64,000 bases of DNA, from contig NZ_QFXK01000010.1 in assembly GCF_003261635.1 (NCBI RefSeq), forward strand, positions 248,001 through 312,000, in the 5' to 3' direction. The notes under the pieces are model-generated. The model saw nothing but the letters and a program-made list of their open reading frames with translations, made no database searches and was not told the DNA's origin. How positions within the stretch are numbered: position 1 is the stretch's first letter; each line of letters starts with the position of its first letter. Source of the DNA: Kribbella monticola. Its GTDB lineage: Bacteria > Actinomycetota > Actinomycetes > Propionibacteriales > Kribbellaceae. The position numbers and the translations under genes were made by a program. Of this stretch, positions 1 through 64,000 are shown piece after piece.

Positions 1-33
1 ACAACGAGGAGCCGTGGTGCGACGCTGACCGCT

Positions 34-1119
34 ATGGCCCGACTTCGTACATGCATCGATCGAGTAGTGGCCGAGAACGCCTTGTTGCGGGTCGCCGAGC
101 AGTCGGTCGCCGAGCGCCCGGCTAACGCCCCGGAGGAGTACGACGCCAGTGGCCGGCGCCGTGACGCGCGCCGGATGGCGATCGAAACCGGTCGGATGTG
201 GAGCGCCGGACGCGTCCTGCGGCTCGGCTTCCTCGGCGGCGATCCGGCGGTCTGGGCGAAGGTGGCGACGATCGCCCAGGAGTGGACCCGGCACGCGCGG
301 ATCACCTTCGAGGTGGTTGACGATCCGCACGTGGCCGAAGTACGCATCGCATTCGATCCCGGTGCGGCATGGTCGTTGATCGGCACGGAGGCGCTCGGCG
401 TACGGGCCGACGCGGCCACGATGAATCTCGGCCGGCTGACCAGCAAGAGTCCTGACGATCTGTACAGGCGGGTCGTCCTGCACGAATTCGGTCATACGCT
501 CGGGTGCGTGCACGAGCATTCGAGCCCGAAGGCAGGCATACCCTGGGACCTGCGCGCGGTCTACCAGTATTACGCGCGCCCGCCGAACACCTGGACGCCG
601 GAGCAGGTCGACCTCAACGTGATCAAGAAGTACTCCGTTAGCCAGACCCGGTCCACGGAGTTCGATCCGGCCTCGATCATGATCTATCCAATCCCGGGAG
701 CGCTGACCGGCGGCAAGTACAGCGTCGACTGGAACGTGGCGCTGTCCGACCTCGACCGCAGTTTTATCGGTCAGCACTATCCCCTCACGGATCCGGCGGC
801 GCTTTTGCTGGAGTGCGATGGTGAACCCGTCGAAGCGATCATCGATCGGCCTGGCGAAGTCGGACTCTTCGTGTTCGAGGTTCATGAGCCAGGGGACTAC
901 GTCCTCGGTACGTCGGGCTTTACTGACCTCGGGTTGCGGGTATACGGGCCCGGCGGCGCGGTCGCTGCCCTCGCCGACGTCGAGGACGGCGGTCCTGGCG
1001 GCAACTCGCGCGTCGAGCTGCCCCTGATGCCGGGGAGTTACCGGGTCGAGGTACGGCACCGGCGGCCGAACGGTACCGGTGCCTATGCACTCGCCTTCCA
1101 GCATGTCAGCGGTCGCTAG
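34..1119 (+). CDS. Astacin-like (M12) zinc metalloprotease
   Basis: The 361-residue protein carries the extended zinc motif HEFGHTLGCVHEH: His150, Glu151, His154 and His160 fit the HExxHxxGxxHE signature of astacin-type metzincins. A Met-turn (SIMIYPIP, Met216) follows about 56 residues later, as the fold requires. The N-terminal 70 residues show no hydrophobic signal peptide, so it may act in the cytoplasm or leave by another route. Residues from about 265 to 361 look like a beta-rich PPC-type accessory domain. No good ribosome binding site precedes the ATG used here, so the start is uncertain; an internal GTG at 67 is an alternative. Its stop overlaps by 4 nt the stop of the convergent gene at 1116-1895. 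Protease activity is well supported by motif; the substrate is unknown. Confidence 0.85.
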   Translation: MARLRTCIDRVVAENALLRVAEQSVAERPANAPEEYDASGRRRDARRMAIETGRMWSAGRVLRLGFLGGDPAVWAKVATIAQEWTRHARITFEVVDDPHVAEVRIAFDPGAAWSLIGTEALGVRADAATMNLGRLTSKSPDDLYRRVVLHEFGHTLGCVHEHSSPKAGIPWDLRAVYQYYARPPNTWTPEQVDLNVIKKYSVSQTRSTEFDPASIMIYPIPGALTGGKYSVDWNVALSDLDRSFIGQHYPLTDPAALLLECDGEPVEAIIDRPGEVGLFVFEVHEPGDYVLGTSGFTDLGLRVYGPGGAVAALADVEDGGPGGNSRVELPLMPGSYRVEVRHRRPNGTGAYALAFQHVSGR

Positions 1120-1895
1120 TCCGTCGCGTCCTCGATGAACGAGCCTTCCGGGCGTTCCGCGCCCCGTCGCGGGACGACTCCAGGCGCGAACGCCTCCGCC
1201 GCGTCGTGGATGCCGACGACCTTGCCGCCGCCGAACCAACCCTTCTTGACCCGGACGGCCCGGAACAGCGGTGTCAGGCCTTCGTCGCCGACTAGTTGGG
1301 TGTGCATGCCGTGCGAGGACACCACCGTCATGTCCGCCGACAGGTCACCAAGATCGACCGGCCCGACGGCCGCGTCGGCCGATGCCTCTAGTTCGACCTT
1401 GGCATAGCCGCCCTGGGAGACGAGCACGGTCGCCCGCTCGGTCGTGACGAGTTCGACGATCACGACCCAGTCCGGATCCCACAGGTAGCGGTCCCAGAGA
1501 TCCCAGATCGCGTCTTCGAGGGCGATGATGTCTTCGATCCGCGATCCAACGACGCCGCGGGCTGAGAACACGACGCCCGCGTCCCGGCCAAAGGAGACGG
1601 CCGCGCCGGCCTTGGCCTTCGGGAGCGAAGGGACCTGGGTCGAGACGCTCCCGGACAGCTTGGTGTCGACCTGGATCTCGTCGGACGACTTGAACTGCAT
1701 CGACTTTGTCGCGGCGGGATCCTTGGCCTTCTTGAACTCAACACCGAGGGTCTTGATCGACGACTTCGGGACGAAAGTCTTGCCCTGCAATTCGCCGATC
1801 AGTCCGAGCTTCAGGCCCGTCCCCGGCAGCCAGGTGGCCAGGTAGCCGGTCTGTTTCAGCATGGTGGACGTATACAAGTCCTCGATAGTTGACAT
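1116..1895 (-). CDS. Conserved-looking protein of unknown function (259 aa)
   Basis: I do not recognise this family with certainty. The ATG at 1895 is preceded by an AGGAGA ribosome site at good spacing and is preferred over the GTG one codon upstream. The protein has no cysteine, no signal peptide and no long hydrophobic helix. It alternates short beta-type segments (for example DPDWVVIVELVTTERATVLV) with Gly/Ser/Lys stretches and ends in a charged tail of about 30 residues (RRGAERPEGSFIEDATD). Size, beta-rich pattern, detachable tail and a protease neighbour resemble bacterial gasdermins, but the N-terminal cysteine common in that family is missing and the genes are convergent rather than in one operon. 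Treat the pore-former idea as a hypothesis only. Confidence 0.7.
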   Translation of the reverse strand: MSTIEDLYTSTMLKQTGYLATWLPGTGLKLGLIGELQGKTFVPKSSIKTLGVEFKKAKDPAATKSMQFKSSDEIQVDTKLSGSVSTQVPSLPKAKAGAAVSFGRDAGVVFSARGVVGSRIEDIIALEDAIWDLWDRYLWDPDWVVIVELVTTERATVLVSQGGYAKVELEASADAAVGPVDLGDLSADMTVVSSHGMHTQLVGDEGLTPLFRAVRVKKGWFGGGKVVGIHDAAEAFAPGVVPRRGAERPEGSFIEDATD

Positions 1896-2326
1896 CACTG
1901 TTCTCCTCGCCGTTGACGTGCACCGCTAGGGAATGGCCGAAACCCGATCCTGCTGGAAGAATTCCGGCGAAGTTCGAGGAGAAAGCGGAAACCATTTGCG
2001 GTCGCGGCAGCCGGCGATCGCTTCGCGAGCCGTTGCCGTTTCAGGCCATGGTGCATCGCGACCGCGTGGCACACCCCCATGCCTGCGGTCAACCTCGCCG
2101 GCTTTCTGCCAGGCAGATCTATGCGATCTGTCAGCACTTCCCCACCCCCACGGCGAGTGTATGTCTGCATCACGACCGTGTCGACATCCGTGACCGGAAG
2201 GAGACAGTGGATTTCCGGGCCGTCGCCGAGTGCAAATGTTGGAAAGTGTTTCGGCTGGGCATTCCCTGCCGGCTATTCAGCAAATCCGGAGCGGCGGACC
2301 GCAGTGAGATAAGGGGTGGTGCGAAG
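1896..2326. other. Stretch without a supported gene
   Basis: About 430 bases lie between the unknown protein and the sigma-like gene. Open frames cross it in several phases, but their translations are Arg/Ser/Pro-rich and lack any family pattern. It probably holds the promoter of the minus-strand gene and debris. Nothing else is seen. Confidence 0.5.
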
Positions 2327-2746
2327 GTGGGGAAGGAGGCCAGCGAGCCGTGGGTGCGGAGTGGTGCCTGCACCCAACTGTGGACCGTGCGCCGGCGACG
2401 CCTCGAGCAACTAGCGAGCGCATGGACAGCCCTCCAGCTGTCTCCGGTGACCGAGGATCGCGGCTCAGCTCGAGCCGCAACAGTCAAAACAGCCGCGGCT
2501 GGCGCAAGCGCCCAGGCCCCGCAACGGGGCCCGGGCAAGGTTCTGGCCCTTCGGGTTGGACTTTTCGATCAACAGCCGAGAACGGCGGCCGAGATCGCTG
2601 AACCTTTCGGAGTAACACGTGAGCGAATACTTGAGATCGAGCGAAAAGCACTCGCTACGCTTTGCCATCCGGCCTTCTCCCAAGCCGTCCGCGACTCGCT
2701 GCTGGAGGACGGCCTTCAAATCCTGCGCATATCCAGGACCGTGTGA
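2327..2746 (+). CDS. Sigma-70 region-4-like DNA-binding protein without regions 1-3
   Basis: The C-terminal 70 residues match sigma-70 region 4: an LALR...G segment, then TAAEIAEPFGVTRERILEIE, which is the helix-turn-helix that reads the -35 element, then a KALATLCHP helix. There is no region 2 or 3, so it cannot be a full sigma factor. It is either a stand-alone regulator with a sigma-like HTH or the remnant of an RpoD-type gene. The upstream part is low-complexity and the start is uncertain: GTG 2327 was chosen because the frame further upstream looks non-coding. Its last codons overlap the start of the next gene (GTGTGA), which suggests translational coupling. Confidence 0.5.
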   Translation: MGKEASEPWVRSGACTQLWTVRRRRLEQLASAWTALQLSPVTEDRGSARAATVKTAAAGASAQAPQRGPGKVLALRVGLFDQQPRTAAEIAEPFGVTRERILEIERKALATLCHPAFSQAVRDSLLEDGLQILRISRTV

Positions 2747-2979
2747 TTCGACGCTTCTACGAGAAGACCGGGCAGAGTGCGCCCGACACGGATCCCGGGC
2801 TGCTGCTCTTCTGCCACCGGCATGGGTGGCGCGAGCCGGCTCGACCCACACAACGCATCTGCGGTGCTTGCATCTCTACGGTGCCGCCAGAGTGGACCGG
2901 CCGCCCAGCGACCTATTGCTCAGGCGCCTGCAGGCAAGCTGCCTATCGCGCTCGCCGGAGGAAGCTGGAAGTCCGGTAG
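2743..2979 (+). CDS. Small cysteine-rich (zinc-ribbon-like) protein
   Basis: The 78-residue product starts at a GTG that overlaps the preceding stop (GTGA), a usual coupling arrangement. It holds a CGAC pair and, 18 residues later, a YCSGAC pair followed by RQAAYRARRR, a spacing that fits a four-cysteine zinc site with a basic tail. Short proteins ending in GRPATYCSGACRQAAYRARR are common in actinomycetes and are not characterised as far as I know. Nucleic-acid or protein binding is an inference. The coupling to a region-4-like protein suggests the two act together. Confidence 0.65.
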   Translation: MIRRFYEKTGQSAPDTDPGLLLFCHRHGWREPARPTQRICGACISTVPPEWTGRPATYCSGACRQAAYRARRRKLEVR

Positions 2980-3069
2980 AAGTAGTGAGTTTGGCCCAGC
3001 GCCAGTCGACGGGTTGTACGGGTCGCTCGGTGCAGCTCGCGGTGAGGAATGATTGTTGATCACGGCATT

Positions 3070-3093
3070 CGTCGAAGCTGGAATCGAACCCAC
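3070..3093 (-). other. tRNA T-arm-like remnant
   Basis: Read on the minus strand, 3077-3093 gives GTGGG-TTCGATT-CCAGC: a canonical T-loop with a T-stem that pairs only in part (one mismatch and one wobble). No matching anticodon arm, D-arm or CCA end can be built around it, so this is not a working tRNA. It may be a scar of an element that used a tRNA 3' end, or chance. Confidence 0.25.
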
Positions 3094-3127
3094 AGGGCGA
3101 CCAAAAAGACCCGCCGTGTGCTGCTGG

Positions 3128-4000
3128 CTATTCCCATTCCTTGACATGCCAGATCGTGTCCGACTCCTGTCGCGTTCCGCTGGGGAGCTGCAGGAGTCCT
3201 TCGTCGGCTACCTTGTTCTGCTCCATGGCTTGCGCGCCACCGGCGTCGACGCTGATCACGTAGAACTTGGCCTTGGTCCCTACCGGCTCCTCCAGAAGGA
3301 GCTGATGCGAAGTTGTCTCGTCGGTCTTCAGCCGGGGAAGCTGCACCTTCGCAAAGTACACGGGGTGCGGATTCTTGGGATCGACCTCCGGCAACTCCTC
3401 AATGAGAATGTAGGTGCGCTTGCCGGCGAAACCACAGTCCGCCTTGGCCGTGATGCCCATATTCCGGCCACTCTTGACGGGGACGTGCAGCGCCACCGGA
3501 TGATCCATTCGGCACCTGCTCGCAGCTGGTAGCACAATCGCCAGCGCACCGCCGAAGAGCAACACCAGCCCCGTCGAGGCCGCTAGCCAGCTACGTCGGT
3601 GCTGCCTGCGACGAACCTGGCGAGAAATGGGAATTGCGTCCTCGCCACCGGCCGCGCCTTCAGCCGCTCCTGCATCGGCCCGGCTCACCGCCGTGGCTCC
3701 AGAGGGACCGGCGGGGGCGTTCGCCCGTTCCCACAGTTCGAGCATGATCTCCGGGTCGGTTCCGCAGCGCTCGGCCCAATCGCGAGCCTGCTCCCGGGTT
3801 GGAAGGCTTCGTCCGCTGAGCCATCTGCTGATTGAGGCCTTTGACGAGTACATCGAGTGAGCGAGGTCCTGGAGGTTCGCGTTCGCCAGGTCGCGCCCTC
3901 GCCGAAGTTCCGCAGCGAGTGCCAGACGCTCGGGTGGGAGATCAAGGGGGAGGGCTCCGAGCGGACCCGGCTGGCGACGTCGGGACTCGGGATCAGACAT
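3128..4000 (-). CDS. Membrane-anchored XRE-family protein with extracytoplasmic domain
   Basis: The 290-residue protein starts with a helix-turn-helix of the XRE type (residues about 25-80; DLAHSMYSSKASISRWLSGR, then PTREQARDWAERCG). A linker rich in Ala/Gly follows, then a basic RRRQHRR patch and one transmembrane helix (about residues 136-159, WLAASTGLVLLFGGALAIVL). The last 120 residues would lie outside the cell and contain two cysteines (CRMDHP, ADCGF). This layout, a cytoplasmic DNA-binding-type domain with an external sensor-like domain, recurs in actinomycetes. Whether it binds DNA or acts as a membrane signalling protein is not known. It is divergent from the GH16 gene at 4201. Confidence 0.8.
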   Translation of the reverse strand: MSDPESRRRQPGPLGALPLDLPPERLALAAELRRGRDLANANLQDLAHSMYSSKASISRWLSGRSLPTREQARDWAERCGTDPEIMLELWERANAPAGPSGATAVSRADAGAAEGAAGGEDAIPISRQVRRRQHRRSWLAASTGLVLLFGGALAIVLPAASRCRMDHPVALHVPVKSGRNMGITAKADCGFAGKRTYILIEELPEVDPKNPHPVYFAKVQLPRLKTDETTSHQLLLEEPVGTKAKFYVISVDAGGAQAMEQNKVADEGLLQLPSGTRQESDTIWHVKEWE

Positions 4001-4200
4001 GACCGGCCTTGGATCTCATCGGCGCCTCCCTGAACGTTCCAGTTTGCCCGATGATCGCCGCTCGCGACGGGCTGGAACGTTTCCGGGCGTGGCGCAACCC
4101 CTTCATTACCTGAGATCGGACCGGCGAGATTGGCCTATCGCCGGTTGATCCAGGTCAGAGGACCCCGGCTTCCGGTTCAGTTCGACCAGGAAGGTGACGC

Positions 4201-5424
4201 ATGACCAACAGAGAGCGGCGACGGCGAAACAGAGGTATCTCGCTGAGCTTCATCCTGGCGCCTGTACTCCTCCTCGCAACCCTCGTCGGTTCAGATCCGG
4301 CGACGGCGATCACGACCTTGACCGGACCTGTCCAGGGCATCGGGGGCAAGTGCCTCGACAACAGTGGTGGACGTCTGGTCAACGGCAATCCCATCGTGCT
4401 CTGGAGTTGCAACGGTCAGTCCAGTCAGCAATGGAGCTTGCCGGGAGACGGCACGATCCGGGCTGGGAACTACTGCCTGGCGGTCAAAGGCGCGGGCACC
4501 ACCGCGACCACACCCGTCTGGCTTTATGCCTGCGATCGTGGACCGGCCCAACTCTGGACCATCAGATCAAACGGAACCGTCGTCAATCCGAACTCCGGGC
4601 TGTGTCTGGCTTCCAAAAACAGCGGCACTGCGGACGGCAATCCCATTTGGGTCTACACCTGCGACGCCGGCCCTGCCCAGTTGTGGAGTGTGCCAAATCC
4701 CAGCGACTCCTCAGGCCAATCCATGCCGATCGGAGACCTGCCGGGCTGGCGTCAGGTCTTCACCGACAATTTCGCCACCACCGTGCCCCTAGGTCAGTTC
4801 CCTGCCGCGGTTTCCGCCAAGTGGGGCGCCTATCCGGACGGATGGAAGGACACCAGCAAGAACGGCACCTACTACCCATCCAAGGTCATCACTCAGTCCG
4901 GCGGACTGATGAACCTGTACCTCCACACCGAGAACGGCATCCACATGGTCTCGGCGCCGGTGCCGAAGATCCAGGGCGCGACCGGTTCAGGTGGCGGTCT
5001 TCTGTACGGCCGGTACGCCGTCAGGTTCCGCGCTGATCCTGTCGCCGGATACAAGACAGCCTGGCTGCTCTGGCCGGACAGCGAGCAATGGGCCGACGGC
5101 GAGATCGACTTCCCGGAAGGCGATCTCACCGGCCACGTCGAGGCCTTCATGCATCACAGAGGGAGCCCGCTGGACCAGGACAAGTACCCGACCCAGGCCG
5201 CGTACGGTACCTGGCACACCGCGATCACCGAATGGACACCCCAAGCGGTGAGGTTCATCCTCGACGGCGCGGTCATCGGTACCTCTACCAACCCGGCGTT
5301 CATTCCGAACACGCACATGCACTGGGTGCTTCAAACCGAGACCCGTACGGCGGGCGGACCGCCGGCCGACACCGACGCGGGCAACGTACAAATCGACTGG
5401 GTGGCCGCCTACGTGCCGAAGTAG
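4201..5424 (+). CDS. Secreted GH16 glycoside hydrolase with ricin-B lectin domain
   Basis: The 407-residue protein has a Sec-type signal peptide (residues 1-36, basic start, ILAPVLLLATLVG, cleavage near ATA). Residues about 38-162 form a ricin-type beta-trefoil with three QxW repeats (QQWSL, QLWTI, QLWSV) and paired cysteines. Residues about 175-407 are a GH16 jelly roll with the catalytic EIDFPE motif (Glu301 nucleophile, Asp303, Glu306 acid/base). GH16 enzymes cut beta-1,3 or beta-1,4 glucans and galactans in plant, fungal or algal polysaccharides; the exact substrate cannot be read from the motif. An AAGG sequence precedes the ATG. It probably serves extracellular polysaccharide breakdown. 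Confidence 0.92.
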   Translation: MTNRERRRRNRGISLSFILAPVLLLATLVGSDPATAITTLTGPVQGIGGKCLDNSGGRLVNGNPIVLWSCNGQSSQQWSLPGDGTIRAGNYCLAVKGAGTTATTPVWLYACDRGPAQLWTIRSNGTVVNPNSGLCLASKNSGTADGNPIWVYTCDAGPAQLWSVPNPSDSSGQSMPIGDLPGWRQVFTDNFATTVPLGQFPAAVSAKWGAYPDGWKDTSKNGTYYPSKVITQSGGLMNLYLHTENGIHMVSAPVPKIQGATGSGGGLLYGRYAVRFRADPVAGYKTAWLLWPDSEQWADGEIDFPEGDLTGHVEAFMHHRGSPLDQDKYPTQAAYGTWHTAITEWTPQAVRFILDGAVIGTSTNPAFIPNTHMHWVLQTETRTAGGPPADTDAGNVQIDWVAAYVPK

Positions 5425-5498
5425 GAGTCCATGCGGTCTGAAATGAAACCGACGATGTTGCAAACAATGCCTTAGTGAATACGAAACCTGGAGCAGTT

Positions 5499-6830
5499 AT
5501 GCGTTCCTTCCGCTCGAACACCTTGCAGCGCGCACCGCAAGGTGCCGCTCGCCGAATCGCGGCTGTAGTCGTGACCGCCCTGTTGACCGCCGTCCCCGTG
5601 ACGATCAGCCAGGTCGTCACCGCCGCACCTGCCAGCGCTCTTTCCTGTTCAGGGGTCGGGCTACCGTCCATCACCCGGGATCACGTCATGGCCCGCGCGA
5701 ATACCTGGCTCACCAGGCACGTTCCGTACAACCAGGGCTCGTGCTACACCGATGCCGAGTACGCAGGTAAGTCGTACCGCCAGGACTGCTCGGGGTACGT
5801 CTCCATGGCCTGGGGACTGTCCACGTCCCTCGTCGTCAGCCAGTTCCCCTCGTATGCAACGAAGCTGGCCAGTCGGGCCGATCTGCAGCCGGGCGACGCG
5901 CTGATCTCTCCCGACGGGACCTCGCACATGGTGCTGTTCGCCGGCTGGAAGGATTCGTCGCACACGACCTTCACGGTCTGGCATGAGGCCAATACCGCCC
6001 GCGGCACCGTCACCGACTCCAGCGGTTCCTGGCTCAACGGCTACACCTCTTGGCGCTACAACCGCATCACCTCGAGCCCGCAGGTCGAAACCGTGGACAA
6101 TGGCGGTGGCACTCGGATGATCGGCTCCGCGGCGTACATGGACGTCAGTCGCCTCGGACAGGTGTACGCCTGGAACTCGCGCTATCTGGGCGGCTCACCG
6201 GCCCTTGGCGCCGACCACATCACCGACGCCAAGGTCACCACAGGCGACAACGGATACTGGCTGCTGTCGCAGACAGGCAACATCTACGCCTACGGCAACG
6301 CGCCCTATCTAGGTGGTGGCGGCTCCGGCCACACTGGCGACCTCGTTGCACTGGCAGCCACACCGTCCGGCCAGGGGTACGCCATGGTGAGCGCCAGCGG
6401 CCAGGTGTATGCCTACGGTGATGCCGGCTACTACGGCGGAAGCCCCACCGGGTACGGCGCGCCGTTCGTAGACATCGAGATGACCCCGTCCGGCCACGGC
6501 TATTGGCTACTGACCTCGCTGGGTCAGGTTTACGCATACGGCGATGCCACGTACTACGGAGGAAGCCCCACCGGCTTCAGCCGTGCGATCGTGGCCATGT
6601 CACCTACACCGACGGGGCTCGGCTACGTCCTGGTCTCGAAGGCCGGCCAGGTCTACGCGTACGGCGACGCGCAATACAAGGGTGGCTCACCCGCTGGTAT
6701 CTCAAGCGAGATCAGCGACATCAGCCACACACCGGGCAGCGGCTACGTCATGGTGAGCAAGACCGGTCAGCACTACGCCTACGGTGACGCCCCATTCATC
6801 GGCAACCCGACGGGCGCGGCCGACTTCTGA
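5499..6830 (+). CDS. Secreted NlpC/P60-like hydrolase with six C-terminal repeats
   Basis: ATG 5499 has a GGAG at good spacing and is preferred over GTG 5475. Residues 1-50 form a signal peptide ending in ASA. Residues about 55-190 are papain-like of the NlpC/P60 type: Cys97 in QDCSGYVSMAWG and His143 in TSHMVLF are the likely catalytic pair. NlpC/P60 proteins cut peptidoglycan stem peptides, but amidase or structural roles occur. Residues about 200-443 contain six copies of a unit of about 44 residues ending in GQVYAYGDAxYYGG, probably a beta-propeller-like or substrate-binding array. It follows the GH16 gene after 74 nt and may be expressed with it. A strong hairpin follows the stop. Confidence 0.85.
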   Translation: MRSFRSNTLQRAPQGAARRIAAVVVTALLTAVPVTISQVVTAAPASALSCSGVGLPSITRDHVMARANTWLTRHVPYNQGSCYTDAEYAGKSYRQDCSGYVSMAWGLSTSLVVSQFPSYATKLASRADLQPGDALISPDGTSHMVLFAGWKDSSHTTFTVWHEANTARGTVTDSSGSWLNGYTSWRYNRITSSPQVETVDNGGGTRMIGSAAYMDVSRLGQVYAWNSRYLGGSPALGADHITDAKVTTGDNGYWLLSQTGNIYAYGNAPYLGGGGSGHTGDLVALAATPSGQGYAMVSASGQVYAYGDAGYYGGSPTGYGAPFVDIEMTPSGHGYWLLTSLGQVYAYGDATYYGGSPTGFSRAIVAMSPTPTGLGYVLVSKAGQVYAYGDAQYKGGSPAGISSEISDISHTPGSGYVMVSKTGQHYAYGDAPFIGNPTGAADF

Positions 6831-6840
6831 TCAGATCCGC

Positions 6841-6889
6841 GAAGACTGTGGTTCCGGATGCAGACGACGCGCCCGGAACCACAGCCTTC
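6841..6889 (+). terminator. Hairpin terminator after the NlpC/P60 gene
   Basis: GAAGACTGTGGTTCCGG at 6841-6857 pairs with CCGGAACCACAGCCTTC at 6873-6889, 17 positions with one mismatch and a 15-nt loop. It lies 10 nt after the stop codon. No T-run follows, as is usual for actinomycete terminators. Confidence 0.7.
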
Positions 6890-7234
6890 GGCGGCTCAGA
6901 CGCGGTTAAGTCATCCCCAGACACCAGGTCACCACAGAGCAGGCAACGAGGCCACCGCGGAATCGGGCACCGGTCGGTGCAGCTGGTCGGCGAACCGCGT
7001 CGGAAGAAGCGACGTGCTTCTAGCAACCCGCGCTCCAAGCGCTACGCCCGCCACTCGGCCTGCGCACGTTGGACAAGTGATCGTGGGAGGTAGACGGGGT
7101 AGCGCCGATGTCGGCGAATGCCGGTAGGTGGACTCGCCAAGATTCAGCAGTTCCTCAGCGTGCGCAGCAGGTAACTGGCTACCTTCCGTGAACCACTCAA
7201 GTCGCGGTCGGCATGGCGACTAAGGGCGCAGCAG
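6890..7234. other. Stretch without a supported gene
   Basis: About 345 bases lie between the terminator and the hydrolase remnant. No frame gives a recognisable protein and no repeat or tRNA was seen. The mixed low-quality frames suggest decayed sequence. Confidence 0.45.
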
Positions 7235-7575
7235 CTACAGCGACGGCTGGCGGAAGTCTCGGCTTGAGGTGAAGAACTGTTCGAGGACGGTCGCGAACGA
7301 CTGTGGGTCGGCGATGTGGGTTTCGCCGTCGATGATTCGGCGCACGGCGTTGGGTAGGGCTGCTGTGATCGCGGCGGCGTCGTCGAAGAAGCCGGGCGCC
7401 AGACCTTCGAGGTGTGGGTCGGGTCGTCCGCCGGTCGCCACGAGGACCGGTTGTGTGATGCGGCCCAGGCGGTCGACCGGTGGCCGTCCGTTCCCGAGGC
7501 ACGCTGCGTCGTACGCCAGGGTGAGAGCGAGCGCTTCGAGCCCGGGCCAGAACGATGAGCTGCGTGCTGCTGAGA
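7235..7575 (-). pseudogene. Remnant of an alpha/beta-hydrolase (C-terminal third)
   Basis: The translation contains LALTLAYDAACLGNGRPP, then TQPVLVATGG and ALPNAVRRIIDGETHIADP followed by VLEQFF. This is the usual end of a small alpha/beta-hydrolase, with the catalytic-His-containing strand (His in GETHIADP). The N-terminal two thirds, with the nucleophile elbow GxSxG, are absent: upstream of about 7575 the same frame gives sequence with no family pattern. A gene on the other strand begins there. The piece is therefore read as truncated by a rearrangement. Confidence 0.6.
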
Positions 7576-7591
7576 TGTCGGCGGCCACCTC

Positions 7592-7951
7592 ATGATGCGC
7601 GACGAATTCGCACCGGCAAGTCGACTGCGCTCCGACCGAATGGAGCGCTTCACGGCGTCGCTGATGGCACTCCTTCGCAGTTCGGCCGAGCACCACGGCA
7701 CGCGCGACTACGAGGTGAAGATGGGAGTCGAGTGGACGGGTGACGAGCCGCTCATCATCGAAACCATCGACAACGTCGGATACCCGTACGACGGAGGTTC
7801 GATACCTTTGCATCGCTACGCCCCGGTGATGGCAAGTGTCCGGACTGACGTCGGCGAGTCCGACTTCCTCGATCAGGTCCGAGACCTTGCGACCGACGCG
7901 GTCAACCAAGGCGGCATCCAGTACCTCCAGGCGATCAAAGCCCGTGAGTGA
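7592..7951 (+). CDS. Hypothetical protein (119 aa)
   Basis: I do not recognise the family. The stretch from MALLRSSAEHHGTRDYEV through MGVEWTGDEPLIIETID to DLATDAVNQGGIQYLQAI looks like a genuine soluble alpha/beta protein with normal composition. The start is doubtful: ATG 7592 has no clear ribosome site, and ATG 7640 is an alternative. Its 5' end sits at the break of the hydrolase remnant on the other strand, so it may have lost its original N-terminus. Confidence 0.5.
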   Translation: MMRDEFAPASRLRSDRMERFTASLMALLRSSAEHHGTRDYEVKMGVEWTGDEPLIIETIDNVGYPYDGGSIPLHRYAPVMASVRTDVGESDFLDQVRDLATDAVNQGGIQYLQAIKARE

Positions 7952-8033
7952 TCGAGCCGCCGATCAGGGCGGGTTGCCACGCCGATGATAGTTCCTATGG
8001 GCATTGGCGCTAGAGGTCCGCTAGCTTCGCGCC

Positions 8034-8261
8034 ATGGCCTCTGAAGAGCTTGTTGTCATCGAGAACGCGTGGCCGGTGACCAGCATCAATGGTGACCCTG
8101 CCGTTGTGTCAGGAATTCTTAGCCTCAGCCGCATGTCTGACGGCGAGTACCTCATTGACGCCTTCGTCGGCCCGCACATGCGAGCGCCCCAGGAAGGCGA
8201 TCACATCCAGTTCGTACTCACTGCGGAGCACGCTGCTGCCCTCCGCCGAGCTCTCGATTAG
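8034..8261 (+). CDS. Small hypothetical protein (75 aa)
   Basis: This is a short soluble acidic protein (MASEELVVIENAWP...) with a beta-strand-like core (VVSGILSLSRM, EYLIDAFVG) and a C-terminal helix (AEHAAALRRALD). Composition and third-position GC look coding. There is no cysteine or membrane segment, and no family is recognised. Confidence 0.55.
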   Translation: MASEELVVIENAWPVTSINGDPAVVSGILSLSRMSDGEYLIDAFVGPHMRAPQEGDHIQFVLTAEHAAALRRALD

Positions 8262-8688
8262 AGGTTGCCGATAACAGATCGTATGTCAGCCTGTGGGGCT
8301 GACGCGGTCGACTGCTTCGTTGGCCGTGTCGGTGCCTTCCCGATAGCGGTCCGCAGGTTGGCGGGCCCCGAACAGGCCGCAGTAGACGCGTTTCCTAGTC
8401 CTGCGCGAGGCGTCTCCGTGCTGCTTGCGCATCGGGTACATCGATTCTGCTCCGTCTCTGTTGCGTGGGACTCGGCAAACGGTGTTTAGGGTTGAGAACG
8501 GATGCGGACAAACGTGCAGGTCAGAGGGCGGATGGGGGCGGAAGCCGATCTGCCCTCGCCCGTACCGGGAAGATCCTCGACATCTTTGAATCCATGGTCC
8601 AGTGGCCGACTTCAAATGGAAGCCGAACTTCGATGAGAAGCGATGGCAAGTCTTGCTGTGAGGCGACCAGCCAGGGAGGTCGTCACCG
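8262..8688. other. Stretch with no confident gene; one tiny ORF possible
   Basis: Most of this 427-base stretch gives no coherent protein. A 19-residue frame from GTG 8602 to TGA 8661 reads ADFKWKPNFDEKRWQVLL, which has natural protein character, but no ribosome site precedes it. It may be the tail of a lost gene or a first small member of the ORF chain that leads into the recombinase. Confidence 0.35.
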
Positions 8689-8778
8689 GTGGCAGGGGGA
8701 TCAGCTGTTGCTGAAAGCCCGTATTTCCGGACGTTGATCGAGCATGGGAAGCGAACCGACGTCGAGGCGGAGCGATGA
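8689..8778 (+). CDS. Tiny ORF upstream of the recombinase (29 aa)
   Basis: GTG 8689 is preceded by an excellent AGGGAGGT ribosome site at 8673-8680. The product (AGGSAVAESPYFRTLIEHGK...) is helical and polar and ends one nt before the next GTG start. The strong ribosome site and the tight chain of starts and stops into the recombinase support translation. The function is unknown; it may mainly set the expression level of the genes below. Confidence 0.45.
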   Translation: MAGGSAVAESPYFRTLIEHGKRTDVEAER

Positions 8779-8779
8779 G

Positions 8780-8938
8780 GTGTCGGCCGATGATCCGGAG
8801 CTGCGGGTGCGGGTCCCGGAAGTGTTGCCCGTGCTCTATCCACAGGCCGCTCGCGTGCTGGGCAGGATTGTTGTAGAAGTGGCACGGAAGCGGGCCGGTG
8901 AGGGTCCCGGCTGCCAGTCGGAGGGGCGAGCGTCTTGA
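8780..8938 (+). CDS. Small ORF coupled to the serine recombinase (52 aa)
   Basis: GTG 8780 follows a GGAG at 8769-8772. The product has a Pro-Val-rich start and one amphipathic helix (AARVLGRIVVEVARKR). Its TGA overlaps the TTG start of the recombinase (TTGA), so the two are probably translated together. Small ORFs of this kind sit before large serine recombinases in actinomycete elements. A role as a directionality factor or translational leader is speculation. A longer frame from ATG 8744 is possible. Confidence 0.5.
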   Translation: MSADDPELRVRVPEVLPVLYPQAARVLGRIVVEVARKRAGEGPGCQSEGRAS

Positions 8939-10704
8939 GTGCCGAGCAGCAGGATCAGTGGGCGGCTCTTGATGAGTTGCTTGGGATGGAGGCATTGGCC
9001 GCTGCACCCGCGGAAGGTCGTGGGATCGGCAGGCTGGCGTTTTACGGGCGGTGCTCGACGGAGGACAACCAGGATCCGAGGACTTCAAAGGCGTGGCAGA
9101 TGGGGGAGGCTCAACGATTTGTTGAGCCGTTGGGTGGGGAGATCGTTGCTGAGTACTTCGATATTGGGCAGTCGCGGTCGTTGCCGTGGGAGCGTCGGGA
9201 GCAGGCGAGCCTGATTCTGGGGGCGCTGAAGGATCCGAACCGCGGCTGGGACGGGCTGGTGGTGGGGGAGGCGACGCGGTGTTGGTTTGGGAATCAGTTC
9301 AGTTTGACGTGGCCGAAGTTCGATCGGTTTGGGGCGTCATTGTGGATCCCGAGCCTTGGTGGTCGGTTCGACCCTGAGAACACGGTGCATGACATGGCGA
9401 TGACGATCACCGGCGGGTTGTCGAAGAGTGAGCGGCAGCATGTGCAGCGGCGGGTGAGGGCGGCGATGGCTGCGCAGGTGCTGATTGATGGGAAGCACCA
9501 GGGTGGGCGGGCGCCGTACGGGTATGTGGTGGTCGACGCGGGGCCCCATCCGAATCCGCGGAAGGCTCAGGAGGGGTACCGGCTGCGGGTCCTTGCGGTT
9601 GATGAGGTCGCGGCGCCGGTGGTGCAGAGGATCTTTGGGATGTATCTCGAGGGTCTGGGGATCAAGGCGATTGCGGCGACGCTCAATGTCGAGGGGGTGT
9701 TGTGTCCGTCGGCGCATACGCCTGAGCAGAACCGGCATCGGAGTGGCGATGGTTGGCAGTTCACGACGGTGAAGACGATCCTCGAGAATCCGCGCTACAC
9801 CGGGTACGCGATCTATGGGCGGTCTCACAAGGTTGAGGAGCTGCTTGATCCGGATGACGTTGCGGCCGGGCATGTGGTGCGGTTTCGGCGGTCGGCGCAG
9901 TCGAAGGTTGTTCGATCTCGGGAGCCTGCGCATCCGGCGATCGTGTCGGTTGAGGACTTCACGAGTGTTCAGTTGGAGATGCGGGCTCGGCGGGGACCGG
10001 GGCGGGTTCCGCGGGCGTCGCAGGAGCGCACGAAGGTCGGTCCGAAGGCTGACTATCTGTTTCGCGGCGCGATCCGATGCGCTTGCTGTGGGCGGAAGAT
10101 GGAAGGGGCTCGGCGTAAGCACGCGATCTTCTATCGGTGTGCGGCCCGGACGTTGGTACCGGGATCGAGGAGTGCCATGGACCATCCGCCGACGGTGTAC
10201 CTGCGTGAAGACCGGCTCGCTGATGCGGTCAACGGCTGGGTCTCCCGGCTGTTCAGTCCGGACAATCTTGATGAAACCGTTGCTCTCATGGCCGGTGCTC
10301 AAGAAGGCCCAGATACGACTGAGGAGGCTGAGACCAGGTTGCGGGAGCGGATCGAGGCCGCGGAGTCTGCGATGGCGCGGCTTCAGCGCGCTATGGAGGC
10401 CGGCTGGGATCCGAGCGAGCTGACCGCTCAGTTCAACGCGGCCGTGATGGAGAAGCGGGCGGCCGAGGCTGGGCTGAATGCGCTGGAGCCGGCGCAGCGG
10501 CTGAGTGCCGACGACTACCGCGAAGCCGTGTTGGGGCTGGGCGATATGGCGGAGGCTCTCAGGGAGGCGACTCGTGACCGTCTAGTGGAGCTTTATCAAG
10601 GTCTACGAGTCGCGGTCGTTTACGACCACCTGATACGGGCCGCCGACGTGTCCATCAGCCCTGTCCCGCGTGTGCATAAGGTTGGTGTCCGAGGGGGGAC
10701 TTGA
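8935..10704 (+). CDS. Large serine recombinase (site-specific integrase)
   Basis: The 589-residue protein has the resolvase/invertase catalytic domain at the N-terminus: FYGRCSTEDNQD places the nucleophile at Ser41. The Recombinase domain follows (GGRAPYGYVVVD, then WQFTTVKTILENPRYTGYAIYGR), then a zinc-ribbon region (RCACCGRKMEG ... YRCAA) and a coiled-coil stretch near residues 460-520. These are the parts of a large serine integrase, which joins attP and attB through a covalent Ser-DNA link. It starts at TTG 8935, overlapping the stop of the small ORF before it. The last six to seven residues are encoded by the 3' end of the tRNA-Leu gene on the other strand, which suggests that the frame was completed at an integration junction. 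Confidence 0.93.
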   Translation: MSAEQQDQWAALDELLGMEALAAAPAEGRGIGRLAFYGRCSTEDNQDPRTSKAWQMGEAQRFVEPLGGEIVAEYFDIGQSRSLPWERREQASLILGALKDPNRGWDGLVVGEATRCWFGNQFSLTWPKFDRFGASLWIPSLGGRFDPENTVHDMAMTITGGLSKSERQHVQRRVRAAMAAQVLIDGKHQGGRAPYGYVVVDAGPHPNPRKAQEGYRLRVLAVDEVAAPVVQRIFGMYLEGLGIKAIAATLNVEGVLCPSAHTPEQNRHRSGDGWQFTTVKTILENPRYTGYAIYGRSHKVEELLDPDDVAAGHVVRFRRSAQSKVVRSREPAHPAIVSVEDFTSVQLEMRARRGPGRVPRASQERTKVGPKADYLFRGAIRCACCGRKMEGARRKHAIFYRCAARTLVPGSRSAMDHPPTVYLREDRLADAVNGWVSRLFSPDNLDETVALMAGAQEGPDTTEEAETRLRERIEAAESAMARLQRAMEAGWDPSELTAQFNAAVMEKRAAEAGLNALEPAQRLSADDYREAVLGLGDMAEALREATRDRLVELYQGLRVAVVYDHLIRAADVSISPVPRVHKVGVRGGT

Positions 10705-10771
10705 ACCCCCACGCCCCGTAAAGGGCACTAGCACCTCAAGCTAGCGCGTCTGCCTATTCCGCCACCCGGAC
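10683..10771 (-). tRNA. tRNA-Leu (anticodon GAG)
   Basis: On the minus strand a full class II tRNA can be folded. The acceptor stem is GTCCGGG with CTCGGAC, the anticodon stem CTAGC/GCTAG encloses the loop TTGAGGT with anticodon GAG, a long variable arm (GTGCCC...GGGGC) is present, and the T-arm is GGGGG-TTCAAGT-CCCCC. The discriminator is A and the CCA end is encoded at 10683-10685. The 3' end overlaps the end of the serine recombinase frame by 22 nt. Confidence 0.95.
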
Positions 10772-10934
10772 GAGTGGTCTGCGCCGCCGGAGCGGTGCTG
10801 ACCGGAGAACAGTAGCAAAGAACATGGGGGGAATTCACATCGGGGTTGGTGGGGCGGTCGTGGGCGGCGGGGGACGGTGGTTTGATGTTGAAGGACAGGG
10901 GTTGGCGGTGGTTGACGGGAGAGGGGTGGGGGTC

Positions 10935-11423
10935 GTGGGAGAGGTTGATCTGGCAGCTATCGAGGCTGAGCGGGAGCGGATTCGGGGGGAGTATCTGGAG
11001 GGTGGGCGGTCCTCGTCGGCGCGGGGGTTGCATCACACGGCGTTGTTGTGTGCCGACGTGGAGCGGACGATCAGGTTCTACCAAGGGGTGTTGGAGTTTC
11101 CGTTGACCGAGATCGTGGGGAACCGGGACTACGAGGGGTCGAACCACTTCTTCTTCGACATCGGGAACGGGAACCTGCTGGCGTTCTTCGACTTCCCGGG
11201 GCTCGAACTCGGGCCGTACGCCGAAGTGCTCGGTGGGCTGCACCATCTCGCGATCTCGGTCGAGCCGGACAACTGGGAGCGGTTGAAGGGGAATCTGGAT
11301 GCGGCGGGGGTGGAGTATCTGGAAGAGAGCGGTACGTCGATCTACTTCCGGGACCCCGATGGTGCGCGGATCGAGTTGATCTCGGATCCGTTGGGGGAGA
11401 TGTACGGGCTCAGCGTGCTCTGA
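10935..11423 (+). CDS. VOC-family (glyoxalase/dioxygenase fold) protein
   Basis: The 162-residue protein shows two beta-alpha-beta-beta-beta halves of the vicinal-oxygen-chelate fold: LHHTALLCADVERTIRFYQG, then a second half LHHLAISVEP with YFRDPDGARIELIS at the end. Metal ligands are probably the His of each HH pair and Glu in RIELI. Such proteins include glyoxalase I, extradiol dioxygenases and resistance proteins; the reaction cannot be told apart here. GTG 10935 was chosen because the frame upstream is Gly-rich with no family match and an AGGGG lies just before. The M20 gene follows after 26 nt. Confidence 0.82.
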   Translation: MGEVDLAAIEAERERIRGEYLEGGRSSSARGLHHTALLCADVERTIRFYQGVLEFPLTEIVGNRDYEGSNHFFFDIGNGNLLAFFDFPGLELGPYAEVLGGLHHLAISVEPDNWERLKGNLDAAGVEYLEESGTSIYFRDPDGARIELISDPLGEMYGLSVL

Positions 11424-11449
11424 CCGGGGCGGTGCGCGAGGATGGCGGT

Positions 11450-12778
11450 ATGACTATGCCGACTCCCAGCGACCGTCCGTACGTGCCCGACGCCGAGGTG
11501 GTGGATCTGTGTTCCGAGCTGATCCGGTTCGACACGACGAACTACGGCAACGGCAAGAGCAACGGGGAGCGCGACGCCGCGGAGTACGTGGCGGCCAAGC
11601 TCGACGAGGTCGGGATCGAGTCGACGATCTACGAGTCGGAGCCGGGGCGCGCGACGCTCGTGGCGCATTGGGAGGGTGAAGATCAGTCGGCGGATCCGTT
11701 GCTCGTGCATGGGCACCTGGACGTCGTACCGGCTGATCCGAAGGACTGGAAGGTCGATCCGTTCGCCGGTGAGATCTTCGACGGGTGCGTGTGGGGGCGC
11801 GGGGCCGTCGACATGAAGGACTTCGATGCGATGGTGCTGTCGGTGGTCCGGGCCCGGCAGCGGGCCGGGGTGAAGCCGCGGCGGCCGGTCAGGCTGGTGT
11901 TCACGGCCGACGAGGAGGCCGGCGGCCTGTACGGCGCGCAGTGGCTGATCAACAATCACCCGGAGACCGTTGCCGACTGCACCGAAGGGATCGGCGAGGT
12001 CGGCGGGTTCTCGCTGACGGTGAAGGACGATCTGCGGCTGTACCTGATCGAGACCGCCGAGAAGGGCATGAACTGGATGCGCCTGAAGGCTCGCGGTACG
12101 GCGGGTCACGGGTCGATGGTGAACAACGACAACGCGGTGACGAACCTCGTCGAGGCGGTCACCCGGATCGGCAACCACCAGTGGCCGTTGCGGCTCACGC
12201 CGACGGTCAAGGAATTCCTCAAGTCGTTGGAGGACGTGCTCGGGACCGAGCTCGATCCGGAGGACATGACCACGACGCTGGCCAAGCTCGGCAGCTTCAG
12301 CCGGATGTTCGGCGCGACGATCCGGAACACGGCGAACCCGACGATGCTGAACGCCGGCTATAAGGTGAACGTGATCCCGGGCGACGCGGAGGCGCATGTC
12401 GACGGGCGGTTCCTCCCGGGGTACGAGGACGAGTTCTTCGCCACGATCGATGAGCTGCTGGGCGACAAGGTGCAGCGCGAGACGGTGATCGAGGACATCG
12501 CGCTGGAGACGGAGTTCAGCGGCGGGCTGGTCGAGGCGATGAAGGCATGCCTGGCGGCCGAGGACCCGCAGAGCCGGACGGCGCCGCTGCTGATGTCGGG
12601 CGGTACCGATGCGAAGTCGTGGAGCCGGCTGGGCGTTCGCTGCTTCGGTTTCGTACCGCTGCAGCTGCCGCCGGACCTCGACTTCATGGGGATGTTCCAC
12701 GGGATCGACGAGCGCGTCCCGACCAGCTCACTCGAGTTCGGCTCCCGAGTTCTCGACCGCTTCTTCGCCGAGGCCTGA
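11450..12778 (+). CDS. M20 family metallopeptidase/dipeptidase
   Basis: The 442-residue protein has the M20 hallmarks: HGHLDVVPAD (metal His and Asp), WGRGAVDMKD (bridging Asp), and TADEEAGG (catalytic and metal Glu). A dimerisation lid follows (GTAGHGSM, residues about 210-340). The end holds GGTDAKSW and the closing MFHGIDERVP with the second metal His. M20 enzymes hydrolyse dipeptides, acylated amino acids or related amides in the cytosol. The start is ATG 11450. It forms a likely transcription unit with the VOC gene just upstream. Confidence 0.9.
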   Translation: MTMPTPSDRPYVPDAEVVDLCSELIRFDTTNYGNGKSNGERDAAEYVAAKLDEVGIESTIYESEPGRATLVAHWEGEDQSADPLLVHGHLDVVPADPKDWKVDPFAGEIFDGCVWGRGAVDMKDFDAMVLSVVRARQRAGVKPRRPVRLVFTADEEAGGLYGAQWLINNHPETVADCTEGIGEVGGFSLTVKDDLRLYLIETAEKGMNWMRLKARGTAGHGSMVNNDNAVTNLVEAVTRIGNHQWPLRLTPTVKEFLKSLEDVLGTELDPEDMTTTLAKLGSFSRMFGATIRNTANPTMLNAGYKVNVIPGDAEAHVDGRFLPGYEDEFFATIDELLGDKVQRETVIEDIALETEFSGGLVEAMKACLAAEDPQSRTAPLLMSGGTDAKSWSRLGVRCFGFVPLQLPPDLDFMGMFHGIDERVPTSSLEFGSRVLDRFFAEA

Positions 12779-12818
12779 GTCTGGTACTGCTTCTTCGCCG
12801 AGGCCTGAGTCCCGTACT
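12759..12818. repeat. 30-bp tandem duplication over the M20 stop codon
   Basis: GCTTCTTCGCCGAGGCCTGA and the next ten bases at 12759-12788 are repeated at 12789-12818, with differences only in the TGG/CCG triplet. The first copy encodes the last residues FFAEA and the stop. The second lies just after the gene, so the protein is not changed. Confidence 0.85.
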
Positions 12819-12862
12819 GCGAGCCCGCCGCCGCCTGAGGTCGGGGAGGTGGCGGGCTGCGG

Positions 12863-13447
12863 CTACGTCGTGGGGCGCGGCGGGTAGGGGTGGGGCTGGG
12901 TTGTGCGCTTCCGCTTCATGGTGTCGGCGATGATGAGCGCGATGCCGATGATGAAGAAGAGCGCGAAAGTGCCGACGGCGGTGAGAGCCGGAGTCAGGTA
13001 GGTGCCCATGGTGTGGCGCTGGCCGACGTAGTACGTCCGCTGGGTCGCATCCGTGCAGGTGACCGTCACGGTCTGGGGCGGGATCTTGGCCGTTGAGTGC
13101 GCGACGACGTAGTACGTGTGGGTCGCGGCGGGCCACTTCTCGGATCGCTTCGGGGCTTGCAGGGGGATGTCGGCGCCGTGCTCGTCCTTTGCTGTGCAGA
13201 AGTTCGTCGGCACGGGGGATGAGGCGAAGACGGTCAGGCCGTCTCGCTGCAGCCGGACGGGGCCGTCGGCAATCGCGGCGGGCTCGCCGGGGATGTTCTG
13301 TACCAGGCGCCAGATGAAGATCGAGCTCACCGCGAGGCCGAGCACGAAGGACACGATGGCGAGCCGTATGAGGGTTCGCTTCGGCCGGGGAGGCTGCTGG
13401 GGAGGCTGGGCGGGCGGCGGTCCCGGCGGGCCTGAGTAGCTACTCAC
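12863..13447 (-). CDS. Membrane protein of unknown function, two transmembrane helices
   Basis: The 194-residue protein starts with a Pro/Gln-rich cytoplasmic tail (GPPPAQPPQQPPRP). A transmembrane helix follows (residues about 28-48, LAIVSFVLGLAVSSIFIW), then an external domain of about 100 residues with two cysteines (NFCTAKD, VTCTDA). A second helix (AVGTFALFFIIGIALIIA) and a short basic tail close the protein. The family is not recognised. The cysteine pair probably forms a disulfide outside the membrane. It is convergent with the M20 gene. Confidence 0.75.
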   Translation of the reverse strand: MSSYSGPPGPPPAQPPQQPPRPKRTLIRLAIVSFVLGLAVSSIFIWRLVQNIPGEPAAIADGPVRLQRDGLTVFASSPVPTNFCTAKDEHGADIPLQAPKRSEKWPAATHTYYVVAHSTAKIPPQTVTVTCTDATQRTYYVGQRHTMGTYLTPALTAVGTFALFFIIGIALIIADTMKRKRTTQPHPYPPRPTT

Positions 13448-13465
13448 GGCCCAAACGCTAGCTGG

Positions 13466-14329
13466 TCAGCGGGTTAGGTGGAGAGCCTCGCGGAGGCGGG
13501 GGAGTAGGCGGACCAGGGCGGGCGGTGCGGTGGTCGCGGTGACCATGCTCAGCGTGAGGCGATGCCGGAACGGGGCCGGGACGAGCTGTTCGCCGGGGCG
13601 GAGCTCGTGGGACAGGGCGCTGCGGGGTACCAGAGCCAACTGGGACCGGCGACGGGCCATGGCGACGGTGGTGCCCAGGGTGACACCGCGACGGGCTGTG
13701 GCGCCCAGTGCGATCAGGCGCGCGCGGATCGCGTCGCCGCTTCGGTCGTACGTCGAGAACGGGAGATCGCGCTCTCTCAGCGGCTGGCGCCCCTTGCCGG
13801 GCAGGGGAACGTCGACCGGGACGAAGAGGACGAGTTCGTCGCGACCGACGGTACGGGCGGTGGTACCGCGAGGGAGGACCATCTGGTCGGCGATGGCGAT
13901 GAAGGCGGCGGCCATGGTGCCCTCGGCAACTAGTTGCGCCAGGTGCTGCCCGTGGTCGACCTGTTGGTCGATGGTGACGTCGGGGAGTTCGGCGTCGAGC
14001 ACCGGGAAGAGGATCGGGGCAAGGCTCACGAAGGTGCCGACGACGAGCCGGTCGCCGGCCGAGGCGGCGCGGGTGGCCGGGTACACCTCGTCGAGGTGAC
14101 CGAGGATGTGTTCGGCGCGGCGGGCCAGTTCGCGACCGGCGGCAGTTGGCCGGGCGCCGCGGGTGTCGCGTGTGAACAACTGGGTGTCGCAAGCGCGCTC
14201 CAGCCGGGCCAAGCGCTGGGATGCCGACGGCTGGGAGATGCGCAGTTCGCGCGCCGCCGTACCGAGTGAGCCCGTGCCGACGATGGTCAGAACCAGCCGG
14301 AGATCATCGACCGAAGGTGATGAGGCCAT
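13466..14329 (-). CDS. LysR-family transcriptional regulator
   Basis: The 287-residue protein has the LysR winged helix at residues 5-65 (DDLRLVLTIVGTGSLGTAARELRISQPSASQRLARLE) and a periplasmic-binding-fold effector domain from about 90 to 287, including FVSLAPILFPVLDAELPDV. The length is normal. It is divergent from the MFS transporter at 14402, with 72 nt between them. LysR proteins commonly control the divergent neighbour, so this transporter is the likely target. The effector is unknown. Confidence 0.9.
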   Translation of the reverse strand: MASSPSVDDLRLVLTIVGTGSLGTAARELRISQPSASQRLARLERACDTQLFTRDTRGARPTAAGRELARRAEHILGHLDEVYPATRAASAGDRLVVGTFVSLAPILFPVLDAELPDVTIDQQVDHGQHLAQLVAEGTMAAAFIAIADQMVLPRGTTARTVGRDELVLFVPVDVPLPGKGRQPLRERDLPFSTYDRSGDAIRARLIALGATARRGVTLGTTVAMARRRSQLALVPRSALSHELRPGEQLVPAPFRHRLTLSMVTATTAPPALVRLLPRLREALHLTR

Positions 14330-14338
14330 AGGGACAGG

Positions 14339-14355
14339 CTATGACCTGCCGATAG
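14339..14355. promoter_or_regulatory. Candidate LysR-type operator
   Basis: CTATGACCTGCCGATAG has inverted ends (CTAT/ATAG) and fits the T-N11-A pattern of LysR boxes. It lies between the divergent lysR and MFS genes. The match is short and could be chance. Confidence 0.3.
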
Positions 14356-14401
14356 TTGCCGCCAGCTACCGCCGAGCGGCGGCCGGGCCGACGATTGAAG
14401 G

Positions 14402-15661
14402 GTGAGAGCTCAACGGGATGCGCTTTTTCTGTTGCTGGGAAGCGGTTTCGCCGATCTGGCCTTCCGGATTGCGCAGGTGGCGTTGCCGTTGGTGGTGTTG
14501 CAGGAGACGGGTTCGGTGGCCGCTACCGGGTTGGCCGGTGGCGCGGCCGGCGTACCGGTGTTGCTGTCGCCGTGGTGGGCTCGGCGGGCGCGGCAGTGGG
14601 TCGATTCCGGGCGGCGGCTCGCGGTGGTTGCCGCGGTACAGGCGTTGGCGTTGGCGATGGTTCCTGGTGCGGCGTCGCTCGGGGTGTTGTCTGCCGGAGT
14701 ACTGGTTGTGAGTGGGTTGCTGTTGGGGTCTGGGGATGCGCTGGCTACTCCCGGGCGTAGTGCGTTGCTGGCCGATACAGGGGATCGATGGGGACGGGAC
14801 AAGGCCGTCCTGTTGCTGACCTGGCAGGACGGGATCCGGCGAGTGGGGATGGTGGTCGGCCCGTCGATCGGTGCGGCTGCCGTCGCGGTCGGGCTGATGG
14901 ACGAGTTGCTGTGGATCGAGGCCGCGGCTGTGTTGTCGGCGGGGCTGCTTGCGGTCAGAGTCGTTGGAGAGCGCTCTCTGGACAGCGCTGAGCTGCCGTC
15001 GATCCGGGGCAGTCTGGGCGGGCGGAGCGAGGTGCTGTACGGCTGGATCGCGCGAGGTACCGGCTGCCTGACGTGGTTCTCCTTCACGCTGGGGTTGTCG
15101 GTGATCGGCGCCGAGAAGGGGCGGCCCGGGGTGTACCTGGCGGCCGGCATGTCGGGGTACGGCGTGGGCGCGTTGCTCGGCACCTTGGTCTCGCTGGCCG
15201 TCGTCCGTCGCGTCTCGCCGGTACCGCTGGCCGCGATCGCCTGGGCCTGCATGGGTTTGTGCTGGGTCGGGATGGGCGTGTGGACGACGCCCGGCGCGAT
15301 CGCTGCCTTCGGTGCGCTGTCGGGGACGACCGTCGTGCTGGGGATTGCGGCTGTCTCGATTCTGATCACCAGGTCATCGGCCGGGGCTGAGCGCCGGGCG
15401 TTGCTGGCCGGCCAGGCCGTGGTGGTGAATGCGAGCAGTTCGGCCGGTTTGCTGATCGGAGGACCCGTGATCGCGGCGGTCGGGGCTGAGCCGACGCTGG
15501 TCGGGTCCGGACTGCTGACAAGCGCGGTCGCGATCGGCGTACTGGTGGTGAGTAGGGCTGGAAAACCGGTGGGCAGCGGGAGAAAGGGAGCTGCGGGGGA
15601 GAGCGCTCCCTGGGAGACTGCGGGGCATGATCACGATCACGACCCTTGCCGAGCGGCCTGA
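14402..15661 (+). CDS. MFS transporter
   Basis: The 419-residue polytopic protein shows about eleven to twelve hydrophobic helices from residue 12 (LLGSGFADLAFRIAQVALPL) to about 390. The cytoplasmic loop between helices 2 and 3 carries WWARRARQWVDSGRR, typical of the major facilitator family. Substrates are probably small molecules or drugs exported by proton antiport; the sequence does not name one. It starts at GTG 14402, and its last 35 nt overlap the acetyltransferase gene in another frame. The divergent LysR gene is its probable regulator. Confidence 0.85.
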   Translation: MRAQRDALFLLLGSGFADLAFRIAQVALPLVVLQETGSVAATGLAGGAAGVPVLLSPWWARRARQWVDSGRRLAVVAAVQALALAMVPGAASLGVLSAGVLVVSGLLLGSGDALATPGRSALLADTGDRWGRDKAVLLLTWQDGIRRVGMVVGPSIGAAAVAVGLMDELLWIEAAAVLSAGLLAVRVVGERSLDSAELPSIRGSLGGRSEVLYGWIARGTGCLTWFSFTLGLSVIGAEKGRPGVYLAAGMSGYGVGALLGTLVSLAVVRRVSPVPLAAIAWACMGLCWVGMGVWTTPGAIAAFGALSGTTVVLGIAAVSILITRSSAGAERRALLAGQAVVVNASSSAGLLIGGPVIAAVGAEPTLVGSGLLTSAVAIGVLVVSRAGKPVGSGRKGAAGESAPWETAGHDHDHDPCRAA

Positions 15662-16361
15662 GTTGCTGGAGGACGTGTATGCGTTCGAGGGCGGGTGGCC
15701 GGAGTTCATGTTGCAGGACCCGGTCGCGGGTTCGCTGTTCGGTCGGGTGCTCGAGTTCTTTCCCGAGCAGTGTCTGGTGGCGACGGAGGATGGTGAGCTG
15801 ATCGCGCACGGGCGGAGCATTCCGTTCGTGTTCCCGGACGAGGATCGCACCGAGCTTCCGGCAGGTGGGTGGGACAGGGTGCTGCAGTGGGGTGTCAGTG
15901 ATCATCGGCGGGGCCGTACGCCGACTGTCTCCAGTGCGCTCGAGATCAACATCAGGCCGAGTCACCTCGGCCGCGGGCTCTCGCACGAGATGCTCGCGGC
16001 GATGCGCACGAGCGTTAAGGCCAAGGGCCACAAGACGCTCTACGCGCCGGTCCGGCCGAACGGCAAGGAGGATGCCAGGCAGCCGATGACGGAGTACATC
16101 CAGCAGTTCCGCGACGACGGGCTGCCAGTGGATCCGTGGTTGCGGGTGCATGTGAAGGCGGGCGGCAGGATCCTCGAGGTGGCGCCGACCTCGATGGTGA
16201 TGAGCGGATCGCTCGACCAGTGGCGCGAGTGGACCGGACTGCCGTTCGACCGGACCGGCGAGGTGATCGTGCCGAAGGCGCTCGTCCCGGTGCACTGCAG
16301 CGTCGAGCACGACCACGCCGTGTACGTCGAACCGAACGTCTGGGTCCAGCACGACCTGTGA
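15627..16361 (+). CDS. GNAT-family N-acetyltransferase
   Basis: The 244-residue protein has a GNAT-like acetyl-CoA loop (IRPSHLGRGLSHEML, the R/Q-xxGxG/A pattern) after a central strand ALEINIRP. A long C-terminal part carries DPWLRVHVKAGGRILEVAP, typical of acetyltransferases that accept small substrates. Residues 1-100 form the entry strands (TEDGELIAHGRSIPFVF). The substrate is unknown. The start lies inside the end of the MFS gene, so the two may be cotranscribed. Confidence 0.75.
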   Translation: MITITTLAERPELLEDVYAFEGGWPEFMLQDPVAGSLFGRVLEFFPEQCLVATEDGELIAHGRSIPFVFPDEDRTELPAGGWDRVLQWGVSDHRRGRTPTVSSALEINIRPSHLGRGLSHEMLAAMRTSVKAKGHKTLYAPVRPNGKEDARQPMTEYIQQFRDDGLPVDPWLRVHVKAGGRILEVAPTSMVMSGSLDQWREWTGLPFDRTGEVIVPKALVPVHCSVEHDHAVYVEPNVWVQHDL

Positions 16362-16363
16362 AA

Positions 16364-16383
16364 TACCCCAACTAAGTGGGGTA
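16364..16383 (+). terminator. Short hairpin after the GNAT gene
   Basis: TACCCCA and TGGGGTA form a 7-bp stem with a 6-nt loop just after the acetyltransferase stop and 35 nt before the next start. It may be a weak terminator or an operator of the following gene. Confidence 0.4.
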
Positions 16384-16417
16384 CCGAGGCGTGGCTGCCC
16401 ACCTGACCATCGGTGGC

Positions 16418-16852
16418 ATGACACAGACAGACATGACACAGACAGAGCAGAACAAGATCACCGTCCGGGACTTCATCGACGATCTGTTCACCGAGGGGGA
16501 TCTCGGCGCGGTCGAGACCTACCTCTCCGAGGACTTCATCAACCACGACCCGCCGTTCGGTGCCTCGGCGGACCGGTACGGCATGGGCGCGGCCTCGGCC
16601 ATGTTGCGGGCCGCGTTCCCCGACTGGCACAGCGACCTGCACCAGCTGATCGCCGAGGGCGACCTCGTCGTCGAGCGGTTCACGGCCAGCGGTACGCACC
16701 GCGGTGAGCTGATGGGGGTGGCTCCGACCGGACGCACCATGAGCCTTCCGGGCATCAACATCTTCCGCCTGCGCGACGGCCGCATCGTCGAGCGCTGGGG
16801 GCGGTTGGACGATCTCGGTTTCCGCCGGCAACTCGGGTCGGCGGAGGCGTAG
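16418..16852 (+). CDS. SnoaL-like ester-cyclase-type protein
   Basis: The 144-residue protein has the NTF2/SnoaL fold pattern. An N-terminal helix (VRDFIDDLFTEGDLGAVE) is followed by YLSEDFINHDPPFG and a strand set with GDLVVERFTASGTHRGEL, then PTGRTMSLPGINIFRLRDGR, the usual SnoaL end. The family includes polyketide cyclases and many proteins without known reaction. ATG 16418 is used; a 15-nt direct repeat (ACATGACACAGACAG type) at the start gives a second in-frame ATG at 16433. The LuxR gene follows after 10 nt. Confidence 0.8.
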   Translation: MTQTDMTQTEQNKITVRDFIDDLFTEGDLGAVETYLSEDFINHDPPFGASADRYGMGAASAMLRAAFPDWHSDLHQLIAEGDLVVERFTASGTHRGELMGVAPTGRTMSLPGINIFRLRDGRIVERWGRLDDLGFRRQLGSAEA

Positions 16853-16862
16853 CATCGAAGCC

Positions 16863-17897
16863 ATGGCCGTGGTGGCGGACCGGCTGGAGGTGTTGATCCG
16901 GCGGTGCTATGCGGGCCTGGGGACCGACGAGTTGCGGACCGAGGTGCTCGGTCGGCTGCGCGGCATCCTGACCGTCGACGCGGCCTTCTTCGCCACGGTG
17001 GATCCGGCCACCCTGCTGTTCACCTCCGCGACCGCGGAGGATCCGCTCCGGGCGGTGACGGGACAGTTCCTGGCCAATGAGTTCGGCCGGGCCGACGTCA
17101 ACAAGTTCGCCGCACTAGCTGACGCCGCGGATCCGGTCGGTTCCCTGGACCACGCGACGCGCGGCGACAGATCGGCCAGTTCCCGGTCGTCCGAGGTGAT
17201 GACGCCGTTGGGGCTGGGGGACGAGTTGCGCGCCGCGCTGGTTTCGGGCGGCCGATGTTGGGGTGTCATCTGCCTGCATCGGGAGACGTCGGAGTACGGC
17301 TTCAGCGAGGGGGACCTCGCGGTGGTGAGGCGGCTCGGACCGCACCTGGCGGAGGGCTTACGCCGGAGTCTGCTGATCGGTCAGGAGCAGCCGAGCAGTT
17401 CGGTGAGGCCTGGGGTGATCATCCTGGACGCGGATCTCACCGTGGTCTCGATCAGCGCCGAGGCCGAACACTGGCTGGCCGAGCTGGGTGGGGAGGGCGG
17501 GTTGCCGGTTCCCGTGCGGGCGGCGGCGGTGCGGTTGCAGCGGTTGAACGAGTTGCCGACCGGCGTGGCAGCGGAGGCCGTGAGGCTGAGGACCCGTTCC
17601 GGTACCTGGCTCGCGGTTCACGCCTCGACGTTGCGAGGTGGTCAGGAGCAGCTCGCCGTGGTCATCGAGCCGGCGACGTCAGCTCAGCTCGGCTCGCTGC
17701 TGCTCGACGTACACGCCCTCACGCCGGCTCAGCAGCGCGTGACCGCACTCGTACTACGAGGTCGCTCCACCCGGCAGATCGTCGAGGAACTGCATCTGTC
17801 GTCGCACACCGTCCAGGAGCACGTGCGCGCGGCGTACGACAAGGTCGGCGTCGGAAGTCGGCGCGAGTTGGTCGCGGCGCTCCTGGGGGAGCGTTAG
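16863..17897 (+). CDS. LuxR-family transcriptional regulator with GAF-like sensor part
   Basis: The last 60 of 344 residues are a LuxR/NarL helix-turn-helix (LTPAQQRVTALVLRGRSTRQ, then HLSSHTVQEHVRAAYDKVGV). Residues 1-200 look like a GAF-type input domain (VDAAFFATVDPATLLFTSAT; WGVICLHRETSEYGFSEGDL). There is no receiver aspartate, so it is not a two-component regulator. It probably senses a small ligand. It is tightly linked to the SnoaL gene and may be cotranscribed with it. Its stop overlaps that of the convergent DUF5703 gene by 4 nt. Confidence 0.85.
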   Translation: MAVVADRLEVLIRRCYAGLGTDELRTEVLGRLRGILTVDAAFFATVDPATLLFTSATAEDPLRAVTGQFLANEFGRADVNKFAALADAADPVGSLDHATRGDRSASSRSSEVMTPLGLGDELRAALVSGGRCWGVICLHRETSEYGFSEGDLAVVRRLGPHLAEGLRRSLLIGQEQPSSSVRPGVIILDADLTVVSISAEAEHWLAELGGEGGLPVPVRAAAVRLQRLNELPTGVAAEAVRLRTRSGTWLAVHASTLRGGQEQLAVVIEPATSAQLGSLLLDVHALTPAQQRVTALVLRGRSTRQIVEELHLSSHTVQEHVRAAYDKVGVGSRRELVAALLGER

Positions 17898-18079
17898 AGG
17901 GTGCGCATCACCTTGATGATGCGGCGGCGGAGCCAGACTCGGCGGGTGCCGTCGGGGTAGCGGCGGAGGCGGGCCAGTTCCCAGCCGCCGTACTCGGCGT
18001 GCTCGGTCAGCAGGCGGCGTACCGCGCCGCGTGACTCCGTCCTGGACACCTCGAACTGTTGCAGCTCGTATTCGGCCAT
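17894..18079 (-). CDS. DUF5703-type small protein (61 aa)
   Basis: ATG 18079 has GGAGG five bases before it. The protein (AEYELQQFEVSR ... AEYGGWELARLRRYPDGTRR, then VWLRRRIIKVMRTL) matches the compact basic pattern I know as DUF5703 in actinomycetes. It has no known role. The basic end may contact nucleic acid or membrane; this is a guess. Confidence 0.75.
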   Translation of the reverse strand: MAEYELQQFEVSRTESRGAVRRLLTEHAEYGGWELARLRRYPDGTRRVWLRRRIIKVMRTL

Positions 18080-18107
18080 CCACACCTCCGCACCTTCACC
18101 AACGACC

Positions 18108-19049
18108 TCACGAAACGTCTTCCAGCGCCGCCGCGATGGCCGGCGGCAAGGTCAGCTCCTCCACTCCCAGCACCGACTTGAGCTGCATCGCCGTCCGCGC
18201 CCCGACGATCGCGGCCGTCACGCCCGGCCGGTCCCGCACCCAGGTGAGCGCCACCTCGAGCGGACTCCAGCCGAGCCCGTCGGCTGCGCGGGCCACCGCC
18301 TCAACGATGCCCGAACCTCGGCCGTCGAGGTAGGGGTCGACGAATCTGGACAGATGCTGAGACGCCGCCCGCGAGTCCGCCGGGATGCCGGTCCGGTACT
18401 TCCCAGTCAACACACCCCGCCCAAGCGGCGACCACGCCAGTACGCCGATGCCGAGGCCGCCGGCCGCGCGAATCGCATCCGCCTCCGCGTCCCGGGCGAG
18501 CAGCGAGTACTCCACCTGGTTCGAGACCGGCACTGCGCGACCGGGCCACGCCTGCTGCCAGGTGACCGCGCGAGCGGACTTCCAGCCGGCGTAGTTCGAC
18601 ACTCCGACGTACCGGACCTTGCCGGAGTTCACCGCGTGGTCCAGCGCGGACAAGGTCTCCTCGAGCGGCACGTCGTCGGACCAGGTGTGCAGCTGCCACA
18701 GGTCGATGTGGTCGACGTTGAGCCGCCGCAGCGAACCCTCCAGATCGCGGAGCAGGGCGCCACGAGAGGTATCGGTGATCCGCTCGCCACGGCGTACCGA
18801 GAAACCGGCCTTGGTGGCGATCACCAGGTCGTCGCGCTCGACGACGTCGCCCAGCAACGAGCCGATCAGCCGCTCGCTGTCACCGTCGCCGTACGCCGCG
18901 GCGGTGTCGATCAGGGTGCCGCCCGCAGCGACGAAGGCGGCCAACTGCTCACGAGCTTCGTGCTCGTCGGTATCACGGCCCCAGGACATGGTGCCCAGGC
19001 CCAGCCTGCTCACGGCGAGGCCACTGTGACCTAGATAGCGCTGCTGCAT
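18108..19049 (-). CDS. Aldo/keto reductase
   Basis: The 313-residue protein is a TIM-barrel reductase using NADPH. LGLGTMSWGRD starts the barrel, DTAAAYGDGDSERLIG holds the Asp and catalytic Tyr, and IATKAG gives the Lys. LRRLNVDHIDLWQLHTW holds the substrate-side His, and the cofactor end is VTAAIVGART. Such enzymes reduce aldehydes and ketones of sugars, steroids or xenobiotics. The length is normal. The substrate is unknown. Confidence 0.92.
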   Translation of the reverse strand: MQQRYLGHSGLAVSRLGLGTMSWGRDTDEHEAREQLAAFVAAGGTLIDTAAAYGDGDSERLIGSLLGDVVERDDLVIATKAGFSVRRGERITDTSRGALLRDLEGSLRRLNVDHIDLWQLHTWSDDVPLEETLSALDHAVNSGKVRYVGVSNYAGWKSARAVTWQQAWPGRAVPVSNQVEYSLLARDAEADAIRAAGGLGIGVLAWSPLGRGVLTGKYRTGIPADSRAASQHLSRFVDPYLDGRGSGIVEAVARAADGLGWSPLEVALTWVRDRPGVTAAIVGARTAMQLKSVLGVEELTLPPAIAAALEDVS

Positions 19050-19100
19050 GTGCCGAGCCTATTGCGGGCCGCCGACAACGGCTCGTTAGGCTCGCCTGTC

Positions 19101-20159
19101 ATGCGACTCGGACTCAACATCGGCTTCGTCCTCGGCGGCGACGATCATCTGGATCATCTCAGGCTGGTGAAGGAGGCCGAAGCGCTCGGATTCTCGGTCA
19201 CCTGGGCCGCGGAGGCGTACGGCTCGGACGCGGCGACGCTGCTGACCTGGATCGCCGCCCAGACCTCGACCATCGACGTCGGCGCGGCCGTCTTCCAGAT
19301 CCCGGCCCGTACGCCGGCCATGACCGCGATGACCGCGGCGACCCTCGACCGGCTGTCCGGCGGCCGGTTCCGGCTCGGCCTGGGCGTTTCCGGGCCGCAG
19401 GTGTCCGAGGGGTGGCACGGTGTGCCGTTCGCTCAGCCGCTGCTCAGGACGCGTGAGTATGTTGCGATCGTGAACTCCGCCCTCCGCCGCGAGACCGTCG
19501 CGTTCGAGGGCAAGCACTTCACGTTGCCGCTGCCCGGCGGACCGGGCAAGGCGCTCAAGCTGTCGATCCGGCCGGTCCGCGACCACGTCCCGGTCTACCT
19601 GGCCGCGGTCGGCCCGAAGAACCTCGAACTGGCCGGCGAGATCGCCGACGGCTGGCTCGGCATCCTCAACGACCCCTCGTACCTGGGAGAGCAGTTGAAC
19701 CACATCAAGGCGGGTCGCGAGACCCGCCAGGCCGGCCTCGGACTGGCGGACTTCGACGTCGTGGCGTCGGTCCCGGTCGTGGTCGGCGACGACCTCGCCG
19801 CCTGCGCCGACCCGATCCGCGGCTACACCGCCCTCTACATCGGCGGGATGGGCAGCCGGGAGCAGAACTTCTACAACGCGCTCGCGGTCCGGATGGGCTA
19901 CGCCGACGAGGCCAAGGAGGTCCAGGACCTCTTCCTGGCCAAGAAGCACCGCGAGGCGATGGCCGCCGTACCGCAGCAGTTCATCGACTCCGTCTCGCTA
20001 CTCGGGCGGAAGGAGCGGATCGCCGACAAGCTCACGGCGTACGCCGAAGCGGGCGTGACGACGGTCGCGCTCACCCCGTTCGAGTCGACGGTCGAAGAGC
20101 GGATCGCCACCATCCGCACCGTCGCCGAAGCCCTCGACCACGCCGGGATCGGTGACTGA
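19101..20159 (+). CDS. LLM-class (luciferase-like) F420-dependent oxidoreductase
   Basis: The 352-residue protein has the bacterial luciferase-like barrel: GFSVTWAAEAYGSDAATLL near the start, TSTIDVGAAVFQIPARTPAM, LDRLSGGRFRLGLGVSGPQV, then PVYLAAVGPKNLELAGEIAD with DGWLG. This pattern is that of F420-binding LLM enzymes, common in actinomycetes, which oxidise or reduce small substrates by hydride transfer. ATG 19101 starts at the first conserved strand. The uppP gene follows 6 nt after the stop, so they are probably cotranscribed. Confidence 0.88.
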   Translation: MRLGLNIGFVLGGDDHLDHLRLVKEAEALGFSVTWAAEAYGSDAATLLTWIAAQTSTIDVGAAVFQIPARTPAMTAMTAATLDRLSGGRFRLGLGVSGPQVSEGWHGVPFAQPLLRTREYVAIVNSALRRETVAFEGKHFTLPLPGGPGKALKLSIRPVRDHVPVYLAAVGPKNLELAGEIADGWLGILNDPSYLGEQLNHIKAGRETRQAGLGLADFDVVASVPVVVGDDLAACADPIRGYTALYIGGMGSREQNFYNALAVRMGYADEAKEVQDLFLAKKHREAMAAVPQQFIDSVSLLGRKERIADKLTAYAEAGVTTVALTPFESTVEERIATIRTVAEALDHAGIGD

Positions 20160-20165
20160 CACCCC

Positions 20166-20993
20166 ATGTCCATCTGGGACGCCATCATCCTCGGCATCGT
20201 CGAGGGGCTCACCGAATTCCTGCCCGTTTCCAGTACGGGCCACCTGACCATCGCCTCGAAGATGCTGGGCCTGAAGATCGACGACCCGGCGGTCACCGCG
20301 TTCACCGCGGTGATCCAGTTCGGCGCGATCGCGGCCGTCGTGTTGTTCCTGTGGAAGGACATCAGCCGGTACGCCGTCGCGTGGTTCCGCGGGCTGCGCA
20401 ACCCCGAGCACCGGGGTGAGTTCGACCACCGGATGGGCTGGTTCGTGATCGTCGGCTCGCTGCCGATCTGTGTGGTCGGGTTCCTGGCCAAGGACATCAT
20501 CTCGGGGCCACTGCGCAGCCTGTGGTGGGTCGCCGGCTCGCTGATCGCCTGGTCGTTCGTGATGGTCGCGGCCGAGCGGCTGAGCAGCAAAGCGCGGCCG
20601 CTGGAGAAGATCACGCTGATCGACTCGATCGTGATGGGTGCGATCCAGTGCCTCGCGCTGATCCCGGGTGTTTCTCGTTCCGGGGCGACGATCGCCGCGG
20701 GTCTGTTCCGTGGGCTCGACCGGGTCGCGGCGACGCGGATGGCGTTCCTGCTCGGCATTCCGGCCTTGGTCGGTGCCGCGGTCTTCGAACTCAAGGACGC
20801 GCTCAGTGGTGACGTGGGTATCGCGGCGGTGCTGGTCGGCACGATCGTCAGCTTCATCGTCGGTTATGCGTCGGTGGCGTGGCTGATCCGGTTCGTGGCC
20901 AAGCACAGCACTGAGGTCTTCGCGTTCTACCGGGTGCTGCTCGGCATCGTGATCCTGATCCTGCTGATGACCAGCACGATCACGGCTACGTAG
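20166..20993 (+). CDS. uppP: Undecaprenyl-diphosphate phosphatase
   Basis: The 275-residue membrane protein carries both UppP signatures: EGLTEFLPVSSTGHL in the first re-entrant segment and IPGVSRSGATIAAGL in the second, with the catalytic Glu, Ser and Arg. About eight hydrophobic helices are seen. It removes a phosphate from undecaprenyl diphosphate at the outer face of the membrane so that the lipid carrier for peptidoglycan and other wall polymers can be reused. Loss of this step gives bacitracin sensitivity (known for the family). It is convergent with corA. Confidence 0.96.
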   Translation: MSIWDAIILGIVEGLTEFLPVSSTGHLTIASKMLGLKIDDPAVTAFTAVIQFGAIAAVVLFLWKDISRYAVAWFRGLRNPEHRGEFDHRMGWFVIVGSLPICVVGFLAKDIISGPLRSLWWVAGSLIAWSFVMVAAERLSSKARPLEKITLIDSIVMGAIQCLALIPGVSRSGATIAAGLFRGLDRVAATRMAFLLGIPALVGAAVFELKDALSGDVGIAAVLVGTIVSFIVGYASVAWLIRFVAKHSTEVFAFYRVLLGIVILILLMTSTITAT

Positions 20994-20999
20994 TACGGG

Positions 21000-21974
21000 T
21001 CAGAGCCAGCCGGCGCGGCGGAAGGCGGCGTACATGGTGGTGCAGATGAGGACCATCAGGACGAGTACGCCGTAGTAGCCGTAGTGCCAGGTGAGTTCGG
21101 GCATGTGGCGGAAGTTCATGCCGTAGATGCCGGCGATCGCCGTCGGGGCTGCGGCGATGGCGACCCAGGCGGAGATGCGGCGCATGTCGTCGTTCTGCTG
21201 GACCGAGACGCGGGCCAGGTGGGCGTTGAGGGCCGAGCTCAGCAAGGTGTCGAGCGCCTCGGTCTGGTCGGCGACCCGGACGACGTGATCGGCCACGTCG
21301 CGGAAGAACGGCGCTGCCTCGCGGCTGATCAGCGGTACGGCGGCGTGCGCGAACGACTTCATCGGCTCGCGCAGCGGCCCGATCGCGCGCAGCATCTCCA
21401 GCACCTCGCGTTTGAGGGTGTAGATCCGCTCGGCGTCGCTGGTGCGTTCGGGGGAGAAGACCGAGGACTCGATCTCGTCGACGTCCACCTCGACCGCGCT
21501 CGCGACCTCCTCGTACCCGTCGACGATCGAGTCGCAGATCGCCCAGAGCACCGCGGCGGGGCCGTGGCCGAGGACCGAGGCGCGCTCCTCGAGTTCGGCC
21601 CGGGCGGTGGTCAGCGGGGCGCCTTCGCCGTGCCGGACGGTGACCACGTACCGCCTGCCGACGAAGACGCTCACCTGGCCGGTCTCGACCGCGTCACCGG
21701 TCTCGGCGTACCAGAGCGTGCGCAGGACTACCACGATCGAGTCGCCGTACTGCTCGACCTTCGGGCGCTGGTGGGCCTTCATGGCGTCCTCGACGGCGAG
21801 GTCGTGCAGGCCGAAGAGGTGCTGGACCCGCGTCATCTCGGCTTCGGACGGCTCGTACAGGCCGATCCAGCCGAAGCAGCCGTCGTCGCCGTCGATCGCC
21901 TCCGCGACGATCTCCGGCTCCTTGGCGAGGTCCCGGCGTACCCCGTCGGCGTACACCCCGCAGTCGACGATCAC
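21000..21974 (-). CDS. corA: Magnesium/cobalt transporter of the CorA family
   Basis: The 324-residue protein ends with the CorA pattern: a long helical cytoplasmic domain (residues about 1-250), then two transmembrane helices with the selectivity motif GMNF in the loop between them (AGIYGMNFRHMPELTWHYG) and a short basic tail. It forms pentamers that pass Mg2+ down the gradient. GTG 21974 was chosen because the sequence upstream in the same frame is an antisense shadow of the histidine-phosphatase gene. No clear ribosome site is seen. The start is 48 nt from the divergent gene at 22023. Confidence 0.93.
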   Translation of the reverse strand: MIVDCGVYADGVRRDLAKEPEIVAEAIDGDDGCFGWIGLYEPSEAEMTRVQHLFGLHDLAVEDAMKAHQRPKVEQYGDSIVVVLRTLWYAETGDAVETGQVSVFVGRRYVVTVRHGEGAPLTTARAELEERASVLGHGPAAVLWAICDSIVDGYEEVASAVEVDVDEIESSVFSPERTSDAERIYTLKREVLEMLRAIGPLREPMKSFAHAAVPLISREAAPFFRDVADHVVRVADQTEALDTLLSSALNAHLARVSVQQNDDMRRISAWVAIAAAPTAIAGIYGMNFRHMPELTWHYGYYGVLVLMVLICTTMYAAFRRAGWL

Positions 21975-22022
21975 CCGGCCATTCTGGCACCGAAGTTTGT
22001 CCCGACCGGATAGCGTGCGGCT

Positions 22023-22751
22023 ATGCCCACGGTGATTCTGGTCCGGCACGGCCGCAGCAGTGCCAACACCTCCGGCGTGCTGGCCGGGCGGACCCCAGGG
22101 GTGAAACTGGACGAAACCGGGCTGCAGCAGGCCGCCGCGGTCGCCGAGCGGCTCGCCGCCTTGCCGCTGGCCGCGATCGTCACCTCGCCACTGGACCGCT
22201 GCAAGCAGACCGCGACCGCGATCGCGAAGCACCACGACGGGTTGCGTCCGGCAACGGATCGGCGGCTGACCGAGTGCGGGTACGGCGACTGGACGGGGAA
22301 GAAGATCTCCGACCTGGCGAAGGATCCGCTCTGGGCGGTGGTGCAGCAGCACCCGTCCGCGGTCACCTTTCCGAACGGTGAATCCATGCGCGGTATGCAG
22401 CAGCGGGCGGTCGACGCCGTCCGGACGCACGATGCGGCGGTCGGCGCCAGCCACGGCCCGGGCGCGATCTGGGTGGCTGTCTCGCACGGTGACGTGATCA
22501 AGTCGATCGTGGCCGACGCGCTCGGCCAGCACCTGGACACGTTTCAGCGGATCGTGGTCGACACCGCCTCGGCGACGATCATCACCTACACCCCGACCCG
22601 GCCGTTCCTGGTCCGGCTGAACGACACCGGCAGCGAACTCGCCTCGCTGGTGCCGAAGCCGGAGGCGCCGAAGAAGGGCCGCGGTACGAAGGGCCGGAGT
22701 ACCGGAAAGTCCGCAGTACAGTCCTCGGACGCCGTGGTCGGCGGCCGGTAG
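22023..22751 (+). CDS. Histidine-phosphatase-superfamily protein (mshC neighbourhood)
   Basis: The 242-residue protein opens with LVRHGRSSANTSGVLAGR, the phosphohistidine motif RHG of the phosphoglycerate-mutase-like superfamily. TSPLDRCKQTA and a later VAVSHGDVI provide the second His. The last 40 residues are Lys/Arg/Ser-rich and probably disordered. The enzyme is likely a phosphatase, not a glycolytic mutase. Actinomycetes keep it next to DUF3090 and SCO1664-type genes, as here, which suggests a shared but unknown pathway. Confidence 0.88.
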   Translation: MPTVILVRHGRSSANTSGVLAGRTPGVKLDETGLQQAAAVAERLAALPLAAIVTSPLDRCKQTATAIAKHHDGLRPATDRRLTECGYGDWTGKKISDLAKDPLWAVVQQHPSAVTFPNGESMRGMQQRAVDAVRTHDAAVGASHGPGAIWVAVSHGDVIKSIVADALGQHLDTFQRIVVDTASATIITYTPTRPFLVRLNDTGSELASLVPKPEAPKKGRGTKGRSTGKSAVQSSDAVVGGR

Positions 22752-22764
22752 ATAGGGTTTGGGA

Positions 22765-23337
22765 ATGGCGCGCGTAGTGCATTCGTATGACGATCCGGAC
22801 CGGTTCGTCGCCGGCACCGTCGGTGAACCCGGTGCCCGGACGTTCTTCCTGCAGGCCCGGGCGGGTTCCCGGATGACGTCGGTGGCCTGTGAGAAGGAAC
22901 AGGTGATGGCGCTCGCGGAGCGGCTCGACGTGATGCTGGACGAGGTGGCCCGGCGGTTCGACCGCGATCCGGTCACACCGGTCGGGGCCGACGACACCGA
23001 CCCGCTCGAGCAGCCGATCGAGGAGGAGTTCCGGGCCGGCACGATGACGCTGGCCTGGGAAGCCGACGCCGAGAAGGTCGTGATCGAGGTGTTCGCCGTG
23101 GTCGCCGCCGACCCGGCGGAGGAGGAGGCGGACCCGGTCGCGGCGGCGCTGGAGTCCGACGACGCCGAGGTGTTCATCGTCCGGATCAGCGAGGAGCAGG
23201 CCCGTGCGTTCGCCCGGCGGGCGGTTGCACTGGTGGCCTCGGGTCGTCCGACCTGCCCGTTCTGCGGGCGGCCGATCGACCCGGAGGGACACATCTGCCC
23301 GCGCGCCAACGGCTACCGCAGGCACGTTCCGGAATGA
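22765..23337 (+). CDS. DUF3090 family protein
   Basis: The 190-residue protein begins MARVVHSYDDPDRFVAGTVG and contains FFLQARAGSRMTSVACEKEQV, the DUF3090 pattern. Its end holds CPFCGRPIDPEGHICPRANG, four cysteines that fit a zinc ribbon. The family is actinobacterial and uncharacterised to my knowledge. ATG 22765 is used, 14 nt after the previous stop. The next gene overlaps it by 4 nt (ATGA), so both are translated in tandem. Confidence 0.9.
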   Translation: MARVVHSYDDPDRFVAGTVGEPGARTFFLQARAGSRMTSVACEKEQVMALAERLDVMLDEVARRFDRDPVTPVGADDTDPLEQPIEEEFRAGTMTLAWEADAEKVVIEVFAVVAADPAEEEADPVAAALESDDAEVFIVRISEEQARAFARRAVALVASGRPTCPFCGRPIDPEGHICPRANGYRRHVPE

Positions 23338-24125
23338 TCGATCTCGACCTGCTCCGCAGCGGGGAACTGTCCCTGCACGGACGGTTGGTGGCCGCTTCCA
23401 ACGGCACCTTCCAGGGCTCGGTGAGCCTCGGCGGCGACTCGGCGACGGTGGTCTACAAACCGGTCCAGGGCGAGCGGCCGCTGTGGGACTTCCCGGACGG
23501 CACGCTGGCCCAGCGCGAGTACGCGGCGTACGTCGTGTCCGAGGCGCTCGGCTGGTCCGTGGTGCCGCCGACTCTGCTGCGCGACGGGCCGCTCGGCGAG
23601 GGCATGGTCCAGCTGTGGATCGACGAGGTGGAGCGCGCACCGGGGGAGACCGAGCTGGTCGACATCGTCCCGCAAGGGCGCGTGCCGAAGGGCTGGGTCG
23701 GCGTACTGGACGCGCTCGACGGCCGGCACAACCCGGTCACGCTCGTGCATGCGGAGGTCGATCCGTTGCGGCGGATGGCCGTATTCGATGCCATCGTCAA
23801 CAATGCCGATCGCAAGGGCGGGCACGTGCTCGATCCGGGTGACGGACGGGTGTTCGGGGTGGACCACGGCGTCACGTTCAATGCCGACGACAAGCTGCGG
23901 ACGGTGTTGTGGGGCTGGGCCGGCGAGCCGGTGCCGGACGAGTTGCTGGAGGACGTGCGCAAGCTGGCTGATCAGCTCGCGGGGAAGCTCGGGCAGGAGT
24001 TGATCGAGCTGATCACGGCCGTCGAGCTGACGGCGACCCGGGAGCGGTGTGCGACGTTGCTGAAGACGGGGATGTTCCCCTTGCCGAGCGACGACTGGCC
24101 GGCGATTCCCTGGCCGGCGTTCTAG
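23334..24125 (+). CDS. SCO1664-type protein with PI3/4-kinase-like fold
   Basis: The 263-residue protein shows a truncated lipid/protein kinase-like core. ATVVYKPVQGERPLWDFPDG is the ATP-lysine strand and GTLAQREYAAYVVSEALGW follows. MAVFDAIVNNADRKGGHVL resembles the catalytic loop (D...N) and FGVDHGVTFN the metal-binding DxG segment. Actinobacteria keep it in this cluster under the name SCO1664 family. The substrate is unknown. It overlaps the DUF3090 stop by 4 nt. A small hairpin follows. Confidence 0.88.
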   Translation: MIDLDLLRSGELSLHGRLVAASNGTFQGSVSLGGDSATVVYKPVQGERPLWDFPDGTLAQREYAAYVVSEALGWSVVPPTLLRDGPLGEGMVQLWIDEVERAPGETELVDIVPQGRVPKGWVGVLDALDGRHNPVTLVHAEVDPLRRMAVFDAIVNNADRKGGHVLDPGDGRVFGVDHGVTFNADDKLRTVLWGWAGEPVPDELLEDVRKLADQLAGKLGQELIELITAVELTATRERCATLLKTGMFPLPSDDWPAIPWPAF

Positions 24126-24146
24126 CCCGCTGCTGGGCTGTCTTTT
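24124..24146 (+). terminator. Small hairpin with T-rich tail after the SCO1664-type gene
   Basis: AGCCC and GGGCT form a 5-bp stem around a 6-nt loop, followed by GTCTTTT. It lies directly at the stop codon and faces the convergent DUF6882 gene. Confidence 0.5.
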
Positions 24147-24167
24147 GCTCCGCTGCTGGTCTGGCTG

Positions 24168-24887
24168 CTAGTCCGCTGCAGGGTCGTCGGCGGGCTCGAC
24201 GGTTGTGCGTTCGAGTCGGCCGTGGCTGTCGAAGGTGACCGTGATGGTGCTGCCGTCAGGGGCCTGCCCGGTCATGGCGGCCGGCGTGTCGGCGTACTGG
24301 ATCTTGAAGTGTTTGAAGTAGCCGCGGACGACGCGGCGGTGGTCGGCCGGGAACGCGCCGACCGCGGCCAGCAGCAGGCGTGGCGTGGCGATCGGGTCGA
24401 AGCCGGCGGTGGGCAGTTTGCCGTCGTCGACGTGCAGGTAGACGGCACCTTGGCCGTCGTTGATCGCGGTCGACCAGGTGCCGTGGCCGCCGAGTACGAC
24501 GCCGGCCGCGATGGCCAGGGTGGTCGCTGCTTGGTGTGGCGCCGGGAACTTGCTCAGATCCAGCTCGCCGGTGGTGAACTCGATGATCCCGTACTGCGTA
24601 CCGAACTCCCGGATCCGCAGCGTCGGCGCGATCGCCCGGTCGGTCTGCTCGAAGCTCGGGTTCGCCCAGCCCCACAACCACGTGCCGGTGACGTGCGAGA
24701 AGCTGCCGAGGAGCGAGACGCCGTCCAGTACGCCGTCCGCGCCGGTCAGCGTCCTGGCTTCGAGGTCGGCCCAGCGGTCGCTCGGGCCCAGCGTGGCGTT
24801 GAAGAGGTCCTGCTGCTGGATCGCGGCGGCTGCCACGGTCGCGCCGAACTTCTGGAACGCTGCGCTGAAATCCCCGGACATGTTCAT
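24168..24887 (-). CDS. DUF6882 family protein
   Basis: The 239-residue soluble protein has the pattern NATLGPSDRWADLEARTLTG, then LLGSFSHVTGTWLWGWANPS and a middle part AIAAGVVLGGHGTWSTAIND, which I associate with DUF6882. No catalytic residues are evident. It sits convergent to the SCO1664-type gene and divergent from mshC, 100 nt away. Confidence 0.75.
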   Translation of the reverse strand: MNMSGDFSAAFQKFGATVAAAAIQQQDLFNATLGPSDRWADLEARTLTGADGVLDGVSLLGSFSHVTGTWLWGWANPSFEQTDRAIAPTLRIREFGTQYGIIEFTTGELDLSKFPAPHQAATTLAIAAGVVLGGHGTWSTAINDGQGAVYLHVDDGKLPTAGFDPIATPRLLLAAVGAFPADHRRVVRGYFKHFKIQYADTPAAMTGQAPDGSTITVTFDSHGRLERTTVEPADDPAAD

Positions 24888-24987
24888 CGCGGCGGAGGTT
24901 AGCCGATGATCGGGTTCGCCCGCTCACCGATCCGGGGATCGGAACCGGATCGTGGCGCGAATTCGCTGACTGGATAGGCTCCGTCCC

Positions 24988-26208
24988 ATGCAGGCGTGGA
25001 CGAAACCAGAAATCCCGGTCGTACCGGGGCCGGCCCGGCGTCTTCGCCTCTACGACACCGCTTCGGGCGGCCTGGTCGAGGTGCCGCCGCCCGCCGACGG
25101 GCCCGCGCGGATGTACGTGTGCGGCATCACGCCGTACGACGCGACGCACATGGGGCACGCTGCGACGTACGTCACATTCGACCTGATCAACCGGCTCTGG
25201 CGAGACGCCGGGTACGACGTGCACTACACGCAGAACATCACCGACGTCGACGACCCGCTGCTCGAGCGAGCCACCGCGACCGGCGTGGCATGGACCGAGC
25301 TGGCCGAGCGCGAGATCCAACTCTTCCGCGAAGACATGACCGCCCTCCAGGTGATCCCGCCGCAGGACTACATCGGCGTGGTCGAGTCGATCGACCTCGT
25401 CACCGGCGCGATCGAGGACCTGCAGCGCGCGGGTGCCGTGTACTCCGTCGACGACGACCTGTACTTCGCGGTGAAGGCCGACCCTCGTTTCGGTGGGGTC
25501 TCGGGGTACGACGTGGAGACGATGCGGGCGCTGTTCGCCGAGCGTGGCGGCGACCCGGAGCGTGAAGGGAAGCGGGATCCGCTCGACAGCTTGCTCTGGC
25601 GGGCCGAGCGACCGGGGGAACCGGCTTGGGATTCGCCTTTCGGGCGGGGTCGGCCGGGGTGGCACGTGGAGTGCTCGGCGATCGCGCTGAAGCACCTGGG
25701 GATGACGTTCGACGTACAGGGCGGTGGGTCGGACCTGATCTTCCCGCACCACGAGATGTCGGCCAGCGGGGCGCAGGTGGCGACAGGGGAGCATCCGTTC
25801 GCGCGCGCCTATGTGCACCAGGCGATGGTCGGCCTCGACGGCGAGAAGATGTCGAAGTCGAAGGGCAACCTCGTTCTTGTCTCGCGAGAGCGCGCGGCCG
25901 GCGTCGACCCGATGGCGATCCGTTTGGTGTTGCTTGCGCATCACTACCGGACGGACTGGTTCTGGACCTCCGCGGATCTGCTCGCCGCGCAGGAGCGTTT
26001 GGATGTCTGGCGAGGCGCGATCTCCCGCGGTGCTGGAGCGGATGGCGCGGCAGCAGTCGACGCCGTACGAGCCGCCCTCACCAACGACCTCGACACCTTG
26101 TCCGCCCTGGCAGCCGTCGACCAGTGGGCCGAAACCAACGGCGACGACGCCGAGGCACCCGCCCTCGTGGCAAACGCCGTCGACGCGCTACTAGGCATCA
26201 AGCTGTAG
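24988..26208 (+). CDS. mshC: Cysteine--GlcN-Ins ligase (mycothiol synthesis)
   Basis: The 406-residue protein is a cysteinyl-tRNA-synthetase paralogue. The HIGH-type motif is [10 protein letters not shown], preceded by the zinc cysteine in [19 protein letters not shown] and FPHHEM give the other zinc ligands, and the KMSKS loop is [10 protein letters not shown]. Unlike CysRS it lacks the anticodon-binding C-terminal domain and ends near residue 400, the MshC length. MshC joins cysteine to glucosaminyl-inositol with ATP, the third step of mycothiol synthesis. The neighbouring histidine-phosphatase, DUF3090 and SCO1664 genes are the usual partners in actinomycetes. Confidence 0.96.
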
Positions 26209-26275
26209 GCGTATCCGGGGCGCGGCTCGGCAGGTGAGGCTCCGTGAGCGAACGGGACCTCTCCGTGCTCTGACC

Positions 26276-26374
26276 GTACCGACCGACAGGACGTGTCCGG
26301 CAAACGCTGCAGTTGCTGCCAGCCCGACGGTGGCTACCGGGGTTGCCGCCCTGATACCTCCTGTCCGTCGGTAC
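26276..26374. repeat. Inverted repeat between mshC and PAC2 genes
   Basis: GTACCGACCGACAGGA at 26276-26291 is the inverse complement of TCCTGTCCGTCGGTAC at 26359-26374 with one mismatch; 67 nt lie between. The genes on both sides converge here, so it may act as a bidirectional terminator, or it may be a small mobile-element remnant. Confidence 0.5.
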
Positions 26375-26495
26375 ACGAGCCGGTCCCTGCGATCCGGCGT
26401 ACGTCAGCCGCGAAGGAGAAGCGGTGTGCTGGCGGTGGGTGGGTCGAGCGGGCGACGGCAGGAGCCGCGAAGCCGGCGGCTGTTCGGCGTACCGG

Positions 26496-27350
26496 CTACT
26501 CCGGGCGGTCTGTGTTTCTCCGGCGTAGGTAGCGTTCGAATTCGGCGGCTATGGCGTCGCCGGAGGCTTCGGGGAGGTCCGTCGTTTCGCGTTGTTCCTC
26601 GAGGGACTGGACGTACTCGGCGACCTCGGGGTCTTCTTCGCTGAGTTCGTCGGCGCCGCGTTGCCAGGCGCGGGCCAGTTCGGGCAGTTCGCCTTCGGGG
26701 ATCGGCAGGTCGAGGAGGGCCTCGATCTTGCCGAGGAGGGCGAGCGACGCCTTCGGGCAAGGGGTGCCGGCGATGTAGTGCGGGATCGCGGACCAGATGG
26801 AGACCGCCGGTACGCCGAGGGTGCCGCACAGGTCGGCGAAGACGCCGGTGATGCCGGTGGGACCTTCGTACGTCGACGGCTCCAGGCTCCACGACGCCGT
26901 CAGTTCGGGGTCGGACGACGAGGCGCTGACCGGGATCGGCCGGGTGTGCGGGGCGTCGGCGAGCAGCGCGCCGAGGACGACCACGAGTTGGGCGTTGGAG
27001 TCGTCGACGAGCTCGAGGAGTTCGCGGCAGAAACCGCGCCAGCGCATGTTCGGCTCGATGCCGCGGATCAGCAGGACGTCGCGGCCGGTGTCGGTCGGGC
27101 GGGCGAGGAAGACCCGGGTGGTCGGCCAGGTGAGCCGGCGGACGCCGTCGGAGTCGAACCCGACCTGCGGCCGGTTGACCTGGAAGTCGTAGTAGTCCTC
27201 CGGGTCGATCGCGGTGACGAGTTCGGCGTCCCACTCGTCGATGAGATGGTCGACTGCGCCGGTGGCCGCCTCGGCGGCATCGTTCCAACCCTCGAACGCG
27301 GCGATCACGACCGGGTCCCTCAGGTTCGCGAGATCTACCACTCCCGCCAC
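26496..27350 (-). CDS. PAC2 family protein (proteasome-assembly-chaperone-like)
   Basis: The 284-residue protein has the PAC2 pattern. VVIAAFEGWNDAAEAATGAVDHL is followed by the strand RPQVGFDSDGVRRLTWPTTR, then DVLLIRGIEPNMRWRGFCREL, the block ITGVFADLCGTLGVPAVSIW and the end AIPHYIAGTPCPKASLALLG. Eukaryotic homologues help build proteasomes; the bacterial role is not known, although the window does encode a proteasome ATPase some 35 kb away. It starts at GTG 27350. Confidence 0.88.
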   Translation of the reverse strand: MAGVVDLANLRDPVVIAAFEGWNDAAEAATGAVDHLIDEWDAELVTAIDPEDYYDFQVNRPQVGFDSDGVRRLTWPTTRVFLARPTDTGRDVLLIRGIEPNMRWRGFCRELLELVDDSNAQLVVVLGALLADAPHTRPIPVSASSSDPELTASWSLEPSTYEGPTGITGVFADLCGTLGVPAVSIWSAIPHYIAGTPCPKASLALLGKIEALLDLPIPEGELPELARAWQRGADELSEEDPEVAEYVQSLEEQRETTDLPEASGDAIAAEFERYLRRRNTDRPE

Positions 27351-27567
27351 CCCCTTGTCCTAGTCGTCTCCTGATGACTCCCGGCCCGGCCGGGAGCAGG
27401 GTGCCAGCCTACGTCCATCACCCACCCCGCGCGGCTGCTTTCACCCGCAGCGGAAGTGTCGCCCGTACGCCGGTCCCAAGCGTCACCCGGTACGACGGAC
27501 AGCGCGTCGCCCGTCGCAAGGCGGACCCCGCGTGCGAGGAGCGACAGGGGCAAGGGAAACTTGGGTC

Positions 27568-28218
27568 ATGACACTGCGAGCGGTGCTCTGGGACATGGAC
27601 GGCACGCTGGTGGATTCGGAGCCGGTCTGGGCGCGGGTGCAGATCGAGCTGCTGACCGCACTCGGCGCGACCTGGACCGTCGAGGACTGCGTCGCGCTGG
27701 TCGGCAGCGACCTGAGCCACGCCGTGGACGTGTGGATGTCGCGCATTCCGGCCGGCGCGATCGAGCCGGAGGAACTCGCCGAGCGGATGTACGGCGAGGT
27801 CGTCGCCGCCTTGAAAGAAGAGGTCGTGTTCCGGCCGGGTGCGCTCGAGCTGCTGACGGCGCTCAAGGGCGACGGCATCCCGTGCGCGCTGGTCACCGCG
27901 TCGTACCGCGTGATGATCGACGCCGTGCTGTCGCATCTGCCGCCCGACCTGTTCGACGTGATCGTGGCCGGCGACGAGGTGAGCAACGGCAAACCGCATC
28001 CCGAGCCGTACCTCACCGCGGCTGCCGAGCTCAAGGTCGACCCGGCCGACTGCCTCGTGATCGAGGATTCGCCGGGCGGAACAGCAGCCGGTACGGCGGC
28101 CGGCGCCTTCGTGCTCGCCGTACCGCAATGGGTGACGATCCCGGCGGCGCCGCGTCGCCTGGTCGCCGATTCACTCGAACAGTTCACTCCGCAGGATCTC
28201 CGCGAACTCCTGGCGTGA
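27568..28218 (+). CDS. HAD-family hydrolase
   Basis: The 216-residue protein has the four HAD motifs. WDMDGTLVDSEP holds the nucleophile Asp9 and acid Asp11, ALVTASYR provides Ser/Thr, GKPHPEPYL gives Lys, and CLVIEDSPGG gives the metal Asp. The cap helices sit at about 20-85 (subfamily I). It resembles beta-phosphoglucomutase and phosphoglycolate-phosphatase relatives; the substrate is open. ATG 27568 was chosen because it starts at the conserved strand. Confidence 0.9.
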   Translation: MTLRAVLWDMDGTLVDSEPVWARVQIELLTALGATWTVEDCVALVGSDLSHAVDVWMSRIPAGAIEPEELAERMYGEVVAALKEEVVFRPGALELLTALKGDGIPCALVTASYRVMIDAVLSHLPPDLFDVIVAGDEVSNGKPHPEPYLTAAAELKVDPADCLVIEDSPGGTAAGTAAGAFVLAVPQWVTIPAAPRRLVADSLEQFTPQDLRELLA

Positions 28219-28376
28219 GCGGCGAGCGCGAACCCCGGCAGGTCGTGGTGGGCCTGCGCCGCAGTACCGTCTTGGTGCTAGGGATGGCCGGGAGGTAGCG
28301 TTTCCAGGCCCTCCGGGGGCAGCCGCGGCGGTGGCCGGCACATGGGCCGGGTCGCGAAGTCGAGAGGGTGGAATTG

Positions 28377-29948
28377 GTGAAAGCGGTGAAGCGCCGGGCG
28401 GTCGCCGGCGTACTGGTGGGATCGCTGGCCGTGGTACTCACCGGGTGCGGGAAGACCGATCATCCGGCCGGCCAGGGCAGCAGCACACCGGCGCCGAAGG
28501 ACATGATCCTCAAGGTCGTGACCGCCGACACCGTCACTTCGCTGGACCCCGCCGGTCCGTACGAGATCGGCTCGCGGACCCTGCAGGCGAATCTCTACCA
28601 GACCCTGCTGACCATCACCCCCGACAAGCCGACCCCGGTCCCGGACGCGGCCGACTGCCAGTACGACGCTCCGACGATCTACACCTGCAGTCTCAAGAAG
28701 GGCCTCACCTTCCCGAACGGGCACGAGCTGACGTCCTCGGACGTGAAGTTCAGCTTCGACCGGATGGTCCGGCTGAAGACGCCGGGCGGCCCCGCCGCCT
28801 TGTTCAGTTCGGTCGCGTCGGTGACGACTCCCGACGAGCTGACCGCCGTGTTCAACCTGAAGAAGCCCGACGCGCGCCTGCCGTACCTGCTCACGACGAC
28901 CGCCGCATCGATCGTCGACGAGGAGTACTACCCGGCCTCGAAGCTGCTCAACGACAAGGCGATGGGCAGCGGGCCGTACCAACTGACGTCGTACAAGGTT
29001 GGCCGTCAGGCAGTGCTGGCCAAGTTCACCGGCTATCGCGGTGCCCGCGGAGCCTTGAACGACGGCGTCGAGCTCAACCTCGTGCCGGACTCGGCAGCGC
29101 TCACCCAGGCGGTGACCACCGGCAAGGCGGACCTGGCGCTGCACGGCTTCGGCCCGACCGACTTGGACAAGCTGCGCTCAGGCGACAAGGTTCAGGTGGT
29201 CGAGGCGGAGTCCGCGGAGACCCGGTTCTTCTCCTTCAACTTCAAGTCGCCGGTCGCCCGCAGACCCGCCGTACGCCGGGCCGTCGCGCAGCTCGTGGAT
29301 CGCCCGGCGCTGGTCAAGAAGGCGTACGCCGATCACGTCACGCCTTTGTACTCCGTGGTGCCGCCGGGGTTCGGCGGTCATGTCGAGGCGTTCAAGGCGG
29401 AGTACAAGGAGCCGAACAAGGCGGCGGCCACCAGCATCCTGCGCGAGGGCGGCCTGACCGGCGTGGTCACCCTGACTCTCGGCTGGACTCCGAGTCACTA
29501 CGGCCCCGGCGCCAGAGCTGAGGCGCTGGAGCTGAAGCGGCAGTTGGAGGCTTCGGGCTTGTTCAAGGTGAACCTGCGAGGCGTCGAGTGGCCGCAGTAC
29601 CAGCAGCTGGTGAAAACCGGAGCGTTCGACCTGTACCACGCCGGCTGGACGCCGGAGTACCCGGACAGCGACGACTATCTGGTGCCGATCGTGCGGGAAG
29701 GCGCCGTGTTCCAGAACGCCTACCGGTCACAGAACGCCAACAAGCTGATGGATCAAGAGATCGCGGAACAGAACAACCTCGACCGCGAAGAGTTACTGGA
29801 GAACCTGCAGCGGGTCCTCGCGCACGACGTACCGGCGTTGCCGACCTGGCAGGGGCGGCTCACGGTCGCGGCCGGGAAGGACGTCGAGAACGTCGGCGCG
29901 AGCCTGAATCCGCTGTCGTTCGTGTACTTCTCGCCGCTGCGGAAGTGA
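28377..29948 (+). CDS. ABC transporter solute-binding lipoprotein (family 5, peptide type), first copy
   Basis: The 523-residue protein has a lipoprotein signal (residues 1-24, basic start, LAVVLTGC lipobox with Cys as lipid anchor). The family 5 body includes NGHELTSSDVKFSFDRMV, the usual SBP_bac_5 segment, then LNLVPDSAALTQAVTTGKAD and GWTPEYPDSDDYL near the end. It binds peptides or related solutes outside the membrane and hands them to the permease. GTG 28377 follows GAGAGG at suitable spacing. A second binding protein lies in the same locus. Confidence 0.9.
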   Translation: MKAVKRRAVAGVLVGSLAVVLTGCGKTDHPAGQGSSTPAPKDMILKVVTADTVTSLDPAGPYEIGSRTLQANLYQTLLTITPDKPTPVPDAADCQYDAPTIYTCSLKKGLTFPNGHELTSSDVKFSFDRMVRLKTPGGPAALFSSVASVTTPDELTAVFNLKKPDARLPYLLTTTAASIVDEEYYPASKLLNDKAMGSGPYQLTSYKVGRQAVLAKFTGYRGARGALNDGVELNLVPDSAALTQAVTTGKADLALHGFGPTDLDKLRSGDKVQVVEAESAETRFFSFNFKSPVARRPAVRRAVAQLVDRPALVKKAYADHVTPLYSVVPPGFGGHVEAFKAEYKEPNKAAATSILREGGLTGVVTLTLGWTPSHYGPGARAEALELKRQLEASGLFKVNLRGVEWPQYQQLVKTGAFDLYHAGWTPEYPDSDDYLVPIVREGAVFQNAYRSQNANKLMDQEIAEQNNLDREELLENLQRVLAHDVPALPTWQGRLTVAAGKDVENVGASLNPLSFVYFSPLRK

Positions 29949-30162
29949 CCTCGGTTGTGACACTGCGCGAGCCGGTGGCGACTACCGGTGTAACACCATG
30001 CTTTACTGCGAGATGTCCACGATACGGGACGATTTCCTAGTCATCACGATCGGGCAACGCACCCATTCCGGCGTTTGACTCCGGACGGTTATGGCGGCAG
30101 GTTTAGGCGGCAGCCGCTACGCGTGGCTGACGACCAACACTTCGGACAGGGGTAGCTATCGC

Positions 30163-31161
30163 GTGACCACACCACTCGAGGTCGAGCCCGGGGGAGCGGC
30201 GGCGGGAGATCCGGAAGCCATCTTGGCCGGTACCACCCGGATCGAGGGCCGTTCGCTGTGGCGGATCTCCTGGACCAGGCTCAAGCGCGACAAGGTCGCG
30301 ATGGTCGGCGCGGTCGTGATCGTGCTGCTGATCCTGATGGCCGTTTTCGCGCCGCTGATCGTGAAGCTGTTCGGCGATCCGCCGAACGAGTTCCACCAGA
30401 ACCTGATCGACACCAAGACCGGCACGCTGGCCCCGATCGGCACCTTCGGTGGCATCAGCTGGCACCACCTGATGGGCCTGGAGCCGGTGAACGGCCGGGA
30501 CATCTTCAGCCGGGTCATCTACGGCTCGCGGATCTCGCTGCTGATCGCCTTCTTCGCCACCTTGCTGTCGGTGGCGATCGGCACCACGATGGGCATCATC
30601 GCCGGCTTCTTCGGTGGCTGGGTCGACGCCGTGATCAGCCGCTTGATGGACATCTTCCTCGCCTTCCCGCTGCTGGTCTTCGCGATCGCGCTGGCCGGCG
30701 TGATGCCGGACGAGGCGTTCGGGCTGAAGGGCAACACGCTGCGGATCTGCCTGCTGATCTTCATCGTCGGCTTCTTCAACTGGCCGTACATCGGCCGGAT
30801 CATCCGCGGCCAGACGCTGTCGCTGCGCGAACGCGAGTACGTCGACGCGGCCCGCAGTCTCGGCGCCAAGCGGCCGTACATCCTGTTCACCGAGATCCTG
30901 CCGAACCTGATCGGCCCGATCCTGGTCTACGCGACGCTGCTGATCCCGACGAACATCCTGTTCGAGGCCGCGTTGAGCTTCCTGGGCGTCGGTATCCGCC
31001 CGCCGACGGCGTCGTGGGGTGGCATGCTCTCCGACGCCGTGAACTTCTACACGATGCCGCACTTCATGTTGTGGCCCGGCCTGGCCATCTTCATCACGGT
31101 TCTGGCCTTCAACCTGTTCGGTGACGGTCTGCGCGACGCCCTGGACCCGAAGGCCCACTAG
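30163..31161 (+). CDS. ABC transporter permease, DppC/OppC type
   Basis: The 332-residue membrane protein has an N-terminal OppC-type extension and helix (VAMVGAVVIVLLILMAVFAP). Five more helices follow, and the EAA loop REYVDAARSLGAKRPYIL contacts the ATPase. The gene encodes one half of the peptide channel. GTG 30163 with AGGGG upstream is preferred over ATG 30091, because the extra 24 residues look non-coding. The partner permease comes only after the second binding protein. Confidence 0.92.
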   Translation: MTTPLEVEPGGAAAGDPEAILAGTTRIEGRSLWRISWTRLKRDKVAMVGAVVIVLLILMAVFAPLIVKLFGDPPNEFHQNLIDTKTGTLAPIGTFGGISWHHLMGLEPVNGRDIFSRVIYGSRISLLIAFFATLLSVAIGTTMGIIAGFFGGWVDAVISRLMDIFLAFPLLVFAIALAGVMPDEAFGLKGNTLRICLLIFIVGFFNWPYIGRIIRGQTLSLREREYVDAARSLGAKRPYILFTEILPNLIGPILVYATLLIPTNILFEAALSFLGVGIRPPTASWGGMLSDAVNFYTMPHFMLWPGLAIFITVLAFNLFGDGLRDALDPKAH

Positions 31162-31220
31162 TTTCACCAAGAAGTCCCCGTTTGACCTAGCTCCTGAGAA
31201 GAAGGGGTGGATCGGAAACG

Positions 31221-32981
31221 ATGAACACCAGACGAATCAAGACAGCGGTCGCCGCCACCGTGGTGCTCGCTCTGTCGCTGTCTGCCTGTGGGGGCAGCAG
31301 CAACAACAGCGGCGGCTCGTCGGGCGGTGACACCGCGAAGGCTGAGTTCAACGCAGCGATGACGAAGGTGTTCAACGCCTCCGACAAGAAGGGCGGCATC
31401 GTCAAGTTCGCCGACGAGAGCGCCCCCGACTCGGTGGACACCGGCGACACCTACTACGCCACCCAGTGGAACATGGTGCGCCTGTACGCCCGCTCGCTGA
31501 CCATGTTCACGGTCGCGCCGGGCGACGCCAGCAACAAGCTGGTGGGTGACCTGGCCGAGGGTCTCGGCACGCCGAGCGACGGCGGCAAGACCTGGACCTA
31601 CAAGATCCGCAAGGGCCTGAAGTTCGAGGACGGCACGCCGATCACCTCCAAGGACGTCAAGTACGGCGTCTCGCGGTCGACCGACAAGACCGTCTTCCCC
31701 GACGGCCCGGCGTACTTCGACTCGATGCTGAACTGGCCGGCCGGCTGGAAGGGCCCGTACAAGTCGAAGGGCATGAACACGGACTCGGCGATCTCGACGC
31801 CGGACGACAACACCATCGTGTTCCACCTGAAGGCGCCGTTCGCGGGCTTCGACTACCTCGCCATGACGCCGCAGTCGGCGCCGGTGCCGGAGGCGAAGGA
31901 CCAGGGCGCGAAGCAGAAGCAGCACGTCATCTCGTCCGGCCCGTACATGTTCGCCTCGTACGCCGACGGCAAGAGCTACGTGCTCAAGCGCAACCCGAAC
32001 TGGGACCAGGCGACGGACCCGAACCGCAAGGCGCTGGCCGACGGCTACGACATGCAGATGAACGTCGACGCCGAAGACATCGACAACCGGCTGATCTCCG
32101 GTGACGTGGACGTCGCCCTCGCAGGTACCGGTGTCACCGCGGCGACCCAGAGCCGGGTGCTGGGCGACCCGGCCCTGAAGGCCCGTGCCGACAACCCGAC
32201 GCTGGCCCGGCTCTGGTACACCTCGATCAACCCGACGGTGAAGCCGTTCGACAACATCGAGTGCCGCAAGGCGATCGAGTACGCGATGGATCGTACGTCG
32301 TACCAGACCGCGTACGGCGGCGAGTTCGCCGGTGGCGCGCTGGCGACGACGATCCTGCCGCCGGTCATCCCGGGCTACAAGCAGTTCGACCTGTACCCGA
32401 CGCAGGACGGCAAGGGTGACCTGACCAAGGCCAAGGAGTCGCTGACCAAGTGCGGTCAGCCGAACGGCTTCTCGACCAACATCTCCTACCGCAACGAGCG
32501 GCCGAAGGAGAAGGCGACCGCCGAGGCGTTCCAGCAGCAGCTGGCCAAGATCGGCATCAAGGTCACCCCGAAAGGCTTCCCGAAGAAGGACTACTTCTCC
32601 ACCTACGCCGGCAACCCGCCGTACGTGGCGAAGAACGGCCTCGGCCTGGTCGTCAACGGCTGGGGTGCGGACTGGAACGACGGCTACGGCTTCCTGTCCC
32701 AGATCACCGACTCCCGGGTCATCCGCGAGACCGGTGGTTCGTCGAACACCAGCGTGCGGATCCCCGAGGTCGACAAGCTGCTCGACCAGGCGCAGGGTGA
32801 GCTCGACACCGCCAAGCGCGAGGCGATGTGGGCCGAGATCGACCAGAAGGTGATGGAGCAGGCGGTCATCTACCCGGGCGTCTACGCCAAGAGCCTGTTG
32901 CTCCGGGGCAAGAACCTGTCGAACGTCTTCGTCAACACGCAGTTCGGTATGTACGACTACCTGTCGCTGAGCAAGCCGTAA
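31221..32981 (+). CDS. ABC transporter solute-binding lipoprotein (family 5, peptide type), second copy
   Basis: The 586-residue protein starts with a lipoprotein signal (VVLALSLSACGGSS; Cys is the anchor). It contains the family signature DGTPITSKDVKYGVSRSTD, the block YAMDRTSYQTAYGG and GWGADWNDGYGFL near the end. It is larger than the first copy and clearly different in sequence, so the locus may take up two solute classes. The gene is placed between the two permeases. A 14-bp hairpin follows the stop and may lower expression of the genes beyond. Confidence 0.92.
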   Translation: MNTRRIKTAVAATVVLALSLSACGGSSNNSGGSSGGDTAKAEFNAAMTKVFNASDKKGGIVKFADESAPDSVDTGDTYYATQWNMVRLYARSLTMFTVAPGDASNKLVGDLAEGLGTPSDGGKTWTYKIRKGLKFEDGTPITSKDVKYGVSRSTDKTVFPDGPAYFDSMLNWPAGWKGPYKSKGMNTDSAISTPDDNTIVFHLKAPFAGFDYLAMTPQSAPVPEAKDQGAKQKQHVISSGPYMFASYADGKSYVLKRNPNWDQATDPNRKALADGYDMQMNVDAEDIDNRLISGDVDVALAGTGVTAATQSRVLGDPALKARADNPTLARLWYTSINPTVKPFDNIECRKAIEYAMDRTSYQTAYGGEFAGGALATTILPPVIPGYKQFDLYPTQDGKGDLTKAKESLTKCGQPNGFSTNISYRNERPKEKATAEAFQQQLAKIGIKVTPKGFPKKDYFSTYAGNPPYVAKNGLGLVVNGWGADWNDGYGFLSQITDSRVIRETGGSSNTSVRIPEVDKLLDQAQGELDTAKREAMWAEIDQKVMEQAVIYPGVYAKSLLLRGKNLSNVFVNTQFGMYDYLSLSKP

Positions 32982-33020
32982 CACGTCCGTCTTCTTCAGA
33001 TTAGGTAGGTGAAGGCACTT

Positions 33021-33057
33021 GGTGGCCGGTCCGGGAGTCTCTTCCGGACCGGCCACC
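33021..33057 (+). terminator. Strong hairpin between solute-binding protein and permease genes
   Basis: GGTGGCCGGTCCGG pairs perfectly with CCGGACCGGCCACC around a 9-nt loop. It ends 13 nt before the GTG start of the next gene. It could act as partial terminator or mRNA stabiliser, giving more binding protein than permease. Confidence 0.65.
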
Positions 33058-33070
33058 GACGCCGAGGTCT

Positions 33071-34080
33071 GTGATCACATACATCATCAGGCGGCTGATC
33101 GCTGCGGTCGGTCTGCTGTTCGTCGTGAGCGCCATCACGTTCTCGATCTTCTACCTGGTTCCGAGACTGGCCGGCGCGACGCCGGAGACTCTCGCGACCA
33201 GGTACGTCGGCCGGACGGCGACCGCGGAGACCGTCAAACTGACGGCGCAGAACCTCGGTTTCTACGACCCGATCGTGGTGCAGTACGGGCACTGGGCGAA
33301 GGGCATCTTCGTCGGTGAGAGCTACAACATGGGCACCGAGATCGAGCACTGCCCGGCGCCCTGCCTGGGGTACTCGTTCATCACTCGGCAGCCGGTCTGG
33401 CCGGATCTGCTCGACAGAGCCCCGGTCACCCTCTCGCTGGCAGCCGGCGCATCGATTCTCTGGCTGATCGGCGGTGTCTCCATCGGCGTGCTGTCCGCCT
33501 TGCGCAGAGGATCGCTGTTCGACCGGGCAGCGATGACGATGGCGCTCGCCGGTGTCTCGATGCCGATCTTCTGGACCGGCCTGATGTCGCTGACCTATCT
33601 CAGTTACAAACTCGGCTGGTTCAAGGGTGGCGGAAGCTATGTGCCGATCACCCAGAATCCGCTCGAGTGGGCCCAGTCGCTGCTGCTGCCGTGGATCACG
33701 CTCGCGTTCCTGTTCTCCGCGCAGTACGCGCGGCTGACCCGGGCCGGCATGCTCGAGACGATGAACGAGGACTACATCCGGACCGCCCGGGCGAAGGGTC
33801 TGAAGGAGAACGTCGTCGTGGTACGGCACGGCCTGCGGGCCGCGCTCACGCCGATCCTGACGATCTTCGGTCTGGACCTCGGCCTGCTGCTCGGCGGCGC
33901 GATCCTGACCGAAAAGGTGTTCAGCCTGAACGGCCTCGGCAAGTACGCGGTCACCGGCATCTCTGACCAGGACATGCCGAAGATCATGGGCGTCACCCTG
34001 CTCGCGGCCTTCTTCATCGTGATCTCCAACCTGGTCGTCGACATGCTGTACGCCGTCGTCGACCCGAGAGTGCGGCTCCA

Positions 34081-34084
<4 letters not shown>
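33071..34084 (+). CDS. ABC transporter permease, DppB/OppB type
   Basis: The 337-residue protein begins MITYIIRRLIAAVGLLFVVS, the classic OppB start with Arg-rich inner face. It has five to six further helices and an EAA loop MNEDYIRTARAKGLKENVV. The external loop after helix 1 is long (about 80 residues, with an HCPAPCLG cysteine pair), which is somewhat unusual. The stop overlaps the GTG of the ATPase gene (GTGA). Confidence 0.92.
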
Positions 34085-35112
<1,028 letters not shown>

Positions 35113-35188
35113 CGGCCGCCGCCCCGCAAGCCGCCGCTGGGCAGGCCCGAGCCATCACCGCCGAATCCGGGAACGACGGAGTGCAACT

Positions 35189-36334
35189 GTGACCACTACT
35201 GACATCGAATCGGGCACCGCGACCCCGCCGCTCGGCGAGGAGCTGCTCGCGGTGAAGGGTCTGAAGAAGCACTTCCCGATCCGGCAGGGACTGCTGCAGC
35301 GCCAGACCGGCGCGGTACAGGCGGTGGACGGGCTGGACTTCACCGTCACCAGGGGCGAGACATTGTCGCTGGTGGGGGAGTCGGGCTGTGGCAAGACGAC
35401 CACCGGCCGGTTGCTGACCCGGCTGCTGGAGCCGACCGACGGCACGATCGTCTTCGAGGGTCGCGACATCAGCCACCTCTCCGACGGCCGGATGCGACCG
35501 CTGCGCAAAGACGTGCAGATGATCTTCCAGGACCCGTACGGCTCGCTGAACCCGCGGCACACGGTCGGCAAGATCGTCGGTGCGCCGTTCAAGCTGCAGC
35601 ACGTGAAGACCCCGAACGGCACCAAGAAGGCCGTCCAGGAGCTGCTCGAACTGGTCGGCCTGAGCCCGGAGCACTACAACCGGTACCCGCACGAGTTCTC
35701 CGGTGGTCAGCGGCAGCGGATCGGGATCGCCCGAACCCTTGCGCTGCGGCCGAAGCTGATCGTGGCCGACGAGCCGGTGTCGGCGCTGGACGTGTCGATC
35801 CAGGCCCAGGTCGTCAACCTGCTGGAGGACCTGCAGGACGAGTTCGACCTGACGTACGTGATGATCGCGCACGACCTGTCGGTGGTCCGGCACGTGTCGG
35901 ACCGGGTCGCGGTGATGTACCTCGGCAAGATCGTCGAGATCGCCGACCGGGTCAGCCTGTACGAGTCGCCGATGCACCCGTACACGCTGGCGCTGCTGTC
36001 CGCCGTACCGATCCCGGACACCAAGGGCAAGGGCGGCCGCGAACGCATCCGGCTCACCGGCGACGTGCCCAGCCCGATCAACCCACCGCCGGCCTGCCGC
36101 TTCCACACCCGCTGCTGGAAAGCCCAGGAAATCTGCAAGACGGTCGAACCGCCCCTGCTCGAACTGGCGCCCGGCCACCAGACGGCGTGCCACTTCCCGG
36201 AGAACCAGCCCGGCGGCGAGGCGCCCCGGGTCGGCACGGCCCGTTCGGTCAACACTGCGCGCCCGGTCGAAGCTCCCCGGACCGAGGCGCGCACCGATAC
36301 CGCCCGGCCGGTCGACACGCCGCCTGCCGAGTAG
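35189..36334 (+). CDS. ABC transporter ATPase, DppF/OppF type
   Basis: The 381-residue protein has Walker [10 protein letters not shown]-loop [12 protein letters not shown] (the OppF hallmark), signature FSGGQRQR, Walker [13 protein letters not shown] and switch IAHDLS. The oligopeptide domain near residues 285-325 contains [14 protein letters not shown]. The last 50 residues are a low-complexity tail of Pro/Arg/Thr repeats ([20 protein letters not shown]) that is probably disordered and not usual for the family. GTG 35189 was chosen because it starts at a sensible N-terminus. A strong terminator follows. Confidence 0.94.
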
Positions 36335-36347
36335 CGCCAAGACGACG

Positions 36348-36382
36348 AGAACCGTCGAGAAGAAAATCTCCTCGACGGTTCT
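36348..36382. terminator. Bidirectional terminator of the peptide importer operon
   Basis: AGAACCGTCGAG pairs perfectly with CTCGACGGTTCT around an 11-nt loop. It is placed between two convergent genes, just after the importer stop and just before the end of the minus-strand gene. Confidence 0.85.
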
Positions 36383-36389
36383 TCGGCGA

Positions 36390-37541
36390 TCAGGGCAGGC
36401 GGTGGCCGGTGGGGATCTGGAACGGCGGCGGGTTGCCGTCGTCCGGGGGATAGGGGCTGAAGGCCTTGACCGCCGTGGTGCAGGTGGCGGTCCTGACCGA
36501 GCAGGTGACGAGGTCGAGTGGGTTCTTCTCCGGACTCTCCAGGGTCTTGATGCCCAGCGTGACGAACCGGTCGTTGTCGAGCCAGACGGCCTGTACCAGC
36601 AGCGCATGGTCGGACTTGAGTTTGATCTCGCCCGAGCCGTCCGACCGGAACAGCCGGCTGGTGTCGGTGGACTCGGTGAAGACGTGGGCGGCGTCGGGAG
36701 ACAGGTTCGCGCTGTCGATGGCGCCGGGGACGATGACGTTGCGCGGGCCGAGCGTCCGGGCGACTCCGATGCCCTCGATCGCCCCGCCGGGCTGGATCAC
36801 TGGATAGGCGAGTTTGCCGTTGGCAGCGTCTGACAATTCGCTCGGCAGGGCTCCGGCCTTGAGCAGAGTGCCCTTTCCGTCGCCGATGTCCCAGCTGCGC
36901 AGACCGTCGTTGGCGGCGAAGTACGCCATGTCGTTGTCGATGGCAAGCACCTGGGGGATCAGGCCCTCTTCGACCGGCTTCTTCTCGTTGCCGAGCGTGG
37001 TCCGTGCGATCTCGTGCCGGGTGCCCACGTCGTACAGGACGAACTCGTCGGTCGCCGGGCCGTTGTCGTCGACCCAGCCGACCAGGGTGCCGCTGTCGTC
37101 CGCGGCCAGGTCACCCGAGCTGCCGGTGCCGAGCTTGGCGTCGCTGCGGCCGTCGCCACTGCCGTCGGTGAAGTAGACGGCGCCGCTGTCGGCCGCGTAG
37201 ACGAAGCCGGTGTCGATCTGGACGAACGAGCTGATCTTCTCCGGACCCACCTTGATGATGTCCCGCCCGTAATGGATCTTGTCGCCCGTCGAGTACGTCG
37301 GCCGGCGCTCCTTGAAGGTCGGTACGCCGCCGGCTGGTTGCGCCGAGTCGGCGAGGTGCCTGGCGGTGACGACTCCGCCCGCGAGAATCAACGCGCTCGC
37401 GATGGCGACGGCGGCGATCGCAGTACTTCGGCGGCGCCGGATCCGCCGGTTGCCGGTGCCGATGATGGCGTCCAGGTCGAGGTGCGGTTCCTGGACGGCG
37501 CCGGCACGCTCGGTCAGGGTCTCCTTCAACAGGCCGGTCAC
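36390..37541 (-). CDS. Membrane-anchored protein coupled to a SigE-type sigma factor
   Basis: The 383-residue protein has an N-terminal cytoplasmic part (residues 1-45), then a transmembrane helix (STAIAAVAIASALILAGGVV). An extracellular domain of about 310 residues follows with blade-like segments (TGFVYAADSGAVYFTDGSGD; DNDMAYFAANDGLRSWDIGD), suggesting a beta-propeller. GTG 37541 overlaps the stop of the sigma gene (GTGA), so both are made together. Partner proteins of SigE-family factors are often membrane anchored and can act as anti-sigma factors, but no zinc-binding HxxxCxxC motif is present here. The role is inferred from position. Confidence 0.75.
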   Translation of the reverse strand: MTGLLKETLTERAGAVQEPHLDLDAIIGTGNRRIRRRRSTAIAAVAIASALILAGGVVTARHLADSAQPAGGVPTFKERRPTYSTGDKIHYGRDIIKVGPEKISSFVQIDTGFVYAADSGAVYFTDGSGDGRSDAKLGTGSSGDLAADDSGTLVGWVDDNGPATDEFVLYDVGTRHEIARTTLGNEKKPVEEGLIPQVLAIDNDMAYFAANDGLRSWDIGDGKGTLLKAGALPSELSDAANGKLAYPVIQPGGAIEGIGVARTLGPRNVIVPGAIDSANLSPDAAHVFTESTDTSRLFRSDGSGEIKLKSDHALLVQAVWLDNDRFVTLGIKTLESPEKNPLDLVTCSVRTATCTTAVKAFSPYPPDDGNPPPFQIPTGHRLP

Positions 37542-38059
37542 TTCGCCACCACCGTTTCCATGATCAGTACCGCGTCGGGGCCGAGCCGGGCGCGGAGTTT
37601 CTTCAGCCCATGGGCGGTCTGGGACTTCACGGTGCCGATCGAGCATCCCAGTAGAGCGGCGGCCTCGCGTTCCGTGAGGTCTTCGTAGTACCGCAGGACC
37701 AGGACGGCACGTTGTCGGGGCGGCAGCGCCTGGAGCTCCTCCCACAACCACAGTCGCGCCGTCACGTTGTCGTCGTGGTGCCCGGTCGGCAGTTCCGGCA
37801 CGTCGTCCCGCGGTCGCTCGGAATGCCAGGACTTTCGCCGCCACCAGGTGATCGCGGTGTTCGTGATCACCTTGCGGGTGTACGCGTCGGCGTTGGCGGA
37901 GTCGTGCAGCCGCCGCCAGGCGACATACGTCTTGGTCAACGCCTCCTGGACCAGATCTTCGGCGAGCCCTCGTTCACCGGCGAGCAGGTACGCGTAGCGA
38001 TACAGCGCTCGATGTCTGCTGGTGGCGAATTGAGCGAATCCCCCAGATTCGTCGGCCAT
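37538..38059 (-). CDS. SigE-family RNA polymerase sigma factor (ECF type)
   Basis: The 173-residue protein has region 2 (FATSRHRALYRYAYLLAGER, then AEDLVQEALTKTYVAW) and region 4 (LPPRQRAVLVLRYYEDLTER, AALLGCSIGTVKSQTAHGLK). This is the compact ECF layout of the actinobacterial SigE-70 family (SigE-like, about 170 residues). It would direct RNA polymerase to a small regulon. The gene following in the operon encodes a membrane-anchored protein, probably its partner. Confidence 0.92.
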   Translation of the reverse strand: MADESGGFAQFATSRHRALYRYAYLLAGERGLAEDLVQEALTKTYVAWRRLHDSANADAYTRKVITNTAITWWRRKSWHSERPRDDVPELPTGHHDDNVTARLWLWEELQALPPRQRAVLVLRYYEDLTEREAAALLGCSIGTVKSQTAHGLKKLRARLGPDAVLIMETVVAK

Positions 38060-38145
38060 CCCGTTCCCCTCAGCTGGTCAGGCACCCGGTGGTACCTCGT
38101 CTGTGCACCCCGTGACGCGATGAGACCCGCGAATGGTTGGTCGGA

Positions 38146-38811
38146 TCATCGGGCGCCGGGGCGGACGATGCCGGTTTCGTAGGCGTGGACGATGACCTGG
38201 GCTCGGTCGCGGAGGTCGAGTTTGGTGAGGATGCGGCTGACATGCACCTTCACCGTGGGCTCGGAGATGTGGAGTTGCTCGGCGATCTCCCGGTTGGATC
38301 GTCCGCGGGCGATTTCGAGGAGGATCTGGCGTTCGCGGTCGGTGAGGCCTTCCAGCGGCTGTTCGGCGGGTGGCTGGAGTGGCTCGGGGAGGTGCGGGGT
38401 GAACTGTTCGATCAGCCGACGGGTGACAGCTGGAGCGACCGCCGCGGCGCCGCCGGCGACCACGCGGATGCCGTTGATCAGGTCGGCCGGGAGAGCGTCC
38501 TTGATGAGGAATCCGGAGGCGCCGGCCCGCAGCGCGGCGTACACGTATTCGTCGAGATCGAACGTGGTCAGTACCAGGATCTTCGCGGGGGAACCGGAGG
38601 CGACGATCCGGCGGGTTGCTTCGATCCCGTCGAGCACCGGCATTCGCACGTCCATCAGGACGACGTCGGGGTCGAGCGTTCTGGTCAGAGAGAGCGCTTC
38701 CTCGCCGTTCCCGGCTTCTCCGACCACCTCGAGATCGGGCTCCTGGTTGAGAAACGCCCGGAACCCCAGCCGCAGCAGCGCTTGATCATCCGCCAGCAGA
38801 ACCTTGATCAC
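38146..38811 (-). CDS. NarL/FixJ-type response regulator
   Basis: The 221-residue protein has a receiver domain: DDQALLR with the acidic pair, phospho-acceptor Asp in DPDVVLMDVRMPVLDG, Thr in VLTTFD and Lys in GFLIKDALP. A LuxR-type helix-turn-helix follows at the end (LTDRERQILLEIARGRSNRE, then LHISEPTVKVHVSRILTKLD). GTG 38811 overlaps the histidine-kinase stop by 4 nt. It likely regulates the ABC transporter in the same operon. Confidence 0.95.
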   Translation of the reverse strand: MIKVLLADDQALLRLGFRAFLNQEPDLEVVGEAGNGEEALSLTRTLDPDVVLMDVRMPVLDGIEATRRIVASGSPAKILVLTTFDLDEYVYAALRAGASGFLIKDALPADLINGIRVVAGGAAAVAPAVTRRLIEQFTPHLPEPLQPPAEQPLEGLTDRERQILLEIARGRSNREIAEQLHISEPTVKVHVSRILTKLDLRDRAQVIVHAYETGIVRPGAR

Positions 38812-40049
38812 GCCATCACTTCCTGCTCAGCCGGGAGCGGCAGCTCGGCGCGATTGGAGGTGGGATCCAGGGGGAGGTGGGCGGTCAGGCGCCAGCCGGT
38901 GGGGGTGTGGGGGCCGCAGTGGATGGTGCCGCCGTAGGCGGTGGCGCGTTCGGTGATGCCTAGGAGGCCGTGGCCGCCTGGGACGGGAGTGGGGGCGGTC
39001 GTGCCGGCGCCGTCGTCGGTGATGTCGACAGTGATTCCGGTGGGGGTGTGGCGGAGGTGGACCGAGGCATGGGCGGTGGGGCCGGCGTGTTTGAGGGTGT
39101 TGGTGAGTCCTTCCTGGACGATCCGGTAGATGATCAGGCCGGCGCCGGCGGAGACCGCTCTCTGAGGTTCTTCGATCGTGAGTTCTACTTGCAAGCCGGC
39201 GTCGCGGACCTGGGCGACCAGGTCGTCGAGGTCGGCGATACCGGGCTGAGGGGCCAGGGATTGGCCGTCTCGGAGTACGCCGACCATTCGCCGCATCTCC
39301 GAGAGTGCCGCGCGGCCCGTGGTCGACGACTGGCGCATCAACTCGGTTGCCTGGTCCGGATCGGTGCCGGCCGTCGCGGCGGCGCCGTCGGCGAGCGCGA
39401 CCATCACGGCGAGGTTGTGCGCGACGACGTCGTGTACCTCTCGGGCGAGCAGGGTTCGCTCGGCGGCGATCGCGATTCTCGCCTGGGTTTCGAGTTCCTG
39501 CTGCCGGTGGCGGATCCGTTCCAGTTCGGCCTTCTCCCGCAGGCGAAGCGAGATCGCGAGGAGGCAGATGACGGCGACGATCGAGCAGATTCCGATCAAC
39601 GTCGGCAGGTGGCCGTTGCTGGTGAGAATCGCGACGACGACCGCGGTCAGCACGGTGGCCAGCGCGGGCACCAGATGGATCAGTCGGGCGTACCGAGCGA
39701 GGCCGTAGAGGGCGAACAGCGGGGCGAAGACGAGATAGACACCCGCGACGTCGAGCAGAACGCAGAGGCCGACGAGGGCGAGGATCGACCAGAAGACCGC
39801 GACCGGGGCGCGCCGCCGCCAGAACAGTGGCAACTGGACGGCGGCGAACAACAGCCACGTCGCCGCGGCGATCCCTGGCCTCGAGCCGATCGTCGCCGGT
39901 TCGGTCTGCGCGCCGACGCTCGCGGGCAAGACGATGAGCGCCACCAGCACCGTCAGACACGCGTCTACCAGCCGCGGCGGCTGAATCACGAACCGCCGCT
40001 CCACCCACTCCCACCGCCTGCGCAACGAATCGCGCCATCCGCGCCTCAT
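38808..40049 (-). CDS. Sensor histidine kinase (HisKA_3, DesK/LiaS-like)
   Basis: The 413-residue protein has about six hydrophobic segments in residues 20-165 with short loops, so it probably senses within the membrane. A dimerisation/phospho-acceptor domain follows, with the His in LAREVHDVVAHNLAVMV. The ATPase domain carries IVQEGLTNTLKHAG (N-box), DDGAGT and GGHGLLGITERA. ATG 40049 with GGTGAG upstream was chosen over TTG 40088. It is the third gene of an operon with an ABC exporter and the regulator. Confidence 0.93.
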   Translation of the reverse strand: MRRGWRDSLRRRWEWVERRFVIQPPRLVDACLTVLVALIVLPASVGAQTEPATIGSRPGIAAATWLLFAAVQLPLFWRRRAPVAVFWSILALVGLCVLLDVAGVYLVFAPLFALYGLARYARLIHLVPALATVLTAVVVAILTSNGHLPTLIGICSIVAVICLLAISLRLREKAELERIRHRQQELETQARIAIAAERTLLAREVHDVVAHNLAVMVALADGAAATAGTDPDQATELMRQSSTTGRAALSEMRRMVGVLRDGQSLAPQPGIADLDDLVAQVRDAGLQVELTIEEPQRAVSAGAGLIIYRIVQEGLTNTLKHAGPTAHASVHLRHTPTGITVDITDDGAGTTAPTPVPGGHGLLGITERATAYGGTIHCGPHTPTGWRLTAHLPLDPTSNRAELPLPAEQEVMA

Positions 40050-40107
40050 CAGCTCACCGAACGCCCGGCAGGTTGCGTGGCTGATCAACGGGTCACCTTC
40101 GTTCGGG

Positions 40108-40947
40108 TCAGATGTCGCGGCGGTGGAGGAGGGTTGCGGACCAGGTCAGCATCAGGATGACCCAGCCGAGGACCACCACGGCGGAGAGGCCCGGGGAGAG
40201 CATCACGTCGGGGGCGTCGCCGACCTGGACCATCGCCTCGGAGGCGTTCCGGAACATGCCCTGCAGCGCGAGGGTCGGGAAGTACGGCAATGCGCTGTGG
40301 AACGAGGTGGGCAACGCCGACAGCAGCACCGACGGGAGAACGACCAGACCGAGCACGTACGCCGAAAGCGCGCCCGCCGTACTGCGCAGCAGCGTTCCCA
40401 GCGCGAGTGCCATCAACCCGGCCGCCACGCTGGCACCGGCCGCTCCGAACAAGGACCGGGTGATCCCCGGATCCCCCAAAGAAGCGCGGAGAGCGCTGTC
40501 TGTGAACGCCTGATACGTGAGGAACGCGCCGAAGTACGCGACCAGCAAGGAAGGCGTCGCCACGACGACGAGGACCACCGCCTTCGCCCACAACACCGGC
40601 AGGCGCCGCGGTACTGCGGTGAAGGTCGCCCGGATCACGCCGGACTGGAACTCTCCGGTCATCATCGTCAGCCCGAACACCCCGACCGCCATCGCGAACA
40701 GCAGGAAGCCACCGCCCACGCTGAGCGTCGGATCGGTCGGCCGGTCGTGGTTCGTGTGGCCGATCCAGCCGGAGAGAGCGCTGAAGACCACGGGGAGCGC
40801 GATCAGCACGCTCCAGTTCGTCGACGACAGCTTGGTCCACTCGGATCGGAGTACGCGCCGGAAGGTCACCCCGTCCTGCTCGCCGTCGCTCATCGCAGAC
40901 TGCCCAAGGGCGCGACCACGTCGCGGGTCAACAGTGCCGCCGCTCAT
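40108..40947 (-). CDS. ABC-2-type transporter permease
   Basis: The 279-residue protein starts with a cytoplasmic region and the helix VLIALPVVFSALSGWIG. The pattern TMMTGEFQSGVIRATFTAVPRRL is typical of ABC-2 permeases partnering lantibiotic or bacitracin-type exporters, and five further helices follow. The ATG at 40947 overlaps the ATPase stop (ATGA). A second in-frame ATG at 40893 sits in a nearly identical context (CTGCGATGAGCG) and could be the true start, because the residues between look unstructured. Confidence 0.88.
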   Translation of the reverse strand: MSGGTVDPRRGRALGQSAMSDGEQDGVTFRRVLRSEWTKLSSTNWSVLIALPVVFSALSGWIGHTNHDRPTDPTLSVGGGFLLFAMAVGVFGLTMMTGEFQSGVIRATFTAVPRRLPVLWAKAVVLVVVATPSLLVAYFGAFLTYQAFTDSALRASLGDPGITRSLFGAAGASVAAGLMALALGTLLRSTAGALSAYVLGLVVLPSVLLSALPTSFHSALPYFPTLALQGMFRNASEAMVQVGDAPDVMLSPGLSAVVVLGWVILMLTWSATLLHRRDI

Positions 40948-41666
40948 CGCAGACCGCCTGAGAACTCGACCGCGTCACCGGTCAGCTGGAGATAGGCCTC
41001 TTCGAGGGAGGCGTGGCCGGAGGTGAGTTCGGCCATCGGCAGATCGGCGAGCAGGCGCCCGCGCCCGACCACCACGAGCTGATCCGCAGTGAGCGCCATC
41101 TCGCTGATCAGGTGCGACGACACGAGCACCGTCCGACCCTCCGCCGCCTGAGCCCGGAGCAGATTGCGTAACCAGTGCACGCCCGCCGGATCGAGCCCGT
41201 TCGTCGGCTCGTCGAGAACCAAGGTCGACGGTTCGCCCAGCAGCACCGCCGCGATCCCGAGCCGCTGACGCATCCCGAGCGAGTACTCCGCCGTGGACCG
41301 CCCCGCCGCCGAGGTCAGCCCGACCGCGTCGAGCACCTCCTCCACCCGAGAGAGCGCGATCCCATGAGTCTGTGCCAACGCCAGCAGATACCGGTACGCC
41401 GTACGCCCGCGTTGCACCGGAGTTGCCTCGAGCAACGCCCCGACCTGGCGCAGCGGGGCAGGCAACGCGGCGTACGGCTGTCCGTCGATCTTCGCGGTCC
41501 CGCTGGACGCCTTGGCCAGCCCGAGCAGGATGCGCATCGTCGTGGACTTCCCGGCTCCGTTGGGGCCCAGGAACCCGGTCACCCGGCCCGGCCGTACGGT
41601 GAAGGTGAGCCCGTCGACCACCACCGCGTTGCCGTACTTCTTCGTCAACTCCTCGATCTCGATCAT
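40944..41666 (-). CDS. ABC transporter ATPase (ABC-2 exporter)
   Basis: The 240-residue protein has Walker A GPNGAGKST, Q-loop region ALLEATPVQRGRTAYRYLLA, signature YSLGMRQRLGIA, Walker B TLVLDEPTNGLDP and switch His in VSSHLISEM. This subfamily pairs with ABC-2 permeases and often gives resistance to cell-envelope antibiotics (family knowledge). It is the first gene of a four-gene operon: ATPase, permease, kinase, regulator. The start lies about 220 nt from the divergent glpF gene. Confidence 0.94.
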   Translation of the reverse strand: MIEIEELTKKYGNAVVVDGLTFTVRPGRVTGFLGPNGAGKSTTMRILLGLAKASSGTAKIDGQPYAALPAPLRQVGALLEATPVQRGRTAYRYLLALAQTHGIALSRVEEVLDAVGLTSAAGRSTAEYSLGMRQRLGIAAVLLGEPSTLVLDEPTNGLDPAGVHWLRNLLRAQAAEGRTVLVSSHLISEMALTADQLVVVGRGRLLADLPMAELTSGHASLEEAYLQLTGDAVEFSGGLR

Positions 41667-41793
41667 GGGTCAGACGCTAGGAAACGTGGCTGTACCCAGG
41701 CGTCCGGCGGACGTCTACTCCACCGGCGCGCGCCGTACATCCAAAGACGTAGCCGGAGCCTCGGGGTGTCGCGGCCCGGCACTCAACCACCGC

Positions 41794-41810
41794 GTTCGAC
41801 AATGTCGAAC
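41794..41810. promoter_or_regulatory. Perfect palindrome upstream of glpF (candidate regulator site)
   Basis: GTTCGACAATGTCGAAC is a 17-nt perfect palindrome with a single central base. It lies just upstream of the promoter candidate of glpF and about 80 nt before the glpF start. The IclR regulator encoded at 48676-49434 is an obvious candidate to bind it, since IclR-type GylR proteins control glycerol operons in Streptomyces. Binding is inferred. Confidence 0.6.
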
Positions 41811-41818
41811 GAGAGTTG

Positions 41819-41847
41819 TTGTGCCGCCTCGCAGACCCTCCTAGATT
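41819..41847 (+). promoter_or_regulatory. Candidate promoter of glpFKD
   Basis: TTGTGC at 41819-41824 and TAGATT at 41842-41847 are separated by 17 nt, a normal sigma-70 spacing. The -10 box ends about 42 nt before the glpF start. The palindrome lies directly upstream of the -35 box. Confidence 0.5.
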
Positions 41848-41889
41848 CCAGTTCTCCGTGGTCGTCACGGGGTGGAAGGGAGACCAAGC

Positions 41890-42747
41890 ATGGCTACGAC
41901 TGAGGCGGTCAAGGCGAAAACCCTTCTGGGGGAGTGTTCCGCCGAGCTCGCCGGCACGTTCATCCTGATCCTGTTCGGCGTCGGCGTCGTGGCCCAGGTG
42001 GTCGCGGGCGGGATCGGGAACCACGACTCGATCGCGTGGGCCTGGGGACTCGGTGTGACATTGGGCATCTACGTGGCGGGCCGGATGACCGGCGCGCACC
42101 TGAACCCGGCGGTGACGATCGCGCTGGCGGCGTTCCGCGGGTTCAGCTGGAAGAAGGTGCTGCCGTACTCGGTGGCACAGTTCCTCGGAGCGTTCCTGGC
42201 GGCGCTCGTGGTTCGCTGGAACTACACCGAGGCACTGCACAAGGTCGACCCGGGCCTGACCATCAAGACCCAGGGCGTGTTCTCGACGCTGCCCGGCAAC
42301 GGCAGCATGGATCTCGGCGTCCACATGTGGGGCGGCTTCCGCGACCAAATCATCGGTACCGCGATTCTGATGATGGTCATCCTGGCCATCACCGACCTGC
42401 GCAACACCTCCCCGGCGGCCAACCTGGCGCCGTTCATCGTCGGCCTGCTGGTGGTCGGCATCGGGATGGCGTGGGGCACCAACGCCGGGTACGCGATCAA
42501 CCCGGCGCGCGACTTCGGCCCGCGGCTGGCATCGTTCTTCACCGGCTACGGCGGAGCGATGAAGGACCAGTTCGGGGACGTCTATTTCTGGGTGCCGATC
42601 GTGGCACCGATCATCGGCGCGCTGGTCGGCGCGGCCCTGTACGACCTGCTGGTCGGCCGCTACCTGCCGATCTCGGACGAGGACGAGGAGCCGGGCCGGA
42701 TTCCCGAGGGCGATCCCGAGGCCGAGACCAGGGCCGCCACCGCATGA
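41890..42747 (+). CDS. glpF: Glycerol facilitator (MIP family)
   Basis: The 285-residue membrane protein has both aquaporin boxes, HLNPAVTIAL and AINPARDFGPR. The Asp after the second NPA arginine is the glyceroporin sign. Six full helices and two half helices fit. The start ATG 41890 is followed by an acidic helix, and the C-terminal tail is Glu-rich. It lets glycerol enter by diffusion, and the kinase encoded next (28 nt downstream) traps it. Confidence 0.94.
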   Translation: MATTEAVKAKTLLGECSAELAGTFILILFGVGVVAQVVAGGIGNHDSIAWAWGLGVTLGIYVAGRMTGAHLNPAVTIALAAFRGFSWKKVLPYSVAQFLGAFLAALVVRWNYTEALHKVDPGLTIKTQGVFSTLPGNGSMDLGVHMWGGFRDQIIGTAILMMVILAITDLRNTSPAANLAPFIVGLLVVGIGMAWGTNAGYAINPARDFGPRLASFFTGYGGAMKDQFGDVYFWVPIVAPIIGALVGAALYDLLVGRYLPISDEDEEPGRIPEGDPEAETRAATA

Positions 42748-42774
42748 CCACCAAGTGTGAGGAGAGGACTATCC

Positions 42775-44292
42775 ATGGCTGACTTCGTAGGTGCCGTCGA
42801 CCAGGGCACCACGAGTACCCGCTTCATGATCTTCGACCACTCCGGCAACGAGGTGGGCAAGCACCAGCTGGAGCACGAGCAGATCCTGCCGCAGGCCGGT
42901 TGGGTGGAGCACAACCCGGTGGAGATCTGGGAGCGCACCAGCTCGGTGATCCGGACCGCGATGAACGCGCAGGGACTGCAGGCGAGCGACCTGGCGGCGC
43001 TCGGCATCACCAACCAGCGCGAGACGGCCGTGGTGTGGAACCGCAAGACCGGCCGGCCCTACTACAACGCGATCGTCTGGCAGGACACCCGGACCGACCG
43101 GATCGCCTCGGCCCTGGACCGTGAGGGCAAGGGCGACGTGATCCGGCAGAAGGCCGGTCTGCCGCCGGCGACGTACTTCTCGGCCGGCAAGGTGCAGTGG
43201 ATCCTGGAGAACGTCGACGGGGTGCGCGAGGCCGCGGAGGCCGGTGACGCCGTCTTCGGCAACACCGACACCTGGCTGCTCTGGAACCTCACCGGCGGCA
43301 CCGACGGCGGTTCGCACGTCACCGACGTGACGAACGCCAGCCGGACCATGCTGATGAACCTCGAAACGCTCGACTGGGACGACGAGCTCATCTCGTTCTT
43401 CAACATCCCGCGGCAGATGCTGCCCGAGATCCGGCCGTCGTCGGACCCGAACACGTACGGCGAGACGCTCACCAACGGCCCGCTCGGCGGTCAGGTGCCG
43501 CTGACGGGTGACCTCGGCGACCAGCAGGCGGCCACGGTCGGCCAGGTCTGCTTCAAGCCGGGCGAGGCCAAGAACACCTACGGCACCGGCAACTTCATGC
43601 TGCTGAACACCGGTACCGAACTGGTCCGCTCGAAGGCCGGTCTGCTCAGCACGATGTGCTACAAGTTCGGCGACGAGGACCCGGTCTACGCGCTGGAGGG
43701 ATCCATCGCGGTCACCGGTTCCGCGGTCCAGTGGCTGCGCGATCAGCTCGGCATCATCTCCGGTGCCTCCGAGACCGAGACCCTGGCCCGTCAGGTCGCG
43801 GACAACGGCGGCGTGTACTTCGTACCGGCGTTCTCCGGGCTCTTCGCGCCGTACTGGCGGTCCGATGCGCGCGGTGCCATTGTCGGCCTGTCCCGCTTCA
43901 ACACCAACGCTCACCTGGCGCGCGCAACACTGGAAGCGATCTGCTACCAGAGCAAGGACGTGGCGGACGCGATGGAGAAGGACTCGGGCGTGAAGCTCGA
44001 CGTGCTGAAGGTGGACGGCGGTGTCACGGCGAACGAGCTGTGCATGCAGATGCAGGCCGACATCCTCGGCGTACCGGTGAGCAAGCCGGTCGTCGCGGAG
44101 ACCACCGCACTGGGCGCGGCATACGCGGCCGGCCTGGCGACCGGGTTCTGGAAGACCAAGGAAGAACTCGTGCAGAACTGGAACGAGGACAAGCGCTGGA
44201 ACCCGGAGTGGAACGACGAGCAGCGTGCTGAGGGGTACAAGGGCTGGGAGAAGGCCGTCCAGCGCACGCTCGACTGGGTGGACGTCGACTAG
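42775..44292 (+). CDS. glpK: Glycerol kinase
   Basis: The 505-residue FGGY-family kinase begins with [17 protein letters not shown] (phosphate loop). It has [33 protein letters not shown] (second ATP motif), and the FGGY signature block [20 protein letters not shown]. It makes sn-glycerol 3-phosphate from glycerol and ATP. Start ATG 42775 follows AGGAG. It lies between glpF and glpD. A second kinase (47168-48676) is encoded 3 kb downstream. Confidence 0.97.
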
Positions 44293-44349
44293 TCCGGCAG
44301 CGGCACGTAGTACGAGGTAGTAGAGGCAAGGCAACGGAAGGAAAGCACA

Positions 44350-46062
44350 GTGGGCGCAGTGGCTCTGTCACCGCAAGCGAGGTCCGAGGCCATCGACGCG
44401 ATGGCGGACGGCCGGGAACTGGACGTCCTGGTGATCGGTGGCGGGGTGGTCGGCACCGGGTCGGCCCTCGACGCCGCCACCCGGGGTCTGACCACGGGGT
44501 TGCTGGAGGCTCGCGACTTCGCGAGCGGCACCTCCAGCAGGTCCAGCAAGCTGATCCACGGCGGTCTGCGCTACCTGGAGATGCTCGACTTCCGTCTGGT
44601 GCACGAGGCGCTGCAGGAGCGCGGTCTGCTGCTGCAGCGTCTCGCACCCCACCTGGTGAAGCCGGTGCCGTTCCTCTACCCACTGCAGCACCGGTGGTGG
44701 GAGCGGTTCTACGCCGGCTCAGGTGTGGCGCTGTACGACGCCATGGCGCTCAGCTCCGGGCTCGGCGCGGGTCTGCCGATCCACAAGCACCTCACCCGCC
44801 GCGGTGCGATGCGACTGGTGCCCAGCTTGAAGAAGTCCGCTCTGGTCGGCGCACTGCAGTACTACGACGCGCAGGTGGACGACGCGCGTCACACGATGGA
44901 GTTGGCCCGTACTGCGGCGTCGTACGGCGCTCATGTCGCCAACCGGGTCAAGGTGACCGGGTTCCTTCGGCAGGGCGAGCGCGTGACCGGGGTTCAGGCG
45001 AAGGATCTGGAGAGCGGCCGCGAGTTCGAAGTACGGGCCAAGCAGGTCGTCAACGCGACCGGGGTGTGGACCGACGACACCCAGGCGATGGTCGGCGAAC
45101 GCGGGCAGTACCACGTCCGTGCCTCGAAGGGGATCCACCTCGTCGTACCGAAGGACCGGATCCAGTCCAGCACCGGGATGATCCTGCGGACCGAGAAGTC
45201 GGTGCTGTTCATCATCCCGTGGGGCCGGCACTGGCTGATCGGGACGACGGACACCGACTGGAACCTCGACAAGGCTCACCCGGCCGCGACCAGCAAGGAC
45301 ATCGAGTACCTGCTCGACCACGTCAACGCGGTACTGACCACCCCGTTGACGCGGGAAGACGTGGAGGGCGTGTACGCCGGTCTCCGGCCCCTGCTGGCGG
45401 GGGAGTCGGAGAGTACGTCGAAGCTCTCCCGCGAGCACGTCGTCGCACATGCGGCGCCGGGGCTCGTGGTGGTTGCCGGTGGCAAGTACACGACGTATCG
45501 GGTGATGGCCAAGGATGCCATCGACGCGGCCGCGAATGCCCTCGACGGCCGGGTCCCGAAGTCGGTCACCAAGAACACGCCGCTGGTCGGCGCCGACGGG
45601 TACCACGCGATGTGGAACCAGCGGCACCTGATTGCCCAGCGTTCGGGGCTGCACGTGGCCCGGATCGAGCACCTGCTCAACCGGTACGGCGCGCTGATCG
45701 ACGAGGTGCTCGCGCTCGTCGAGAAGGATCCGTCACTGGGCGAGCAACTGCCCGGTACGCAGGACTACCTGAAGGCGGAGATCGTGTACGGCGCCACCAA
45801 TGAAGGCGCTCGCCACCTCGACGACGTCCTGGCGCGCCGGACCCGGATCTCGATCGAGGCCTGGGACCGCGGCGTCGAGGCCGCCGAAGCGGCGGCCCGG
45901 CTGATGGCCCCGGTGCTCGGCTGGGACGAGGAGACCATTGACCGCGAGGTCTCCTTCTACCAGCAACGCGTCCAGTCCGAACGCGACTCCCAGGACCAAC
46001 CCGACGACGAATCCGCCGACAAGGTCCGCCTCGGCGCCCCCGACATCGTCTCGCCGGCCTGA
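44350..46062 (+). CDS. glpD: Glycerol-3-phosphate dehydrogenase (FAD)
   Basis: The 570-residue protein has the FAD-binding VLVIGGGVVGTGSALDAATRG start (GxGxxG-type), FASGTSSRSSKLIHGGLRYL (the GlpD fingerprint), the VPFLYPL substrate segment and GKYTTYRVMAKDAID near the end of the catalytic part. A C-terminal domain of about 150 residues follows, as in GlpD/GlpO. It oxidises glycerol 3-phosphate to dihydroxyacetone phosphate at the membrane and passes electrons to quinone. The start is GTG 44350; GGAAGGAAAG lies upstream. A strong terminator follows. Confidence 0.97.
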   Translation: MGAVALSPQARSEAIDAMADGRELDVLVIGGGVVGTGSALDAATRGLTTGLLEARDFASGTSSRSSKLIHGGLRYLEMLDFRLVHEALQERGLLLQRLAPHLVKPVPFLYPLQHRWWERFYAGSGVALYDAMALSSGLGAGLPIHKHLTRRGAMRLVPSLKKSALVGALQYYDAQVDDARHTMELARTAASYGAHVANRVKVTGFLRQGERVTGVQAKDLESGREFEVRAKQVVNATGVWTDDTQAMVGERGQYHVRASKGIHLVVPKDRIQSSTGMILRTEKSVLFIIPWGRHWLIGTTDTDWNLDKAHPAATSKDIEYLLDHVNAVLTTPLTREDVEGVYAGLRPLLAGESESTSKLSREHVVAHAAPGLVVVAGGKYTTYRVMAKDAIDAAANALDGRVPKSVTKNTPLVGADGYHAMWNQRHLIAQRSGLHVARIEHLLNRYGALIDEVLALVEKDPSLGEQLPGTQDYLKAEIVYGATNEGARHLDDVLARRTRISIEAWDRGVEAAEAAARLMAPVLGWDEETIDREVSFYQQRVQSERDSQDQPDDESADKVRLGAPDIVSPA

Positions 46063-46074
46063 CCAACCTGCTTG

Positions 46075-46116
46075 CGTCCGAAGAACCGAGGGCTCTGACC
46101 CTCGGCTCTTCGGACG
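46075..46116. terminator. Terminator after glpD
   Basis: CGTCCGAAGAACCGAGGG pairs with CCCTCGGCTCTTCGGACG, 17 of 18 positions, with a 6-nt loop. It lies between glpD and the convergent HxlR gene and can serve both. Confidence 0.88.
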
Positions 46117-46123
46117 TTGCTGT

Positions 46124-46618
46124 TCAACGGGTCATGACTGTGGCGATGAGGGCGGTGCCGGGGGCTGTGCGGCCGCCGGGGCCGGGGGAGGGGGTGGTGG
46201 TTTCGGTGGTGAGGGGATCGCCGCATTCGGAGCAGCAGACGGTCGGGGTGGTGACCTTGCCGCAGGTCGTGTGGGTGAAGCGGATCGGCTGACCTGCGGG
46301 TGGAGTGGCCCAGCGGTCGCCCCACGCAGTGAGAGCGATCAGGACCGGGATCAGCTCCCTGCCGGCCTCGGTCAACGAGTAGGCGTAGCGCACCGGGCTC
46401 TCCTGGTACGGCGTACGCGCTACGAGGCCCGCGGCCATCAGCGTGTTCAGCCGGTCGGTGAGCAGGTTGCGCGAGATGCCCAGGTCGGTGACGAGCTGGT
46501 CGAAGCGGTCCAGGCCGAGGTAGAGATCACGCAGTACGAGCGGACTCCACCAGTCGCCCATCACCTCCAGGGACTGGGCGAGTGAGCAGTGCATCCCGGC
46601 GAAGCTCGTGTTCCGCAT
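46124..46618 (-). CDS. HxlR-family transcriptional regulator
   Basis: The 164-residue protein carries the HxlR winged helix: CSLAQSLEVMGDWWSPLVLR, FDQLVTDLGISRNLLTDRLN and PVRYAYSLTEAGREL. The last 50 residues contain a cysteine set (TTCGKVTTPTVCCSECGDPL) that fits a zinc or redox site. HxlR proteins sense redox stress or metabolites. It is divergent from the NTF2-like gene at 46695 and may control it. Confidence 0.92.
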   Translation of the reverse strand: MRNTSFAGMHCSLAQSLEVMGDWWSPLVLRDLYLGLDRFDQLVTDLGISRNLLTDRLNTLMAAGLVARTPYQESPVRYAYSLTEAGRELIPVLIALTAWGDRWATPPAGQPIRFTHTTCGKVTTPTVCCSECGDPLTTETTTPSPGPGGRTAPGTALIATVMTR

Positions 46619-46694
46619 GCCCGCATTCTAGTCAGTTGCGTCATTGAACTCACTAGGCCTAGGCTCGGAAGCTCACCGACGAGGGGATGGGCGG

Positions 46695-47165
46695 ATGTAT
46701 CACCGGATCGTGGCCGGCAAGGTGCGGAAGGTCTTCGCGGAGATCAGCGCGGGCAATTGGGAGGCGATGGTGGCGGGGATGGCGCCCGAGTTCACCTACC
46801 GGTTCTACGGCGATCATGCGCTGGCCGGCGAGCGGCACACGCACGAGGCGCTGCGGCGCTGGTGGCAGCGCTGTTTCAGGTTGTTGCCTGAGACAACGTT
46901 CGAGGTGCGGGACGTGCTCGTCGCCGGCTGGCCGTGGCACACCAGAGTGGCGACCGCTGTCACCGTGGACGTCGGGCTCGTCGACGGAACGCGGTATCAG
47001 AACGTCGTCCACCAGTTCGTCACCATGCGCTGGGGCAAGATCACCGAGGTGCGGACGCTGGAGGACACCGCAGTACTGGAGCGCGCGCTGGACCGGCTCG
47101 CGGCGGCCGGGATCGAGGAGGCGCACGCCGCGCCGATCACGGACGAAGTACCGGCTGCGGTCTGA
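46695..47165 (+). CDS. NTF2-like (SnoaL fold) protein
   Basis: The 156-residue protein has the nuclear-transport-factor-2 fold. The N-terminal helix is KVRKVFAEISAGNWEAMVAG, then APEFTYRFYGDHALAGERHT, ALRRWWQRCFRLLPETTFEV, and strands ending VVHQFVTMRWGKITEVRTLE. Many such proteins have no known reaction. GAGGGG lies upstream of ATG 46695. It is divergent from the HxlR regulator, which suggests joint control. Confidence 0.8.
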   Translation: MYHRIVAGKVRKVFAEISAGNWEAMVAGMAPEFTYRFYGDHALAGERHTHEALRRWWQRCFRLLPETTFEVRDVLVAGWPWHTRVATAVTVDVGLVDGTRYQNVVHQFVTMRWGKITEVRTLEDTAVLERALDRLAAAGIEEAHAAPITDEVPAAV

Positions 47166-47167
47166 CG

Positions 47168-48676
47168 TTACTGATCGGGGCGGATCCAGCCGAACGTGCG
47201 CTCGACTGCCGCCTGCCAGTTGGCGTACTCCGTGGCGCGGCGGTCGGGGTCCATGTTGGGGAGCCATTGGCCGGCGCGATGCCAGTTGCTGCGCAGGCCC
47301 TCGAGGTCGGGCCAGTAGCCGACGGCGAGCCCGGCGGCGTACGCGGCGCCGAGGGAAACGGTCTCGGTGACCATCGGCCGGACCACTCGGACATCGAGGA
47401 GGTCCGCGAGGAACTGCATCAGCAGGTTGTTCGCGGTCATCCCGCCGTCCACCTTCAACGCGGTGAGCGCGATCCCGGAGTCCGCGTTCATCGCGTTGAC
47501 GACCTCCAGCGTCTGGAACCCGGTCGCCTCCAGCACCGCCCGGGCCAGATGGCCCTTCGTGATGTACGACGTGAGCCCCGCGATCACCCCGCGCGCCTCA
47601 CTGCGCCAGTGCGGCGCGAACAACCCGGAGAACGCGGGCACGATGTACGCACCGCCGTTGTCCTCGACGGTCCGCGCCAGCGTCTCGATCTCGGCCGCCG
47701 TGTGGATCAGCCCCAGCCCGTCACGGAACCACTGCACGAGCGAGCCGGTCACCGCCATCGACCCTTCGAGCGCGTACGCCGCCGGCTCGGACCCGATCTG
47801 GTAGGCGACCGTCGTCAGCATCCCGTGCGTCGACCGGACGATCTCCTTCCCCGTGTGCAGCAACAGGAACGACCCGGTGCCATAGGTGCACTTCGCCTCG
47901 CCCGGGCTGAAACAGGTCTGGCCGAACAACGCGGCTTGCTGATCCCCGAGCGCCGCCCCGATCTGCACGCCGGGCAGCACCTCGGTTGCCGTCGCGAAGA
48001 CCCCCGACGACGGCCGGATCTCCGGCAGCACGCACCGGGGCACATCGAAGGCCGCGAGCAGTTGGTCGTCCCACTCCAACGTCTCGATGTTCATCAACAT
48101 CGTGCGGCTGGCATTCGTCACATCGGTCGCGTGCAACCCGCCGTCCGGACCGCCGGTGAAGTTCCAGATCAGCCAGGACTCCATCGTGCCGAACAGCACC
48201 TCACCCCGCTCCGCACGAGCCCGCAGCCCAGGGGTGTGATCGAGCATCCAGCGTAGCCGGGGCGCGGAGAAGTACGTCGTGAGCGGAAGCCCGCAGAGGT
48301 CGGCGAACCGGTCCGCGCCCTCGGTGCCGGCGAGTTCCTTGATCAGCCGGTCCGTCCGGGTGTCCTGCCAGACCACCGCATGTCCGATCGGCTGGCCGGT
48401 CCGGCGGTCCCAGAGCAGGCTGGTCTCGCGCTGGTTGGTGATGCCGATGGCAACGATCTGGGAGGGTTCGGCGCCGATCTGACGGATCGCGGACGGCACC
48501 ACCCGGGTGACGTTGCGCCAGATCTCGGCCGCGTCGTGCTCGACCCAGCCCGGCCGGGGGAAGTGCTGTTTGTGTTCGCGCTGCGCCACCGACACCAGCC
48601 GCCCGCGCCGGTCGAACAGGATGCAGCGGGTCGAGTTGGTGCCCTGGTCCACAGCCGCGACGTACTGCTCAGCCAT
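47168..48676 (-). CDS. glpK: Second glycerol kinase, linked to an IclR regulator
   Basis: The 502-residue FGGY kinase begins [20 protein letters not shown]. It has [35 protein letters not shown] and [20 protein letters not shown]. The first-copy block [13 protein letters not shown] differs by Tyr to His and Asp to Glu. The substrate residues known in glycerol kinases (QRET near 80) are kept, so glycerol is likely, but other polyols cannot be excluded. The start overlaps the stop of iclR by 1 nt (TGATG). The gene is convergent with the NTF2-like gene. Confidence 0.93.
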
Positions 48677-49434
48677 CAGCGATCCTCCCGCAGGTCCCGG
48701 CCGATGGCCTCCGCGGTGGCCCGGACCATCGTCACCAGGTCGGCCCGGTGCCGCAGCCGGCTGTCGCAGATGCGCTCGATCCGGCCGGTGAGCCCGACCG
48801 CTCCGACCACGAGCCCACCGAGGCCGCGGATCGGCGCCGCGATCCCGGCCAGCTCGATGGTGTGCTCCTCGAACTCACCCGCCCAGCCCCTGGCCCGTAC
48901 GGCGGCCAGTTCGTCGAGCAACTTGGCCGGCTCGACGATCGTCCGGGTCGTGTAGGCGTCCAGTTTGCGCGGCTTGGCCGTCCCGCCGGCATCGAACGCG
49001 AGCACCGCCTTGCCGAGCGCGCAGGCGTGCGGCGGCAACGTCGTACCGACGTCCAGGTTCTGGTCGCTGTCGTCGGGGCGGAAGACGTGGTGGACGACGA
49101 CGACCTTGCCCTCGACCAGGCGGCCGACGCGGACCACTTCGCCGCTGCGGGAAGCCAGTGAGTCGGCCCAGTTGATCGCGCGGCTGCGCAATTCGTTCGG
49201 GTCCAGGTAGGTCTCGCCGAGCCGGCCGAAGGCGTCGCTCAGGTGGTAGTGCGCGCCGCTGTGGTCCTGTTCCACGAAACCGACCTGATGCAGGGTGCGG
49301 AGGATGCCGTGCACGGTCGTCTTGGCCAGGCCGAGCGCGTTGCCGAGATCGGCGACCCCGAGGCCGTTCGGCGCCGCCGCGAGCAGCCGCAGCACTGCGG
49401 CAGCTCGCTCGATGGACTGCACACTGCCCGGCAC
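48676..49434 (-). CDS. IclR-family transcriptional regulator
   Basis: The 252-residue protein has the winged helix [20 protein letters not shown], then [20 protein letters not shown]. The effector domain holds [20 protein letters not shown] and [17 protein letters not shown] 49434 was chosen at the first conserved residue. It is cotranscribed with the second glycerol kinase and resembles GylR, which represses glycerol genes in Streptomyces and releases DNA on binding glycerol 3-phosphate. Control of both kinases is inferred. Confidence 0.9.
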
Positions 49435-49495
49435 ACCCCGCAGGCTACCTGTGAAACCGCTGAGTGGCTTCGGTTCACGGGCCCGATCTACCGGC

Positions 49496-52027
49496 TCATT
49501 CGGTGGCGATCGCCCGCAGTACGTCGAGGCGCGCTGCGCGGCGTGACGGCCAAACAGCAGCGAGTACGCCGACCGCTGCCGCGACCACCACGGTGACGAG
49601 CAGTTGGAGCACCGGGACATCGAGCACGCTGAGCCCGTCGTCGACCATCACGGCCTGGATCGAGGCGCCGAAAAGTACCCCGATGACGACGCCGAGCAAG
49701 GCGCCGAGCAGGCTGATGGCGATCGATTCCACCTGCAGCATCCGGCGCAGCTGCGGCCGGTCCATCCCGATCGCGCGCAGCAGTCCGATCTCCCGGGTCC
49801 GCTCGACGACCGCGAGGGCCAGCGTGTTGACGATGCCCAGCACGGCGATCAGTACGGCGAGCGCCAGCAGCATCCCGATCACTCCGAGGGCGGCGTTGAT
49901 CGGCCTGCGCTCGCCTTGGGCGTACGCCTGCTGGTCCCGGACGAGCAGCGTCGGGTAGTCGTGCAGCTGACCGAGGACGGCGAGCCGAACCGGGGCGAGA
50001 TCGGTGCCCTGGGCAACTTCGACGTACAGGGTGGTGTCGGTCGGGGCACCGCCGAGTTCGGTGAACCTGGCGAGGGAGACCACGATGCCGTTGAGCTGGC
50101 GGTTGGGGGCGATCACGGCACCGACCGTCACCGGGTGCTTGCCGCTTCCGGTGGTGAGCTGGAAGCTCTTGCCGACGGTCAGGTCGAGGGTCCGGGCGAC
50201 GTTGCGAGGGATGACCGCCTGGCCGCTCTCGAGCGCGTCGAGCGAACCGGACTCGACCTTCGTCGTGATGGGCCCCTCGAGGCTTCCGTCGTCGACGCCG
50301 CGGAGGTCGAACATCCGGGTGTCCGCCTTGGCCGGCATCTGCCGGACCCGGTGCACGGCCGAGACACCCGGTACGGCGCTGATCCGGTCGCCGACCTGGC
50401 CGGCGAACGCGCCGCCGCCGTCGTTGCTGACGACCAGCTCCGACGTGCCGATCGCGTCGGCGATGTTGCGGTCGACGGAGGCCTTGGCCGAGGCGGCGAT
50501 CACCACCAGCCCGCTGATCAGAGCGACGGAGATCATCAGCGCGGACGCGGTCGCGGAGGTGCGGCGGGGGTTGCGTTCGGCATTGCGCCGGCCGAGGGTG
50601 ACCGGGGCCTGACGGCCGAACGGCGACATCAGCCCGCGTACGGCGTACCGGCTGATCAGGGGGCTGGTCATCACCACGGCCAGCAGGGCGACGGCGGCGC
50701 CGAGGCTCAACAGGATGGCGGCGGGCAGGCCGCGGACCTTCTGGGCGATCAAGTAGAGCGTGGCCGTCATCAGGAACATGAAGCCGCCGATGATCACGCG
50801 GACCAGCAGCGAACGCTCGGGGATCGTGGCGTCATCGCGCATCGCCGCGACGGGCGGCAGCTTGCCGGCCCGACGAGCGGCCGGGTACGCCGCGGCGAGG
50901 GTGACGCCGATGCCCACGACGTACGCCGCGATGATCGTGGCCACGCTGATCTTGAGGCCCGAACTGGGAACGGCGAGATCCAGGTGCTGGTAGGAGAACT
51001 GCAGTCCCGCAGCCACGCCGGCGCCGAGGAGCAGCCCGAGGGTCGACCCGATCGCACCGATCACGAGTGCTTCGGCGAGGACCGTGCCGGTGACTTGGCC
51101 GCGCGAGGCGCCGATGGCGCGCAGCATCGCGAGCTCGCGTGAGCGCTGGGCGACGAGCATGGCGAAGGTGTTCACGATCAGGAACGCGCCGACGAAGAGA
51201 GCGAGCGCGGCGAACAGCAGCAGTACTGCGCTGTAGCCGCCGAACGTGTCGCTCAGCGCGCTCTTGCCCTCTTCGGAGACCTGAGCCGCTGTGCGGACGC
51301 GGACATCCGGGCCGGCCAGGGCCGCTATCGCATTGCTGACCGCCTGTGGGTCCTGACCCGGGTGAACCGCGACGCCGATGGAGGTCCAACCAGGGTGGCC
51401 GAGGAGAAAGAGCTGAGCAGTCGCTGCGTCGAACGTGACGAGCGGGGCTCCGGCTGACGAACCGGAGAGCATCGGCGTGGTGATTGCCGCGAGGGTGGCG
51501 GTCACGGCTCGGGTCGGGGTGATCACCTTGATCTGGTCGCCGAGCTGGAAGCCTTCGCGCTCGACGGTCGACTGGTCGAGACCGAGCTGCTTCTGGCCCC
51601 ACGGCTGGTTGCCGTCGAGCAGCTTGAACGGCGCGGTCCGGGGATCGTGCGGCCAGGCGGAGGCGAAGATCGGTACGCCGTACGTGGCGGTGTGTTTGCC
51701 GTCCGAGCCGAGGATCTGGATGCCGCCGACGAGGAGTTGCGGGTCGGTCCCGGCGACGCCCTGGACGGCGGCGATGCGGTCGGCGAGGCCGGAACTGAGC
51801 GTCGGCGGTTCGGCGCTCGTCGTACCGGCTGTGGTGTCGAGTGCGGTGACCGGGGTGATGGTGATGTCGGCGGTGCTGCCGGCGAAGTTCTTCTTCAGTG
51901 CGGCCGAGAGGGTGTCGGTGAAGATCATTGCGCCGGCCACGAAGGCGACGCCGAGGAGGACGGCGACCGTGCACAGGACGAAGCGGAGCCGGTGGGCGAG
52001 GACCGACCTGAGGCCGAGCTTGAGCAT
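49496..52027 (-). CDS. ABC exporter permease with two FtsX/MacB domains
   Basis: The 843-residue membrane protein begins with helix LRFVLCTVAVLLGVAFVAGA, then a MacB-like periplasmic domain (residues about 40-230). FtsX helices follow near 260-400 (LFAALALFVGAFLIVNTFAM). A second FtsX half follows a second external domain, with FtsX helices again near 720-835 (LLALAVLIAVLGIVNTLALA). The family exports lipoproteins, antibiotics or peptides by mechanotransmission without passing through the membrane core. It follows the ATPase gene (1-nt overlap). Confidence 0.9.
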   Translation of the reverse strand: MLKLGLRSVLAHRLRFVLCTVAVLLGVAFVAGAMIFTDTLSAALKKNFAGSTADITITPVTALDTTAGTTSAEPPTLSSGLADRIAAVQGVAGTDPQLLVGGIQILGSDGKHTATYGVPIFASAWPHDPRTAPFKLLDGNQPWGQKQLGLDQSTVEREGFQLGDQIKVITPTRAVTATLAAITTPMLSGSSAGAPLVTFDAATAQLFLLGHPGWTSIGVAVHPGQDPQAVSNAIAALAGPDVRVRTAAQVSEEGKSALSDTFGGYSAVLLLFAALALFVGAFLIVNTFAMLVAQRSRELAMLRAIGASRGQVTGTVLAEALVIGAIGSTLGLLLGAGVAAGLQFSYQHLDLAVPSSGLKISVATIIAAYVVGIGVTLAAAYPAARRAGKLPPVAAMRDDATIPERSLLVRVIIGGFMFLMTATLYLIAQKVRGLPAAILLSLGAAVALLAVVMTSPLISRYAVRGLMSPFGRQAPVTLGRRNAERNPRRTSATASALMISVALISGLVVIAASAKASVDRNIADAIGTSELVVSNDGGGAFAGQVGDRISAVPGVSAVHRVRQMPAKADTRMFDLRGVDDGSLEGPITTKVESGSLDALESGQAVIPRNVARTLDLTVGKSFQLTTGSGKHPVTVGAVIAPNRQLNGIVVSLARFTELGGAPTDTTLYVEVAQGTDLAPVRLAVLGQLHDYPTLLVRDQQAYAQGERRPINAALGVIGMLLALAVLIAVLGIVNTLALAVVERTREIGLLRAIGMDRPQLRRMLQVESIAISLLGALLGVVIGVLFGASIQAVMVDDGLSVLDVPVLQLLVTVVVAAAVGVLAAVWPSRRAARLDVLRAIATE

Positions 52028-52809
52028 CAGCCGACCTCGAGTTGCTTCATCGCGTCCAGGACCGAGTCGGCGGTCGGATCGAGCAGTTCCGAGCGCAGCC
52101 GGCCGTCGGCGAGGAAGAGCACCCGGTCGGCGTACGACGCCGCGGTGGGGTCGTGGGTGACCATCACGACGGTCTGGCCGAAGTCGCGGACGGAGCGGTG
52201 CAGGAAGCCGAGTACATCGGCGGACGATCGGGAGTCGAGGTTGCCGGTCGGCTCGTCGGCGAACGCCACGTCGGGCCGGGAGACGAGCGCGCGGGCGCAG
52301 GCGACCCGCTGCTGCTGACCGCCGGAAAGTTCGGCCGGTTTGTGGGTGAGCCGGTCGCCCAGGCCGATGGTGGCGATCACGGTGTCGAGCCAGGCCTGGT
52401 CTGGTTTGCGCCCGGCCAGGTCGAGGGGGAGCGTGATGTTCTCCAGCGCGGTCAGCGTCGGTACCAGGTTGAACGCCTGGAAGACGAACCCGACGCGGTC
52501 CCGGCGCAGGTGGGTGAGCGCCTTCTCGGGCAACCGGGTCAGGTCCACGTCGCCGAGCAGCACCTGGCCGGTGGTGGGGCGGTCGAGACCCGCGAGGCAG
52601 TGCAGCAGGGTCGACTTCCCCGAGCCGGACGGACCCATGATCGCGGTGAACCGGCCCTTGCCGAAGTCGACACTGACGTCGGCCAGCGCGTCGATCCGGG
52701 TCTCTCCGCGGCCGTAGCTCTTCCCGACCTCCAGCGTCCGGATCGCGATCCCCGGGCCGGGCGCTGAGTCGAGGGGCTGGTCCGAGCCGGCGAAACCGTC
52801 CACAGTCAC
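52027..52809 (-). CDS. ABC transporter ATPase (MacB/LolD type)
   Basis: The 260-residue protein has Walker A GPSGSGKST, Q-loop FVFQAFNLVPTLTALEN (typical of LolD/MacB ATPases), signature LSGGQQQRVACA, Walker B FADEPTGNLD and switch MVTHDPTAA. It pairs with the large FtsX-type permease gene that starts at its stop (TGATG). GTG 52809 was chosen because the upstream frame lacks family sequence. Confidence 0.95.
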   Translation of the reverse strand: MTVDGFAGSDQPLDSAPGPGIAIRTLEVGKSYGRGETRIDALADVSVDFGKGRFTAIMGPSGSGKSTLLHCLAGLDRPTTGQVLLGDVDLTRLPEKALTHLRRDRVGFVFQAFNLVPTLTALENITLPLDLAGRKPDQAWLDTVIATIGLGDRLTHKPAELSGGQQQRVACARALVSRPDVAFADEPTGNLDSRSSADVLGFLHRSVRDFGQTVVMVTHDPTAASYADRVLFLADGRLRSELLDPTADSVLDAMKQLEVG

Positions 52810-52961
52810 GCCCCGAACGCTATCCGTAGGACGGTCCGGTCGAGGCCACCGCCACCCGGGCCGAGCCGTTGACACGTCAGTCACCGAGGAGCACCTTCGG
52901 GGGTGACAGGCCACCGACGGGAACAGGCGAGGGGTCGCCAGGGTGGCCTTGGGGGGCTTTC

Positions 52962-55631
52962 ATGAGCATGTCCGATTTGAGGCGACGTCACGTCGAGCTA
53001 CCGCGGAGAAGACGCCGGCTGGTCTCCGGCGCGGTCGCGGTCCTGCTGGTGATGCCAGTGGTGCTGGTCTGGTCCGCGCCGCAGGCTTCAGCAGCGAACC
53101 TGACCGCGAGTCTGGTCCGAACCGTGCTGACGTCCAACTTCAACCCGCCGTCGCCGGATCCGTCCGGGATCACCTACAACAGCGACCGCGACACCCTGCT
53201 GATCTCCGATGCCGAGGTCGACGAGGTCAGCATCTTCCACAACGTCAACCTGTACGAGACCAGCCGTACCGGTGTCCTGCAGGACACCGGCGTCACCACC
53301 AGCTACACCCACGAGCCGGCCGGCATCGGCTACAACCCCGCCAACAAGCACGTCTTCCTCTCGGACGACGACCAGGCGCGGGTGTACGAACTGGCAGGCG
53401 GCCCGGACGGACGCTACGGAACGAGCGACGACATCCGCACGACCTTCAGTACTGCGGCCTTCGGCGGTGGGGACTCCGAGGATGTCGAGTACTTCCCGCC
53501 CACCAACGAGGTGTTCGTGCTCGAGGGCGCGGACACCGATGTCCATCGGGTCTCGCCGGGTCCGGATGGACTCTTCAACGGGGTCGCCCCGACCGGTGAC
53601 GACATCGACACGGAGTTCGACATCGGCCGGTACGGCGTGGACGACCCGGAGGGGATCGGGTTCTACCCGGGCCGCAACACGCTGCTCGTCGTCGACAGCG
53701 CCTCGGAGACGGCGTACGAGTTCAACCGCAACATGCAACTGGTGAACAAGATCAACATCGCCGCCTCGAACCAGGTGTTCGCGGCCGGCATCACCGTCGC
53801 GCCGGCGACCAACGATCCGAGTCGCTGGGATCTGTACATCGTCGACCGCGGCGTGGACAACGACACGACCCCGTCGGAGAACGACGGCAAGTTGTACGAG
53901 ATGTCGGTCGCGCTGCCGCCGATCGGGAACCTCGCTCCGGTCGTCTCGGTAGGACCCGACCAGCCGACACACGTGGGCGAACCGCTGACCCTGCAAGCCG
54001 TCGTACGGGACGACGGGTTGCCGACGGCATCGACGACGGTCAGTTGGCAGGTGGTGAGTGGGCCGGGCACCGTGACGTTCGGCTCACCACAGTCGCCGCA
54101 GACGTCTGCAAACTTCAGTAGCGCGGGGACGTACGTCGTACGGGCGGTGGGGAGCGACTCTGCGCTGTCCGGATCCGATGACCTGGTTGTGTCGGTTGTC
54201 GCGGCGGGTGGGGCGCTTCCGCTCGACACTCCGGTGCAGCGGGCGTTCGACGATGTCGAGCAACGTCCTACTGGCTATGCGGACTGGGTCGGCACGACGC
54301 TGAACATCCCCAACGCCGGTACGACCACGCAGACGATCGGGCTGCGCTTCGACAATCTCGAGGTGCCGCAGGGCGCGACGATCACCGAAGCGTGGGTGCA
54401 GTTCACTTCGGCAGGGGCCAATTCGGGGACGAGCGCGGTGCAGATCTACGGGGTGGCGGAGAACGACACGGCCGCCTTCACTACCTCTCCGACGACTGTG
54501 ACTTCACGTCCACGAACCTCGGCACGCACTACCTGGAACCCGGTGGCGTGGACAGGGACCGGGCAAGCGGGGACAGCTCAGCGCACAGCTGACATCCGTG
54601 CTGTGGCGCAGGAAATTGTCAGCCGGCCTGGTTGGCGCAGGGGTAATGCGTTGGGCTTGTCGTTGAGTGGCACAGGGGAGCGGCGAGCGTCGTCGCATGA
54701 CGGCCCGGCGACTCCGGTGCTGCACGTTGCTTACACCGTGCCCTCTGGGAACACAGCGCCGGCCGCTGCGTTCACGTCCAACTGCACGGGCTTGTCCTGC
54801 GGCTTCAACGGCTCGGGGTCGTCAGATGCAGAGGGGCCCATTGCTGGGTATGCCTGGGACTTCGGAGACGGCGCGACTGGGTCGGGAGTGCAGCCGTCGC
54901 ACAGCTACGGAGTGGCCGGCACCTATACGGTCGCGCTCACTGTGACCGACGGCGGAGGGCTCACCAACCGCGTCATGCATCAGGTCACAGTGGGGTCGAC
55001 GTCCACCGGGATCGGCTTCCACGGCGGGATCGGGTACGTCGGCAACACGACGGCGCCGGCCTTCGCCATACCGAGCACTGTGGTCGCGGGCGACGTGATG
55101 GTGTTGTTCGCGACGCTGAATCTGACGACGTCGTCGGTCACCGGGCCGACGGGGGTCACGGGCTGGACTCCGATCGAGAACGTCGTGTCCGGATCGCAGC
55201 GGACGATGGCCTGGTCGAAGGTCGCGTCTTCGACGGACGCCGGCCAGGCTGTGCGGCTGACGTTCGACGTGTATACGAAGGTGGCGATGCAGTTGACGGC
55301 GTACAGCGGTGCGTCGTTGGGTGTGGTGAGTCAGCGGTCGGACGCCACTACTACGACTGCGCATGTGACACCGACTGTGAACGTGGGCAGTGCTGGCTCG
55401 TGGCTGTTGTCCTACTGGGCGGACAAGTCCTCGACAACTACGAACTGGACGGCGCCGGCTGGTTCCGTGACCAGAGATGTGCGGATCGGGTCGGGCAGCG
55501 GACTGATCGCTGCGCTGGTCGCTGACAGCGGCGCGCCGGTGCCCACGGGGAGCGCCGGTGGTTTGACCGCCACTACGAACGCGGCCAGCCGGGCGACGAT
55601 GATCAGCGTCGTCCTCACGCCGTCGGGGTGA
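52962..55631 (+). CDS. Large secreted protein with propeller-like and PKD domains
   Basis: The 889-residue protein has a signal peptide (residues 1-46; AVLLVMPVVLVWSAPQASA). A repeat region of about 300 residues follows (SGITYNSDRDTLLISDAEVD; GIGYNPANKHVFLSDD; GIGFYPGRNTLLVVDS), probably a beta-propeller of the SdiA-regulated/phytase-like type. A PKD-like domain sits near 330-410. A jelly-roll-like part is followed by a second PKD domain (residues about 605-690, AGYAWDFGDGATGSGVQPSH), and a C-terminal beta domain ends at 889. No catalytic motif is evident; carbohydrate or surface binding is likely. It is not clearly linked to its neighbours. Confidence 0.8.
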   Translation: MSMSDLRRRHVELPRRRRRLVSGAVAVLLVMPVVLVWSAPQASAANLTASLVRTVLTSNFNPPSPDPSGITYNSDRDTLLISDAEVDEVSIFHNVNLYETSRTGVLQDTGVTTSYTHEPAGIGYNPANKHVFLSDDDQARVYELAGGPDGRYGTSDDIRTTFSTAAFGGGDSEDVEYFPPTNEVFVLEGADTDVHRVSPGPDGLFNGVAPTGDDIDTEFDIGRYGVDDPEGIGFYPGRNTLLVVDSASETAYEFNRNMQLVNKINIAASNQVFAAGITVAPATNDPSRWDLYIVDRGVDNDTTPSENDGKLYEMSVALPPIGNLAPVVSVGPDQPTHVGEPLTLQAVVRDDGLPTASTTVSWQVVSGPGTVTFGSPQSPQTSANFSSAGTYVVRAVGSDSALSGSDDLVVSVVAAGGALPLDTPVQRAFDDVEQRPTGYADWVGTTLNIPNAGTTTQTIGLRFDNLEVPQGATITEAWVQFTSAGANSGTSAVQIYGVAENDTAAFTTSPTTVTSRPRTSARTTWNPVAWTGTGQAGTAQRTADIRAVAQEIVSRPGWRRGNALGLSLSGTGERRASSHDGPATPVLHVAYTVPSGNTAPAAAFTSNCTGLSCGFNGSGSSDAEGPIAGYAWDFGDGATGSGVQPSHSYGVAGTYTVALTVTDGGGLTNRVMHQVTVGSTSTGIGFHGGIGYVGNTTAPAFAIPSTVVAGDVMVLFATLNLTTSSVTGPTGVTGWTPIENVVSGSQRTMAWSKVASSTDAGQAVRLTFDVYTKVAMQLTAYSGASLGVVSQRSDATTTTAHVTPTVNVGSAGSWLLSYWADKSSTTTNWTAPAGSVTRDVRIGSGSGLIAALVADSGAPVPTGSAGGLTATTNAASRATMISVVLTPSG

Positions 55632-55734
55632 ACGTCTACCGCTGAATGAGTGCGGTGCCGGGCGCACGTAGTACAAGTGCATCCGGCACCGTCTCGCTCG
55701 TCGCGCGGTCAGGCGTTGAGGACCGGCGGGTGGG

Positions 55735-57420
<1,686 letters not shown>

Positions 57421-57556
57421 ACCCTGGACGGTATCCGAGACCAGTGCCCGCCCCTGGCACCGACCGGTGTGAACCCGACCTCAACCCGCTCTGCTAACAC
57501 CCCACCCAGCCCCCACCACGTACCCCGCCGGCGCGTCTGTCGTGCCCTGGCGGGTG

Positions 57557-58444
57557 TCAGCCGTCGACTCCGACGAGGTCGACGCCGGCTGATTCCTGGG
57601 CGACCTCTTCGACCGAGCGGGACGGCAGGGGCGGGGGAGTGCCGCCCCAGGACGGGCAGAGCGCCTTGTGGTCGCACCAGTCGCACAACGGGCCGGGGCT
57701 CGGCCGCCAGTCGCCGGACTCCAGCGCCCTCGTGATCGCGCTCCACAACGCGGTGACCTTGCGCTCGCAGGCCCGCAGATCCGCTTCGTCAGGGACGTAG
57801 CGGACGATCTCGCCGTTGCCCAGATACACCAGTTGCAGCATCGCCGGTACGACGCCGCGCAGCCGCCACAGCACCAGCGCGTAGAACTTCATCTGGAACA
57901 ACGCCTTCGCCTCGAAGAACTCCGACGGCGACCGGCCGGTCTTGTAGTCGACGACCCGGATCTCCCCGGTCGGCGCGACGTCGAGACGGTCGACGTACCC
58001 GCGCAAGGTCAGGCCGGAGTCGAGCTCGGTCTCGACGTACAGCTCCCGCTCGGCAGGCTCCAGCGCGTTCGGATTCTCCAGCGTGAAGTACTTGCCGAGC
58101 AGTTGATGGGCCTCCGCGAGCCACTTCGCGAGCTCCTCACCACCGGCATCCTCGGCGAACAACTCGGCCACCTCGGGCTCGGCCTCGAGCACGTGCTGCC
58201 ACTGCGGCTCGAGCATCTCCGCGGCACGCTCCAGCGTCCGCTCGCCGGCCGGCAGATCGAAAAGGCGCTCCAGCACGCCATGCACGACAGTCCCGCGAAC
58301 GGCGGCCGACGACGGCTTCTCCGGCAACCGGTCGATCACCCGGAACCGGTACTTGAGCGGGCAGCTCATGAAATCCGCCGCCCGGGACGGGGACAGCGCC
58401 CCGCGAGGGTGGCCGTGCACATCGACTGCCGCTGCAACACTCAT
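57557..58444 (-). CDS. RecB-family PD-(D/E)XK nuclease with iron-sulfur cysteines
   Basis: The 295-residue protein starts with the recognisable LSPSRAADFMSCPLKYRFRV. It has the nuclease core GTVVHGVLERLFDL, then GEIRVVDYKTGRSP (Asp and Lys of the PD-(D/E)XK motif) and the end CDWCDHKALCPSWGG, whose cysteines, with an upstream one, fit the 4Fe-4S site of Cas4/AddB-like nucleases. Actinomycetes keep such a gene in this region. The start is ATG 58444. No CRISPR array is near. Confidence 0.9.
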   Translation of the reverse strand: MSVAAAVDVHGHPRGALSPSRAADFMSCPLKYRFRVIDRLPEKPSSAAVRGTVVHGVLERLFDLPAGERTLERAAEMLEPQWQHVLEAEPEVAELFAEDAGGEELAKWLAEAHQLLGKYFTLENPNALEPAERELYVETELDSGLTLRGYVDRLDVAPTGEIRVVDYKTGRSPSEFFEAKALFQMKFYALVLWRLRGVVPAMLQLVYLGNGEIVRYVPDEADLRACERKVTALWSAITRALESGDWRPSPGPLCDWCDHKALCPSWGGTPPPLPSRSVEEVAQESAGVDLVGVDG

Positions 58445-58605
58445 ACCCGGAAGGCTAGGCGAGACCACCGACACTCCGCTCGCACGCCGCACCCCACCTG
58501 TGGACAACTCGCCCCTGACCTCACAGCGAACTCCCAGCGGGCTCCGGGGAAACGATCGGAACCACTCGTCATTCTTGGAGAACAGCCGATCGAGGAGACC
58601 AAGAG

Positions 58606-59304
58606 ATGACGCACGATCACGAACACGATCTGGGCCTGGTCCACGACCTCGGCACCCTTCGCCGCCGCAACGTCCTCCGCCTCTTCGCCGGCGCCGGGAT
58701 CGCCGCCGTCGCCGGTTGCGCCGCCGACACGACCGGTACTGCGAACAAGCCGACCACACCGACCACCAGTACGACGTCCAGCTCAGCAACACCGTCCACC
58801 TCGACAACACCGTCCACCTCGGCCAGTACTCCGTCCGACTGCGTCCAGGACATCCCCGAGGAGACGGCCGGGCCGTACCCCGCTGTCTACGTGTGGCATT
58901 GCGACGCGCTGGGGCGGTACTCGATGTACGACGACGAGATCAGCGACGAGAACTACCTCCGCGGCGTACAGGCAGCCGGTGCCCAGGGCAAGGTCACCTT
59001 CACGACGGTGTTCCCCGCGGCGTACCAAGGGCGCTGGCCGCACATCCACTTCGAGGTGTACGCGTCGCTGTCCGAGGCGACTGCTGCAGGGAAGATCAGC
59101 GCCACTTCACAGCTCGCCCTGCCGGAGGACGTCTGCAAGACGGTCTACGCCACGAGTGGCTACGACGGGAGCACGCAGAACCTGGCGCAGACCTCGCTGC
59201 AGCGCGACATGGTGTTCGGTGACGACAGCGGCGTACATCAGCTCGCAGCGGTCACCGGCAGCGTGCAGGACGGGTACTTGGCTCAGCTAACTGTGGGCGT
59301 GTAG
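58606..59304 (+). CDS. Intradiol-dioxygenase-like secreted lipoprotein, apparently missing an internal segment
   Basis: The 232-residue protein begins with a Tat-like/lipoprotein signal (RRRNVLRLFAGAGIAAVAGC) and a Thr/Ser-rich linker. Then come EETAGPYP and AVYVWHCDALGRYSMY, then FPAAYQGRWPHIHFEVY, the last holding the iron ligands Tyr and His-x-His. The first ligand Tyr is in GRYS. Relatives I know have about 50 residues between ETAGPYP and the VYVWHCD strand; here the two join directly and in frame. The loss is of core beta strands, so activity is doubtful. Activity on lignin-type aromatics is the family role. Confidence 0.75.
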   Translation: MTHDHEHDLGLVHDLGTLRRRNVLRLFAGAGIAAVAGCAADTTGTANKPTTPTTSTTSSSATPSTSTTPSTSASTPSDCVQDIPEETAGPYPAVYVWHCDALGRYSMYDDEISDENYLRGVQAAGAQGKVTFTTVFPAAYQGRWPHIHFEVYASLSEATAAGKISATSQLALPEDVCKTVYATSGYDGSTQNLAQTSLQRDMVFGDDSGVHQLAAVTGSVQDGYLAQLTVGV

Positions 59305-59339
59305 CGCGGTGTTACCGGTGGACCAGTAGCGTTACCTCG

Positions 59340-60491
59340 ATGTCGGAGTCGCATGATCCCCAGAGTCCCGCTCAGCCTGCCGGTCCACCGCCCGGCACCT
59401 GGGTGCTCGGCCGTGTCAAAGGGGTGCGGCTCACCATGCGGGTCACCTGGCTCCCGGTCGCCGTACTGCTCGCACTCGGCTTCTCGACCGTCATCGGCGA
59501 GCAGTTCCCGGAACTGGGTAGCTGGCGGTACGTCGCGTCGTTCGCCTTCGTGGTCGCCTTCACCGTCTCGATCCTGATCCACGAACTGGCCCACGCGCTG
59601 GTGGCGATGCGGTACGACATCCCGGTGACCGAGATCAACCTCGGCTTCTTCGCGGCTGGTACGCACATCGAGGGCGAACGGAAGACGCCGTTCGAGGAGT
59701 TCGCCATCTCGATCGTCGGCCCGCTCGCTTCGCTGGTCGTCGGCGGACTCGCGTACCTCGGCGCGCGGGCGATCGACGAGGGCGTCGGCTACGTCGCGCT
59801 GTTCGAGCTCGCATTGGCGAACCTGATCGTCGGCGTCACCAACCTGCTGCCCGGTCTGCCCCTGGACGGCGGCTGGGTACTGCGAGCCTTCGTCTGGAAG
59901 CTGACCGGCAACATGCACACCGGCACGATCGCCGCCGCCTGGGCCGGCCGGCTGATCGCGATCTCGGTGCTCGCCGCCCCCGTCGTACTGGAAGAGGTCT
60001 TCGACCGCCAGCCGACCTTCATCGACTTCGTGATCGCCCTGCTGGTCGGGTTCTTCCTCTGGATGGGCTCCACGGCGTCCCTCATGCAGGCTCGCCTGCG
60101 CCGCAAACTGCCCGCCCTGCAGGTCCGCGCCCTGGCCCGCCGAGCGATCGCAGTACACGCCGGTACGCCAGTATCGGAAGCCGTCCGCCTCGCCTCTGAA
60201 CAGCGAGCCGGCGCGGTCGTCGTGATGGACGGCGAAGGACGGCCACACGCACTCGTCTCGGAGGCAGCCGTCAACGCGGTCGCCCCCAACCAGCGCCCGT
60301 GGACCACCGTCGGCGAAGTCTCCACCCGAATCGCCGCCGGCCACATCATCGGCATCAACGACACCGGCGAAGAAATCCTCACCACCCTCCGCCAGAACCC
60401 GGCCACGGAGTACCTGGTCCTCGACCCCCACGGCCAGGTCTACGGCGTCCTGGCCACCGCCGACGTAGAAGCAGCCTTCCGCACCCGCTAG
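59340..60491 (+). CDS. Site-2 protease (M50) with CBS domains
   Basis: The 383-residue membrane protein has the zinc motif HELAHAL in a transmembrane helix, the second metal site NLLPGLPLDGGWVLR and about six helices to residue 245. The last 130 residues hold two CBS-type repeats (VSEAVRLASEQRAGAVVVMD; VSTRIAAGHIIGINDTGEEI), which could bind adenosine ligands. Members cut transmembrane proteins such as anti-sigma factors (family knowledge). The location upstream of trmI and arc is shared with other actinomycetes. Confidence 0.92.
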   Translation: MSESHDPQSPAQPAGPPPGTWVLGRVKGVRLTMRVTWLPVAVLLALGFSTVIGEQFPELGSWRYVASFAFVVAFTVSILIHELAHALVAMRYDIPVTEINLGFFAAGTHIEGERKTPFEEFAISIVGPLASLVVGGLAYLGARAIDEGVGYVALFELALANLIVGVTNLLPGLPLDGGWVLRAFVWKLTGNMHTGTIAAAWAGRLIAISVLAAPVVLEEVFDRQPTFIDFVIALLVGFFLWMGSTASLMQARLRRKLPALQVRALARRAIAVHAGTPVSEAVRLASEQRAGAVVVMDGEGRPHALVSEAAVNAVAPNQRPWTTVGEVSTRIAAGHIIGINDTGEEILTTLRQNPATEYLVLDPHGQVYGVLATADVEAAFRTR

Positions 60492-60531
60492 TACCTCGCC
60501 CGTCATCCACGGTCCCGAGCTCGGTGGGCTT

Positions 60532-60592
60532 GACTCCCGTCGGAGGGTTCCCCCATTGCTAGAACAGTGGGGGAACCCTCCGACGGGGAGTC
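60532..60592 (+). terminator. Very long hairpin terminator
   Basis: GACTCCCGTCGGAGGGTTCC at 60532-60551 with the following CCCA pairs with the arm GGGGGAACCCTCCGACGGGG at 60569-60588 and its flanks (TG before, AGTC after). This gives about 24 bp with one bulged C and a short loop. It follows the site-2 protease stop by about 40 nt. Confidence 0.8.
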
Positions 60593-60678
60593 AGCCCGTC
60601 TCTTCCGGTGGGGGTGCAGCTCGGCCGGCCGCTCCGGAGGTGGGCGCGATGCGGGGGTGGCGTGGGGGTGGAAGTTAA

Positions 60679-61647
<969 letters not shown>

Positions 61648-61722
61648 TGGGATTCAGCTTGCTCAGTGAGGTTTTCTGGGTAAGGTCCATAGGGTCGAGC
61701 CCCACATGGTGAGGTGATGATC

Positions 61723-63462
61723 GTGGCTGGAGACGAGAGTCCTACCGCGGCAGAGCTGCGTAATCAGGTCAGGTACCTGGAGGCCGAGGTCGCAGCGTTG
61801 CGGCGGAGGTTGTTGGAGCACCCGGCGGACAGCCGGTCGCTCGAGAGCAGACTGTCCGAAACCCAGGCGTCCTTGGCGAGCGTGACCGCACAGAACGAGC
61901 GGTTGGCGGAAACGCTGCGCGAGGCCCGAGAGAAGATCATCGCCCTGAAGGAGGAGGTCGACCGGCTGGCGCAACCGCCGTCCGGTTTCGGGACCTTCCT
62001 GGGCCGCAACGACGACGACACGCTGGACGTGTTCACCGGGGGACGTAAGCTCCGGGTCGCTGCAAGCCCCTCAGTCGACCTGGACGCGCTGAAGCTCGGC
62101 CAGGAACTGATGCTGAACGAGGCGCTGAACGTGGTCGAGGCCTGCGACTTCGAGGTCGTGGGCGACGTGGTGATGCTGAAGGAGTTGCTGGCCGACGGCG
62201 AGCGGGCTCTGGTGATCGCGCAGGCGGACGAGGAACGCGTCGTCCGGCTCGCCACACCGCTGCTCGACATCGCCCTTCGGGCCGGTGACTCGCTGCTGCT
62301 GGAGCCCCGCTCCGGCTATGTCTACGAGAAGATCCCGAAGTCCGAGGTCGAGGAGCTGATCCTCGAAGAGGTCCCGGACATCGACTACACCCAGATCGGT
62401 GGCCTGGCCGGGCAGATCGAGCAGATCCGCGACGCGGTCGAGCTGCCGTACCTGCACAAGGACCTGTTCCTGGAGCACGAGCTCAAGCCGCCGAAGGGCG
62501 TCCTGCTGTACGGCCCGCCGGGCTGTGGCAAGACGCTGATCGCCAAGGCGGTGGCGAACTCGCTGGCCAAGAAGGTCGCCGAGCGGACCGGGGTGGAGGG
62601 GCAGAAGTCGTTCTTCCTCAACATCAAGGGTCCCGAGCTGCTGAACAAGTACGTCGGTGAGACCGAGCGGCACATCCGCCTGGTCTTCCAGCGGGCCCGG
62701 GAGAAGGCCTCCGAGGGCATGCCGGTGATCGTGTTCTTCGACGAGATGGACTCGCTGTTCCGTACCCGCGGCTCCGGTGTCTCCTCCGACGTCGAGAACA
62801 CCATCGTTCCGCAGTTGCTGAGCGAGATCGACGGTGTCGAGGGCCTGGAGAACGTGCTCGTCATCGGCGCCTCCAACCGCGAGGACATGATCGACCCGGC
62901 GATCCTGCGGCCGGGCCGGCTCGACGTGAAGATCAAGATCGAGCGGCCGGACGCGGAGTCCGCGCGCGACATCTTCTCGAAGTACCTGACCACGACGCTG
63001 CCGCTGCACGCCGACGACCTCGCCGAGTTCGGCGGGGACAAGGCCGAATGCGTCAACGGGATGATCCAGCGCACGGTCGAGCGGATGTACACCGAGGCCG
63101 ACGAGAACCGCTTCCTCGAGGTCACCTACGCCAACGGTGACAAGGAGGTCCTGTACTTCAAGGACTTCAACTCGGGCGCGATGATCCAGAACATCGTCGA
63201 CCGGGCCAAGAAGATGGCGATCAAGGCCTTCCTGGACGACAACCAGAAGGGTCTGCGGGTGCAGCACCTGCTGCAGGCGTGCGTCGACGAGTTCAAGGAG
63301 AACGAGGACCTGCCGAACACGACCAACCCGGACGACTGGGCCCGGATCTCCGGCAAGAAGGGCGAGCGGATCGTCTACATCCGCACGCTCATCTCCGGCA
63401 AGCAGGGCACCGAGCCGGGCCGCTCCATCGACACGGCCACCAACACCGGCCAGTACCTGTAA
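61723..63462 (+). CDS. arc: Proteasome-associated ATPase (Arc/Mpa)
   Basis: The 579-residue AAA+ protein has an N-terminal coiled coil ([20 protein letters not shown] ... [13 protein letters not shown]), which binds Pup on substrates. Two OB-type domains follow, then the AAA core with Walker A GPPGCGKT, Walker [13 protein letters not shown] and the arginine finger in LRPGRLD. It ends in TNTGQYL, the C-terminal GQYL tail that docks into the 20S proteasome. GTG 61723 was chosen because GGTGAGG lies 8 nt upstream; ATG 61717 is another option. It unfolds pupylated proteins for degradation. Confidence 0.95.
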
Positions 63463-63472
63463 CAACGTAACC

Positions 63473-63509
63473 CCAGCCGCCCCGGTCCACCTCGGACCGG
63501 GGCGGCTGG
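63473..63509 (+). terminator. Perfect hairpin terminator after arc
   Basis: CCAGCCGCCCCGGTCC pairs over all 16 bases with GGACCGGGGCGGCTGG around a 5-nt loop, 11 nt after the stop of arc. Confidence 0.92.
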
Positions 63510-63648
63510 TGCTTGTCCGGCCTGTTCGAACGTCCTTGTACTGCGGGCGCCTGTCGCCGAGGTGTCGACAGCGGCGGGGAGCCGTGCTTGCCTTGCTGCA
63601 GGGGAGCGCTCGGGGGGAACTGGGCGCGTGGCGGCAGGGGGTGGGCGC

Positions 63649-64000
63649 GTGCCCAGATTCAACGTTTCCAGTGTCTTTCAGCGGCTGGCCGATGCGGACT
63701 GGCTCAACCCGTTCCTGGCGGGTATCTACATCGACGGCGTCGAGGTCACCCAGGTGATCCAGTATCGCAAGGCGGCCGAGCATCTGACCGATCCGGCCGA
63801 TCGGGGAGCGGACAACTCGATCCGGCTGGTCGCCGACAAACCGGCGTACGTGCGGGTCTATGTGCATGCGCTCTTCGCCGACGTGTACGGCGTACAGGGC
63901 ACTGTGGTGATGCAGCGGATGAAGTACGGCGTCTGGGTGGACAGCGGGACGCTGGTCGCGCAGTACCCCGGAGTGGTGACCGCGCCGGCCAATCCCGACT
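63649..64000 (+). CDS. Start of an unknown protein, cut by the window end
   Basis: GTG 63649 is preceded by AGGGGGTG. The first 117 residues read PRFNVSSVFQRLADADWLNP, then IYIDGVEVTQVIQYRKAAEH, DRGADNSIRLVADKPAYVRV and VYGVQGTVVMQRMKYGVWVD, a soluble beta-rich domain with no signal peptide. I recognise the VEVTQVIQY...ADKPAYVRVYV wording from large actinobacterial proteins of unknown function, but cannot name the family. The rest lies outside the window. Confidence 0.7.
   Translation, partial: MPRFNVSSVFQRLADADWLNPFLAGIYIDGVEVTQVIQYRKAAEHLTDPADRGADNSIRLVADKPAYVRVYVHALFADVYGVQGTVVMQRMKYGVWVDSGTLVAQYPGVVTAPANPD

Follow-up and report, generated by a model that had tools for sequence, protein, structure and literature searches.

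The protein encoded opposite a putative astacin-like protease gene in Kribbella monticola (referred to as the partner in the following) is very probably a divergent bacterial gasdermin (bGSDM) within a protease-triggered suicide or defence module. Gasdermins perforate membranes and thereby carry out one type of cellular suicide. Our analysis revealed a gasdermin-like sequence and predicted fold, a disordered linker followed by a terminal strand, and protease neighbours throughout the family. The initial annotation had considered a gasdermin-like partner, and this idea gained support from a profile search against the PDB, from hhalign, from two AlphaFold models compared by Foldseek and VIA-align, and from protease-like neighbours at 23 of 24 loci. 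The window, i.e. the whole stretch of 64,000 nucleotides that was analysed, and the adjoining region contain the following features:

34..1119, plus strand: open reading frame (ORF) of the metzincin (astacin/myroilysin-like) protease, 361 aa from ATG
1116..1895, minus strand: ORF of the gasdermin-fold partner, 259 aa from ATG, 260 from an adjacent GTG
1903..1908, minus strand: Shine-Dalgarno-like GAGGAG, 5' of the gasdermin start
G000:C54:245746-248004, minus strand: CHAT-AAA ORF, beyond the left window edge; its longest reading touches window positions 1..4
G000:C54:239216-245941 (L004 1216-7941), minus strand: 2,241-residue reading frame beside CHAT-AAA, with an AAA_16 match below the cut-off

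As had been described before, the protease and partner genes converge with a 4-nt stop overlap; both ORFs were confirmed, and their TAG stop codons share the palindrome CTAG at 1116-1119. Both genes look real, because the partner is a member of a family (24 alignment rows) and the protease matches myroilysin with an E-value of 3.7e-48. Leftwards, the order at the Kribbella locus is gasdermin (minus), metzincin (plus), CHAT-AAA (minus) and the 2,241-residue reading frame (minus). The CHAT-AAA gene is situated just outside the window and was, thus, invisible to the initial annotation. Its product matches Pfam CHAT with 77 bits (cut-off 24) and AAA_16 with 26.6 bits, the latter under the cut-off of 32.6. 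In the alignment of a profile search built on 13 of the CHAT neighbours (see below), its row displays YIAHGG and SACLTG, the His and Cys of which presumably form the CHAT catalytic dyad. A large serine recombinase (Recombinase, Resolvase and Zn ribbon domains) is encoded at window positions 8935-10704, separated from the gasdermin by about 7 kb, and the module may thus be a mobile island; no tRNA was found in the 20 kb of L004. By eye, an ORF at window positions 4201-5424 resembles a secreted ricin-type lectin with a glycoside hydrolase.

As a single sequence, the partner had no match among the Pfam, NCBIfam and PADLOC models or the PDB sequences, and a 3-row profile gave only chance matches in the PDB, with no gasdermin among them. 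An 8-row profile retrieved the gasdermin 7n50 with an E-value of 9.1e-4, and a 24-row profile placed 7n50 first with an E-value of 1.3e-4 over profile positions 20-173, followed by the next match at 1.5. Accordingly, the gasdermin of Bradyrhizobium tropiciagri (7n50) is the best sequence match of the family profile. Aligned to the matched 7n50 segment by hhalign, the family reached an E-value of 3.4e-5 (for one comparison) and a probability of 72. The underlying alignment, A3, comprises 24 full-length rows including the window protein, to which the 23 relatives are 20-30% identical. A truncated homologue (L028/L047) was excluded from A3 and from all counts of 24; about 45 residues of it match (L047 6564-6983), and it is probably a decayed copy.

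Models of known families performed poorly on these proteins. Pfam gave an informative match for 0/24 members, and the PADLOC bGSDM model PDLC02986 recognized none of the 20 partner places in 17 genomes, with 0-4 candidates scored per genome. Applied to the 24 proteins, the same model produced a single weak match (E 0.0031) and left the window protein unmatched. We take this failure as a detection limit and not as a defining feature of the clade. Matches to Pfam NDK (2/24 members, E 0.031) and PADLOC DrmC (1/24 members, E 0.031) were judged to be noise.

Relatives of the partner are thinly spread. Within the order of its own genome, the partner occurs in 3/391 genomes, namely its own and two from other families, and a search of the class added two further relatives among 394 genomes. 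The order of genome G590, where the main genus includes Streptomyces, holds 17 places in 14/391 genomes, G590 and one truncated copy included. Relatives are also present on 4 of 72,556 plasmid records (Gemmatirosa, Embleya, Streptomyces avidinii and Mesorhizobium), and the G1065 locus is identical to one of Streptomyces wuyuanensis. A search of the phylum with A3 returned only the own genome among 396, and of two contig-collection scans the first gave no relative and the second nothing beyond the genome of the query itself; in a phage collection, the window protein had no relative at E 1. In the large genome searches, no more than 6 candidates were scored per genome, and G174 is absent from the class-search result; due to this candidate limit the prevalence numbers are lower bounds. 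In the genomes sampled here, this divergent gasdermin clade is mostly actinobacterial.

Structural modeling of the partner by AlphaFold with 20 alignment rows yielded a beta-rich model with a pLDDT of 78.7 and a pTM of 0.74, in which the predicted pore-forming core extends as follows:

1242..1895, minus strand: predicted pore-forming core, residues 1-218 (AlphaFold elements H4-16 to E197-216)

By blocks of 10 residues, the pLDDT of the core is 81-94, except for residues 81-90 (52), 91-100 (70) and 171-190 (56 and 64). The initial annotation had also left room for an unrelated uncharacterised family, and had named a predicted fold unlike that of gasdermins or any pore-former as a refutation of its idea; the predicted fold did not refute it. 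When the predicted structure was searched with Foldseek, ranks 1-16 were all occupied by gasdermins of bacterial, Trichoplax, fungal (RCD-1) and mammalian origin at E-values of 2.8e-5 to 0.041, the first non-gasdermin fold following at 0.24. VIA-align gave a Z of 11.7 for the Vitiosangium oligomers 9a84 (rmsd 3.6 over 156 residues) and 8sl0, and of 8.6-8.7 for 7n50, 7n51 and 7n52; the best of these alignments span about 160 of the 259 residues. The model of a second member, L013 (pLDDT 77.7), likewise retrieved gasdermins at all of Foldseek ranks 1-14 and reached a VIA-align Z of 11.0 for 8sl0, but only 5.8 for 7n50. The Vitiosangium sp. gasdermin (9a84, 8sl0, 7n51) is of similar chain length, and its pore forms are the best structural matches of both proteins (Z 11.7 for the partner, 10.8-11.0 for L013), while identity of 9a84 and 8sl0 to the models is 12-16% in the VIA rows. 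TM-scores to gasdermins are low (0.26-0.45 for ranks 1-16 of the partner, 0.28-0.51 for ranks 1-14 of L013), with a large full-chain rmsd. As the TM-scores are modest, the gasdermin claim rests on the ranking, the sequence profile and the context together. Based on these models, the partner is predicted to adopt the fold of a gasdermin pore-forming domain.

The lack of an N-terminal cysteine, which the initial annotation had correctly noted and had held against a gasdermin, extends to the whole window protein, which contains no cysteine at all. Across the family, only one of 24 members (L014, at position 9) has a cysteine within its first 12 residues. In this respect, the window protein differs from the Vitiosangium gasdermin and from that of B. 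tropiciagri, which is palmitoylated on C3 (PMC9079055). According to the excerpted text of PMC9612521, most but not all bGSDMs possess an N-terminal cysteine for palmitoylation, by which account it is a common and not a defining feature.

The size of 259 aa, the beta-rich pattern and the charged tail noted for the partner were all confirmed, the beta-rich pattern by the AlphaFold model. The tail (residues 219-259) is of mixed charge, with 4 K/R and 7 D/E, and is divided into two parts:

1143..1241, minus strand: disordered linker, residues 219-251, the expected place of an activating cut (pLDDT 46-54 over residues 221-250)
1119..1142, minus strand: C-terminal peptide SFIEDATD, residues 252-259, a candidate auto-inhibitory element (strand at 254-257, pLDDT of the last block 79)

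Similar hydrophobic-acidic ends following variable linkers are found in several relatives, e.g. VDYEDFS, VSWDEF and VDDEYV. In the L013 model, the terminal peptide is predicted with less certainty: the tail forms a short helix (249-253) and its final residues have a pLDDT below 50. Published bGSDMs are described, in the excerpted text of PMC9612521, as having an inhibitory peptide of about 20 residues and as being cleaved behind a Leu or Arg that is situated about 20 residues before the end. As a guess, the window protein might be cut at Arg243/Arg244, which would free 15 or 16 residues.

The convergent gene encodes a protein with the following sequence features:

481..513, plus strand: HEFGHTLGCVH, of the HExxHxxGxxH type (residues 150-160), which we take to be the zinc-binding motif of the protease
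673..687, plus strand: SIMIY (residues 214-218), presumably the metzincin Met-turn
865..1056, plus strand: weak similarity to PPC at the C-terminal end of the protease (residues 278-341; Pfam PPC E 0.11, 13.8 bits, cut-off 25.9)

Over residues 45-251, the protease matches the PDB entries 5gwd, 5czw and 5zjk of myroilysin, a bacterial M12A metzincin, with E-values of 3.7e-48 to 9.7e-48, whereas the score against Pfam Astacin (PF01400) is 17.9 bits and, thus, under the curated cut-off of 22.5. By its sequence, the protein is best described as an astacin/myroilysin-like metzincin which falls short of the Pfam Astacin cut-off. It shares the protease domain with myroilysin but differs from it by the absence of a hydrophobic N-terminal signal and by about 110 residues past the match. 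The protease is probably cytoplasmic and devoid of a signal peptide, in agreement with the initial annotation: the highest 18-residue mean hydropathy starting within the first 28 residues is 0.65, and the assignment relies on hydropathy and inspection of the sequence instead of a trained predictor. The exact start of the protein is uncertain because the frame stays open upstream. A function as 'beta-glucuronidase AbsR1', suggested by an NCBIfam match (133.5 bits, cut-off 650, E 8.6e-39, residues 81-352), was rejected because this match spans the zinc motif and is weaker than that to myroilysin; the NCBIfam AbsR1 family may itself be metzincin-like.

The initial annotation had proposed that conservation of the gene pair be examined in other genomes. 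A protease beside the gasdermin is indeed recurrent, but not the astacin-like one, which adjoins the gasdermin only at the Kribbella locus: neither a metzincin homologue (phmmer E 1) nor an HExxHxxGxxH motif was found at any of 24 other loci (23 full-length relatives and the truncated one), and the homologue is absent from the other 37 genomes of the genus (present in 1/38, the own genome). A conserved system of astacin and partner was, therefore, rejected. Rare adjacency of the two genes, which the initial annotation had named as a refutation, thus applies to the astacin-like protease only. The recurrent neighbour is CHAT, which is located within 3.5 kb of the partner at 17/24 loci and at a distance of 1,448 bp in the own genome. 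In total, 23/24 loci have a protease-like neighbour, 19 by profile (17 CHAT, 1 S8, 1 C14) and 4 by an HExxH motif only. Thirteen of the neighbours served to build the CHAT profile, and these 13 match by construction; Pfam CHAT independently supports 17/17 CHAT loci, of which L032, L041 and L044 have this support only through the whole-genome search. CHAT was searched for in 17 genomes, with 1-12 matches each; 15/20 partner places in them have a CHAT within 3.5 kb, compared to 0.09 places expected from random placement. A formal probability is meaningless here due to the shared ancestry of the loci; the low identity, however, argues for selection. The CHAT matches at G766 and G1031 have one in-frame TGA each and overlap the gasdermin.

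The remaining neighbours are diverse. An S8 protease adjoins L005, and on the Mesorhizobium plasmid a C14 caspase that carries a fused FGE-sulfatase-like domain is encoded near the gasdermin relative (L048 5391-7049), with a CHAT 4.6 kb away. ORFs with an HExxH motif, identified by the motif only, adjoin L006, L036, L037 and L039. That of L006 matched Pfam M48 with an E-value of 0.11 in one of two scans and is unlisted in the other; those of L036, L037 and L039 had no Pfam match and form one HEAAHH family (e.g. L039 8842-10095). By eye, an ORF of this family also starts at L014 16620, where it comes after CHAT and a NACHT-like ORF. At L010, no protease-like neighbour was found. The ORF upstream of this Gemmatirosa gasdermin relative (L010 5208-7970) has no Pfam match and resembles a TIR-type sensor by eye. 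Both L014 and L043 have long ORFs after CHAT with weak NACHT/AAA matches below the cut-off, and such AAA/NACHT-like sequences near CHAT suggest an arrangement that would suit a shared NLR-like sensor component.

Based on the combined data, a mode of action may be proposed for the module in which the gasdermin would be restrained by the short peptide at its own C-terminus until a neighbouring sensor-protease, most likely CHAT-AAA and possibly also the metzincin, fires. The linker would then be cut within about residues 219-251 and the end peptide freed, upon which the core could oligomerise and form a pore in the membrane of its own cell. Death or growth arrest of this cell would follow, probably as a means of halting an invader, e.g. 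a phage. The steps of cleavage and pore formation are inferred by analogy with bacterial gasdermins (PMC9079055; excerpt of PMC10989679). The Runella gasdermin (7n52), to which the partner model matches with a Foldseek E-value of 4.3e-5, is activated by loss of a short C-terminal piece (PMC9079055). Its protease neighbour is caspase-like, while those of the Kribbella protein are CHAT-AAA and a metzincin, and cleavage is predicted in the latter case. In the excerpted texts of PMC10989679 and PMC12881547, fungal gasdermins, i.e. HET-Q1/HET-Q2 and the CHAT-controlled ones, are encoded beside an S8 or CHAT protease gene and lose about 5 kDa from the C-terminus; these systems are fungal and act in allorecognition, whereas the Kribbella module is bacterial.

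The activating protease deserves further consideration. It may tentatively be speculated that the gasdermin is gated by metalloproteases, the metzincin here and the HExxH-motif protein in four relatives, which would replace the CHAT-AAA sensor or act in series with it, resulting in an AND- or OR-gated two-protease pyroptosis module. We consider it rather unlikely that the metzincin is the main activator and that CHAT-AAA serves another effector. The metzincin gene is the closest one, overlapping by 4 nt, and its product has no hydrophobic N-terminus; both genes went undetected in genus-mates (metzincin in 1/38 genus genomes, partner in 3/391 order genomes), and HExxH-motif ORFs reside beside four other members. 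However, no metzincin was found in the stretch analysed around any other member, CHAT is the neighbour that recurs, and convergent genes have no common promoter. A similar weighing applies to the pore activity itself. The sequence is very divergent, the N-terminal cysteine is absent and the C-terminal tails are variable, as might be expected if the gasdermin fold had lost pore activity and instead regulated CHAT proteases or served as their scaffold; this is very improbable given that the predicted long strands of both models resemble pore hairpins and that several members end in a hydrophobic-acidic peptide. Least credible of all is a wider MACPF/CDC pore-former relative, such as a CDC-like protein, in place of a gasdermin. 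CDC and CDCL chains do reach VIA Z values of 4.4 to 6.2, the best CDC-like chain (6.2; 5.2 for L013) thereby overlapping the weakest gasdermin chains (8gtn 6.0, 8et1 5.0, 8et2 4.6), but the best gasdermins attain 11.7 and Foldseek ranks 1-16, and below E 1 the 24-row profile matches only a gasdermin.

The preferred reading, a divergent gasdermin with CHAT-AAA as the most likely activator, has precedents. Peptidase U49, which is named below, is a metallopeptidase. A figure legend in the excerpted text of PMC9612521 lists CHAT, C14, FGE-annotated lectin and Peptidase U49 genes around bGSDMs, and a TPR-CHAT protease is said in the excerpt of PMC9729208 to activate a bacterial gasdermin. CHAT and C14/FGE neighbours of bacterial gasdermins are, thus, already published and not new. 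In contrast to the Kribbella locus, the bGSDM operons in the excerpted text of PMC9612521 include no metzincin among the neighbours named. Novelty may lie in the clade, which lacks the N-terminal cysteine in 23/24 members, is missed by the PADLOC model and Pfam, occurs in actinobacteria and has, at this locus, a metzincin neighbour. Among the literature matches listed, an actinobacterial or metzincin-gated gasdermin appears in no title or abstract start; the primary bGSDM papers could include members of the clade.

The gene-family models tried overlook this clade (PADLOC bGSDM 0/20 places, Pfam 0/24 informative). Filamentous actinobacteria have long been discussed with respect to programmed cell death, and they thus have a candidate executioner with a protease adjoining it. 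The variety of the neighbours (CHAT, S8, C14, the HExxH motif and the metzincin) offers a comparison of one pore-former gated by unrelated proteases.
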